From a virus: a stretch of DNA of 36,313 bases. The position numbers were made by a program, and so were the translations under genes. The notes beneath the pieces were generated by a model. The model was given only the letters and a program-made list of their open reading frames with translations, made no database searches and was not told the origin of the DNA. The stretch spans positions 1 through 36,313 of IMG/VR virus record IMGVR_UViG_3300025326_000125. One strand, 5' to 3'. Of this stretch, positions 1 through 36,313 are shown piece after piece (positions within the stretch are counted from its first letter, which is position 1; each line of letters opens with the position of its first letter).

Positions 1-1019
1 TTGATAGCGGTATATTTATCAGAGCCACGCGCTTCGTTATTTGATTTAGGAGATGAAGTTCTCTTTTGAGTGTGCTTCATACGCTCGTGTTTGATAGCGA
101 ACTCCCCTTCGGTATCCAAACTTGACCAATCATTTAATTGAGCTTGAGTTCTACCCGATAGTGTTGCAATCTTACGTCTGCATTTAGCGAATATTGCATT
201 AACTTTCCACCAATCAATAGGCTTGAGTGAGTCACGGCTTACGTGTATGTGCATACCACATTTACGGGTGTCAAAGGCTTCAAGCCCTAACTTTTGTAAC
301 TCCCATATCTTACGGCTTATTTTATAGTCACTCATGTATGCCTTAGTCATTGGCATGAATATCGTTTCGTACCCATACTCAACAGAAGCGTCCCACTCCA
401 TTATACAATGGCGCTCATCTTTGTTAAGGATTTTGTCGGCCATGAACGCATAGTAGTTTGCATATTCTTTGTGGCTACCGTTACGATGTGCTTTCGGTAT
501 ATAAGCCTCAAGCTCTACCCCAAAGAATCGGGTTCGTTTACCTACGACTTCATGTGGTGCGCTAAAGAATTTTAATGGAGGTCGTTCCCTGTTGTGGTAA
601 TTAGAGATGATGTTTTTATAAGCACCAAGCCCACGTTTAGAGAATTTATACCCATCACATTCAATAGCGTCTGCTATTTCATGGTAGTCGTTATTTTGAT
701 GGCACTTAAAAAAGTGGTCATTAATTACAGACTCATGGATGTAAATGGTTCCGCCTTCAAGAAGTCGAACACTCACTAAATCAGGAGCCTGTATTTGTGA
801 ATAACTACACGTTTTCCATGAATCCTTTGCCGATGGATGATATAGCACGTCTTTATACGCCAATGCCTCGCTCTTTTTAAGCTTTAAGCCAGTTTGCGGA
901 CACTCCATGTATTCATCAAAGCAGGTTCTACACAATGCTTCGCCATAGTCATCATACAGTGTGTTTGTGCTGCATTGCTTGGAGCAGTCAGCACATTTGG
1001 TTTTAGTTACTTTACTCAT
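1..1019 (-). CDS. Zinc-ribbon plus amidoligase-like (ATP-grasp-type) enzyme, C-terminus cut by window edge
   Basis: Reading leftward from ATG at 1019, an uninterrupted frame of 339 codons runs off the window. The first 45 residues carry a Cys cluster (CADC at about 9-12, then CRTC and a further Cys) resembling a zinc ribbon. About residue 166 begins FGVELE, followed by EWDASVEYGYETI and CGMHIHVSR (about residue 255). Acidic start strand, D-S-x-x-GxE and GxHxHVS are signatures I associate with the phage amidoligase family (PF12224), predicted COOH-amine ligases that form amide bonds on peptides or amino acids. Substrate is unknown. It is the last gene visible in the leftward operon, 11 nt after the small membrane gene. 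Family call is moderately sure; the end and the active-site remainder are not visible. Confidence 0.72.
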   Translation of the reverse strand, partial: MSKVTKTKCADCSKQCSTNTLYDDYGEALCRTCFDEYMECPQTGLKLKKSEALAYKDVLYHPSAKDSWKTCSYSQIQAPDLVSVRLLEGGTIYIHESVINDHFFKCHQNNDYHEIADAIECDGYKFSKRGLGAYKNIISNYHNRERPPLKFFSAPHEVVGKRTRFFGVELEAYIPKAHRNGSHKEYANYYAFMADKILNKDERHCIMEWDASVEYGYETIFMPMTKAYMSDYKISRKIWELQKLGLEAFDTRKCGMHIHVSRDSLKPIDWWKVNAIFAKCRRKIATLSGRTQAQLNDWSSLDTEGEFAIKHERMKHTQKRTSSPKSNNEARGSDKYTAI

Positions 1020-1030
1020 AATATGTGGAT

Positions 1031-1216
1031 TTATTGTGGTACAGTTCCGAATGTAATCATGCAGTATGCAATTGCAACCGCTAAGGTTATGCAAATGGTT
1101 GCAAGTAGCTTAATCTCCCACGATGTTGACAGTGAACGTTTGTGGGTTCTTGCCTTGTCGTTTTTCATTGCTTCGTATTCCTTACGAACCGCTGTTGAAT
1201 TGAATTGTCTGCTCAT
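1031..1216 (-). CDS. Small single-pass membrane protein
   Basis: A 61-residue protein with a basic N-terminal half (about 30 residues rich in Lys and Arg) and one hydrophobic segment at about residues 36-56 (LLATICITLAVAIAYCMITF), so probably a single-pass inner-membrane protein with the N-terminus in the cytoplasm. Its ATG overlaps the stop of the upstream gene as ATGA, which argues it is translated by coupling. No family recognised. It sits between a LPxxWxV-family gene and the amidoligase-like gene. Confidence 0.6.
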   Translation of the reverse strand: MSRQFNSTAVRKEYEAMKNDKARTHKRSLSTSWEIKLLATICITLAVAIAYCMITFGTVPQ

Positions 1217-1524
1217 ATAGTTTGATTGTTAAGTTTCTCTATAAATAATGCGAAGTCAGAAACCTCACCTTCTATTGGTCTGGCACATATCGCCACCCAT
1301 TCATCCGCGGTCATAAATACCACGTCAGGATGGAAGTGTTGCCAGTCTTGTTTTTTATGATAAGCTGACAAATTATTGCCAACCCCATAATATGATTCCG
1401 TTGCTCCTCCTGAATATCTTCTGTCGTAGTTCTCTTTTATATATGCGAGCACTGCTATAAAGTTATCCGAATTAAACTCAGCTTTAACCGCCCATGTTGG
1501 TGGTAGATTAGGGTTTATTGGCAT
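1213..1524 (-). CDS. LPxxWxV-family small protein, copy A
   Basis: A 103-residue hypothetical protein. It starts with LPPTWAV, has a central SYYGVG, and ends with SDFALFIEKLNN. The same three blocks, in the same order, are found in the genes at 1508-1837 and 2767-3060, so the three form a paralogous family within this operon. No membrane segment, no signal peptide and no catalytic motif are evident. The start overlaps the upstream copy B by 17 nt and the stop overlaps the next gene as ATGA, giving a tightly coupled set. Function unknown; small acidic phage proteins of this build occur in many Bacteroidota phages and could be host-interaction factors, but that is only inference. Confidence 0.75.
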   Translation of the reverse strand: MPINPNLPPTWAVKAEFNSDNFIAVLAYIKENYDRRYSGGATESYYGVGNNLSAYHKKQDWQHFHPDVVFMTADEWVAICARPIEGEVSDFALFIEKLNNQTI

Positions 1525-1837
1525 CTAATTTGTTTATGAATTTTGAAAAATCTGATTCTTCGGCTTCTGTAATTGGTTCGCTTGTCTCTATGCTCATCAT
1601 GCTCATGAAGTCGTATATGGTTAAAAGTTCAGCACCGTCAGCTTCTGGGCAATCCCATCCGCTTCTTTCCATTCCATCCGAGTCAACTCCGTAATAACAT
1701 TCTGAGTCTCCATTAAAGCCTGCGTCATAACGGTCGTTTAGGTATTCAATAACGTGCTCACGGAATAATCTAAACTCTTCCGAGTCGCTATCTCCTGACC
1801 AAACAGCCCACGCTTCAGGCAAGTTATTTCTAGGCAT
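1508..1837 (-). CDS. LPxxWxV-family small protein, copy B
   Basis: A 109-residue strongly acidic protein with LPEAWAV near the N-terminus, ECYYGVD in the middle, an LTxxDF block and a C-terminal SDFSKFINKL. These match copy A (downstream, overlapping) and copy C (2767-3060). Acidic residues are enriched throughout (many Asp and Glu), which fits a soluble cytoplasmic protein, possibly a DNA mimic or a host-protein binder, though nothing in the sequence proves either. The start overlaps the stop of the two-TM microprotein upstream by 8 nt. Function unknown. Confidence 0.75.
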   Translation of the reverse strand: MPRNNLPEAWAVWSGDSDSEEFRLFREHVIEYLNDRYDAGFNGDSECYYGVDSDGMERSGWDCPEADGAELLTIYDFMSMMSIETSEPITEAEESDFSKFINKLDANKP

Positions 1838-1997
1838 ATTGTTTAAGTTTATGGTTTATAATAAGAACACAACCCAATGAGATAATCGGTATCCACCACA
1901 TGTTGACAGTGAAAGCGCACAATAATCCCACTGGTAAGGAAAGTAATGAGAAAGCGAATAGCATATTAAGCACGAGTATTGTCGCTTGTTTCTTCAT
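1830..1997 (-). CDS. Two-TM membrane microprotein (55 aa)
   Basis: Frame from ATG at 1997 to TAG at 1830. The protein begins MKKQATILVLNMLF and consists almost entirely of two hydrophobic segments (about residues 5-30 and 32-50) separated by a short Asn-Met-Trp-Trp turn, ending with a basic tail (NHKLKQYA). Its size and topology resemble small phage membrane proteins, including some holin-like ones, but it is far from the lysins at 8220 and 12239, so a holin role is not supported. It fills the space between the genes at 2016 and 1508, and its stop overlaps the next start by 8 nt. Confidence 0.6.
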   Translation of the reverse strand: MKKQATILVLNMLFAFSLLSLPVGLLCAFTVNMWWIPIISLGCVLIINHKLKQYA

Positions 1998-2015
1998 TAC
2001 ATTGTTTATTAAATT

Positions 2016-2216
2016 TTATAAAATCACCTCTTTAACCTCATACTTTGTTCGTTCATTACTGTTTTGAGTAGCGATTTCATCCGCTTTTTCTTTTTCATTA
2101 AATTTCATCACATCACAATCAGGCGCATCAGATGAAACAAACACACCCCTAGTTTCATTGTAGCACATGTAAAAAACATGTCCGCTAACTTTTATAAATA
2201 TTATATACTTTTTCAT
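2016..2216 (-). CDS. Hypothetical protein (66 aa)
   Basis: A short protein with a beta-rich N-terminus (KKYIIFIKVSGHVFYMC), a central Asp/Pro/Cys turn and a charged C-terminus with an E/K-rich helix. No known motif recognised. The start lies one base after the stop of the upstream gene (2218), and the downstream gene begins 18 nt on, so it belongs to the same leftward operon. Probably a real early gene because of the tight packing; function unknown. Confidence 0.6.
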   Translation of the reverse strand: MKKYIIFIKVSGHVFYMCYNETRGVFVSSDAPDCDVMKFNEKEKADEIATQNSNERTKYEVKEVIL

Positions 2217-2217
2217 A

Positions 2218-2415
2218 TTAATTATATTTAGATAGTATTCTAAGCTTCACATTATATGCACGTTGCACACGAATATCCGTAAGCTTTAATAGCTCAGGCA
2301 TAGTGTTACTGTTCTTGAGTTTATATACACGCATAGAGGTCTCAATCTGAGCCTCTTCTGCTAATGAGTTTAAAGCTACGCTTGTAACCCATGTTGATAA
2401 TAGATTGCTACTCAT
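2218..2415 (-). CDS. Hypothetical protein (65 aa)
   Basis: A mostly helical small protein (MSSNLLSTWVTSVALNSLAEE ...) without membrane segments or recognised motifs. Start context on the minus strand is A/T-rich ending in AACC before ATG, as in several neighbours. It begins 2 nt after the stop of the 45-residue gene upstream and ends one base before the next start, so the spacing favours a genuine operon member. Function unknown. Confidence 0.6.
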   Translation of the reverse strand: MSSNLLSTWVTSVALNSLAEEAQIETSMRVYKLKNSNTMPELLKLTDIRVQRAYNVKLRILSKYN

Positions 2416-2417
2416 GG

Positions 2418-2555
2418 TTATATAGGTTTAAAGTATTCAGCATTGTCAAAACTTATTGGCTCGTCATCAACTAAGATAGCACGTACATGGCCTCCGAATG
2501 TATCGAAGACTTGACCGGACACAAGATGCCCTATGGATTTGATTAGTTCGTACAT
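2418..2555 (-). CDS. Hypothetical microprotein (45 aa)
   Basis: Frame from ATG 2555 to TAA 2418, encoding MYELIKSIGHLVSGQVFDTF followed by GGHVRAILVDDEP and ISFDNAEYFKPI. It looks like a small beta-sheet fold (alternating hydrophobics) and contains an acidic DDE turn. It exactly fills the space between the flanking genes (2 nt before the next ATG, about 18 nt after the previous stop), and its start context (AATACC then ATG) matches that of the upstream gene. No family recognised. Confidence 0.55.
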   Translation of the reverse strand: MYELIKSIGHLVSGQVFDTFGGHVRAILVDDEPISFDNAEYFKPI

Positions 2556-2573
2556 GGTATTATGGTTTGTTGG

Positions 2574-2762
2574 TTATTTGTTCTCTACTTGCCACACAAA
2601 GAACTGCGTAAAAAGTGGGTGATTATTATAGCCATTGGTTACTTTTGGTTCCCCACACATAATCCACCCATTTCTAAGTTTTTCATCGCACCCTTCAGCG
2701 AATCCATTCTTCGTGTCCCTTGACACTACGCATATTCTAATTGGTCTGTGTTTTGGCTTCAT
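2574..2762 (-). CDS. Hypothetical basic protein (62 aa)
   Basis: A 62-residue protein, basic at the N-terminus (MKPKHRPIRICVVSRD) with three Cys (C11, C25, C36) and aromatic residues at the C-terminus (FTQFFVWQVENK). Four bases separate its start from the stop of the upstream LPxxWxV copy C. Nothing identifies its function; the Cys spacing is not a classical zinc finger. Confidence 0.6.
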   Translation of the reverse strand: MKPKHRPIRICVVSRDTKNGFAEGCDEKLRNGWIMCGEPKVTNGYNNHPLFTQFFVWQVENK

Positions 2763-2766
2763 GGTA

Positions 2767-3060
2767 TTATGAATTAAGTTTGTCTATGAATCGTGCGAAG
2801 TCTGATATATTTTCGTCCTTATACTCACCGTTGATGAGGTTTAAGAACTCTTCAAGTGTAAGGATTTCGCCACACTCTTCTCTTGATGCGTGTTTGTATT
2901 GTCCATTCCACCCGAAGTATAACTCTGGGTGGTTGTGATAAATTCTAGGCCAGTCTGCTGCGTCTGTGTCGTTTTCGGCTATGTATTCAATGACCTTCTT
3001 GTACTCAGGGTCTCGTGAAAAGAATACGCACCACGCACTAGGTAGGCTTGGATGAATCAT
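2767..3060 (-). CDS. LPxxWxV-family small protein, copy C
   Basis: A 97-residue protein with LPSAWCVFF, a central ELYFGW block, EILTLEEFLNLI and a C-terminal SDFARFIDKLNS. It is the third member of the paralogous family also present at 1213-1524 and 1508-1837, and the copy in which the LTxEEF block is clearest. The ATG overlaps the stop of the upstream 30-residue membrane peptide as TAATG. No catalytic signature. Function unknown; its separation from the other two copies by six genes suggests an old duplication rather than a recent tandem event. Confidence 0.75.
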   Translation of the reverse strand: MIHPSLPSAWCVFFSRDPEYKKVIEYIAENDTDAADWPRIYHNHPELYFGWNGQYKHASREECGEILTLEEFLNLINGEYKDENISDFARFIDKLNS

Positions 3061-3152
3061 TAGTCTTTGGTGTATATTCGTACCAAGGCCACTAAGAAAG
3101 TAACCATTGAGCCACCCATTAAGAGCAGGTATATTGTTATGATTGTAGTCAT
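3060..3152 (-). CDS. Single-pass membrane micropeptide (30 aa)
   Basis: Frame from ATG 3152 to TAA 3060-3062, encoding MTTIITIYLLLMGGSMVTFL followed by VALVRIYTKD. Almost the whole peptide is one hydrophobic helix with a basic C-terminal tail. The stop overlaps the next ATG as TAATG. It would be missed by any ORF threshold above 30 codons. Real translation is likely from the coupling but not proven. Confidence 0.45.
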   Translation of the reverse strand: MTTIITIYLLLMGGSMVTFLVALVRIYTKD

Positions 3153-3189
3153 GTTCGTGTCTATTTAATTGTTATTTAATTGAACTCAC

Positions 3190-3206
3190 GAGCCGATTAC
3201 GGCTCA
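3190..3206 (-). terminator. Short GC hairpin between operon genes (attenuator-like)
   Basis: A perfect 6-bp inverted repeat, GAGCCG-ATTA-CGGCTC, lies in the gap between the Ala/Asp-rich gene (ending 3214) and the membrane micropeptide (starting 3152). No U-run follows on the minus strand, so it is at most a weak pause or an RNA-processing or stabilising hairpin rather than a full intrinsic terminator. Confidence 0.3.
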
Positions 3207-3209
3207 TTG

Positions 3210-3250
3210 TATATTAGTTTAGGTTTATTTTATTGTCTTCAAAGAATTTT
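3210..3250. repeat. 41-bp direct repeat, copy 1
   Basis: An exact 41-bp sequence covering the 3' end and stop region of the Ala/Asp-rich gene recurs at 3778-3818, at the 3' end of the upstream gene. Both copies encode the same C-terminal FFEDNKINLN and a short stretch after the stop. Identity at the DNA level shows a recent duplication or gene conversion. Confidence 0.9.
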
Positions 3251-3765
3251 ATAACCGCTGTAATGAATGCCTTTTTATAAGCAGCATCAGCAGCATCAGC
3301 ATCAGCAGCATAAGCAGCAGCATCAGCAGCATCAGCAGCATAAGCACCATAAGCAACAGCATAAGCAGCAGCAGCAGCATCAGCATCAGCATCAGCATCA
3401 GCAGCATCAGCAGCATAAGCAGCATCTCGCCTCTTTGCAAGCAAATCGTCTCGCGTTATTTTACCGGCATTAAAGTCATCTATTGCATCCAAGCACTCAC
3501 GAACTCTTTTGTCATTTGGGTATTTGTTTTCGTAAATAGGCAATACGACCCTAGCTAATATTAACGCAAGGTCAATGCGGTTTTTGGTAGTCATTTCACA
3601 CGCATTAATAAACCACCAACGTTTGTCTTTCATTGGTATTTCGGAGTTCATTATATCAGCGATGGTGATTTCATTCTGTTTAATGAACGAAAGTTTTTCT
3701 GCCTGTTCTTCGGAATAGCAGCCGCGATTATCCATCACGTATTTAGGGGTGAATACTGATTTCAT
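3214..3765 (-). CDS. Ala/Asp/Tyr low-complexity repeat protein
   Basis: A 183-residue protein. The N-terminal 110 residues look like a normal helical domain (MKSVFTPKYVMDNRGCYSEE ... DDLLAKRRD). About residues 112-165 are a degenerate repeat of Ala with Asp or Tyr at every second or third place, encoded by a GCA/GCATCA/GCATAA-type tract on the plus strand at 3280-3424. The last 11 residues, KFFEDNKINLN, are identical to the C-terminus of the next gene upstream. Alanine-rich AAY/AAD repeats of this sort are known from many phage proteins of unknown function and are predicted helical. The tract can probably change length by slippage. Starts 16 nt after the preceding stop. Confidence 0.7.
   Translation of the reverse strand: MKSVFTPKYVMDNRGCYSEEQAEKLSFIKQNEITIADIMNSEIPMKDKRWWFINACEMTTKNRIDLALILARVVLPIYENKYPNDKRVRECLDAIDDFNAGKITRDDLLAKRRDAAYAADAADADADADAAAAAYAVAYGAYAADAADAAAYAADADAADAAYKKAFITAVIKFFEDNKINLN
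3276..3428. repeat. Trinucleotide-type low-complexity tract (GCA/TCA/TAA units)
   Basis: About 150 bp built from gcagcatcagcagcataagc-like units in varying order, all in multiples of three. It encodes the Ala-Asp/Tyr region on the minus strand and generates long spurious ORFs (Leu/Met-rich and His/Gln-rich) in other frames. Expected to be length-variable. Confidence 0.85.
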
Positions 3766-3777
3766 GGTTATTTCGTT

Positions 3778-3818
3778 TATATTAGTTTAGGTTTATTTTA
3801 TTGTCTTCAAAGAATTTT
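3778..3818. repeat. 41-bp direct repeat, copy 2
   Basis: Second copy of the sequence at 3210-3250, covering the last codons and stop of the 72-residue gene and some bases beyond it. The two copies lie 568 bp apart, so recombination between them would remove the Ala/Asp-rich gene almost exactly. Confidence 0.9.
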
Positions 3819-4000
3819 GTTGTCATTTCATCTAATTGTTCCTCGTATAACCATTCATAAGCAGTAGCGTACATTTCACGATAGGCTGCGTTAAAGTTTT
3901 CTTCCCAACCATCAACCTCAAATGCGTGGTCTTCAGCGTGAAGATGTGCTAAAAACATAGCCCTACGACAAGCGAGTTCTTCTTTTGTTAGATGAGCCAT
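3782..4000 (-). CDS. Hypothetical protein (72 aa) sharing its C-terminus with the next gene
   Basis: A helical acidic protein beginning MAHLTKEELACRRAMFLAHL, rich in Tyr and Trp in its second half (YREMYATAYEWLYEEQ). The last ten residues, FFEDNKINLN, are identical in protein and DNA to the end of the 183-residue gene downstream. This suggests that the two share an ancestral C-terminal segment, or that the end was copied. No recognised motif; soluble. Starts 14 nt after the stop of the 53-residue gene upstream. Confidence 0.65.
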   Translation of the reverse strand: MAHLTKEELACRRAMFLAHLHAEDHAFEVDGWEENFNAAYREMYATAYEWLYEEQLDEMTTKFFEDNKINLN

Positions 4001-4014
4001 TGTGTATGTGGGTT

Positions 4015-4176
4015 TTAGTTGTTATTTACTATGAATTTTCTTGTAACATACGCGTCAGCCACAAACGCTGCGAAGTCTGACGCATAAGAGTCGTTGCTGT
4101 ATGAGTGGAGATAAGCCACGTCATAAGCTAGCATGTACAGTTTTCTGTACTGTCTTGTTTTATACACATCAACCAT
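4015..4176 (-). CDS. Hypothetical microprotein (53 aa), first gene of the leftward operon
   Basis: Frame from ATG 4176 to TAA 4015, beginning MVDVYKTRQYRKLYMLAYDV and ending FIVNNN. It is rich in Tyr and contains YASDFAAFVADAYV, which echoes the SDFxxFI block of the LPxxWxV family and could be a remnant of it. It is the most upstream gene of the leftward block; a terminator for transcription coming from the right lies 31 nt upstream, so the operon promoter should lie between 4177 and about 4210. No exact TAnnTTTG box is there (nearest is TACATTTA). Confidence 0.5.
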   Translation of the reverse strand: MVDVYKTRQYRKLYMLAYDVAYLHSYSNDSYASDFAAFVADAYVTRKFIVNNN

Positions 4177-4206
4177 GATTATATGATTTTAGGATTAGAT
4201 TAAATG

Positions 4207-4240
4207 TAAAAAACCCCACAGTTTTTTGGCTGTGGGGGTT
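4207..4240 (-). terminator. Rho-independent terminator (leftward)
   Basis: A 10-bp GC-rich stem (AACCCCACAG paired with CTGTGGGGGTT, one bulged G) with an 8-nt loop. On the minus strand it is followed by a run of six T. It would stop leftward transcripts from the 4240-5290 region before the early operon, implying that something is transcribed there. Confidence 0.75.
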
Positions 4241-4531
4241 GCATTGTTGTCTTTTCATTCCTGCTGTTAGACCTATTGCTAGGTGATAGGCAACAGTACA
4301 CGCCTACGCTTGCATTATTGGGTTAATATTCACACCAATAGCTTCCATCCCTGCCCACATTACGGGCGCTGAGGTGCTAGATTCACGGCAGATGGTGTGT
4401 ATTGTTTTGGACTCAAGCCAGTAAAGACTGGCTGTGTTATGTTCTCGTCCTGTTGTATTATTAGAGAGCGTGGAGGTTCCAATGTCTCGGAGGTTACTAT
4501 TGTTCGCCTACTCCTGTTCGCCTTTGCTTTG

Positions 4532-4612
4532 TTAATGGTTCTCTTACACCTCCACCATAAGGATATTGTACGGGATTTAATGGTTCTCTTACACCTCCAC
4601 CATAAGGATATT
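4532..4612. repeat. Two 36-bp direct repeats with 45-bp period
   Basis: Identical copies at 4532-4567 and 4577-4612, separated by 9 bp. The period is a multiple of three. On the minus strand one frame reads YPYGGGVREPLNPVQ and then YPYGGGVREPL again; on the plus strand the repeat reads LMVLLHLHHKDI. Which strand, if either, is translated is not clear. Confidence 0.85.
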
Positions 4613-4892
4613 CAGACCTAAGCCTGACTAAATTTTGCACACTAATAAAGCAAGGGCACGCCCTTTGCAGCTATTTACTGTTAATTCAGTTCTCAGGTTG
4701 CCTCATTATTAACTTCGGGTATTAACCTCTGTTAACCTACACACAACCAATTAGACAAGACCTACTATACTACCTTACATAGCATAGCTTACGCACTCAT
4801 ACATGGACTATGAACAATAAATACTTTTGCACGTCTTAGGTGACTACTTATTGCAAGTTTTCTTCGTAATACGGTTATTTATTAGTGGATTA

Positions 4893-4917
4893 ATTGATTA
4901 ACAGAAGGTTAATCAAT
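4893..4917. promoter_or_regulatory. Perfect 10-bp inverted repeat (operator or RNA hairpin)
   Basis: ATTGATTAAC and GTTAATCAAT flank a 5-nt AGAAG loop. The arms are AT-rich and perfectly matched. This fits a dimeric-protein operator or a hairpin in an untranslated RNA; no T-run makes it a terminator. Confidence 0.5.
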
Positions 4918-4994
4918 AGTAAAAATAAATACAGGTTTTTAATACATTTAACCATAAAATAACGTTCAATTTGCACAGGGCAAAGTTATTTTAT

Positions 4995-5014
4995 ACAGAA
5001 GTTGTCTCTTCTGT
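4995..5014. promoter_or_regulatory. 7-bp stem-loop
   Basis: ACAGAAG and CTTCTGT form a perfect 7-bp stem around TTGTCT. It lies next to a minus-strand TAACTTTG box (4981-4988) that matches the Bacteroidota TAnnTTTG -7 element but has no evident -33 TTG. Regulatory role is speculative. Confidence 0.35.
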
Positions 5015-5293
5015 CGTCTTTTACTTGTCTTCTGATTTTAGCCTAAAAAAGAAAATAAGGCAACTAAAACCTATCTAATTGCATAGTATAACATTTCAGT
5101 TATACAGGTCAATTATACCTTTATTTGCGCCTGTCCCCTTCGCGTAAAGTTCTCACAGTCAGTAGTCAATACTGATTTTTTAGGGCTCACATGTTTTAAA
5201 ACTAAACAGGCTCGTATTGTGTTAATATTGGTTAGTACATTGTTTTCAGTACTCTAAGCCACCTAACCACGTCAAGGTTATTAACTAAGGTGG

Positions 5294-5318
5294 TAAAAAG
5301 CCCCCATTTAAGGGGGCT
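5294..5318 (-). terminator. Rho-independent terminator of the 5326-5841 gene
   Basis: Perfect 7-bp stem (AGCCCCC with GGGGGCT) around a 6-nt loop, followed on the minus strand by a T-run. It lies 8 nt after the stop of the 171-residue gene, so that gene is its own transcription unit. Confidence 0.85.
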
Positions 5319-5325
5319 GTAATAA

Positions 5326-5841
5326 TTAGTTCAAAATTGGCTGCTCAATATTTACCTCAACTTTGCTAAGGTTTTCAATTAGCTTTTTAGCGCCTTCATT
5401 TTTTGAACGTTCTCTTAATAAGAAGTTACAAATTGCACAGAATTTCAGGGCAAATTGTTGCATACTTTTACGACTTGTATTTAACTTCAGTGAACGTCTC
5501 ATTTCAATAGTTGAGCCTACAGTGGTATCAACTTTAAAGCCCCCAAGTTCAATTGAAATGTTTATAGTTTTGGCTAAATTAAATTCCTTACCTTTTATTA
5601 CTTTACGAAGTAATAAATATTCAAAAAGTTCATTTAACGCAAAACCATAAATTTTGTCTTTATCAAGTTCCTTAAAGTCGCCTTCGTATGTGCAAATCAT
5701 TTCGGCATTTGAACGGTCAATTTTTTCTTGTGTAAATTTCACCTTTAAAACTGATAGTTCGATGTTTTCGCTAATTTGCTCAACATTAACGCTATTTTCA
5801 ACAATTGGTTGAATAATAGCAACTTTTGATTTTTTCTTCAT
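5326..5841 (-). CDS. Hypothetical protein (171 aa), monocistronic
   Basis: A 171-residue protein with a Lys-rich start (MKKKSKVAII), a beta-rich central part (ISIELGGFKVDTTVGSTIEM) and a helical C-terminal third with QQFALKFCAICNFLL followed by a charged tail. No membrane segment is convincing and no family is recognised. It is the first leftward gene of the divergent region and is transcribed alone, between an AT-rich leader and a strong terminator. That position is typical of early regulators or replication accessory proteins in phages, but nothing in the sequence proves DNA binding. Confidence 0.7.
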   Translation of the reverse strand: MKKKSKVAIIQPIVENSVNVEQISENIELSVLKVKFTQEKIDRSNAEMICTYEGDFKELDKDKIYGFALNELFEYLLLRKVIKGKEFNLAKTINISIELGGFKVDTTVGSTIEMRRSLKLNTSRKSMQQFALKFCAICNFLLRERSKNEGAKKLIENLSKVEVNIEQPILN

Positions 5842-6678
5842 ATATATAGATTTAGATTGTTTCTATTTATACATAATCCTTTCAATCAATAACCTTTAGA
5901 GTTAATGTTGTTAGGCTTACATTAAGGAAAGAACTTAATCCGCTTATATCGGCTCATGTTATTGAGCAGTATAAAAGAACTTTTGTAAATATACAGGTTT
6001 AACGGTCACATATATATAAAAGTTACGTTATTTATATAAGTATTTTATAGTATATATAGTAATCAAGCATTTATAAACGTTATTAATATTGATTCTAAAT
6101 AGTATAATTGTGCTATATAATGAACGCGCGCGCGTGGTTCAATATAGTATTATAGTCATTATACTTACATCCTATTGTAGTATAATAGTAGCTAATCAGT
6201 TTAATACTGTTTAAACAATACATGTATATACAACGATTAGTTAAGTAGTATAGTAGTATATACAATAGTTGTATAAGTATATATAGCAGTGAATGAATGT
6301 ATATACAATTGATACAAGTACAATAGTTATGCAATGGTTAACTGCATGATAATAAGGTGATGATGATAGGTGGGTTACACTAATACTTCAACCAACACGC
6401 CTCATCTCCCTGACAATCAACAACATATACATTATCCGATTACAATTGGCTATAATACTGGTAGTCAATATGCCATCGCTGTGGCTCAGGCTAATAGGCT
6501 GTACTAATTGAAGTATTAATTAAGGTAAAGATAGTTAAGGCTTTGACTTTTAGCGATTTGCGCATTATACATTTTCCTTTTATAATGGTAGGGGCTGTTA
6601 CTATTATATAGTACCTCCCACCATAGACACCGAATTTTGAAACCTATATCAATTCATAAGTATACCGTACCGAATACC

Positions 6679-6698
6679 ATTTGATTATCCATTTGCAT
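6679..6698. repeat. 20-bp repeat (CATTTGATTATCCATTTGCA), copy 1
   Basis: Matches 6829-6848 with one difference (A/G). A partial relative (TCTATCCATTTGGATA) lies near 6749. Spacing of 150 bp between the copies. Candidate iteron or operator. Confidence 0.7.
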
Positions 6699-6793
6699 AA
6701 GCATTTCGATTCAACAAGCATCCTTTTTCTCCAGAATCAATGCTAAATCTATCCATTTGGATATGCCGGAAATTAAAAAGGTGGGGGTATATT

Positions 6794-6815
6794 AAGTACC
6801 TAAGTACCGGTACTT
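6794..6815. promoter_or_regulatory. Triple half-site AAGTACC: direct repeat plus 14-bp palindrome
   Basis: AAGTACC, one T, then the perfect palindrome AAGTACCGGTACTT: two direct half-sites and one inverted, spaced by 8 and 7 bp. This looks like a binding site for a dimeric regulator with an extra half-site. It lies between the two copies of the 20-bp repeat. Confidence 0.5.
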
Positions 6816-6828
6816 CCGACACGGACTG

Positions 6829-6848
6829 CATTTGGTTATCCATTTGCA
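6829..6848. repeat. 20-bp repeat (CATTTGGTTATCCATTTGCA), copy 2
   Basis: Second copy of the element at 6679-6698, one mismatch, followed by an A/T-only stretch (6850-6885) such as could be easily unwound. Confidence 0.7.
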
Positions 6849-6930
6849 ATGCTATTTATTTATTAATATATTAATATACTTATTTATTATGCACGGATAG
6901 CACACACAACACTGTTTTTAAATCAACGGC

Positions 6931-7035
6931 ATGAAAAAAAGGAAACAAGAAAGGATGAAGGAAAAAGAAAAGTTGATAAGGGCTACGCATGAAACCCGAA
7001 GGAGCGTAAGCCATGATTACTATAATACTACATAG
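6931..7035 (+). CDS. Possible 34-aa highly basic peptide
   Basis: ATG 6931 to TAG 7033-7035 encodes MKKRKQERMKEKEKLIRATH followed by ETRRSVSHDYYNTT. The first 25 residues are nearly all charged, which would form a basic helix. It is the first rightward frame after the divergent region and sits in sequence noticeably less AT-rich than its surroundings. There is no supporting promoter or coupling, and A/G-rich sequence easily yields Lys/Arg/Glu runs, so it could be chance. Confidence 0.3.
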   Translation: MKKRKQERMKEKEKLIRATHETRRSVSHDYYNTT

Positions 7036-7213
7036 GGAGGAAGTGATTGATTTTAAAGGCATTGTTTAAATTCGTTTACTACTAAACAATAAAAGAATAG
7101 GGGTTTTTAGGATGTTGGTTATTTTCAATTTGTTACAGCGTTTTTCTATAGACATCAGGAACACACTTTGTAGTATTTTGGACGCTTTTGTAATTTGTAT
7201 TAAAATATTTCTA

Positions 7214-7221
7214 TATCTTTG
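7214..7221 (+). promoter_or_regulatory. TAnnTTTG -7 box (TATCTTTG)
   Basis: TATCTTTG with an upstream TTTG (7194-7197 region) fits the Bacteroidota promoter form TTTG/TAnnTTTG, although the spacing is on the short side. Transcription would start around 7228, producing a leader that contains the tRNA-like element and then the genes from 7400. Confidence 0.5.
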
Positions 7222-7309
7222 TAGTGCCCTAGATGGGGAATGTACATCAGCAGCTTAGCAGAGTTGTAGGAGTGGCGGAGGTTAGTTCGTCACTCTGAGT
7301 TTTTAATAA

Positions 7310-7384
7310 CGCGGTGATTGGTTCGGACATTATTCGATATTGCTATCACAACATTGTTTTTGGGTTCGAGTCCCGATGCCGCGA
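7310..7384 (+). tRNA. tRNA-like element, probably degenerate
   Basis: A 75-nt stretch with a 7-bp acceptor stem (CGCGGTG at 7310-7316 with TGCCGCG at 7377-7383, two G-U pairs), a discriminator A, and a textbook T-arm (TTGGG-TTCGAGT-CCCGA at 7360-7376). A D-like stem ATTG/CGAT (7317-7320 with 7335-7338) closes a loop containing GG. The usual two-base linker at positions 8-9 is missing, and the anticodon arm pairs poorly (TTG with CAA around a 6-nt loop CTATCA). The 3' end is followed by CTA, not CCA. I therefore cannot assign an anticodon. It may be a decayed tRNA, a structural mimic, or an attachment-site relic. Confidence 0.4.
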
Positions 7385-7399
7385 CTAAAAGTAAATTGA

Positions 7400-7630
7400 A
7401 TGGATGTGAATTTGGAATGGAAGTTTGGAGAAATTAAAGATGAGATTTGTGCCGCGTTAAGTAACCTTGGCGCTAACCATGAATTACTTTCAACTATTGG
7501 AAGCTGGGGAGATACGATGGATAATGAAGAAGTTTTAGATTCTTTGAAGTTATTAAATTCCGGCAGGAGTATTTTTAGTAAAGTTGAATGTACTGCACCG
7601 GTTAGAGAATTAAACCCAGATAACGATTAA
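7400..7630 (+). CDS. Hypothetical protein (76 aa)
   Basis: A helical acidic protein (MDVNLEWKFGEIKDEICAAL, then a Trp-Gly-Asp turn, EEVLDSLKLLNSG and a C-terminal disordered tail). No recognised domain. It is the first solid rightward gene, starting 15 nt after the tRNA-like element and downstream of the 7214 promoter box. It heads a short block leading to the Acb2-like gene and the amidase. Function unknown. Confidence 0.65.
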   Translation: MDVNLEWKFGEIKDEICAALSNLGANHELLSTIGSWGDTMDNEEVLDSLKLLNSGRSIFSKVECTAPVRELNPDND

Positions 7631-7632
7631 TT

Positions 7633-7746
7633 ATGACGGCATCAAAAGTACAATGTTTTTTAACTTGGCTTGAATGGTTCAAGTCAGGTAGTAACGCTAA
7701 ACCAAATGTAAATGCAAGGAAAGACGATTGGAGAAAAAAGAATTAG
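7633..7746 (+). CDS. Possible 37-aa peptide overlapping the Acb2-like gene
   Basis: ATG 7633 (2 nt after the previous stop) to TAG 7744-7746 encodes MTASKVQCFLTWLEWFKSGS followed by a Lys/Arg/Asn-rich tail. It fills the 80-nt gap between the flanking genes and overlaps the start of the next by 35 nt. The amphipathic N-terminal helix with Trp and Phe followed by a basic tail is protein-like, but the long overlap keeps the call weak. It might serve as a leader peptide for coupled translation. Confidence 0.4.
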   Translation: MTASKVQCFLTWLEWFKSGSNAKPNVNARKDDWRKKN

Positions 7747-7960
7747 GGTGGATTTATCGGCTACGGCCAAAGACCACGTTACTGCTTTCAAACAAAAGAC
7801 CGCTGAACTTATGAACGAACTTGAGTCAATTAAGTCAGTGGCAAAATTAAATGTGGCGATTCAGCAGGAAGATATGGCCGAGATTCAAAGGCTTTGCCAA
7901 ATTGCACAGACCCAACTTGAGACCGCTTCGATGTATATGACTAAAGCCCTTACGGTTTAA
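7712..7960 (+). CDS. Acb2-like protein, candidate anti-CBASS cyclic-nucleotide sponge
   Basis: An 82-residue, nearly all-helical protein. It opens with IGEKRIRVDL, continues with HVTAFKQKTAELMNELESI and closes with RLCQIAQTQLETASMYMTKALT. The pattern R-V-x-hydrophobic, K-x-x-TAxLhxxh, then R-L-x-x-hA-x-T-x-hExAxMxxxKAhT is how I remember the Acb2/Vs.4-type hairpin family. Members of that family bind cyclic di- and trinucleotides and so blunt CBASS defence. Family length is about 80-100 residues, as here. Assignment comes from memory of the family pattern; ligand residues cannot be checked. Its stop overlaps the next start as TAATG, so the two are probably co-translated. Confidence 0.6.
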   Translation: MQGKTIGEKRIRVDLSATAKDHVTAFKQKTAELMNELESIKSVAKLNVAIQQEDMAEIQRLCQIAQTQLETASMYMTKALTV

Positions 7961-8223
7961 TGACCCCCCAAGAAAAATACTCTGAACGCCAAAAATGGTT
8001 TGCCGATAGAATTGGTAAACGAATTTTTAGGAATCAAACCACGTGTCCTTGTGAGGTGTGTTTGGATTCTTGGAATGATGGAGTGTTGATTCAGGACGAT
8101 GTACACGCAAGCTGCTGCCATGATTTTGAAGGCTCGTCAACTAATGACGGTTCGCCACTTCGGTATTTTGACACGAAAGAAGAAGCAATTGAATTTCAGA
8201 AATCTATAAAACAAGAAGTATGA
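7960..8223 (+). CDS. Conserved phage hypothetical with Cys motif (RQKWFADRIGKRIFR)
   Basis: An 87-residue protein. It starts with an amphipathic basic helix (RQKWFADRIGKRIFR), then CPCEVC at about residues 24-29, a glycine turn, HASCCHDFEG and a C-terminal FDTKEEAIEFQ helix. The Cys/His set could hold a metal, though the spacing is not a standard zinc finger. I recall proteins of this build in many Bacteroidota phages, without a known function. Its start overlaps the Acb2-like stop (TAATG) and its stop overlaps the amidase start (ATGA), so all three are likely translated together. Confidence 0.7.
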   Translation: MTPQEKYSERQKWFADRIGKRIFRNQTTCPCEVCLDSWNDGVLIQDDVHASCCHDFEGSSTNDGSPLRYFDTKEEAIEFQKSIKQEV

Positions 8224-8885
8224 TTATAGGAGCCACAAAACAACCACTTTCTTTGGCACAATATTTTGCTGCTGAGCACCCAAAAACACAAATTTATTTA
8301 CACCATACGGCAGGTAACGCAAATCCAAAAGGAGTTGTAAAAGGGTGGGAAGCAAACGAAGAACATGTTGCAACCGCATTTGTTATTGGAGGAGACCCAA
8401 AGAAAAACACCACATGGAAGGATGGTGAAGTTGTTCAATGTTTTGATGAGAAACATTGGTCGTATCATCTTGGACTACAGACAATTACTTTTTCTAAGAG
8501 AGGGATTCCTTATCAATCACTCGATAAAATTTCAATCGGCATCGAGGTTTGTAATTGGGGATACCTAACCAAAACAGACAGAGGCTTTACAACATATGTA
8601 AATACAACTGTGCCGGACAATGAAGTTGTTGAATATACCGGCCTTTTTAAAAAGAAACGTTATTACCATAAATACACCAATGCTCAAATTGATGCCGTTG
8701 GAAAATTATTGAAAGCCTTGCGTGATGAATATAAAATTCCGTTAACTTATAACGAAGATGTTTGGGATATTTGTCTGCGCGCTTTAAAAGGTGAGGCAGG
8801 AGTGTTTACCCATAATTCGGTTAGGACTGACAAGAGTGACGTTCATCCGCAGAAGGAGTTAATTGATATGTGGAAGGGGCTGTGA
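8220..8885 (+). CDS. N-acetylmuramoyl-L-alanine amidase (Amidase_2 / PGRP type), endolysin
   Basis: Cleaves the bond between N-acetylmuramic acid and the L-Ala of the peptide stem. A 221-residue single-domain protein with zinc-ligand candidates H28/H29 (YLHHTAG), H83 (WSYHLG) as part of the active-site face, H198 and the RTDKSDVHP loop (202-210). That order is typical of Amidase_2 family enzymes related to T7 lysozyme. IGIEVCNWG is the conserved core strand. No signal peptide or cell-wall-binding domain, so it would need a holin or virion delivery. ATG overlaps the preceding stop by 4 nt. Because it lies directly before the fibre module, it could be either the lysis enzyme or a virion-associated hydrolase. 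Confidence 0.88.
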   Translation: MIIGATKQPLSLAQYFAAEHPKTQIYLHHTAGNANPKGVVKGWEANEEHVATAFVIGGDPKKNTTWKDGEVVQCFDEKHWSYHLGLQTITFSKRGIPYQSLDKISIGIEVCNWGYLTKTDRGFTTYVNTTVPDNEVVEYTGLFKKKRYYHKYTNAQIDAVGKLLKALRDEYKIPLTYNEDVWDICLRALKGEAGVFTHNSVRTDKSDVHPQKELIDMWKGL

Positions 8886-8926
8886 AAAAATTTTCGGAAG
8901 AACCTGCGGTGTATTAAAATAAACAA

Positions 8927-8934
8927 TATATTTG
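8927..8934 (+). promoter_or_regulatory. TATATTTG -7 box before the fibre gene
   Basis: Exact TAnnTTTG match 16 nt upstream of the fibre ATG in the only sizeable gap (65 nt) of this stretch. No clear -33 TTG is seen, so a phage-specific factor may be involved. The same 8-mer precedes the genes at 15887 and 20918. Confidence 0.55.
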
Positions 8935-8950
8935 GTGCAAACTAATTGCT

Positions 8951-11146
8951 ATGGCTGTTTCTTTTGCTATTCAAGGTCAGTGGATTTTTACTACTGACCC
9001 TCTTTATATAAATACTATTGTTCCAGTTAATCTTGGTGCAGTTACAAACATTACAAGGGAGAAGAAAATTATTGACGAGGTGGAAACATTTATCGTCAAT
9101 TTTTATTTAAACACATCAACAAAAACAGACGGCTCCACCACAGGAAGGCAAGACCAAGTTGAGTGGCGGTTTACGGATGTGGCAATTGTAGATAATTTCT
9201 TTGACCAATTTGCCGCACAAATTTCAATTGATGGCATCTCTTGGCCGGCTCCTTCTTTTCAAAACTCCGGTCAGTGGATTTTTACATCAGACCCAGCACA
9301 TCAAAACAACCTCGTTCCCGTAAACCTTGACGCAGTTACCCACATTACCCGTGAAAAAAGAATCACCGGTGGAGTTCTTTATCATATTATTAATTTTGTG
9401 ATGAACACTTCCAGCAAAGGGGACGGCTCAACATCAGGAAAAATTAGCGACATAGAGTGGAAGTTTACAGACGTAACGATAGTTGATAATTTCTTTACGC
9501 AATTTGCGGCACTTATTTCAATTGATGGAATTCTTTGGACAAGCCCATCGCCAACCGCTACCGCATGGAGGTTAAACGGAAACACGGTTAATGGCGAAAA
9601 ATGGTTAGGCACTATTGATGCTTTTGATTTGCCGTTTCGGACAAACAACATTGAGAGGTTTGAGATTGGGACAACAAATGTTTCCTTGCGAAACATAGGA
9701 AGCGCGTTTGATGTTGTTTTAAATAACACGCTGTTAACGGCTAATAGGACGTTTGAATTTCCTGACAATTCAGGAACATTAGCGCTGCTATCTGACATTC
9801 CTGTTGTTACGGCTGGATGGGCTCTTGACGGTAACACAGTAGTATCAGAAAAATGGTTAGGCACTATTGATGCTTTTGATTTACCATTTAGAACCAATAA
9901 TGTTGAACGGGCAAGAATTTTAGCAAGTAATGGAAATTTTGGTATTGGAATAACAGCACCAACAAATAAATTATATGTTGCTCAAGACTCTTATTCTGGT
10001 ATAGCTAAGTTTGATGGTTTTTTTGGTGCTCCCTTTAATGCTTTTGAAATTGACTTAAACGGTAATACTATTTCATATCAATATTCAAGAGCTACTTTAG
10101 GTATTTCTTTTGGGGCATCAGGATTTTTGGCTGATTTTATGGTTGCACCAAACACATGGACATTTGAGTTTGGAAATACAACTATAAAAAACGATTTGGT
10201 TTCAACATTAAATGAAACAGTTTTTCAAAATCCGTTAAATCGGTTTTATTGGAGAGATTCAGTTGGCACGAAACAAATGTATCTTAATTCTACTGCACTA
10301 GGGGTTGGTGGTACACCAACATCAGGAAGGAGATTAGACATTCTTCAAAATACTGCAACTGTTTCTGTTGGAAGTTTAGTTACATCAACAGGTGAAGGTG
10401 GTATATGGTTTAATGCTGCCGTTCCAAGTGATACTAATGTTAGATTAAATTCAAGCAGTGGAGCAACTAGATTAAATGGTGTTGCTGGAAATCTTTTATT
10501 TGCTATTTCTGGAGTTACTAAAATAACAATGGGAACGGCTGGACAACTCAGTACTTCATTTACTACAAGTAGTGGAGTTGCCTTTACTTCATTTGGCTGG
10601 ACAATACAAGCAAGTAATACAGTTCCAGCATCAACAGAAATGATTGATGTAAACTGGAATTTATCAGCTACAAAACAATGGTCAGCCGGTGCTCTTGCTA
10701 CACAAAGAGATTTTTTAATACAGCCGAGAACTTATACAGCAGTAGGAGCAAGTGTATTTACTACTGCTTCTACATTTACTGTTGCTGGTTCTCCAATTGC
10801 AAGTACTAATATAACAATTACACGTCCATTAGCTTTATGGATACAAACAGGTGAAAGTTTATTTGGTGGTGCTATTGCCTTTCCTTATAGAGCTAGTGCC
10901 ATAGCAACATCATTTACTGCGGCAGATGGAACAATAGATGCTACTGGTGCTGGTGCTTATACAGTAACGCTTGAAACAGCAGTTGGTTGTACGGGTAGAA
11001 TTCATGTGCTTAAAAATTCAGGAGCAGGATTAAAAACACTAGATGCTGCTGGAGCAGAGTTAATTGATGGTGCTTTAACACAACCATTATTAGCAGGTGT
11101 TAGTTTAACAGTTCAATCAACAGGAACAGGGTGGATAATAATTTAA
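8951..11146 (+). CDS. Tail fibre / receptor-binding protein with duplicated N-terminal modules
   Basis: A 731-residue protein. Residues about 7-104 and 105-203 are two copies of one module (GQWIFTTDP ... TDVAIVDNFFDQFAAQISIDGI). Next come two copies of WLGTIDAFDLPFRTNN (about residues 216 and 300) with FEFPDNSGTLALLSD between them. Then follows a beta-rich, Ser/Thr/Gly-rich shaft (GNFGIGITAPTNKLYVAQ and similar). The last 80 residues (FTAADGTIDATGAGAYTVTL ... VQSTGTGWIII) look like the C-terminal beta domain common in Bacteroidota phage fibres. A host-recognition role follows from this build and its place before small accessory genes. The N-terminal modules probably attach to the virion. From about 9,930 the DNA becomes visibly more AT-rich, suggesting exchange of the distal part. 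Confidence 0.82.
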   Translation: MAVSFAIQGQWIFTTDPLYINTIVPVNLGAVTNITREKKIIDEVETFIVNFYLNTSTKTDGSTTGRQDQVEWRFTDVAIVDNFFDQFAAQISIDGISWPAPSFQNSGQWIFTSDPAHQNNLVPVNLDAVTHITREKRITGGVLYHIINFVMNTSSKGDGSTSGKISDIEWKFTDVTIVDNFFTQFAALISIDGILWTSPSPTATAWRLNGNTVNGEKWLGTIDAFDLPFRTNNIERFEIGTTNVSLRNIGSAFDVVLNNTLLTANRTFEFPDNSGTLALLSDIPVVTAGWALDGNTVVSEKWLGTIDAFDLPFRTNNVERARILASNGNFGIGITAPTNKLYVAQDSYSGIAKFDGFFGAPFNAFEIDLNGNTISYQYSRATLGISFGASGFLADFMVAPNTWTFEFGNTTIKNDLVSTLNETVFQNPLNRFYWRDSVGTKQMYLNSTALGVGGTPTSGRRLDILQNTATVSVGSLVTSTGEGGIWFNAAVPSDTNVRLNSSSGATRLNGVAGNLLFAISGVTKITMGTAGQLSTSFTTSSGVAFTSFGWTIQASNTVPASTEMIDVNWNLSATKQWSAGALATQRDFLIQPRTYTAVGASVFTTASTFTVAGSPIASTNITITRPLALWIQTGESLFGGAIAFPYRASAIATSFTAADGTIDATGAGAYTVTLETAVGCTGRIHVLKNSGAGLKTLDAAGAELIDGALTQPLLAGVSLTVQSTGTGWIII
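9596..9882. repeat. Exact 35-bp intragenic repeat in the fibre gene
   Basis: The 35 bp at 9596-9630 recur at 9848-9882 and encode EKWLGTIDAFDL in both places. The following codons keep the amino acids (PFRTNN) but differ at third positions, so the duplication is older outside the exact core, or has been partly converted. Confidence 0.85.
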
Positions 11147-11156
11147 AATTAAAGTT

Positions 11157-11390
11157 ATGAGTTATATACCAAATACACAACAAGCAGGAATGGAAAACTT
11201 TGTTAGTCAAAAAACTAGAAATGTATCTTTTCAAGTTCCCTATATTACTGTTCCCTACATTACATTAACCTTGGATAATAATTCTAATTCTATCCCATAT
11301 AAAATTAATGTAACCACAACTGGATTTCAGATAAAATTCCAAACTAATTATACAGGTGAAGTAGCATGGACATCTCAAACAATTCAATAA
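11157..11390 (+). CDS. Small beta-rich fibre-associated protein (77 aa)
   Basis: A 77-residue protein without Cys, rich in Thr, Asn and aromatic residues in alternating pattern (QVPYITVPYITLTLDN, VTTTGFQIKFQTNYTGEVAW). This suggests a small all-beta domain such as a fibre tip or receptor-binding adaptor. It lies 10 nt after the fibre gene. No family named; lectin-like function is only a possibility. Confidence 0.6.
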   Translation: MSYIPNTQQAGMENFVSQKTRNVSFQVPYITVPYITLTLDNNSNSIPYKINVTTTGFQIKFQTNYTGEVAWTSQTIQ

Positions 11391-11391
11391 T

Positions 11392-11982
11392 ATGAAAATA
11401 GGACTTAAAATAATTGATAATTTTGAAGATGTTATCTTTGCTGATACACTTCCAAATGACTATACGGATATTACATCTGTTGCTAATTTCATTAAGTATG
11501 GAACTTTTTATTTTAAAGATTATAAATGGCTCCGTAAAAGATTTCAAGAATTTACTTGGGACGATTTAACTGCTGATGAAAAAATATTAGTTGCTCAAAA
11601 AAGAGGAACTACAATAGCTAATTGTAAATCTGTCCTTGAAGATTCTTATGAATACTGGATGACTGATTTTGATTTACAGAGTGTAGCCTGTAGAAAACAT
11701 AGATTTGCTTTTGCAAAAACAGTTTTAATAAAGAATGTTGCCACAGCAGATTTATATACTATTTTAGGAAGTCTAGGTGGACTAGCAATTCAGTATTCAG
11801 ACTATGGTGTTGAGGGAACTACTGAAGGTGACCCAATTGAGGGGTTGTTTAACTTTATTGAGGCTACCGGAAGTTATTCTGCAAGTGGAATTTTGGCAAT
11901 GACACTAACAATGTTAAACTCAGTTACTAAAGAAGAAATGGTAACTAAAATGATGGACTGTTTAAGAAATGGAAATTATTAA
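11392..11982 (+). CDS. Hypothetical protein (196 aa) in the fibre module
   Basis: A mixed alpha/beta protein. It has an acidic, aromatic N-terminal part (FADTLPNDYTDITSVANFIK), a charged middle (RKRFQEFTWDDLTADEKILV) and a C-terminal hydrophobic helical part around LYTILGSLGGLAIQ and ILAMTLTMLNSVT. The second hydrophobic stretch is not long enough for a sure membrane segment. It starts one base after the previous stop and shares the AT-rich composition of the fibre distal part. Could be a fibre chaperone or a baseplate component; no motif supports a choice. Confidence 0.6.
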   Translation: MKIGLKIIDNFEDVIFADTLPNDYTDITSVANFIKYGTFYFKDYKWLRKRFQEFTWDDLTADEKILVAQKRGTTIANCKSVLEDSYEYWMTDFDLQSVACRKHRFAFAKTVLIKNVATADLYTILGSLGGLAIQYSDYGVEGTTEGDPIEGLFNFIEATGSYSASGILAMTLTMLNSVTKEEMVTKMMDCLRNGNY

Positions 11983-11997
11983 TAAAAAATAGAAATT

Positions 11998-12237
11998 ATG
12001 CAATATGAACTTAAAACTTTACATTTAGCTGGTTCAGCACAACGTAAAGATGTAGATACATTTAACCAACCAATAACTATTGTTGTTGGTGTTGTTGGTC
12101 AAATTTATGAAGGGTTTGAAAACAGGGATGCTTATTTAGCAGAGTTTCCGGCAACAGGACTAAACGCTGATGAGATTGAAGCATTGCTTTATACACAGGC
12201 ACAGGCTTATGTAACTGCCACTTATCCTAATACATAA
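11998..12237 (+). CDS. Hypothetical protein (79 aa) in the fibre module
   Basis: A small protein with an N-terminal beta hairpin (YELKTLHLAGSAQRKDVDTF, then ITIVVGVVGQIYEG) and a helical C-terminus (LNADEIEALLYTQAQAYVTA). No recognised motif. It lies between the 196-residue hypothetical and the hydrolase gene, whose GTG start follows its stop directly. Function unknown; position suggests a virion or fibre accessory role. Confidence 0.55.
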   Translation: MQYELKTLHLAGSAQRKDVDTFNQPITIVVGVVGQIYEGFENRDAYLAEFPATGLNADEIEALLYTQAQAYVTATYPNT

Positions 12238-12238
12238 A

Positions 12239-12793
12239 GTGACTATATCTGAAAAATATAAGTTATTACGACCACGAATTTCTGATGGTGATTTAATTCT
12301 GTTCAAGGGAACTGGAATTGTTGCTAGAACAATTCGTTGGTTTGATAGTTCTTATTATTCTCATATTGGAGTAGTTGTTGAAAAACATGGGGCTTTGTTT
12401 ATTGTAGATTCTAACGGAAATGGAGTACAAGCTGATAGATTATCTTGGAGAATTAATTCTTATAAAGATAAAGCTGATTTCTGTATTATGAAACCACTAC
12501 ACGATGCTCAGACAATAAATATTCACATGAATCATTTATTAAAAAAAAGTGATGAGAAGTGGATTAAGTATGATTTTAAGAATGGATTAAAGGAAATGTT
12601 TAATCGCAAATTTAAAACTAAGTTTAAAATAACTCTTAATGATGAAAGGGATATTTGTTCTGACTTTGTGAGTAAATACGCTTCTTCATTAGGACTTGTT
12701 AATATAGGATTTCTTGATTTACCAATATCATTTCCTCAAGATTACACTAGGTTTATGAACGGCATGAATGTTATGGTAATAAACGGAATTTAA
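12239..12793 (+). CDS. Permuted NlpC/P60-like (YiiX/YebB-type) cysteine hydrolase
   Basis: A 184-residue protein starting at GTG (12239). GDLILFKG (residues 17-24), then YYSHIGVVVE with H42, then DICSDFVSKY with C140. The order His before Cys marks the circularly permuted branch of the papain-like NlpC/P60 superfamily (YiiX/DUF830-like). Members hydrolyse peptide, amide or thioester bonds, often in the cell wall or in lipids. In a phage fibre/lysis region, peptidoglycan cleavage during entry or lysis is the likely job. No signal peptide. There is no in-frame ATG before GDLILF, which supports the GTG start. Confidence 0.72.
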   Translation: MTISEKYKLLRPRISDGDLILFKGTGIVARTIRWFDSSYYSHIGVVVEKHGALFIVDSNGNGVQADRLSWRINSYKDKADFCIMKPLHDAQTINIHMNHLLKKSDEKWIKYDFKNGLKEMFNRKFKTKFKITLNDERDICSDFVSKYASSLGLVNIGFLDLPISFPQDYTRFMNGMNVMVINGI

Positions 12794-12798
12794 TAAGC

Positions 12799-13218
12799 AT
12801 GAGTCAGAACAAGGAACGATTTAGGGTTTATGGAGCTAACGTTCCTGTAAATTTAAAAGCCTGTTTTTATTGTAAGGCAAGTTTAGATGATTATGACCGA
12901 ACCGTTGACCATCTTATTCCTGAAAGTCGCGGAGGAATAAGAGCCAATAGCAACAAGGTTCCTGCGTGTGAGGGGTGTAATCGGCTAAAGGGCGACATGA
13001 CTCCTGATGAATTTAAGCGCGCTCTTTGCGCCATGATTAAGCTTGAAATACGTGAACACAAAAAGCGTTATGGTTATTTAAGAAAAATTGAAATATCTGT
13101 TGAAGAAATAATAACATCTAAGAAGCCCGAAGAAAGACGCGATGATACCCAGACTGTCGTTGCGCATCCAAAACAACGACATGAAAAAAACGTTTCACCT
13201 GTTACACGCGGAGCTTGA
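12799..13218 (+). CDS. HNH endonuclease
   Basis: A 139-residue protein with a compact HNH fold: C22-x2-C25 and C57-x2-C60 as structural zinc ligands, D37-H38 (TVDHLIPESRGG) and N52 as catalytic or metal residues. The C-terminal half is basic and probably binds DNA. It starts 6 nt after the hydrolase stop and overlaps the next gene. HNH nucleases encoded next to terminases assist packaging cleavage in several cohesive-end phages, and that is the likely role here. A free-standing homing nuclease is the alternative, but the close packing argues against a recent insertion. Confidence 0.88.
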   Translation: MSQNKERFRVYGANVPVNLKACFYCKASLDDYDRTVDHLIPESRGGIRANSNKVPACEGCNRLKGDMTPDEFKRALCAMIKLEIREHKKRYGYLRKIEISVEEIITSKKPEERRDDTQTVVAHPKQRHEKNVSPVTRGA

Positions 13219-13741
13219 CCGCATAAAAGATAGGTTAGTTTCCATTGATACTATCTTTTTTTTAGACAAAGAAACAGGCGAAATGATTCCTGTTGCCGAG
13301 TCTATTCCTGAAGAAGCTGAGCTTTTAATACAAAAAATTAAGCGCAGAAAATCATCTTCCATGAAGTTCATTATGATGTATCAAGAGTCAAGTGAATACG
13401 TTTCAAAAACACTCTCCTCCAGCTCTGCTAAAATACTCTCACTCTTCGTTGGTAAAATGTCATTCGATAACTGTGTTTATGGGTACAGTTATCGAGACAT
13501 TTCCCGTACACTTTCCATGTCAACAAAAACTGTTGGCAGAGCCGTTAATGAAATGGAACTCGCAGGAATTGTCAACATCCACAAACAAAAAGGCAGAATG
13601 GTTTATGTTATAAATCCAGCTTACGTGTGGAAGGGCTCTTTTTACAAGATACAAGATAAGTTGGGCGGATTTAAACAGCAAATGATTAACGAGAATTCGT
13701 TTTTAAAAGCAAGAAAAGAAAATGCAGAAGGTCAAGATTGA
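13181..13741 (+). CDS. Winged-helix protein, RepL-like; replication initiator or small terminase
   Basis: From ATG 13181 it encodes 186 residues; a frame-compatible ATG at 13142 would add 13 and overlap the HNH gene by 77 nt, so the later start is preferred. The C-terminal half holds a helix-turn-helix (YSYRDISRTLSMSTKTVGRA, then VNEMELAGIVNIHKQKGRMV) and ends YVINPAYVWKGSF. That arrangement, with the INPxxxxKG tail, resembles plasmid RepL-type initiators. Its place directly before the large terminase, and overlapping it, is where a small terminase normally lies, so a packaging-initiation role is also possible. Confidence 0.6.
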   Translation: MKKTFHLLHAELDRIKDRLVSIDTIFFLDKETGEMIPVAESIPEEAELLIQKIKRRKSSSMKFIMMYQESSEYVSKTLSSSSAKILSLFVGKMSFDNCVYGYSYRDISRTLSMSTKTVGRAVNEMELAGIVNIHKQKGRMVYVINPAYVWKGSFYKIQDKLGGFKQQMINENSFLKARKENAEGQD

Positions 13742-15797
13742 CGACATATTTACCGAAGACCCTGACAGGGTGATGACTTCTCAGTGGAAGCCTAACCATG
13801 AGCCGTTAGATTATCCTACGGAATTTGTTAAGTGGATTAACTCTATGAATAGTGGGTGGCGCAACATGACGTATTACGAACCGTTTGAGCTGTACGTAAA
13901 ACAAGCCGAACAATGGTGTAGAGAAGAAGATGAAATTTTAAATTACAGGGATGAGGAAACACAGGAAGATTATATTTATCAGGAATACAAAAGATGTGAC
14001 GACAATACTTTGTATTTCGCCAACAAATACGGATATATCAAGGACGGTGATATTGAGGGTGGAGAAACCCGATACAAGGCGTGGAGAGCTCAGCAGATAA
14101 TTTTATTTTTACTTGATTGCGGCTACAACCTCCTTATTGGAAAGGCAAGGCAGATTGGTTTTACAACCACGCTTGGCCTCGCTGCCGACAAGCGAATAAT
14201 ATTCCGTAATTCTTATTTTGTAAAGTTTATTACTCACTCTGAAAAGAAGGGTAGGGAAATTTTTCGAGACAAGATTCGGTGGGCATTTGGAAAAGTACCC
14301 AACTGGCTTCGTGAAGAAGTTTATAATGATGCCAATGATGTTTTGTCAATGGAAAGCAAAGCGAACAAAGGAGAAACAGAAGGTAAGTATTCTCGTGTTG
14401 AAGTGGTAGCTCCGGTTGTTGACGCTATTAATGGTGGTTCGCCAAACTTAGTTCTTGTAGATGAGATTGGCTCAATTGAAATTTTTGGACAAATGGTTGC
14501 AGAGGGTCGTCCTACTTTATTCCAGTTTGAGGTTGCTACCGGAAGAATGAAAATGAGAAGACAGCTTGTTGCTTGGGGGACTGGCGGTGAAATGGACAAG
14601 GGTGGCGCAGTGTTTGAGTCAGAGTTTAAGGCCGCAATGGAGGCTTGGCGTAAAAAGAATTTTTCTTATGGAATTATTCCGCTGTTTTTTGATGCGTATG
14701 CCCGTCAAGGAATGAATGACACTATTTATGAATCCGAAAAAGCTGTCTATTATAGTAAGACAGGAGTGGAGGCTGAGATTTCAAAAGTGCAATTCCACCA
14801 GCACTACCCAATAACTTACGATGATATGTTCTTACGAAAAGCCAGAACAATTATACCGGTATCTGACTGTAATAAGCATCTACTTAGAATATATAATCTT
14901 AAGGTTGAGCAGTCTCCGCAGTACGGATACTTTGAGCCAATTTTTGATAAATCAAAACCAACTCCAGACGGGGTGTTGCCTTATAAATTAATTGGCTCAA
15001 GCTGGATGCCAACCGGCTCTGAGTCTGACGACAGGACTACCGCTGTGATTCATAAACACCCACCTCATGGTGAGGTTTGGGATTATCGCTGGTATCAGGG
15101 CACTGACCCTATAAACTCGCAAACAGGACACTCAAAAATGTCCTCATCTGTTTGGGATGCCTATGAAAACACGTTTTCCTCTGTGGTGTTTTGGAGGACG
15201 CGATTGTTTAAGGAATGTTATCTTCAATGCTTACTTCAAGGACTGTATTATGACCAACGGAATCTTGGCGGAATAAAAGAACTTCTTGAGAGTAATATCG
15301 GTGACATGTATCAGGATTTTCAGGAACAACTAGGGTTTGACCGGAGGCTTGTGGCTAATGCTGCGCTGCCTATTCCGTTGCAAACTACAAGCGGAAAGTG
15401 GTTCGGAATAAACAATAGGTCAAACACCGCCTCTGGAATAACTAACCGGATTATTGAAATGATTGACAGTTATGCTGATAATATATCTATTCCTTGGCTG
15501 TTTGTTCAGTTAAAGACGTTTGTGGAAAAAGACCTAAGTCACGGTGATTCGCAAAGACAGACAAGGTATCAGGCCGCTGACCGTAAACGAGACTATGATG
15601 ACGTTATCTTTTCTATGGCATTTGCTTATATAAACGCCCAAGCACACAATCGCTTTGAGCCTACAAGAATAGACATTGAACAAGCAAGTAAGCCAATAAT
15701 TAAGGTCATCCAAGATGGTCGTACAAATTTTAAACAAAGAAGGGCTGTTGTTAATAAAGATGGAAAAATAATAAGATTTTTAAGCGATGGGCGTTAG
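13722..15797 (+). CDS. terL: Terminase large subunit
   Basis: Packages DNA into the prohead with ATP, then cuts it. A 691-residue protein with a Walker-A-like GKARQIGFTT at about residues 143-152 and Walker B plus catalytic Glu at LVLVDEIGS (about 242-250). A coupling region WGTGGEMDKGG follows. RNase-H-type nuclease acidic residues appear in YQGTDPINS (about 457) and RDYDDVIFSMAFA (about 620). Walker A of the KxRQxGxTT sort is found in crAss-like and several other phage terminases. The length is in the usual range of 550-750 residues. It overlaps the winged-helix gene by 20 nt and is followed by a gap with a promoter box. Confidence 0.93.
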   Translation: MQKVKIDDIFTEDPDRVMTSQWKPNHEPLDYPTEFVKWINSMNSGWRNMTYYEPFELYVKQAEQWCREEDEILNYRDEETQEDYIYQEYKRCDDNTLYFANKYGYIKDGDIEGGETRYKAWRAQQIILFLLDCGYNLLIGKARQIGFTTTLGLAADKRIIFRNSYFVKFITHSEKKGREIFRDKIRWAFGKVPNWLREEVYNDANDVLSMESKANKGETEGKYSRVEVVAPVVDAINGGSPNLVLVDEIGSIEIFGQMVAEGRPTLFQFEVATGRMKMRRQLVAWGTGGEMDKGGAVFESEFKAAMEAWRKKNFSYGIIPLFFDAYARQGMNDTIYESEKAVYYSKTGVEAEISKVQFHQHYPITYDDMFLRKARTIIPVSDCNKHLLRIYNLKVEQSPQYGYFEPIFDKSKPTPDGVLPYKLIGSSWMPTGSESDDRTTAVIHKHPPHGEVWDYRWYQGTDPINSQTGHSKMSSSVWDAYENTFSSVVFWRTRLFKECYLQCLLQGLYYDQRNLGGIKELLESNIGDMYQDFQEQLGFDRRLVANAALPIPLQTTSGKWFGINNRSNTASGITNRIIEMIDSYADNISIPWLFVQLKTFVEKDLSHGDSQRQTRYQAADRKRDYDDVIFSMAFAYINAQAHNRFEPTRIDIEQASKPIIKVIQDGRTNFKQRRAVVNKDGKIIRFLSDGR

Positions 15798-15813
15798 TGA
15801 ATTGAAAAATAAT

Positions 15814-15821
15814 TATATTTG
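15814..15821 (+). promoter_or_regulatory. TATATTTG -7 box downstream of terL
   Basis: Exact TAnnTTTG match in the 89-nt gap after the terminase. A start site near 15,828 would give a leader of about 60 nt carrying a small hairpin (AGTCG/CGACT around 15,850-15,866) before the ATG at 15887. Confidence 0.55.
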
Positions 15822-15886
15822 TGCAGTTACACTGTTATTAACCAATACTGAGTCGTTATAGCGACTTTGTGTAAAACCCTTTAATT

Positions 15887-16669
15887 ATGGCACAGAAACC
15901 ATTTGAAACCGCAGTTTTAAACCTTTTATTAGGCGCTGCAAACACCGACCTTACGGGCGGAAAATTCACCGTGTTAGACAACGCTGGTGTTGAGCTTTTA
16001 ACTAGAATCAGAACTACTGATGGTACTTCTTTTTCTAAAGCCGCTTATTCAGCAGGTGTGGCCTCTGAAAAAGATTACGACTTAACTGGGATTTCCTTAT
16101 TGGCAAATTCACAATATCGCCTAACGGTTGCTATTGATGGTCGTGTTGATTTTTCAAGTGGTGGCGGAAAAGAAACCAATGCTCTTTTTATTACTCGTGA
16201 GTATGTTGTTTCAACAGGAACATCCGTACCAACGGCTGATGACATTAAAGACCTGTTTATTGAAAGAATTAACCTTGACCAATTTGCTGGAGTAACAGCT
16301 TCAAGCGGTGGTGTAGGAATTCTTACATTAGTGCTTGATAGCGTTAGCTTCGGTGACTTTGAAGTTGAAGCTCCGGTTGGTGCTGTTGAGGCGATTATTG
16401 TTGCTTATGTTGCTCCTTCAGGAACACCTTCAATTGTTGAAGCCTTAGCTCCGACAAAAAGCAGTCCTACTGCAAACTATACAACTTGGAAAATATCTTA
16501 TGACCGTCCATTCCGCAGCGGTGCTGTGAGTGGAAGTATTGTTAAGCAGCCTGAGTTTGTATATATTTTTGCGGATGCTTTGGCCGCGAACTACGCAGCT
16601 TTTGAAACAGCACTTGATGACATCTTAGATGGTAGTCACTTACCGGTTGCTGATTATTTAGGAATCTAG
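15887..16669 (+). CDS. Putative abundant virion protein (260 aa), function unknown
   Basis: A 260-residue protein with tail-tube or decoration-protein-like composition: Ala/Gly/Thr-rich, no Cys, alternating beta segments (TGGKFTVLDNAGVELLTRIR, YRLTVAIDGRVDF, ILTLVLDSVSFGDFEVEAP) and a short helical C-terminus (ALAANYAAFETALDDILDG). It has its own promoter box and terminator, so it is a monocistronic unit, as expected for a protein needed in large amounts. Codon use is more GC-rich and regular than in the fibre region. Candidates are head decoration, head-fibre or major tail-type protein; no motif decides. Confidence 0.7.
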   Translation: MAQKPFETAVLNLLLGAANTDLTGGKFTVLDNAGVELLTRIRTTDGTSFSKAAYSAGVASEKDYDLTGISLLANSQYRLTVAIDGRVDFSSGGGKETNALFITREYVVSTGTSVPTADDIKDLFIERINLDQFAGVTASSGGVGILTLVLDSVSFGDFEVEAPVGAVEAIIVAYVAPSGTPSIVEALAPTKSSPTANYTTWKISYDRPFRSGAVSGSIVKQPEFVYIFADALAANYAAFETALDDILDGSHLPVADYLGI

Positions 16670-16676
16670 TAAAACT

Positions 16677-16701
16677 AAGGGGAGCTAAAAACTCCCCTTT
16701 T
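16677..16701 (+). terminator. Rho-independent terminator
   Basis: Perfect 8-bp stem AAGGGGAG/CTCCCCTT with a CTAAAAA loop, ending in TTTT, 8 nt after the stop of the 260-residue gene. Confidence 0.88.
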
Positions 16702-16712
16702 AACTTTATATC

Positions 16713-17156
16713 ATGGCAGTAGCTAAAATGTTTAAAAAAACAAGCGAGGACGACAATGCTCTTCCCGATAAGCTACCCCGTGTAAAAAAGGAAAAATACA
16801 ATAAAGAGTCTTACGTTTCTCGTAAGCAACAACGAACTCAGCAAAAGGAAAACGTTAAGCGAGGTCAAAAAACATTAATGGAGGTTAACCCTTCTTTAAA
16901 GCGAAGGAAAGCTAAGAGAATATCTCAGCACGCCAATTCGCCTAAAAGCCAATTTCAGCACAGGGCATCTACCGCTATAACTGACGCTTCCGCAAAAAGA
17001 AGTATCGGCATGAAGGTAGTTGACACAAGCAAGGATAAAAAACAGCCAAAGGGTAGTGGAAAAGAAGCTGCCGCTGAGTCAGCCTTTAACGCATACCTTA
17101 AAAGGGCAGAGCAAAGAGATAAAGCATTAGGAATCAAAATTAAAAAACAAAAATAA
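16713..17156 (+). CDS. Very basic Lys/Arg-rich protein 1 (147 aa)
   Basis: About one third of its residues are Lys or Arg (KLPRVKKEKYNKESYVSRKQ, SLKRRKAKRISQHA, ALGIKIKKQK). No hydrophobic core is evident, so it is probably mostly disordered and nucleic-acid binding. First of four consecutive small basic genes between terL and portal. Shares ESYVSRK-type wording with basic protein 3 (ESYVSKPMKRKK). Likely a packaged DNA-condensing or RNA-binding protein, or an assembly cofactor; no family recognised. Confidence 0.7.
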   Translation: MAVAKMFKKTSEDDNALPDKLPRVKKEKYNKESYVSRKQQRTQQKENVKRGQKTLMEVNPSLKRRKAKRISQHANSPKSQFQHRASTAITDASAKRSIGMKVVDTSKDKKQPKGSGKEAAAESAFNAYLKRAEQRDKALGIKIKKQK

Positions 17157-17157
17157 T

Positions 17158-17490
17158 ATGCCATACACATCAGATTATGCCCGTAAAGCTATGGGCGAAA
17201 AAACACCAGCTTCTAAAACCGTTAAGGTTCAATCTGGAACAGGCGGAAACTTCGGAAACATTAAGTTTACCGGCACAACCAAAAAAACAGCTAAGGGCTC
17301 AAAAACAAAACTGAAAAGTGATTTTGGAAGCATTACCGAGCGCGTTAAAAAAGGTAAAGGTGGCTCGACTGATATGACTGGAGTTACCGCTAAGGTGAAA
17401 TCAAACACTCGCAGAACAAAAACAGTTATGAAAAACAAAGCAACCGGAGCTAAGATTACTGAAGTTAAACGTTTCAAAAAAGCAATGTAA
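17158..17490 (+). CDS. Very basic protein 2 (110 aa)
   Basis: Begins MPYTSDYARKAMGEKTPASK, then repeats short Gly/Thr/Lys stretches (GNIKFTGTTKKTAKGSKTKL, AKVKSNTRRTKTVMKNKATG). It has no acidic patches apart from a few Asp and Glu, and a histone-tail-like composition. It follows basic protein 1 with one spacer base. Likely disordered and DNA-associated; function unknown. Confidence 0.7.
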   Translation: MPYTSDYARKAMGEKTPASKTVKVQSGTGGNFGNIKFTGTTKKTAKGSKTKLKSDFGSITERVKKGKGGSTDMTGVTAKVKSNTRRTKTVMKNKATGAKITEVKRFKKAM

Positions 17491-17492
17491 TT

Positions 17493-17774
17493 ATGGGAGA
17501 TACTGATGGTAAATCGAAAACTAAACTTGTCAGGGCTGCTAAAAAGGGCGATAAGCTTTCAAGAAGTGGCACAGCAAAATTAATGGGAGAGTTTTCACAA
17601 GAAGCTGCATCGCCTAAAATGCAACTGATGATGCGTAAAAGAGAGATTCCTTATAAGGTTGCTCCTAAAAAAGCTACCAAAGTTTCTTCAAGCGACACAG
17701 CCTCAAAGAAACTTAAACAACGTGACCCACGCGAAAGTTATGTTTCTAAACCGATGAAACGCAAAAAAAGATAA
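17493..17774 (+). CDS. Very basic protein 3 (93 aa)
   Basis: MGDTDGKSKTKLVRAAKKGD, then SRSGTAKLMGEF, PKKATKVSSSDTASKKLKQR and the tail ESYVSKPMKRKKR. Rich in Lys and Ser. The ESYVSxxxxRK segment matches the one near the start of basic protein 1, which suggests a shared binding motif or common origin. Two-base spacing after basic protein 2. Confidence 0.7.
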   Translation: MGDTDGKSKTKLVRAAKKGDKLSRSGTAKLMGEFSQEAASPKMQLMMRKREIPYKVAPKKATKVSSSDTASKKLKQRDPRESYVSKPMKRKKR

Positions 17775-17776
17775 TC

Positions 17777-18037
17777 ATGGATAAAGTAAAAAAATACTCA
17801 ACAACAAACCCAGAACTAAATCAACGGACTACTATTAAGGAAAAGAGCCGAGGCGGAAAGCCAGTTAAGTTGGTTAGAAAAACCTACCAACTTGATGATA
17901 ATGGCAAGGGAAAGGGAAAGCGCATCCAGAAAAAGGTTGTTAATCTAAAGAAACACACCACGAAAATAAAAGGCCAGTACAAGGTTGCTGAGCCGGTTAA
18001 GCGCGTTTCTAAGGTGGAGGCTTTTGGTGGATACTAA
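17777..18037 (+). CDS. Very basic protein 4 (86 aa)
   Basis: MDKVKKYSTTNPELNQRTTI, a middle with KSRGGKPVKLVRKTYQLDDN, GKGKGKRIQKKVVNLKK and a C-terminal VAEPVKRVSKVEAFGGY. The middle could form a beta hairpin; the rest looks disordered and basic. Last of the four basic genes. Its end overlaps the likely GTG start of the next gene by 11 nt. Confidence 0.7.
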   Translation: MDKVKKYSTTNPELNQRTTIKEKSRGGKPVKLVRKTYQLDDNGKGKGKRIQKKVVNLKKHTTKIKGQYKVAEPVKRVSKVEAFGGY

Positions 18038-18620
18038 TGACGATGTTTCTTTGTTTGAGCCAACTGGTAGGGATATGCTTTTTGAGTATCCTGAGCTTGG
18101 AAAGTATCCTGAGTTTTTAGAACTAAAAGCAAGGGATTTAAAACTTGCTTGGTTTATTGGCAACAGAACAAGTCCATTTGTTAAAGCAGGATACGCTCCG
18201 GCAAAAAGGATAGACGCTGCGATAAGAACCGTTTATACCGAGAAAGCACTTGACCGACCAGAGGTTAAGGATATGCTTAAGGGGGTAATTCCTCCGCACA
18301 TAATGTTAGCCATTCAGCGCATGGCTGTTTTTAGTCCGTCACACAGGCTAAGGGCTAAATTAGGAAGTGAGTATATTTTTGAAGAGTTACTAGACATGAT
18401 TTACTTGACACCGGAGGAAAAGCTTCTAATGAAGATGGATGCCGATTTGAAAAAGAAACATGCAGACTTGTTGATAAAAGTAAACTCTGAATTACCGAGC
18501 ATAATCCAGACCATTGAATCTGGGTATGGTGTTGGTAATAAAAAGGATAAAAAAGAAAACAAGGAAGGTAAAGTTTTAACTTCGGTTAGAAACATAAGAG
18601 ATAGATTACAAAATAGTTGA
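18027..18620 (+). CDS. Hypothetical protein upstream of portal (197 aa)
   Basis: The frame opens at 17985, but residues before Asp-Thr-Asn-Asp-Asp lie inside the basic gene and read unlike the rest; GTG at 18027 is the likelier start. The protein has an aromatic N-terminal half (LFEYPELGKYPEFLELKARD, LAWFIGNRTSPFV), a helical middle (PPHIMLAIQRMAVFSPSHRL) and a long charged coiled-coil-type C-terminus ending in a Lys/Glu run. It sits between the basic genes and portal. crAss-like phages carry hypothetical genes of similar place, but I cannot assign a function; a portal- or packaging-related role is a guess. Confidence 0.62.
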   Translation: MDTNDDVSLFEPTGRDMLFEYPELGKYPEFLELKARDLKLAWFIGNRTSPFVKAGYAPAKRIDAAIRTVYTEKALDRPEVKDMLKGVIPPHIMLAIQRMAVFSPSHRLRAKLGSEYIFEELLDMIYLTPEEKLLMKMDADLKKKHADLLIKVNSELPSIIQTIESGYGVGNKKDKKENKEGKVLTSVRNIRDRLQNS

Positions 18621-18621
18621 T

Positions 18622-20856
18622 ATGCCTTTATTTGTAAATACAAGCAGCGTAAGACCCAACAGGCTTACCGATGAGAAGAACGAAAAGTATCACAGCGACT
18701 ATGGCCGTTGGACTCTTAATTCTTTAAACCATCCACTATATAGGAGGTTCGTTACAAAAACGCTTATCAATTGGTCATTTTACAAAGGACGTGAAGGTCA
18801 GTGGATATTTGAAGAAGACCTTGAGGGATTTTTTCTTGATGAGTCTGGAGACACTAAAAATCGTTTAAAAATAGCAAAGAACCTCATCCGCCCAATGGTT
18901 GAGCAGTATGAGGGTAATGCAATTCGTTTAGCGTTTGAAGCGAAGGCAAGGGCTGTTTCTGATTTTGCTATAAACAGAAGAGAATATGAACTTGGCCGAA
19001 TCCAATTTTTTGAACAGGCGGCTAAGGCCGTTCCGTCTTTTGATAAGGCAATTCGTGACAAAATCCCATTAGGCAAAACTCCTGCTGAAACAAAGGAAAT
19101 ATTTGAAAATTCTTGGGTCAATAGGAACGAAAAAGACATTAATCACCTGATTGCGTTTATAGCTGAAGATGTAAATATGCAGGAGATAAAAATACAAACC
19201 ACCAAGCATTTAGCAATTTCTGGTCTTGGCGTTTATAAAGGTTATCCACAGAACTCGGTTTATATGGCAACCGCTGTTGACCCGTTGTTTTTCTTCTGGG
19301 ACTTAAGCGCAAGAAAACCAGATTTAAGTGATGCCTCGTTTATGGGCGAGTGGTATTACCTTGACACCCCTTCCATCTTTGAAAGATGGCAGGACATGAA
19401 CAAAAAAGACCGAGAAGCAATTGAGCAGTATTCTCGTAATCAGAGCATTGACGTTCATAGAATGGTTAATGAATATTACATGGTTAATGGGGATAAAATT
19501 CCTGTTTATGAAACCTACTGGAAAGACTGCGAGGAGCAGGAATACGGGTGGGTTATTGACCAATTTAAGTATCCTTATTTCGCTCAGATTAATCATGAAG
19601 ACTCTGAATATACAGATGCAGATTTAATTGACCCCCCAACCAAGGCGCATGAAAAAGTACTTAACGGGAAAAAGAAAGCTAAAATCTATGTTGATGTTTT
19701 AAGGTATTGTATATTTATTCCAAAGGAAGAAGTCGGCAATCAAGACGGAAATGACATTATCCTTGAGTATGGAGAGGTTCCTTATCAGGAAACGTATTCA
19801 TTTTCTCCAAGCAATGTTGAGTTTCCTTATAAATGCTACGCTTGGTCTTATGATAAAGGAGATGTGCCTAGTCCGTTAGATGATGCAATAGACCCACAAC
19901 GATTTATCAACAGGATATTGTCAGTAGCAGAATCACGTATTAATAATTCTCGTGGGACAGGAACGGTTATCGCTAAAGACGCTGTTGACCCTCGTGACGG
20001 AGAAGAGTCTGTTACAAGAAATGTAAATCAGTCGAAAACAATTTACCTTGACACCACTCGTTCAGGAAGTGTTCAAAACTCAGTTGGGTCGTATGGTTCA
20101 AATTTAGGTGGCGACACAACGGCCTTGTTCGATATAATTCAACAAATGCAAAACACCATTCAGGACGTTACTGGGGTGAATAGTGCCATGACGGGAACGC
20201 AGGGCGGTAGTGATGCTTTGGTTGGGGTAATTCAATCTCAAATTCAACGAGGTTCTTTAATACAGGAGCCATTTTATTATGCGCTTTCTTCAATAATGCT
20301 TCAAGGTTATCAACACATGGGGTCTGTTGGAAAGCGTGTATATTATGATAACCCACGCAGATTGGCGATGATTGTTGGTGACGAGGGGCTTCAAAACATA
20401 ACCGTTTCTAAGGATATGCTTATGGAGGATTTCCGTACATTTATTAAGCGCGTAGAAAGCCACGAAGTTGCTGTTAATAATGGAAACGCTACGCTGTGGA
20501 CGTTAATTCAGGCAGGGTTAATTGATAAAGTTCGATTTGCTAATTTATTTAACAGAGGAGATGCTGAAGATATTGCCGCTGGATTAAGGGAGTATCAGGC
20601 TGAGTTGTTATTGGCCTCACGCGAAAATGACGACCAACAAGCTCAGGCACGATTAGCCGAACAGGAACAAATGAAGCAAATGGCCGCCAAGATTGAGGCG
20701 ATGGAAGCCGCTGCTGCCGGAAGGGAAGACGCAAATAAAGCTGCCGACAGAGAGCTTGAGTACAATAAAACGTATGTAAAGGAAGCAGCTAAGAATGATA
20801 GAGAAAAAATAAAGGTAGGACAAGAGGCAAATGAATTACCAGAGGGCATGGTATAA
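18622..20856 (+). CDS. Portal protein
   Basis: A 744-residue protein that would form the dodecameric channel at the capsid vertex. Evidence: place between terminase and scaffold/capsid genes, length, a central region with alternating beta strands, the stretch GSDALVGVIQSQIQRGSLIQ typical of the portal helical stem/crown zone, and a long alpha-helical coiled coil at the C-terminus (about 660-735, ENDDQQAQARLAEQEQMKQM onward) that could be the barrel. N-terminal segment RNRLKIAKNLIRPMVEQYEG-like wording (KNRLKIAKNLIRPMVEQYEG) is the usual clip/wing entry. Starts one base after the preceding stop. Confidence 0.85.
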   Translation: MPLFVNTSSVRPNRLTDEKNEKYHSDYGRWTLNSLNHPLYRRFVTKTLINWSFYKGREGQWIFEEDLEGFFLDESGDTKNRLKIAKNLIRPMVEQYEGNAIRLAFEAKARAVSDFAINRREYELGRIQFFEQAAKAVPSFDKAIRDKIPLGKTPAETKEIFENSWVNRNEKDINHLIAFIAEDVNMQEIKIQTTKHLAISGLGVYKGYPQNSVYMATAVDPLFFFWDLSARKPDLSDASFMGEWYYLDTPSIFERWQDMNKKDREAIEQYSRNQSIDVHRMVNEYYMVNGDKIPVYETYWKDCEEQEYGWVIDQFKYPYFAQINHEDSEYTDADLIDPPTKAHEKVLNGKKKAKIYVDVLRYCIFIPKEEVGNQDGNDIILEYGEVPYQETYSFSPSNVEFPYKCYAWSYDKGDVPSPLDDAIDPQRFINRILSVAESRINNSRGTGTVIAKDAVDPRDGEESVTRNVNQSKTIYLDTTRSGSVQNSVGSYGSNLGGDTTALFDIIQQMQNTIQDVTGVNSAMTGTQGGSDALVGVIQSQIQRGSLIQEPFYYALSSIMLQGYQHMGSVGKRVYYDNPRRLAMIVGDEGLQNITVSKDMLMEDFRTFIKRVESHEVAVNNGNATLWTLIQAGLIDKVRFANLFNRGDAEDIAAGLREYQAELLLASRENDDQQAQARLAEQEQMKQMAAKIEAMEAAAAGREDANKAADRELEYNKTYVKEAAKNDREKIKVGQEANELPEGMV

Positions 20857-20895
20857 AATTTTTATACGCATTGACTTTTGGAATTAAAAATAACA

Positions 20896-20903
20896 TATAT
20901 TTG
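20896..20903 (+). promoter_or_regulatory. TATATTTG -7 box before the scaffold gene
   Basis: Exact TAnnTTTG match 14 nt before the ATG, with TTTG at 20877-20880 and TTG at 20871-20873 as possible -33 elements (15 or 22 bp spacer). It would drive scaffold and capsid expression up to the terminator at 23495. Confidence 0.6.
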
Positions 20904-20917
20904 AAAAAATAAAGCTT

Positions 20918-22207
20918 ATGGCAAAACAACACAATGATGTGGATGAAGAAGTTGACGAAAGAGGCGCTGCCGAAAACGTTGACGAACAACACTCAAAAGA
21001 CCCTTATTCTGAAGATGACGACAGAGCAGAGGAAGGGCAACGAAAATCAAGTGGTAAAAACAGCACAGATGTAGCTGCTGATATTACCCAAATCGAAGCA
21101 TTAGCTCAGCTTGACCCAAGTATTAGGGAGCTTGATGAGTATAAAAACTTAATGAAATCCGCTGAGAAGCTGAAATCTTCAAGTAAAAATCAAGCCAAAA
21201 GGCAAGAAAAAGAAGAAGAGGAAGAAGAAGACGAGGAGGAGGATGAAGAAGATGAGAATGAAGAGCGCGAAGATGATAGTGAAGAGGGCGAGGAAGATGA
21301 AGGTGGTAAAAACTCTTTTGGACTAAAAAAAGAAGCAAAAGAAGACTCGCAGGAAATAGAGGTTTCTGATGAACTTGCCGATTTTATTGAGGGCAAGTAT
21401 GCTATTAAAAACGTTGACAAGTTCTTTGATAAAGTTGATGGATGGAGAAAAGCAAGCCAAGAGGCTTCAGTTATTCGTGATGAGCACGAAGAAATTGTTA
21501 GAGATTTACAGGCTCTTCCACCTCCGGTAAAGGCGGCTATTGATGCTTTTTCTAATGGAAAGGATTATATTTCGGCATTTAATGGCGCTTCAAGTAGGCT
21601 TGATTTTAATAAGGATTTTGACTCTCAGGACAAGAATAAGGTTGTTAAGAGTTACTTTCCAGAAGAAATTGAGAAGCTTGACAAGAAGCTTGAAAAAGGG
21701 GACATTGACGATGACGATTATAATGACAAGATAGAGCTTTTGTATAGCTCCGGTAAAAGGCTCTTTAATACAGACAAAGAGCGCTTCAACACTCAGCGTG
21801 CTGATATGATAAAACAGCAGGAAGATAAACAAAAAATCTTCAGGCAAAGCGCAATCAGTTCCGTTGAAAAGTTGAAAGAGGAATACCCTAACTTCAGTAG
21901 AGCCGACCTTCAAAGGGTTAGGCAACGCTTGGTTGACGGTAATGTAGAAGGTATATTTTACAACAAGGATGGTTCTTATAAAGAGAACGCAGCCGAGATG
22001 TTAGCTTATGCTGAATACGGTAAGAGGGTTATACAAGAAATGCTCGACTCCGCTGAAAATCGCGGTGAAAGCAAGGCAAATGAGAAGATTGTCCAACGAG
22101 GAAACAAAACTATTAGAACGCAGAAATCTAGCGTTGCTAAAGAGAAGAAAGCCTCTAACGCAGTTGCTCATTTGGAAGGACAGTTTATTCGTGACCCATA
22201 CGATTAA
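20918..22207 (+). CDS. Acidic capsid scaffold / assembly protein
   Basis: A 429-residue protein. The first 150 residues are extremely acidic and disordered, including a run of about 45 residues that is almost only Glu and Asp (residues about 92-135). The remainder is helical and charged (EVSDELADFIEGKYAIKNVD, EEIEKLDKKLEKGDIDDDDY, FRQSAISSVEKLKEEYPNFS), ending with HLEGQFIRDPYD. Position between portal and major capsid, high helix content and acidic nature match phage scaffolds, which occupy the prohead and leave before DNA entry. It has its own promoter box. Confidence 0.78.
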   Translation: MAKQHNDVDEEVDERGAAENVDEQHSKDPYSEDDDRAEEGQRKSSGKNSTDVAADITQIEALAQLDPSIRELDEYKNLMKSAEKLKSSSKNQAKRQEKEEEEEEDEEEDEEDENEEREDDSEEGEEDEGGKNSFGLKKEAKEDSQEIEVSDELADFIEGKYAIKNVDKFFDKVDGWRKASQEASVIRDEHEEIVRDLQALPPPVKAAIDAFSNGKDYISAFNGASSRLDFNKDFDSQDKNKVVKSYFPEEIEKLDKKLEKGDIDDDDYNDKIELLYSSGKRLFNTDKERFNTQRADMIKQQEDKQKIFRQSAISSVEKLKEEYPNFSRADLQRVRQRLVDGNVEGIFYNKDGSYKENAAEMLAYAEYGKRVIQEMLDSAENRGESKANEKIVQRGNKTIRTQKSSVAKEKKASNAVAHLEGQFIRDPYD

Positions 22208-22240
22208 AAACTATTGTTTAACTTGTAAAAAAACTAAAAA

Positions 22241-23482
22241 ATGCCTTTATACAACCTCCCCAATGATACGTTCAATAACGTAAATTTGAACGCCCTTGGC
22301 TCGCAGTATGCAGCCGACAATGGACACGACATTTCTCTATTAGTAGAGAAAGCGACTAACAAAGCAATCTTTGATTCTGCTCCACAGCAGTTCTTTGACC
22401 TTAAACTATTAAACATGAAACAGTTCATGCAAGTTAATAGTGACGAGTTCTTTTTCAAAGAAGCAGGATACCAGCGTGAGCCGGTAGTTGCTACTGGCGG
22501 TGCTGCCGCGGTAGTTTATCCTACGGCACAAACTTTTGTCGTTAGTTCGTTAGATAACATTTCAACTGACACAATCTTAATTTACCCTAATAACCAAAAA
22601 GGTAATGTTACTTTAATCAATCCTGCAACTAACGAAATTACCGTTAGACCTTATACAAACGACAGTTTACCTGCTGTTGTGGCTAACGACCAATTTAGCA
22701 ACCTTTCAGGGGTTGAGGGTGATGGAGCTGACGGATGGGCTCAATATTTCCGTATGTCAACAATCGAGCGTTTCAACTTTGTTCAACTTTTTAGCAAGAC
22801 AATCCGCTACGGTGAGGTTGAGTTGCATAAATTGAAGAACGCTGCAATTACGAACAACTTCCTTGAAATGGAGCGTAGTGCAATGATGAAACAATTCCGT
22901 ATTGACATCTCAAATGCTTTCTGGAACGGACAACGCGGTGAGGTAACACTTGCAAGCGGTCAGCCTGCAAAATCTACCGGTGGTATTTTTACCTCAATGG
23001 TATCGGCTGGTTCGCCAAATGCGTTGCTTACATCAAGCACCTTGACTGACGGTTTTGAAGACTTAGTATTATCTTCTGAGTATGGAGAATACGGGGCGAC
23101 TCGTTTTGCTTTTATGACACCTCGTTTACACTTGTTGCTGTCTAAGGCATACAAGGACGACAAAACTCGTTACACACCAAAAGACACTGACGTTACTCAG
23201 CTACAACTTAACAGAGTTGACATAGGGTCTTCTAAAATTGTATTAGTTCCTTATCAGCGTTTTGCTGACCGCGCAAGCTTCCCTGCTGCTTTTGAAAACC
23301 GTATCGTATTACTTGACATGAAGAACATTAACCTTGTTCAAATGTGGGGTGAGCGTTCAGGAGACACGCTGTCTCGTACTGATGGAATTCCTAAGCGCTA
23401 CAAGGAAATGTGGGTTGACGCAAACATGGGAGTTAAGTTTAACAACCCTCTTGCGTGTGCTTGGGGCGATGTAGTACTTTAG
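22241..23482 (+). CDS. Major capsid protein
   Basis: A 413-residue protein with a mixed alpha/beta pattern consistent with the HK97 fold: helical N-arm (HDISLLVEKATNKAIFDSAP), a beta-rich loop (AAVVYPTAQTFVVSSLDNIS), a long spine-like helix segment (IERFNFVQLFSKTIRYGEVE, MERSAMMKQFRIDISNAFWN) and a C-terminal beta-rich part (SKIVLVPYQRFADRASFPAA, IVLLDMKNINLVQMWGERSG). Regular, less AT-rich codon use suggests high expression. It follows the scaffold and is followed at once by a strong terminator, as for many capsid genes. The fold assignment is from pattern and context only. Confidence 0.85.
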   Translation: MPLYNLPNDTFNNVNLNALGSQYAADNGHDISLLVEKATNKAIFDSAPQQFFDLKLLNMKQFMQVNSDEFFFKEAGYQREPVVATGGAAAVVYPTAQTFVVSSLDNISTDTILIYPNNQKGNVTLINPATNEITVRPYTNDSLPAVVANDQFSNLSGVEGDGADGWAQYFRMSTIERFNFVQLFSKTIRYGEVELHKLKNAAITNNFLEMERSAMMKQFRIDISNAFWNGQRGEVTLASGQPAKSTGGIFTSMVSAGSPNALLTSSTLTDGFEDLVLSSEYGEYGATRFAFMTPRLHLLLSKAYKDDKTRYTPKDTDVTQLQLNRVDIGSSKIVLVPYQRFADRASFPAAFENRIVLLDMKNINLVQMWGERSGDTLSRTDGIPKRYKEMWVDANMGVKFNNPLACAWGDVVL

Positions 23483-23494
23483 TAGTAATCTATA

Positions 23495-23527
23495 AAGAGC
23501 CCTTCTTTACCGGAGGGCTCTTATTTT
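23495..23527 (+). terminator. Rho-independent terminator after the capsid gene
   Basis: Perfect 9-bp stem AAGAGCCCT/AGGGCTCTT with a 10-nt loop, followed by ATTTT, 12 nt after the capsid stop. Some read-through or an unrecognised promoter is needed for the genes downstream. Confidence 0.9.
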
Positions 23528-23542
23528 AAACAATCAAAATAT

Positions 23543-24352
23543 ATGGCAAAAAAACAAGAAACAAAAGAGGCTTTACCGTTTGATGAAACACTGGTAGCTG
23601 AAAATCCAAAGGATAAGGAGTCAGCGAAAAAAGACGGAAGTCAAGGCGAAGCTAAAAATCTTCAAAACCTTCCACCAGAATATCTTCAAATAATTAAAGA
23701 CTTACAAGAACAAGTAGCTATTTTAGCTGAAAATCAAAAAGTTCTTGCAAGCAAAGATGATGACGAGAATTTTGACGCAAAACAAGACTATCTTGACATA
23801 CCGGCAACATTCTTCGCTTTCTCGTTGAGGTTTGCGATTTTTGGGGACAAAAGGTATGGCAGAGAGGTATTGCCTCCACGAGAAGAGTCTATCATTTTTG
23901 AAAAGCTTCATCGTTATGCTAGACAAGCAACCACTGGTCGTGGAATGGAGATGGTGAGTGTGTGTCAAGCAACCGTGCGAAGCAAGGAAACCGCTAAATA
24001 CCTTCGTGAACATAACCTTTACGGGATTAAGTTTTTCGAGAGTATTAAGAAAGCTCAAAGCGTTAATGTTACTCTTGCCGAGAAGATGTCAGAAATGAAC
24101 AGCGTTATTACTAACATGAATGATTACCAAATCATTGAAAGGGCAAAACGTGAAAACATCATAATCGGAAGCGCTGATGTTCGTGAGCTTCGCAGGGAAT
24201 TGGTTAGAGTTATGGCTGAATCTGCCCTTAAAAAGCAGGAACAAATCCATAGGCTTAACTTCTCTGGAGAGCGTGATGAAGAAGGGCGTAAGGTAGAATG
24301 GAAGAAGGTAGGTGATACTGATTCTGACCTTAAGCAAAGTGAAAAGTATTAA
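23543..24352 (+). CDS. Hypothetical virion or assembly protein (269 aa)
   Basis: Disordered charged N-terminus (residues 1-45), a predicted coiled coil (PPEYLQIIKDLQEQVAILAE, then NQKVL), a central domain with aromatic strand-like segments (YLDIPATFFAFSLRFAIFGD) and a helical second half (IKFFESIKKAQSVNVTLAEK, VRELRRELVRVMAESALKKQ). No family recognised. Directly after the capsid gene; it might be a minor head protein or connector. Starts 16 nt beyond the terminator. Confidence 0.65.
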   Translation: MAKKQETKEALPFDETLVAENPKDKESAKKDGSQGEAKNLQNLPPEYLQIIKDLQEQVAILAENQKVLASKDDDENFDAKQDYLDIPATFFAFSLRFAIFGDKRYGREVLPPREESIIFEKLHRYARQATTGRGMEMVSVCQATVRSKETAKYLREHNLYGIKFFESIKKAQSVNVTLAEKMSEMNSVITNMNDYQIIERAKRENIIIGSADVRELRRELVRVMAESALKKQEQIHRLNFSGERDEEGRKVEWKKVGDTDSDLKQSEKY

Positions 24353-24363
24353 AACTGTAAAAT

Positions 24364-25143
24364 ATGCCTATTCTTGTTCAGGATGTGGTTACTCAGATGC
24401 GAGCCGCTTTGGACGCAGAAGGAGCCGACCATTATGACGATGTTCGCGACCTGTTCCCTGCCATTAATAATTCGGTAAGGTGGATTGAGAATGTCATTAA
24501 CTCTGCATACGGAGCAAAGAAAATAGGCGAAGAAATATTTCAAGATTTAAGCATGTCGGGAGTGTTTCGTACATCGAAGTACTCCCGTATTTCTTTTGAT
24601 GAGTTCCCAAGTACCATTTGGACGCTCCTTTCTGTTTATGCGTTACCAGTAACGGACGTAAACGGAAATCCAACCCCACCAATAACTTCTGATAAAAAAT
24701 CACAATACAGACCTGATTTACTTCATGTTCGTCCAACTGAGGATGGGGCTAAAAGGCTTACGTTAGAAGAGTGGGCGGATAATAAAGATAATCCATTTGA
24801 AGCTGGTTACGAAGGAACCGCATTTTGTCCTGCCTTGATTCAGCGAGCGTACCTTAATCCAATTAATTATGGTTTAGTTATACCCATACCGTTTGTTCCT
24901 ATTACCGTTTCAAGGGAAATAGAATTGCGTCCGGCACTTGATAAACAACTGGTAACTGTATTTTGGGCAAAAAATCCAACACCAATTGCATCGCTTACTG
25001 ACAATATTCAGTTTCCATATCAAGTTTTTCAATTACTTTTAGACAGGGCACTTCAGTTTGTTTCATGGAAACAGGGAGACCAAACAACACTTTATATGGT
25101 TACGGCACAGGATATGCAATTATTAATTAACACTATTCAATAA
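24364..25143 (+). CDS. Connector / ring-type protein 1 (259 aa)
   Basis: First of three overlapping genes after the capsid block. An acidic N-terminal helical bundle (DVVTQMRAALDAEGADHYDD, FPAINNSVRWIENVINSAYG) is followed by a beta-rich part with an insertion (NPINYGLVIPIPFVPITVSR) and a final helix pair (LLLDRALQFVSWKQGDQTTL). This build, length and place resemble crAss-like ring or adaptor proteins that stack below the portal. That is inference from order and architecture. Stop overlaps the next ATG as TAATG. Confidence 0.65.
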   Translation: MPILVQDVVTQMRAALDAEGADHYDDVRDLFPAINNSVRWIENVINSAYGAKKIGEEIFQDLSMSGVFRTSKYSRISFDEFPSTIWTLLSVYALPVTDVNGNPTPPITSDKKSQYRPDLLHVRPTEDGAKRLTLEEWADNKDNPFEAGYEGTAFCPALIQRAYLNPINYGLVIPIPFVPITVSREIELRPALDKQLVTVFWAKNPTPIASLTDNIQFPYQVFQLLLDRALQFVSWKQGDQTTLYMVTAQDMQLLINTIQ

Positions 25144-25862
25144 TGATTTATAGGACTGTTATTTTTAATGCGCTGAAATCATTTAATGAGGTATTTGATG
25201 ATGCTAATATTAAACGTAATCAGGTAATGTATTGGGCGTTGGTTGTTGTTAATCGCCTTCGTGTTGACCAATATAAAAAGACTGAAAGTGGAATATTTAT
25301 TTCCACGTTCTCTTCTGTTGTTGTTGTTCGCGATAACAAAGGGCGACAATACTTTGATTTGCCGGCAATGATTATGGATTTACCAAACGAGGGCGGAGTA
25401 GAGTATATTACGTACAATATTGAAACAGGGTGCTGTTGTGATGGTGATAATTTTAGTCAGATATTTTTTCAACCAACAACGCCTTCAAAATCGCATAGAC
25501 TTTATGGAGATGAATATGAGAAACCCTCAACGACCAATCCTTATTTTTATCGTATTGGTGATAAGCATGATGGCGTTAAGGTGGATAGGATTTATTTAGT
25601 CGGTACTGATTGCATTGAAATAAAAGACGTAGAAATTGCTTTATTAGCAACTCTTGACCCGAAAACAATATGCAGTCTTGATGATGTTATTCCTTTGCCG
25701 GATGAGCGTGAGCAAGAACTTATGCAGGGTATCCTTGAAATCGGTAGATTTGTAATGATGATGCCAAAAGAAAGAATTAATGACGGTACTGAGGAAAAGG
25801 GAGCTACCCCACAAACTCAGGTTCCATCAGCAATAGCACAAGACCAAACAACTGAAGAATAA
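25143..25862 (+). CDS. Connector / ring-type protein 2 (239 aa)
   Basis: A helix at the start (FNALKSFNEVFDDANIKRNQ, YWALVVVNRLRVDQYKK), then a beta-rich core containing VEYITYNIETGCCCDGDNFS and YLVGTDCIEIKDVEIALLAT, and a disordered C-terminus with Gln/Thr/Glu repeats. The three adjacent Cys are unusual for a cytoplasm-assembled virion protein. It is overlapped on both sides (TAATG), so stoichiometric expression with its neighbours is likely. Probably a neck ring protein; no motif proves it. Confidence 0.65.
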   Translation: MIYRTVIFNALKSFNEVFDDANIKRNQVMYWALVVVNRLRVDQYKKTESGIFISTFSSVVVVRDNKGRQYFDLPAMIMDLPNEGGVEYITYNIETGCCCDGDNFSQIFFQPTTPSKSHRLYGDEYEKPSTTNPYFYRIGDKHDGVKVDRIYLVGTDCIEIKDVEIALLATLDPKTICSLDDVIPLPDEREQELMQGILEIGRFVMMMPKERINDGTEEKGATPQTQVPSAIAQDQTTEE

Positions 25863-26635
25863 TGTATCAGAGCGATTTTGTAAGTTTGAATCATATTTTA
25901 GCAGAGGTAACTGTAACGGTTAACGATGAGAAATTTCGTAATGGACTTACGAAAGGCTGGTATGTTTCTAGGATTCAAGATGCCTTGCAGGAACTTGCGT
26001 TTGACACGTTTTTCCAAAAAGTTACGCTTGATTTAGATTTGCCAACCGATACGCTTCAATTAGATTTTCCTGAAAATATTTTCAACATACGTGAACTTTA
26101 TGTTTACAACGGAGACAACTGTTGCGCCCCAACGAGCAGTCAGGTAGTTCACTGGAAAAGGGAATTTAATAACAAAAACGGAAAGGGTAATGCTTATACG
26201 GCACGAATTAAAGACCGAGGATTTAGCAATGGTAATGACCCGTTTTTACCTAATAATGGATTTGAGAGTTCAAGTTATTGGTTTGGATTTAAGTACTACG
26301 CTAATGTTGCTGAAGGTAAAATAATGTTTAGCTCAGATTGTCGTGGTTTTACGAAGGTTCGTATTGTTGCTAATGGAGCTGGCTGTCCAATTGGAGACCT
26401 CCCAGTTATTCCTAAATTTTTTGAACGCGCAGTAAATGATTACGTGGAAGAGCGATTTTTCAATACAATGAAAACAAGGGACAGGGCTATGGCTCCAAGA
26501 TGGAGTGAGGCTTATCAAAAATTAAACGACCCACGAGTAGGTAGTTGGAAAAAAGCAACTATGAGAATATCAAGCCTTCAAACGTGGGAGAAACAATCAC
26601 TTGAAGAATATTTAAGTTCAATGTGGCATAAATAG
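25862..26635 (+). CDS. Tail-tubular / connector protein 3 (257 aa), P22 gp4-like position
   Basis: N-terminal helical part (WYVSRIQDALQELAFDTFFQ) then strands (VTLDLDLPTDTLQLDFPENI, FNIRELYVYNGDNCC), a Gly/Asn-rich insertion, a beta hairpin ending in IVANGAGCPIGDLPVIPKFF, and C-terminal helices (RAVNDYVEERFFNTMKTRDR, MAPRWSEAYQKLN). A helical start, the strand core and a C-terminal helix that carries Arg/Glu and aromatic residues are also seen in tail-tube adaptor proteins of podoviruses such as P22 gp4 and T7 gp11. Position immediately before the giant neck protein agrees. Confidence in virion role is good, in exact family moderate. Confidence 0.68.
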   Translation: MYQSDFVSLNHILAEVTVTVNDEKFRNGLTKGWYVSRIQDALQELAFDTFFQKVTLDLDLPTDTLQLDFPENIFNIRELYVYNGDNCCAPTSSQVVHWKREFNNKNGKGNAYTARIKDRGFSNGNDPFLPNNGFESSSYWFGFKYYANVAEGKIMFSSDCRGFTKVRIVANGAGCPIGDLPVIPKFFERAVNDYVEERFFNTMKTRDRAMAPRWSEAYQKLNDPRVGSWKKATMRISSLQTWEKQSLEEYLSSMWHK

Positions 26636-26647
26636 TACTTTTATCCT

Positions 26648-29086
26648 ATGAAGCAAACGCACTTTTTAAAGGATTTAAGAAACTACGCAATCGGAGCAAA
26701 TAGAGACGTAAATCCTGAATTATTTGAAGCACAAGAAGCCCAATACTGGGACGCATCCAATATGCGTACTAAATCTATGGACGGGGACAATGACGTTGCT
26801 AAAAAGATAAAAGGTGAGGTTTTGTTGTTTCCTAATATTGATAATCGCTGTATAGGCGGAACCGGACTCCCTTTATCGTCTTTATACGAGTGTATTGGTG
26901 TTTCTGAACTAAACGGAAACATTGTTGAGTTTTGGGCTGACCCAATGGCCGTAGAGCCTTCTTTGATTCGTGTTAATGGCAAGATTGTATTAATGTCGCC
27001 CGATTTTCCAATTACGGCAAAATATCCTCTTCAGATTGCAAAGAACGAAGCTTGTATTGGTGGTGAAATCTATATTACCGATTACAACGTTCCTCCAATG
27101 CTATTCAATATTAAAGACCTGCTTGTGAACAGCGGAATCAACGTAGGCACAACAATTGGACTTTGCACTACAAAATATTTTGAAGACTTTAATATTCAGG
27201 AACATTTACTTGTGTTGACAAGAGTTCTTGACCATCCTGTGTTTATAAAACTGGACAGCTCTTTTGTTGGTTATGATGAGGTTTTAGGTGCTGGCGGTAT
27301 TCCGGTAGGGTATTACGCTTATTCATTTAGATACGTAACCGATGGTGGCGACAGAACAGCATTTTCGGCATCTACTCCGCAAATACCTGTAATGAAAACA
27401 TTTCGTGCCGGATGCGCTAATTACCCATACGTACAAACTATTTCTAAAGACCCTGATATTTCTGTGCCGAGCATTTATGGTGTTCATATAAGATTCAGAA
27501 TAAACAATGAAGCTAACTATGATTTTGTGGAAGTCCGCAGGGACAGGTGGAACGCAGGAGACCCTTTAGGAACTCCGGCCATTAGTGAGGTCATTGGTAA
27601 GATTGATATTGTCGCAGGGCAGTTTGATGTGCTTGATGTACTTGATTATGGTGCTGCCGCTGAGGAAACTTTAAGCGGAGACGATATTACGGGCGTAATG
27701 TCTGCGATAAGCAGAGCTAAGGCCATTCGTTATTTTAATCAGCGATTATATTTAATGAACATTGAGTATGCTTCCCGTGATATTACACTAGATATTGAGA
27801 TGATTGGGGAGGGCACGCCTGCTGTAATTTTCCCAACCATTGAAAACATTAAAAAGATTGGACACAACGACCCGTTTAAGGCTACTTATAATAAATCTCA
27901 GATGCGCGGTGAAAAACGTGGATTTGGAATTATAGCATGGGACGAACAAGGTCAATGGTCTTATGCAAAAAGAATAAATGGAGCTGACAATTATCAGCTT
28001 CCAAACCGGAGAGAGCCAACCTCAACCTTTACTGAAGATACGAGCTACGGGGGCACTGTAACTGCGGCTAATATAAATGGAGTTGTTGGGCAAACACATG
28101 AGGTTTTTGACCTAGAAGAAGCCGTTGCGAAAACTGATAAATGTTTGTACGCAAACATTATGGAGGACAAGGGGCGTAAGTTTAAAACCAAGGTAAATAT
28201 TGATGACTGTACGAAAGCGCAGGACGAAGGATTGACCGATGGTCTTGGGTATGTTACGGTGAATAAGTTGGGATACCGTCCATTTACTCCTGTTTCTCAG
28301 GACAGCACTGATTGTCGTTATTTGAATTATCGCGTTAATCTTGAGGTTGCGAATAAAGCTAGTGACGGGTGGAAAGAATACCTTCCCATTGGATTTGAGC
28401 CAAGATACTATTCTATGGGTGTTGGATTTCAGGGTGTTGATTCAAGTAAATTTCCTGTATGGGGGAAGGCTTTTAGCATTGTAAATACTCCTGCTGCTGG
28501 AAAAGTTATTGCACAGGGGCTTGGTTATTATAAGCTGAAAAGTGGAGGTGGTTTTTTTGGAGCGAACACGAGTAAATCTACACACCAGCTTGCTGCTTAT
28601 TTCCCAGACTTAGATGAAAGCACTGGAATAAATCCAGCCATTATTGACGCTATACAATCAGACCCAACCGCGTTTGCTATACAGTTAGTTTCTCCTGTTG
28701 GGTTTTTCTCTGAGGTGTTTTCTTTTAACAATAAACCGTTTCTTGGAGACAGGGATACTGGTGTTGATTTTATTACTTATTGCCGAATTTTAAAGGATAA
28801 CGGACAAATAAATCCAGACGAAAACCCAAATATGGGTATTAATGGCTCAGGAGAAAGGTACGTTTCTTATGGTAAATGGAGAGCATCAACTCAGTTCTCA
28901 ACAAGCTTCCCTGCTGGAGCAAACGGTAATAAGATATTCGACATTACCGGAATAGCAGACCACACGGAATCTTCTACCCGTTCAAAGTATTTTGACATCA
29001 CAACGGTTACAGGGAACAGTACGCTGTCGGTGAATTTGAAGGCAGCGACCCAAAGGTTCAAAACTGGCATGAACCAGTTTATATAA
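26648..29086 (+). CDS. Giant neck/tail (muzzle or stabilisation-type) protein, N-terminal part before a frame break
   Basis: 812 residues in this frame. The start (FLKDLRNYAIGANRDVNPEL, AQYWDASNMRTKSMDGDNDV) is typical of large crAss-like tail-stabilisation/muzzle proteins, where a repeating strand core binds around the neck. Many segments such as YITDYNVPPMLFN, VGYYAYSFRYVTDGGDRTAF, QRLYLMNIEYASRDITLDIE and GKWRASTQF look like a propeller or similar beta array. The frame ends at TAA 29084-29086 after residues (AATQRFKTGMNQFI) that do not fit the preceding style. The -1 frame continues the protein as FEGSDPKVQNWHEPVYIINI. So this is one gene broken near 29,035. Confidence 0.8.
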   Translation: MKQTHFLKDLRNYAIGANRDVNPELFEAQEAQYWDASNMRTKSMDGDNDVAKKIKGEVLLFPNIDNRCIGGTGLPLSSLYECIGVSELNGNIVEFWADPMAVEPSLIRVNGKIVLMSPDFPITAKYPLQIAKNEACIGGEIYITDYNVPPMLFNIKDLLVNSGINVGTTIGLCTTKYFEDFNIQEHLLVLTRVLDHPVFIKLDSSFVGYDEVLGAGGIPVGYYAYSFRYVTDGGDRTAFSASTPQIPVMKTFRAGCANYPYVQTISKDPDISVPSIYGVHIRFRINNEANYDFVEVRRDRWNAGDPLGTPAISEVIGKIDIVAGQFDVLDVLDYGAAAEETLSGDDITGVMSAISRAKAIRYFNQRLYLMNIEYASRDITLDIEMIGEGTPAVIFPTIENIKKIGHNDPFKATYNKSQMRGEKRGFGIIAWDEQGQWSYAKRINGADNYQLPNRREPTSTFTEDTSYGGTVTAANINGVVGQTHEVFDLEEAVAKTDKCLYANIMEDKGRKFKTKVNIDDCTKAQDEGLTDGLGYVTVNKLGYRPFTPVSQDSTDCRYLNYRVNLEVANKASDGWKEYLPIGFEPRYYSMGVGFQGVDSSKFPVWGKAFSIVNTPAAGKVIAQGLGYYKLKSGGGFFGANTSKSTHQLAAYFPDLDESTGINPAIIDAIQSDPTAFAIQLVSPVGFFSEVFSFNNKPFLGDRDTGVDFITYCRILKDNGQINPDENPNMGINGSGERYVSYGKWRASTQFSTSFPAGANGNKIFDITGIADHTESSTRSKYFDITTVTGNSTLSVNLKAATQRFKTGMNQFI

Positions 29087-31674
29087 TAAACATTATAAAA
29101 AAGGTTGCCGATATTGCTGATACAAATATTACAAATTATCAATACACAGGTCACTATCAAAAAATTGAATCACTTATAGGAATTAGCGATGGTTCATCGA
29201 GTCAAAACTATATTCTTGTTGACGAAAGGTGGGAAGACTGTATTCAGTCTGTAAATGGTCAGGTTCAAAACGGGTATAGTTATTTAGAAAGATTTGTTCA
29301 GATTGAAGATGTTGTTGGTGATAAGAGGCTATGGGTTAATGTTACCAATAAAACAACACTACAAATAACTGCGATTCTTACTGACTTGCAATCGTTTGGG
29401 TTTGCTGATGTTGTTGAGCCAATTACCTCTATTGTTCATCGTGTTTATGGTGTATATAAAAACTCTGAAAGCATCAATGGGACTGCTCCTGAGTATTTTT
29501 TAAACTTTAATTGGTTTGATACGGCTTTTTCTCAAGATTTTTTCATCCCACAAGAACTGTTTAAGATTATTGTTTTGTACGATAACCGTGTCCCTATTCG
29601 TGTTTTCGGTGGCGACACATGGATTGGTGAATCTGTTTGGGCTGTAAAGGACAAAGTTTACAACAAAGGCGCTGACCCTGTTAATAATTCAGAGGACAAC
29701 GGAGACGGAACCGGAGATGACTTTAGATTAAATATTGCCTTTCCTTATCGAAAGTATAATTTGAATCCACGTATTTTTATTATTAACAATACGACTGGAT
29801 TTTTAGCAAACAACATACAAAATAAAGAAGAGTTTAAATTTGATGACTCTGCTGGTCTTTCTCCGTGTCAGGTTCGTCAGCTTCTTGCTATGTGGACTGC
29901 TGAAACGAGAATTAATTTACCGCTTGGATTTAATGACGAGGGCATAAAGGAAAGCAACGACCAGTTCTTCCCATTGAAGAATTACGTTATGCGTCCTTAT
30001 AATTTTAGTGATAATAAGTTTCCAGACGGAGCCTTTGAAGTGTATAAGGATAATAATATTCAGGATGCCTATGAGGATGATTATGGTAATGAATATTTAT
30101 CATGGGGGTTAGGTGGTTTTAGGTTCTTGCCTCAAACCAATATTGATTACAGTAAGCCTGACGACACAAAGGAATTTACTACCGTCCCAAAAGTTGGGTT
30201 TACTGAGCAAAACTTATTTTGTACACGAGCTATTTGGTCTGAAACAAGACCAATAAATGTTCAAGACACTCCAAGCGTAAGAACATTTCCGGCACAAAAC
30301 GTATTTGATGTGTCTGACGATACCGGTGAAATTAAGTTTGCTTGGAGCGCAATTTCAGATAATGGTAATAATTTATACGCATTTACTGATTCCGGCATTG
30401 TAATGTTGCTTGTTGATAAGCGTCTTATCCACGAGCTAAGTGGACAGGAATTGGCTACGGTTGGCTCTGACATTGGTGGAATTTTGAGTGAGATTTTCAT
30501 TAATAAAGAAATAGGAATGTCAGATGAAATGTGGCGTTCAGCATCAGAATATTCAAATCAATTGTTTTGGTGTAATTCTGATTCGTCATTTAAGTTTTCT
30601 TCAAGCGAATTAAGTGATATTGGTCGTAGAAATTACCACAGTAAACTGTATCTCGAATACTTGAGTGTTTTCGGAGCCGGATATTCCGACAGGGTTACTG
30701 GTGTTTATAATATGTATCACAATGAGTACTGGGTTAATTTTAAAAAGAAGGCAACCGATGGTGGTGATATTGCTTTTGGAGATGGAATCTTACACGAGGT
30801 TAATCAACTGCTAAATGTGGTAAATCCAGAATATGATGTTACTATGTCCGCAACTGACGCTTATGTCGGGACTGATGGCTCGCTTCCGATTATAATTACT
30901 GGAGGAACTGGAGGTGAAATTTTCCTTGGCGGAATTAACAACAACTTGTTCACAAATGCTGTTACTATTTGTGTTGCTCCAGATGTGGTTGGTTCTTTTA
31001 CTGTTAAATATAAAATACCAGCCGGAGCTGTGGTTGATATTATCACAATCAGCGCAGGTGAATGTTATTGTTTTGACCACCTTCCTCCAAATGGAACTGA
31101 TTATAATAGGTGGACTGCCGAGCCATGTAATCCTTTTGGTCAAACAGTACAGCCTTTTGATGATTTTAAATATCCAACACTTGTTTACGGAAACGAAAGC
31201 GTTAACCGTCAAGTTGGGGCATGGCAAGGAACTTTCGACTACAACTTTGACCGATACCTTTCGTTTAACAACAGGGTGTTTGGAATGAGGGCAATGGAAA
31301 CTTATGAACTTGGAAAAGGCAGAATAATTAACGGGGCTTTAATTGAGTCAAGTTTAATCAGCGTTTGTGCCGCAACTCAGGTTAAGGATAAGGAGTTTGT
31401 AAGAATAAGAATAAACAGCGACAACAAGCCGGTACGTGTTGAATTTTTTAATAACTTCGAGCAAGTTTTAGCTGACGATGTTCAGGCTGTGATTGATACA
31501 ACTTTGAACGTAAATGGATTAAGAAATTATTATGGCTACGAACAGTTTGTTCCGAGAAAAATAGTTTCAAAAGATAGGATGCAAGGACGGTCTATGTTGT
31601 TTAAAATTATCCACAACTTAGATGAAGATTTTAAAGTTATTACCACCGAATTAGAATATAAACCATTAAAATAA
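28996..31674 (+). pseudogene. Giant neck/tail protein, C-terminal part in the -1 frame
   Basis: An open frame from just after a TGA at 28993-28995 to TAA 31674. There is no ATG, GTG or TTG for the first 390 nt (the earliest TTG is at 29386), yet the sequence before it is plainly protein-coding (QNWHEPVYIINIIKKVADIA, YILVDERWEDCIQSVNGQVQ, FVQIEDVVGDKRLWVNVTNK). It must therefore be the continuation of the upstream ORF. It goes on through beta-rich repeats to a conserved-looking end (QFVPRKIVSKDRMQGRSMLF, KVITTELEYKPLK). One extra T in the TTT at 29035-29037 would fuse both halves into about 1,675 residues. Sequencing error, real mutation, or non-canonical frameshifting are all possible. Confidence 0.78.
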
Positions 31675-31680
31675 ATTATT

Positions 31681-32409
31681 ATGCCATTACCTTTATTAGC
31701 AGCAGTAGCGCCAGCAGCTAAAGCCGCAGCAGGTGGTTTTTTAAAGTCGGCTGCATTTAAAAAATCCGTAAGCCTTTTGGGTGGAGGCGGAGGAGGTGAA
31801 GGCGGAGGTCAAACCAAAACAGATGGCTCAGGGCTTTTAAAAAAAATGATGGGCAAAAGCGGAATCTCTTCTGCTGACGCTGCTGCTGGCGTGTATGGAA
31901 TAGGAAAAACAATTGCCGGTAAAATCAAAGGGAAAAAAGCTGATGAAATGCTACCTATGGGAGAAGACCCCGAAGAGCGTAAATTGCAGCGAGAATATGC
32001 CAGAAAGAAAAGGTCGCTTGCTTCTGGCACGGCTATGGAATCTGAACGCAACTCCTTAAAAGAAATGGCTAAACAAGGAATGACGAATTCTTTTAGAGCC
32101 GGAGGAGGAACGAAAGGGCTGGCGATGATGAGCAGAATGTTTAATGAAGGTGTGGCAGGACTAAATACAAACGCAGCCGCACAAGAGGCTCAGTACGCTC
32201 AAATGGAACAAGCGCAAGTAACTAAACTTGCTGACAGAAAACTTCAATTAGGGCTATTAAAATACAACACAAAAAAGGCTGAGGCAGCCCAAACATTGAA
32301 AGAAGGCAAGACAGCGGTAGGTGGTTCTCTGTCGAGAATCCTTGGCGTTGGAACTCCTTATGAATTTGGGGCAGCAGCTCCAGAAAAAGAAACTGCGGAA
32401 ACAACTTAA
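31681..32409 (+). CDS. Gly/Ala-rich putative ejection (internal virion) protein (242 aa)
   Basis: N-terminal hydrophobic/Ala-rich helix (PLLAAVAPAAKAAAGGFLKS), a glycine run (residues about 35-45), then SGISSADAAAGVYGIGKTIA and a long charged helix (EERKLQREYARKKRSLASGT, QEAQYAQMEQAQVTKLADRK). Such small proteins with a glycine-flanked amphipathic helix just after the neck genes are typical of podoviral ejection proteins (T7 gp14 or P22 gp7 type), carried in the head and released through the tail. crAss-like phages carry cargo proteins in the same place. Two spacer bases to the next gene. Role inferred. Confidence 0.62.
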   Translation: MPLPLLAAVAPAAKAAAGGFLKSAAFKKSVSLLGGGGGGEGGGQTKTDGSGLLKKMMGKSGISSADAAAGVYGIGKTIAGKIKGKKADEMLPMGEDPEERKLQREYARKKRSLASGTAMESERNSLKEMAKQGMTNSFRAGGGTKGLAMMSRMFNEGVAGLNTNAAAQEAQYAQMEQAQVTKLADRKLQLGLLKYNTKKAEAAQTLKEGKTAVGGSLSRILGVGTPYEFGAAAPEKETAETT

Positions 32410-32410
32410 T

Positions 32411-34969
32411 ATGGCGAAGAAAAATAAATTAAGTACTGTTTTAGCAGACCCAAACGTTGAGGCTGAATCTGGAGCGCCCATTAATACGGCTTTACCTCGT
32501 GAAGAGGCTATTGAAGAAAACGCCTCTGCATTGCTTAGAGCAATGGGTACTGGAGAAATGAATCCTGAAACTCAGGTTGAAATTGAAAAGAAAACGTCTG
32601 CCCTTTATAAGTTATTGCCAATAGAAATGGCTGATAACGTAGTAAATAATGTCCGCGCTTCTTTTGGGGCTACCGTTGATGATATTAATAATTATGGTTC
32701 AGAGGCTCTCGGATTGAAAGCGGATGAGAACGGAATCCCCATAACCCCATCTCAACAAGCTATTCGGGCTATTAATTTTGACAGCTTTCAGCGTGGGCTT
32801 CCTCGTGAAGAAACTGATGCGAAACTTGAGGCTGCGGCTCAGCTTGATAATGAAATCTTAGTTGACACAAAAAGGTTTTCAGCCGTTAATGAGGTAATGA
32901 AAAAAGAGCTTTCTCCTAAAGAAAAGACAACTCAAGAAGCTCCCATAAACATGACTGTTGATGATTTTTACACTGCGGCTGACGAGATTGATGACCAGAT
33001 TACTTCATCAGACCCTAATTGGGAAGCGTCAGTTAAGCAGTACAATAAAATGCTTAATTCAGCTAAAGTAAATGTGGGTGAACCAGCAATGGAAAGACTT
33101 GGACTTACAGACTACTATCCTGATATTAACACACCGCTTCAAGTAGGGACTTATTCCGGCAGTATAGTTGGTTCTAATCCAATATTTGTTGCAGGAGGTG
33201 GGTATGTTCCTTTTGGAGTTATTGACGCAAGGAAGCGTGCGTTAGAGGGAGCAGCAAAAGATAAGGCTATTAAGAAGCAAAAAATAGCAGAAATGGCTTG
33301 GGCAAAAGGAGCTGACCAACTTCAGCCACAGATTGACCAAATGTCAATAGACTTGATTGATAAATTTTCCAAAGCAACTGGTAATGATTTTTCAAAGCTT
33401 ATGGACTTTGATAGTGAATTAAGTATGCAGTGGAACAAAGAAACGCACAGGATGAAAACTTTTGGTGCGCAAACAATTGCCATTGATAAGATAGCCACAG
33501 ATTTATTAGAGCAAGGCAAGAACGATAAAATGTACATCCCAGACGCGGTGCTTAATACTATTTATGACTGGCGTGCAGGAACCTCTAATGCTCGTCAATT
33601 ATATGAAAATCCTAAAGAATATGCAAGAATAACAAATCAGCTTCAATCATTTCACAGCATGACCTATGCTGTTAAACAGGTGATGCCTCAGATTCAGAAA
33701 GACCAAAGGGTAATGAACCTTAAGACTCGTGAGATGATGGAGCTTGAAGGGACTACTGCGGAAGACATTCAGGAAGCCACCAAGAAAATATATAGTGGCA
33801 ACTACGACTTAATTTATTCAGGCATGACTAAGTTTGTTGATATGGCTCGGCTTGACGAAATTGTAGAAGGTCTTTTTGGTGATAATAATTTTTATGTAGG
33901 AGACCGTTCTAAACCCGAATCAAGAGATGCTGCAAAACTTGACATGAAGAAATATATAATGAGTTTAATTTCTAAAGAACAAACTGTTAAAACACAAATA
34001 GCCAATACCGGTGCTTTGTTTCTTAACCGTTTAAACAGAAAAGATAAAGAGCAGGATAAGAAAGAAGCTATTATGACCACTATACATGAGAGGGCGATGG
34101 CGCAAAAAGATAACTTTGTTAAGATAGCTCAAAATCCTGCCGAGCGAGGAGTTATGGCTGACCAAATGAAGCAGCTTTATCTATCAATAGGAACTACCCC
34201 AATTTTAAATAAAGCCGGTGGTTTCTTAAATGGAATAGTTCGCTCTAACATAAGTCTTTCTCATGCCGCTAAAGGAGCAAAAGAACAAAGGCTGGTTGAT
34301 GAAATGGCAATAGAAAGTCCGTATGACCATAAAATGTATGACTATAAATCATATCGTAAGCATTTAGAAACCTTATACAAGGGCGAAGGCGGAAAGGTTG
34401 ATTATAATAAAATGTCTGACCAAGACAAGTACATGTACAATCTAGGAAGTGGTTCGGCTGTCGAGATGAATAAAGTTCAAGGCACGCAGCAGTTTCATCG
34501 TTATGATGCAAATGGTCAGCTTAAAGTGCTTGCTGAAACCGATAGCGCAGACGACTGGACTGAAGCTTTAAGTACCGGAACATTTGTTTATGGTGGAAAT
34601 GCTCAAGTTGACAGTCCTGTTTACGATAAAGCAGGCAAGCAGGTATATGGTGTTATGATTACTTATGAAGAAAATGGAGAAAGGAAATCTATGACGGTGC
34701 CAGACGGAACGGTAAAATCGGCAATGGCTTCTTTAAAAGATAAGAACCCAGTTGAGCTTACCCGTCAACCATATCTTACTAAAAAAACAATTAAACTTCC
34801 GTTAATGAGTCGTACCATTCCATACACAGATGATATTGGCGTTGCTGGACAGAACGCAGAAATGATAACAACCTCTGGTCAGCATAAAGTTGCAATGGAG
34901 CAAGAAGGAAATTATATCCAAGAACCTCCTGCTGAAGTGGAAGTTGAATCAGAAACAATAAAGTTATAA
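32411..34969 (+). CDS. Large helical internal virion / cargo protein (852 aa)
   Basis: The open frame extends upstream to 32321, but the ATG at 32411 follows the previous stop by one base and gives a normal start (MAKKNKLSTVLADPNVEAES). 852 residues, mostly helical and charged, no Cys-rich or enzymatic motif seen. Segments: PINTALPREEAIEENASALL, YPDINTPLQVGTYSGSIVGS, LYLSIGTTPILNKAGGFLNG, and a C-terminal beta-containing tail (PYTDDIGVAGQNAEMITTSG). Comparable to ejection/cargo proteins of podoviruses (T7 gp15-like in size) rather than to any enzyme. Virion role inferred from place and composition. Confidence 0.7.
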   Translation: MAKKNKLSTVLADPNVEAESGAPINTALPREEAIEENASALLRAMGTGEMNPETQVEIEKKTSALYKLLPIEMADNVVNNVRASFGATVDDINNYGSEALGLKADENGIPITPSQQAIRAINFDSFQRGLPREETDAKLEAAAQLDNEILVDTKRFSAVNEVMKKELSPKEKTTQEAPINMTVDDFYTAADEIDDQITSSDPNWEASVKQYNKMLNSAKVNVGEPAMERLGLTDYYPDINTPLQVGTYSGSIVGSNPIFVAGGGYVPFGVIDARKRALEGAAKDKAIKKQKIAEMAWAKGADQLQPQIDQMSIDLIDKFSKATGNDFSKLMDFDSELSMQWNKETHRMKTFGAQTIAIDKIATDLLEQGKNDKMYIPDAVLNTIYDWRAGTSNARQLYENPKEYARITNQLQSFHSMTYAVKQVMPQIQKDQRVMNLKTREMMELEGTTAEDIQEATKKIYSGNYDLIYSGMTKFVDMARLDEIVEGLFGDNNFYVGDRSKPESRDAAKLDMKKYIMSLISKEQTVKTQIANTGALFLNRLNRKDKEQDKKEAIMTTIHERAMAQKDNFVKIAQNPAERGVMADQMKQLYLSIGTTPILNKAGGFLNGIVRSNISLSHAAKGAKEQRLVDEMAIESPYDHKMYDYKSYRKHLETLYKGEGGKVDYNKMSDQDKYMYNLGSGSAVEMNKVQGTQQFHRYDANGQLKVLAETDSADDWTEALSTGTFVYGGNAQVDSPVYDKAGKQVYGVMITYEENGERKSMTVPDGTVKSAMASLKDKNPVELTRQPYLTKKTIKLPLMSRTIPYTDDIGVAGQNAEMITTSGQHKVAMEQEGNYIQEPPAEVEVESETIKL

Positions 34970-34970
34970 G

Positions 34971-34974
34971 GAGA
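34971..34974 (+). promoter_or_regulatory. Shine-Dalgarno-like GGAG (rare in this window)
   Basis: GGAG (part of AAGGAG at 34969-34974) stands 4-7 nt before the ATG at 34978, at the classical distance. Most genes in the window lack such a site and rely on A-rich leaders or stop-start overlap, so this gene may be initiated differently. Confidence 0.35.
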
Positions 34975-34977
34975 CTA

Positions 34978-36313
34978 ATGAACGTTAATGTAATGGATAC
35001 CCAAACCGGAGGCGAAGGAGACACTATTCAATTAGCTAAACCGCCAGTTAAAGTAACTCCTCCTCCAAAAGTAACAGCCAATCCTGCCCAAGAGGTAATG
35101 ACGAGTGCTGTTGAGATGAACCGCTTTGTTCAACCAACTGAGCCTGTTGTTGATGAAAAAACTCAACCAGTTTCAAAGGTTCCTAATACTGAGTATTGGC
35201 AAAAAGTATATGACTGGGTTAGTAAAAATCCCAAGCTAGAAACGGAGCGTGACTTTAATGGATTCGTTAAAGAATATTCTTCTGACCCAATAAAAACAGC
35301 AAAACTTTATTCAGCAATTCAAAAAACATCAACGGAATATCCTCGTAATTTTGAAATAGGTTCGCTTGAGGAATTTCAACAATATACCGTAAAACCATTT
35401 GAAGTTCCTTCAGCGAAGGATATGGTTAATTCATTGATTAAAACTGCACCGGAATCAGTAACGGTTCCTCCTGTTAAGTTTCCCTTATTAAGCCCTGAGT
35501 TTGAAAAAAGGACAGCTTCACCAAGACCTGCGTATAGCACCACTACGTTGGCTTTTGATAATTTACAAAAGAAAGCTGCCGGAGAAGATATAAGCGACAT
35601 GGCTGTTGCCGCCTCAATGCAAAAACTAAACACTGCAATGCCTATGATGTCTAACCCTTTTTATAAGAAGGCTGACAATGCGGAGCTTGGTGCTAAATTA
35701 ACTGAAGACATAAAAGGTAATGCCGTTAAACAGGATGAGTTAAACAAAGTTGATAACCAGCTTTTAAAAAACTCATTAGGCGAAGATTTAGGATATACTA
35801 CTGGGGCAGAAAGAAATGAAATGGATAAGGACAAATATTTTGACCCTGCCGCCCTGCTTGAAGCTACTGAAAAAATTCAAGTTACTGAATTAAATAAGCA
35901 GCATAAAATTGAAGATGATGCCTTGCATTATGAGAATGATTTTAAAGTTTACGATGAAATAGTTAAAAATAAAGACTGGAAAAAGGGTGCTGAATTAGTG
36001 TTTGCCTTAGAGGGCGTTCCTAAAGGGATGTCGTTGCTGGAAATGAAGGCTGAGGTTATGGATAACTATAACTTTATAAAGAAGCAGCATGAAACAACTA
36101 AATCAAGACTTGAAAATTACAACAATAAAAAATCAGCCACCCCTGAAATGGCGGCACAAATTCAAGACGACATTGAGGATAGTGAACTATATGACGATGT
36201 TAAGTTCGCTTGGGAAGAAGCTAAGAATTATAAAGAAGGGAATAAGTTTGCTACCAGTTATGACAAGAGAATAGGCAGGCTTATTAATGATGGGTATGTT
36301 ACTGCTGACGGCA
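34978..36313 (+). CDS. Large virion-region protein, 3' end outside window
   Basis: ATG at 34978, 445 codons open to the window end. N-terminal 60 residues are disordered and Pro/Thr-rich (PPVKVTPPPKVTANPAQEVM, QPTEPVVDEKTQPVSKVPN), then YWQKVYDWVSKNPKLETERD, a charged helical region and TTLAFDNLQKKAAGEDISDM. No known catalytic motif in the visible part. Position after two putative internal proteins suggests another packaged or ejected protein; in crAss-like phages very large virion RNA polymerase/cargo polypeptides lie hereabouts. The visible part neither supports nor excludes that. Confidence 0.68.
   Translation, partial: MNVNVMDTQTGGEGDTIQLAKPPVKVTPPPKVTANPAQEVMTSAVEMNRFVQPTEPVVDEKTQPVSKVPNTEYWQKVYDWVSKNPKLETERDFNGFVKEYSSDPIKTAKLYSAIQKTSTEYPRNFEIGSLEEFQQYTVKPFEVPSAKDMVNSLIKTAPESVTVPPVKFPLLSPEFEKRTASPRPAYSTTTLAFDNLQKKAAGEDISDMAVAASMQKLNTAMPMMSNPFYKKADNAELGAKLTEDIKGNAVKQDELNKVDNQLLKNSLGEDLGYTTGAERNEMDKDKYFDPAALLEATEKIQVTELNKQHKIEDDALHYENDFKVYDEIVKNKDWKKGAELVFALEGVPKGMSLLEMKAEVMDNYNFIKKQHETTKSRLENYNNKKSATPEMAAQIQDDIEDSELYDDVKFAWEEAKNYKEGNKFATSYDKRIGRLINDGYVTADG

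Follow-up and report, generated by a model that had tools for sequence, protein, structure and literature searches.

Gene organization of the locus

The virus record analyzed here comprises 36,313 bases and is classed as a linear contig; this whole stretch is referred to as the window. A second record, IMGVR_UViG_3300025322_000300, matches window positions 5723-16131 with 99.96% identity across 10.4 kb and, judged by this match, is the same phage. Past 7.4 kb the plus strand encodes, in this order, a 76-residue open reading frame, an 82-residue protein, an 87-residue protein, an amidase and a 731-residue protein (Table 1). Beyond the latter, an HNH nuclease, a terminase-like protein and a portal follow further along. 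The genes of the 82- and the 87-residue protein meet in a TAATG at 7958-7962, where the TAA stop codon (7958-7960) shares its final A with the ATG at 7960. The next junction is an ATGA at 8220-8223, in which the amidase ATG at 8220 overlaps the TGA (8221-8223) of the 87-residue frame. An earlier reading made from the DNA letters alone (the sequence-only reading) had described both frames and both couplings, which are exact in the sequence, and its downstream amidase agrees with the Amidase_2 match. The amidase product is probably an endolysin.

Table 1. Position of the genes and key codons discussed in the text (window coordinates)
Feature	Position	Strand	Basis
82-residue Acb2/Tad1 hairpin-domain protein, candidate cyclic-oligonucleotide sponge	7712..7960	+	Pfam PF24729, relatives, AlphaFold2
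Arg12 codon, place of the ligand-stacking Tyr8 of T4 Acb2	7745..7747	+	column counts
Lys27 codon, aligned to T4 Acb2 Lys23	7790..7792	+	column counts
Thr67 codon, aligned to T4 Acb2 Thr68	7910..7912	+	alignment, column counts
87-residue CxCxxC protein, separate phage family, neighbour	7960..8223	+	relatives; no profile match
Amidase_2, N-acetylmuramoyl-L-alanine amidase	8220..8885	+	Pfam PF01510 2.6e-13; phrog_1794 lysis 5.8e-10

Three further elements were noted in this part of the genome. At 7307-7388 lies a sequence resembling the 3' end of a tRNA (GGGTTCGAGTCCCGATGCCGCG), with a favourable predicted fold (-25.1 kcal/mol, z -2.5); neither ARAGORN nor Rfam made a call there, and the element might belong to an attachment site or represent a decayed tRNA. 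A 37-residue open reading frame, MTASKVQCFLTWLEWFKSGSNAKPNVNARKDDWRKKN, at 7633-7746 on the plus strand lies in another frame and overlaps the start of the 82-residue gene. On the minus strand, a 183-residue protein (3214-3765) matches the Imm5-like family PF21805 (1.6e-8) and the Imm5 immunity protein PF14423 (2.7e-6).

The 82-residue protein belongs to the Acb2/Tad1 hairpin family

Judged from its sequence, the 82-residue open reading frame is a genuine gene and did not arise by chance. A model trained on 73 relatives, with the window protein left out, scored this protein at 71.4 bits; among 10,000 shuffles of its letters no score exceeded 15.4 bits, and the reversed sequence reached 2.3. 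Its identity to phage proteins reaches at most 43%, across nearly the whole length. The protein matches Pfam PF24729 (Acb2/Tad1 hairpin) with 30.8 bits at a curated cut-off of 27 bits; residues 15-81 are aligned to positions 5-57 of the 58-position profile, and no other Pfam family was matched. The record, searched in all six frames, gave the same family once more. The 82-residue protein is thus a true member of the Acb2/Tad1 hairpin family, as the sequence-only reading had supposed. Those members of the family that have been studied soak up alarm molecules with which bacteria respond to phages. The C-terminal motif quoted there in support was approximate, and the actual C-terminus reads RLCQIAQTQLETASMYMTKALTV. 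A phmmer search of the PDB sequences with the 82-residue protein returned nothing useful. A PADLOC match to JetA (0.0019), which spanned 54 residues in a model of 486 positions, was dismissed as noise from helical sequence.

The protein structure was predicted with AlphaFold2 from 13 sequences (mean pLDDT 83.7). The monomer model contains helices at residues 6-11, 21-46 and 52-81, which form a short N-terminal helix and a long antiparallel helical hairpin. This is the anatomy described for Acb2, with one short and two long helices (PMC12043709), and the helical hairpin expected earlier was thereby recovered. In a search of viral structures the best two matches of the model were both named Acb2/Tad1 hairpin (probability 1.00), and Foldseek found no significant match to it in the PDB. 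Superposition on T4 Vs.4/Acb2 (7uq2) gave a Z of 7.2, the highest among the matches listed, with an rmsd of 2.7 over 67 residues and 21% identity, a score that many unrelated helical bundles reach as well and that is no proof by itself. Going by the Pfam family name, the hairpin domain is also common to Tad1 (Thoeris anti-defence 1). However, Tad1 carries an antiparallel beta sheet at its N terminus (PMC12043709), whereas our model has no strand and lacks this N-terminal sheet.

A distinct branch of phage-borne relatives

The 82-residue protein falls into a distinct branch of the family with the signature GExRV[RK]xxFNPS...VxxIKxK[ST]AEL. Relatives found by tblastn come from 146 Flavobacterium phage records and from Enterobacter phage EcP1, and the listed phage records of the branch are all annotated as hypothetical. 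Profile scans of IMG/VR yielded 105 confirmed stretches, 80 of which were kept. The branch occurs in no fewer than 105 stretches of IMG/VR and in some 150 phage records. The relatives are phage-borne; one was located on a bacterial-assembly contig, a Flavobacteriales MAG. All 11 of the relatives' records tested against PF24729 passed the cut-off. PF24729 gave no match across 395 genomes from a single phylum (centred on G114), in a search where no control rang and absence is unproven. The hypothetical proteins of Flavobacterium phages VK58 and FCV-1 (ASD53381.1, QNI20078.1) belong to the same branch, with about 37-43% identity to the window protein and shared GEKR and KxKxAEL motifs. Unlike the window protein, they retain FNPS or LNPS and a phenylalanine at the place of T4 Phe82, and a different gene follows theirs instead of the 87-residue one.

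The relation of this branch to classical Acb2 was assessed with a set of 33 classical sequences, T4-like and p26-like. A model made from this set only assigned the window protein 11.7 bits, which is under the best of 10,000 shuffles (rank 5 of 10,002). As this model fails to separate the protein from shuffles, the link to classical Acb2 runs via the family and is not a pairwise one. Profile to profile, the branch and classical Acb2 were matched over 55 columns with a probability of 93% (E 2.8e-7, counting this single comparison). Moreover, the branch profile ranked T4 Vs.4 (7uq2) at the top of 177,635 distinct PDB sequences (E 0.0083).

Residues at the ligand positions

Reviews describe the Acb2 ligand as held by a salt bridge to its phosphates together with stacking (PMC10419184, PMC12043709). 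For T4 Acb2, the exchange Y8A disrupts cyclic dinucleotide binding and F82C abolishes Panoptes activation (PMC12657218), and T68M lowers binding (PMC12657230). The window protein shares 22% identity with T4 Acb2. Both have the PF24729-type helical hairpin and a similar C-terminal helix (IAKTKLKEASMWACRA compared with IAQTQLETASMYMTKA); T4 Lys23 and Thr68 align to Lys27 and Thr67. In contrast, the N-terminal IKGY of T4 is set against the GExRV signature, and Tyr8 and Phe82 correspond to Arg12 and Thr81, respectively. PaP2 p26/Acb2 (8h2j, 8ixz; 19% identity) has its D-L-S at the same place and differs by Tyr11 in place of Arg12. The register from the N-terminal segment into the first helix is ungapped: the tyrosine and lysine are 15 residues apart in p26 (Tyr11-Lys26) and T4 (Tyr8-Lys23), as are Arg12 and Lys27 in the window protein. 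The structural alignment to 7uq2 begins with residue 16 on residue 12 and hence has the same offset of four. Lys26 of p26 is presumably a ligand contact.

Column counts extend this pattern to the whole branch. The column of T4 Lys23 is lysine in 33/33 classical and 74/74 branch sequences. At the Tyr8 column, all 33 classical sequences have tyrosine, whereas the branch has arginine in 62, lysine in 11 and glycine in one (n=74). The Phe82 column is phenylalanine in 26 of the 33 classical sequences; in the branch, threonine occurs 63 times and phenylalanine 11 times. Basic residues are conserved throughout the branch or almost so: Lys27, Arg60 and Lys78 are found in all 74 branch sequences, Arg10 in 72 and arginine or lysine at position 12 in 73. 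On these counts, the branch has not retained the classical dinucleotide pocket, and the conserved basic residues would fit an anionic ligand. Since the stacking tyrosine is replaced, either the specificity would differ from that of T4 Acb2, or the dinucleotide pocket would be gone and another pocket used. For Acb2, separate dinucleotide and trinucleotide sites have been reported (PMC12043709). The exchange of tyrosine for arginine or lysine next to a retained lysine indicates that ligand or binding mode of the branch are probably unlike those of T4 Acb2.

A proposed sponge and its alternatives

Nucleotide binding by the 82-residue protein is plausible from its residues, and in the best-supported reading the protein is probably a phage sponge of the Acb2/Tad1-hairpin type that would hold a cyclic nucleotide alarm signal during infection. 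Functional Acb2 is a homohexamer that takes up cyclic di- or trinucleotides, gives them back unaltered and blocks CBASS. In the proposed mechanism the protein would be made during infection, and its hairpins would assemble, Acb2-like, into a compact oligomer in which basic residues would hold the ligand between protomers. As a stoichiometric sponge without catalysis it would keep a host signal, of CBASS or a related system, sequestered and uncut, and the suicide effector would stay off.

The same fold could also serve another job without cyclic nucleotide binding, for example as a small oligomeric scaffold or as a binder of another anionic partner in phage growth. The missing aromatic residues speak for this, as the stacking tyrosine is absent from 74 of 74 branch sequences and Phe82 from 63, and so does the differing N-terminal signature, GExRVxxxFNPS. 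However, Lys27, Thr67 and several basic residues vary little or not at all across the branch. Moreover, p26, a solved Acb2 structure, is also without an aromatic residue at the place of Phe82; therefore, an aromatic residue is not required there. We consider such a different job unlikely.

A second alternative concerns the window copy itself, which could be a diverged, non-functional sponge. The Phe-Asn-Pro signature, kept by 69-72 of the 74 sequences, is replaced by Leu15-Ser16-Ala17 and the conserved Val77 by threonine. Nevertheless, the reading frame is intact, the branch-invariant Gly7, Lys27, Ala31, Arg60 and Lys78 are all present and the fold is predicted with confidence, and a decayed copy is improbable.

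Returning to the sponge, the GExRV-FNPS branch might tentatively be regarded as a large class of candidate sponges that carry arginine or lysine for the stacking tyrosine and hold a different signal. This could possibly be a cyclic trinucleotide, gcADPR or a messenger as yet undescribed. If this is true, the branch points to a messenger in the defences of the hosts that these phages infect. If the branch members are sponges, counter-defence in many phages goes unseen by annotation. PF24729 already covers the 82-residue protein; what can be tested is the exchange of tyrosine throughout the branch, a uniform change that makes the ligand question directly accessible to experiment.

The 87-residue protein and further neighbours

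No match above threshold was obtained for the 87-residue protein in Pfam, PHROGs, NCBIfam or PADLOC. A relative is present in a genome of the searched phylum and in its prophage record, and further relatives were recruited with a degenerate DNA pattern for WFxDRIGK. The resulting family comprises 39 distinct sequences. All contain WFxDRIGK, in most cases with [VI][YF]R behind it, then a CxCxxC and usually HA. This WFxDRIGKxVYR-CxCxxC-HA arrangement marks a widespread small phage family, with members in the window and at L168, L183, L162, L101 and L113. Its three cysteines and the histidine suggest a putative metal site. One weak match (L098) was dropped, as it lies opposite unrelated open reading frames and contains a stop. 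The AlphaFold2 model of the protein had a mean pLDDT of 70 (41-49 in the other four models) and gave no structural match worth reading.

The sequence-only reading had suggested that this protein may share a counter-defence block with the sponge. As one conserved unit of sponge, 87-residue protein and amidase, this draws on the TAATG and ATGA overlaps, which look like the usual tight packing of phage genes. The distribution of the two families argues against it. The sponge family was present in 129 fetched stretches and the 87-residue family in 63, and the overlap consisted only of seven copies of the window phage; therefore, the pairing is not conserved. PF24729 gave no match in the genome holding the first 87-residue relative, nor in 18 whole records with such relatives, a search without a control of its own; the same PF24729 search did give matches for the records of the 82-residue relatives and for the window record. 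As the records are partly fragments, single absences prove little and it is the total that counts. Moreover, one well-placed 87-residue relative lies in another prophage, within a stretch devoted to recombination and DNA metabolism. A conserved counter-defence unit of the three genes is thus highly improbable and the joint block was not upheld; the best explanation is that the 87-residue protein, a member of a separate CxCxxC family, and the amidase have separate functions and are packed beside the 82-residue gene.

Further downstream, the 731-residue protein (8951-11146) contains internal near-repeats near 9596-9637 and 9848-9889 (95% over 42 bases). The sequence EKWLGTIDAFDLPFRTNN occurs twice in this protein, with internal repeats as in tail fibres.

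Follow-up and report, generated by a model that had tools for sequence, protein, structure and literature searches.

Programmed -1 ribosomal frameshifting is known in tail genes, those of the gpG/gpGT-type tail chaperones. In crassviruses, the hexameric muzzle sits at the tail tip, where it gates ejection, and its length varies through insertions in the IG2 and crass domains; in phicrAss001 the muzzle is gp44 and R1 is gp43 (PMC10172136). The window analyzed here, a 36,313-bp linear IMG/VR virus record read as a crAss-like phage contig, contains a muzzle gene that is intact in relatives and that here is very probably interrupted by a single private, frame-breaking lesion at 28994-29008. This lesion is most likely a ~10-nt deletion and very probably no recoding site.

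The portal protein of the window (18622-20856; Pfam P22_portal, E=5.6e-18; PHROG portal, E=3.8e-26) and its major capsid protein (22241-23482; Pfam SU10_MCP, E=1.7e-12; 72-80% identity to contigs L002-L006) are encoded on the forward strand, as are all features below unless stated otherwise, and further structural genes lie in a run alongside this P22-type portal and SU10-like capsid. The gene directly 5' of the muzzle (25862-26635) is intact and conserved in relatives, and its position, together with the gene order of phicrAss001, suggests that it may encode a tail-barrel ring protein. At 3217-3765 on the reverse strand, a predicted protein with an Imm5-like immunity-protein domain was found (PF21805, E 1.6e-8; PF14423, E 2.7e-6), an unexpected cargo in a crAss-like phage.

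The muzzle gene is spread over two reading frames. Frame 2 is open from the ATG at 26648 to a premature TAA at 29084-29086; frame 1 opens at 28996, just after a TGA at 28993-28995, and stays open to 31674, with ATG, GTG and TTG all absent before the TTG at 29386; a codon view of both frames agreed with the first-pass annotation on these frame and stop positions and on the missing start. No stop occurs in the 892 codons of frame 1 (other two frames: 42 and 120). By homology, frame 2 encodes the N-terminal part of ~786 residues (26648-29005; 61% identity to L004 by tblastn up to residue 786, at nt 29005) and frame 1 the remaining ~888 codons (29008-31674), while the out-of-frame end of the upstream ORF (29006-29086) has no homology to relatives. 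The stretch at 29008-29385, outside every ORF that has a start, shares 58% identity with L004, 53% with L006, 61% with L002 and 59% with L074, and its nucleotide differences are concentrated at third codon positions, as they are on either side. This conservation with coding-type differences indicates that the downstream part was translated in frame 1 until very recently, if it is not still. Protein identity and third-position bias are also similar on both sides of the break, and codon differences of a purifying type on both sides point to a break that is recent or artificial. On this homology, the ORF at 26648-29086 and the start-less frame at 28996-31674 are two parts of one predicted protein of ~1,675 residues, a split tail protein as the first-pass annotation had proposed, with both parts matching relatives in a single frame. 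Introns, an alternative code or tRNAs need not be invoked, as the premature TAA is directly followed by a second TAA and ARAGORN found no tRNA in the window.

One alternative is a pair of genuine genes or products, of which the second would begin close to 29386 or at an internal site, and the TTG at 29386 is a possible start for it. Against this, the 126 codons before that TTG are conserved (53-61% identity) with coding-type differences, and the relatives in which both gene ends are present (1424-1730 residues) have single ORFs; halves encoded as separate genes in homologues, the alternative considered earlier, were not seen. We therefore regard a two-gene arrangement as very improbable.

The product of the broken gene is identified as the crassvirus tail muzzle by its Pfam match and by the predicted fold of its closest relative. 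The upstream part matches crAss_MUZ (PF25731) with E=2.9e-6 and 26.1 bits, just under the curated cut-off of 27, and the same family is matched by 6 of the 18 intact full-length relatives, with a best E of 3e-33. An AlphaFold model was generated for residues 1-1024 of the L004 protein, junction included (pLDDT 78, pTM 0.76). When this model was used for a fold search, phicrAss001 muzzle chains were the only PDB matches with E<=0.001 (7qol_P, 1.8e-14; 7qok_A, 4.9e-14), at a modest TM-score of 0.36 for the fold as a whole, which in the muzzle comprises ring-joining, propeller, IG1/IG2 and crass domains, and crAss-like 'stabilization proteins' were also matched in BFVD. A profile search of the PDB by sequence did not find the muzzle; only the fold search did. 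The earlier name of 'neck protein' is better replaced by crassvirus tail muzzle (crAss_MUZ, 7qok/7qol). Two size classes, ~1,420-1,550 and ~1,660-1,730 residues, are seen among the family's full-length muzzle ORFs, and a ~140-residue stretch in the C-terminal part of the muzzle, at ~30751-31173 of the window (residues 568-709 when frame 1 is translated from 29050), is unaligned in L006.

Relatives were gathered by capsid-, portal- and motif-based scans, with the capsid protein of the window as query, and the set surveyed at the junction came from the capsid alignment and a WHEP-motif scan. The closest relatives found were L002, L004, L006 and L007, in which both parts of the window gene are matched in a single frame, and L006 carries a complete muzzle ORF of 1,547 residues. 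Among the junction-covering IMG/VR contigs, 39 have one uninterrupted frame and one is broken (a count of rows that include a few near-duplicates). Neither half of the muzzle gave a match in single-protein scans of viral contigs, tblastn against 50,697 phage records gave none for the muzzle or the capsid protein, and a scan of bacterial and archaeal genomes returned no relative.

The window muzzle is not encoded as one uninterrupted polypeptide, and homology places its break at 28994-29008. In the L004 tblastn, the match in frame 2 extends to 29005 and that in frame 1 sets in at 29008, and 35 relative ORFs put the break in this cluster. When all switch sites were scored against five relatives, the best total was obtained at 29002-29008, with sites favoured by single relatives spanning 29002 to 29029. 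A switch upstream of the TGA at 28993-28995 is ruled out, as this stop lies in frame 1 and sets the 5' limit for any switch into that frame. The lesion interval can accordingly be drawn as the 14 nt at 28994-29007, between the hydrophobic anchor 'KYF', whose last frame-2 codon (Phe, 28991-28993) ends at 28993, and a Tyr at 29008 in frame 1 that is found in nearly all relatives. In the L004 model, this interval corresponds to the end of the strand at residues 769-775 and the turn after it, which suggests that the break falls in a length-variable beta-hairpin turn. The additional T that had been suggested at 29035-29037 is therefore misplaced, and with each of the five relatives scored, a switch at 29035/29038 falls short of the best site.

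The spacer between the two anchors is 14 nt in the window. None of the 30 intact aligned relatives has fewer than 24 nt; the spacer measures 8 codons in 19 of them and 9, 11, 12 or 14 codons in the others. A MAFFT alignment of the DNA with L004 and L006 likewise opened one 10-nt gap at ~29006/29007. Loss of ~10 nt is favoured because one event then suffices for the shifted frame and for the short spacer, while a single lost base accounts only for the first; judged from relatives at ~50-62% identity, three codons and one further base were thus most likely lost in a single event, and the single-base lesion of the first-pass annotation was probably missized. Loss of exactly one base, moved upstream to this site in a hairpin turn that had previously become three codons shorter than that of any relative, would be in keeping with the net frame change of one base modulo 3 and with the variable spacer length in the family, but it would need two events and a 5-codon spacer below those of all 30 relatives, and we consider it unlikely.

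Programmed -1 frameshifting private to the window phage, yielding a short and a full-length muzzle, was weighed on the same sequence. The conserved downstream frame would fit such an arrangement, as would hairpins around 29022-29080, which in single-sequence folds are mildly more stable than shuffles (z -1.8 and -2.3) and which count against the deletion favoured here. However, as the first-pass annotation had noted, the overlap at 28996-29086 holds no slippery heptamer X-XXY-YYZ in the zero frame; half-matches alone occur there. At the homology-defined site, a -1 slip at 28994-29008 would mispair, with no codon pair able to re-pair well when read from the codons. The spacer would moreover remain shorter than in any relative, and the two-frame arrangement is not conserved, as the 39 uninterrupted contigs attest. 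Recoding had been envisaged in the case that the break was shared by relatives, which it is not, and with 39 related contigs open at the site a conserved recoding site is excluded in the family as sampled, in line with the earlier preference for an indel, which we also find far likelier. Frameshifting confined to this phage is accordingly given hardly any weight, and we hold just as little expectation that lineage-specific recoding at a non-canonical site generates a full-length muzzle alongside a truncated one. Nothing in the sequences compared supports a functional two-frame arrangement.

Frame breaks were also surveyed in the sister contigs. Outside L073, the ~1.0 Mb covered by homology in 69 contigs yielded one credible break, a rarity that counts against the preferred reading of a private lesion; it lies at L067:12625-12670, in a conserved gene located between those for capsid and muzzle, and adjoins a T6 run. 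Within 21 kb, L073 (IMGVR_UViG_3300002242_000279) has four or more frame breaks, together with Ns, and among the genes affected are the portal, the muzzle and two that lie between capsid and muzzle; the gene calls of this error-rich contig are not to be trusted. The only other broken muzzle is that of L025/L073; in window coordinates its break lies ~100 nt further upstream, and it shifts the opposite way and falls within an A6 run. With another site, an opposite shift, a homopolymer and further breaks in the contig, it was rejected as a second supporting case. Apparent breaks in L002 and L071 were false calls: there, two genes overlap whose counterparts form a single fused ORF in L038. The small basic protein concerned is a single 131-residue ORF in L038 (14348-14740) and L042 and two overlapping genes in L002 (13952-14325) and L071 (8091-8520), located before the muzzle in L002 and after the portal in L071. 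In the window, the muzzle break is the sole frame break in 19.6 kb of homology-covered sequence, the first 12.8 kb being almost without coverage. Overall, L073, L067 and the window indicate that private frame breaks do occur in such records.

As written, the frame-breaking lesion, probably a deletion of ~10 nt in a hairpin turn of an otherwise whole muzzle gene, would yield an mRNA that directs a truncated protein of ~812 residues and leaves the remaining ~888 codons without a start. An assembly or sequencing artefact appears somewhat the more probable origin, and a real loss-of-function mutation carried by the population sampled is not far behind. A pure sequencing error is weakened as an explanation since loss of 10 nt is atypical of base calling and the site is not a homopolymer. 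Were the lesion genuine in the population, phages with a disabled tail tip would have been abundant enough to dominate the assembly. The result is mainly a caution that this record should be annotated with one broken muzzle gene, and not with two ORFs or a recoding site, and the spacer-length comparison illustrates that, with the help of relatives, an apparent single-base frameshift can be corrected in position as well as in size.

Compared with the assembly or sequencing frameshifts of L073 and L067, the window break is likewise private and located in an otherwise conserved structural gene; unlike the breaks of L067 (T6 run) and L025 (A6 run), it lies off any homopolymer and looks like a loss of ~10 nt. 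Two overlapping tail-gene ORFs in a -1 relation recall the frameshifting of gpG/gpGT-type chaperones, from which the window differs in that its site has no slippery sequence, is unconserved and belongs to a muzzle gene and not a chaperone gene. Relative to phicrAss001 gp44 (PF25731; 7qok/7qol), the window copy is frame-broken, and sequence identity is ~10% over the aligned fold of the L004 model; in its Pfam match, the predicted fold of its relative, a similar gene context and length variation, it resembles this muzzle.
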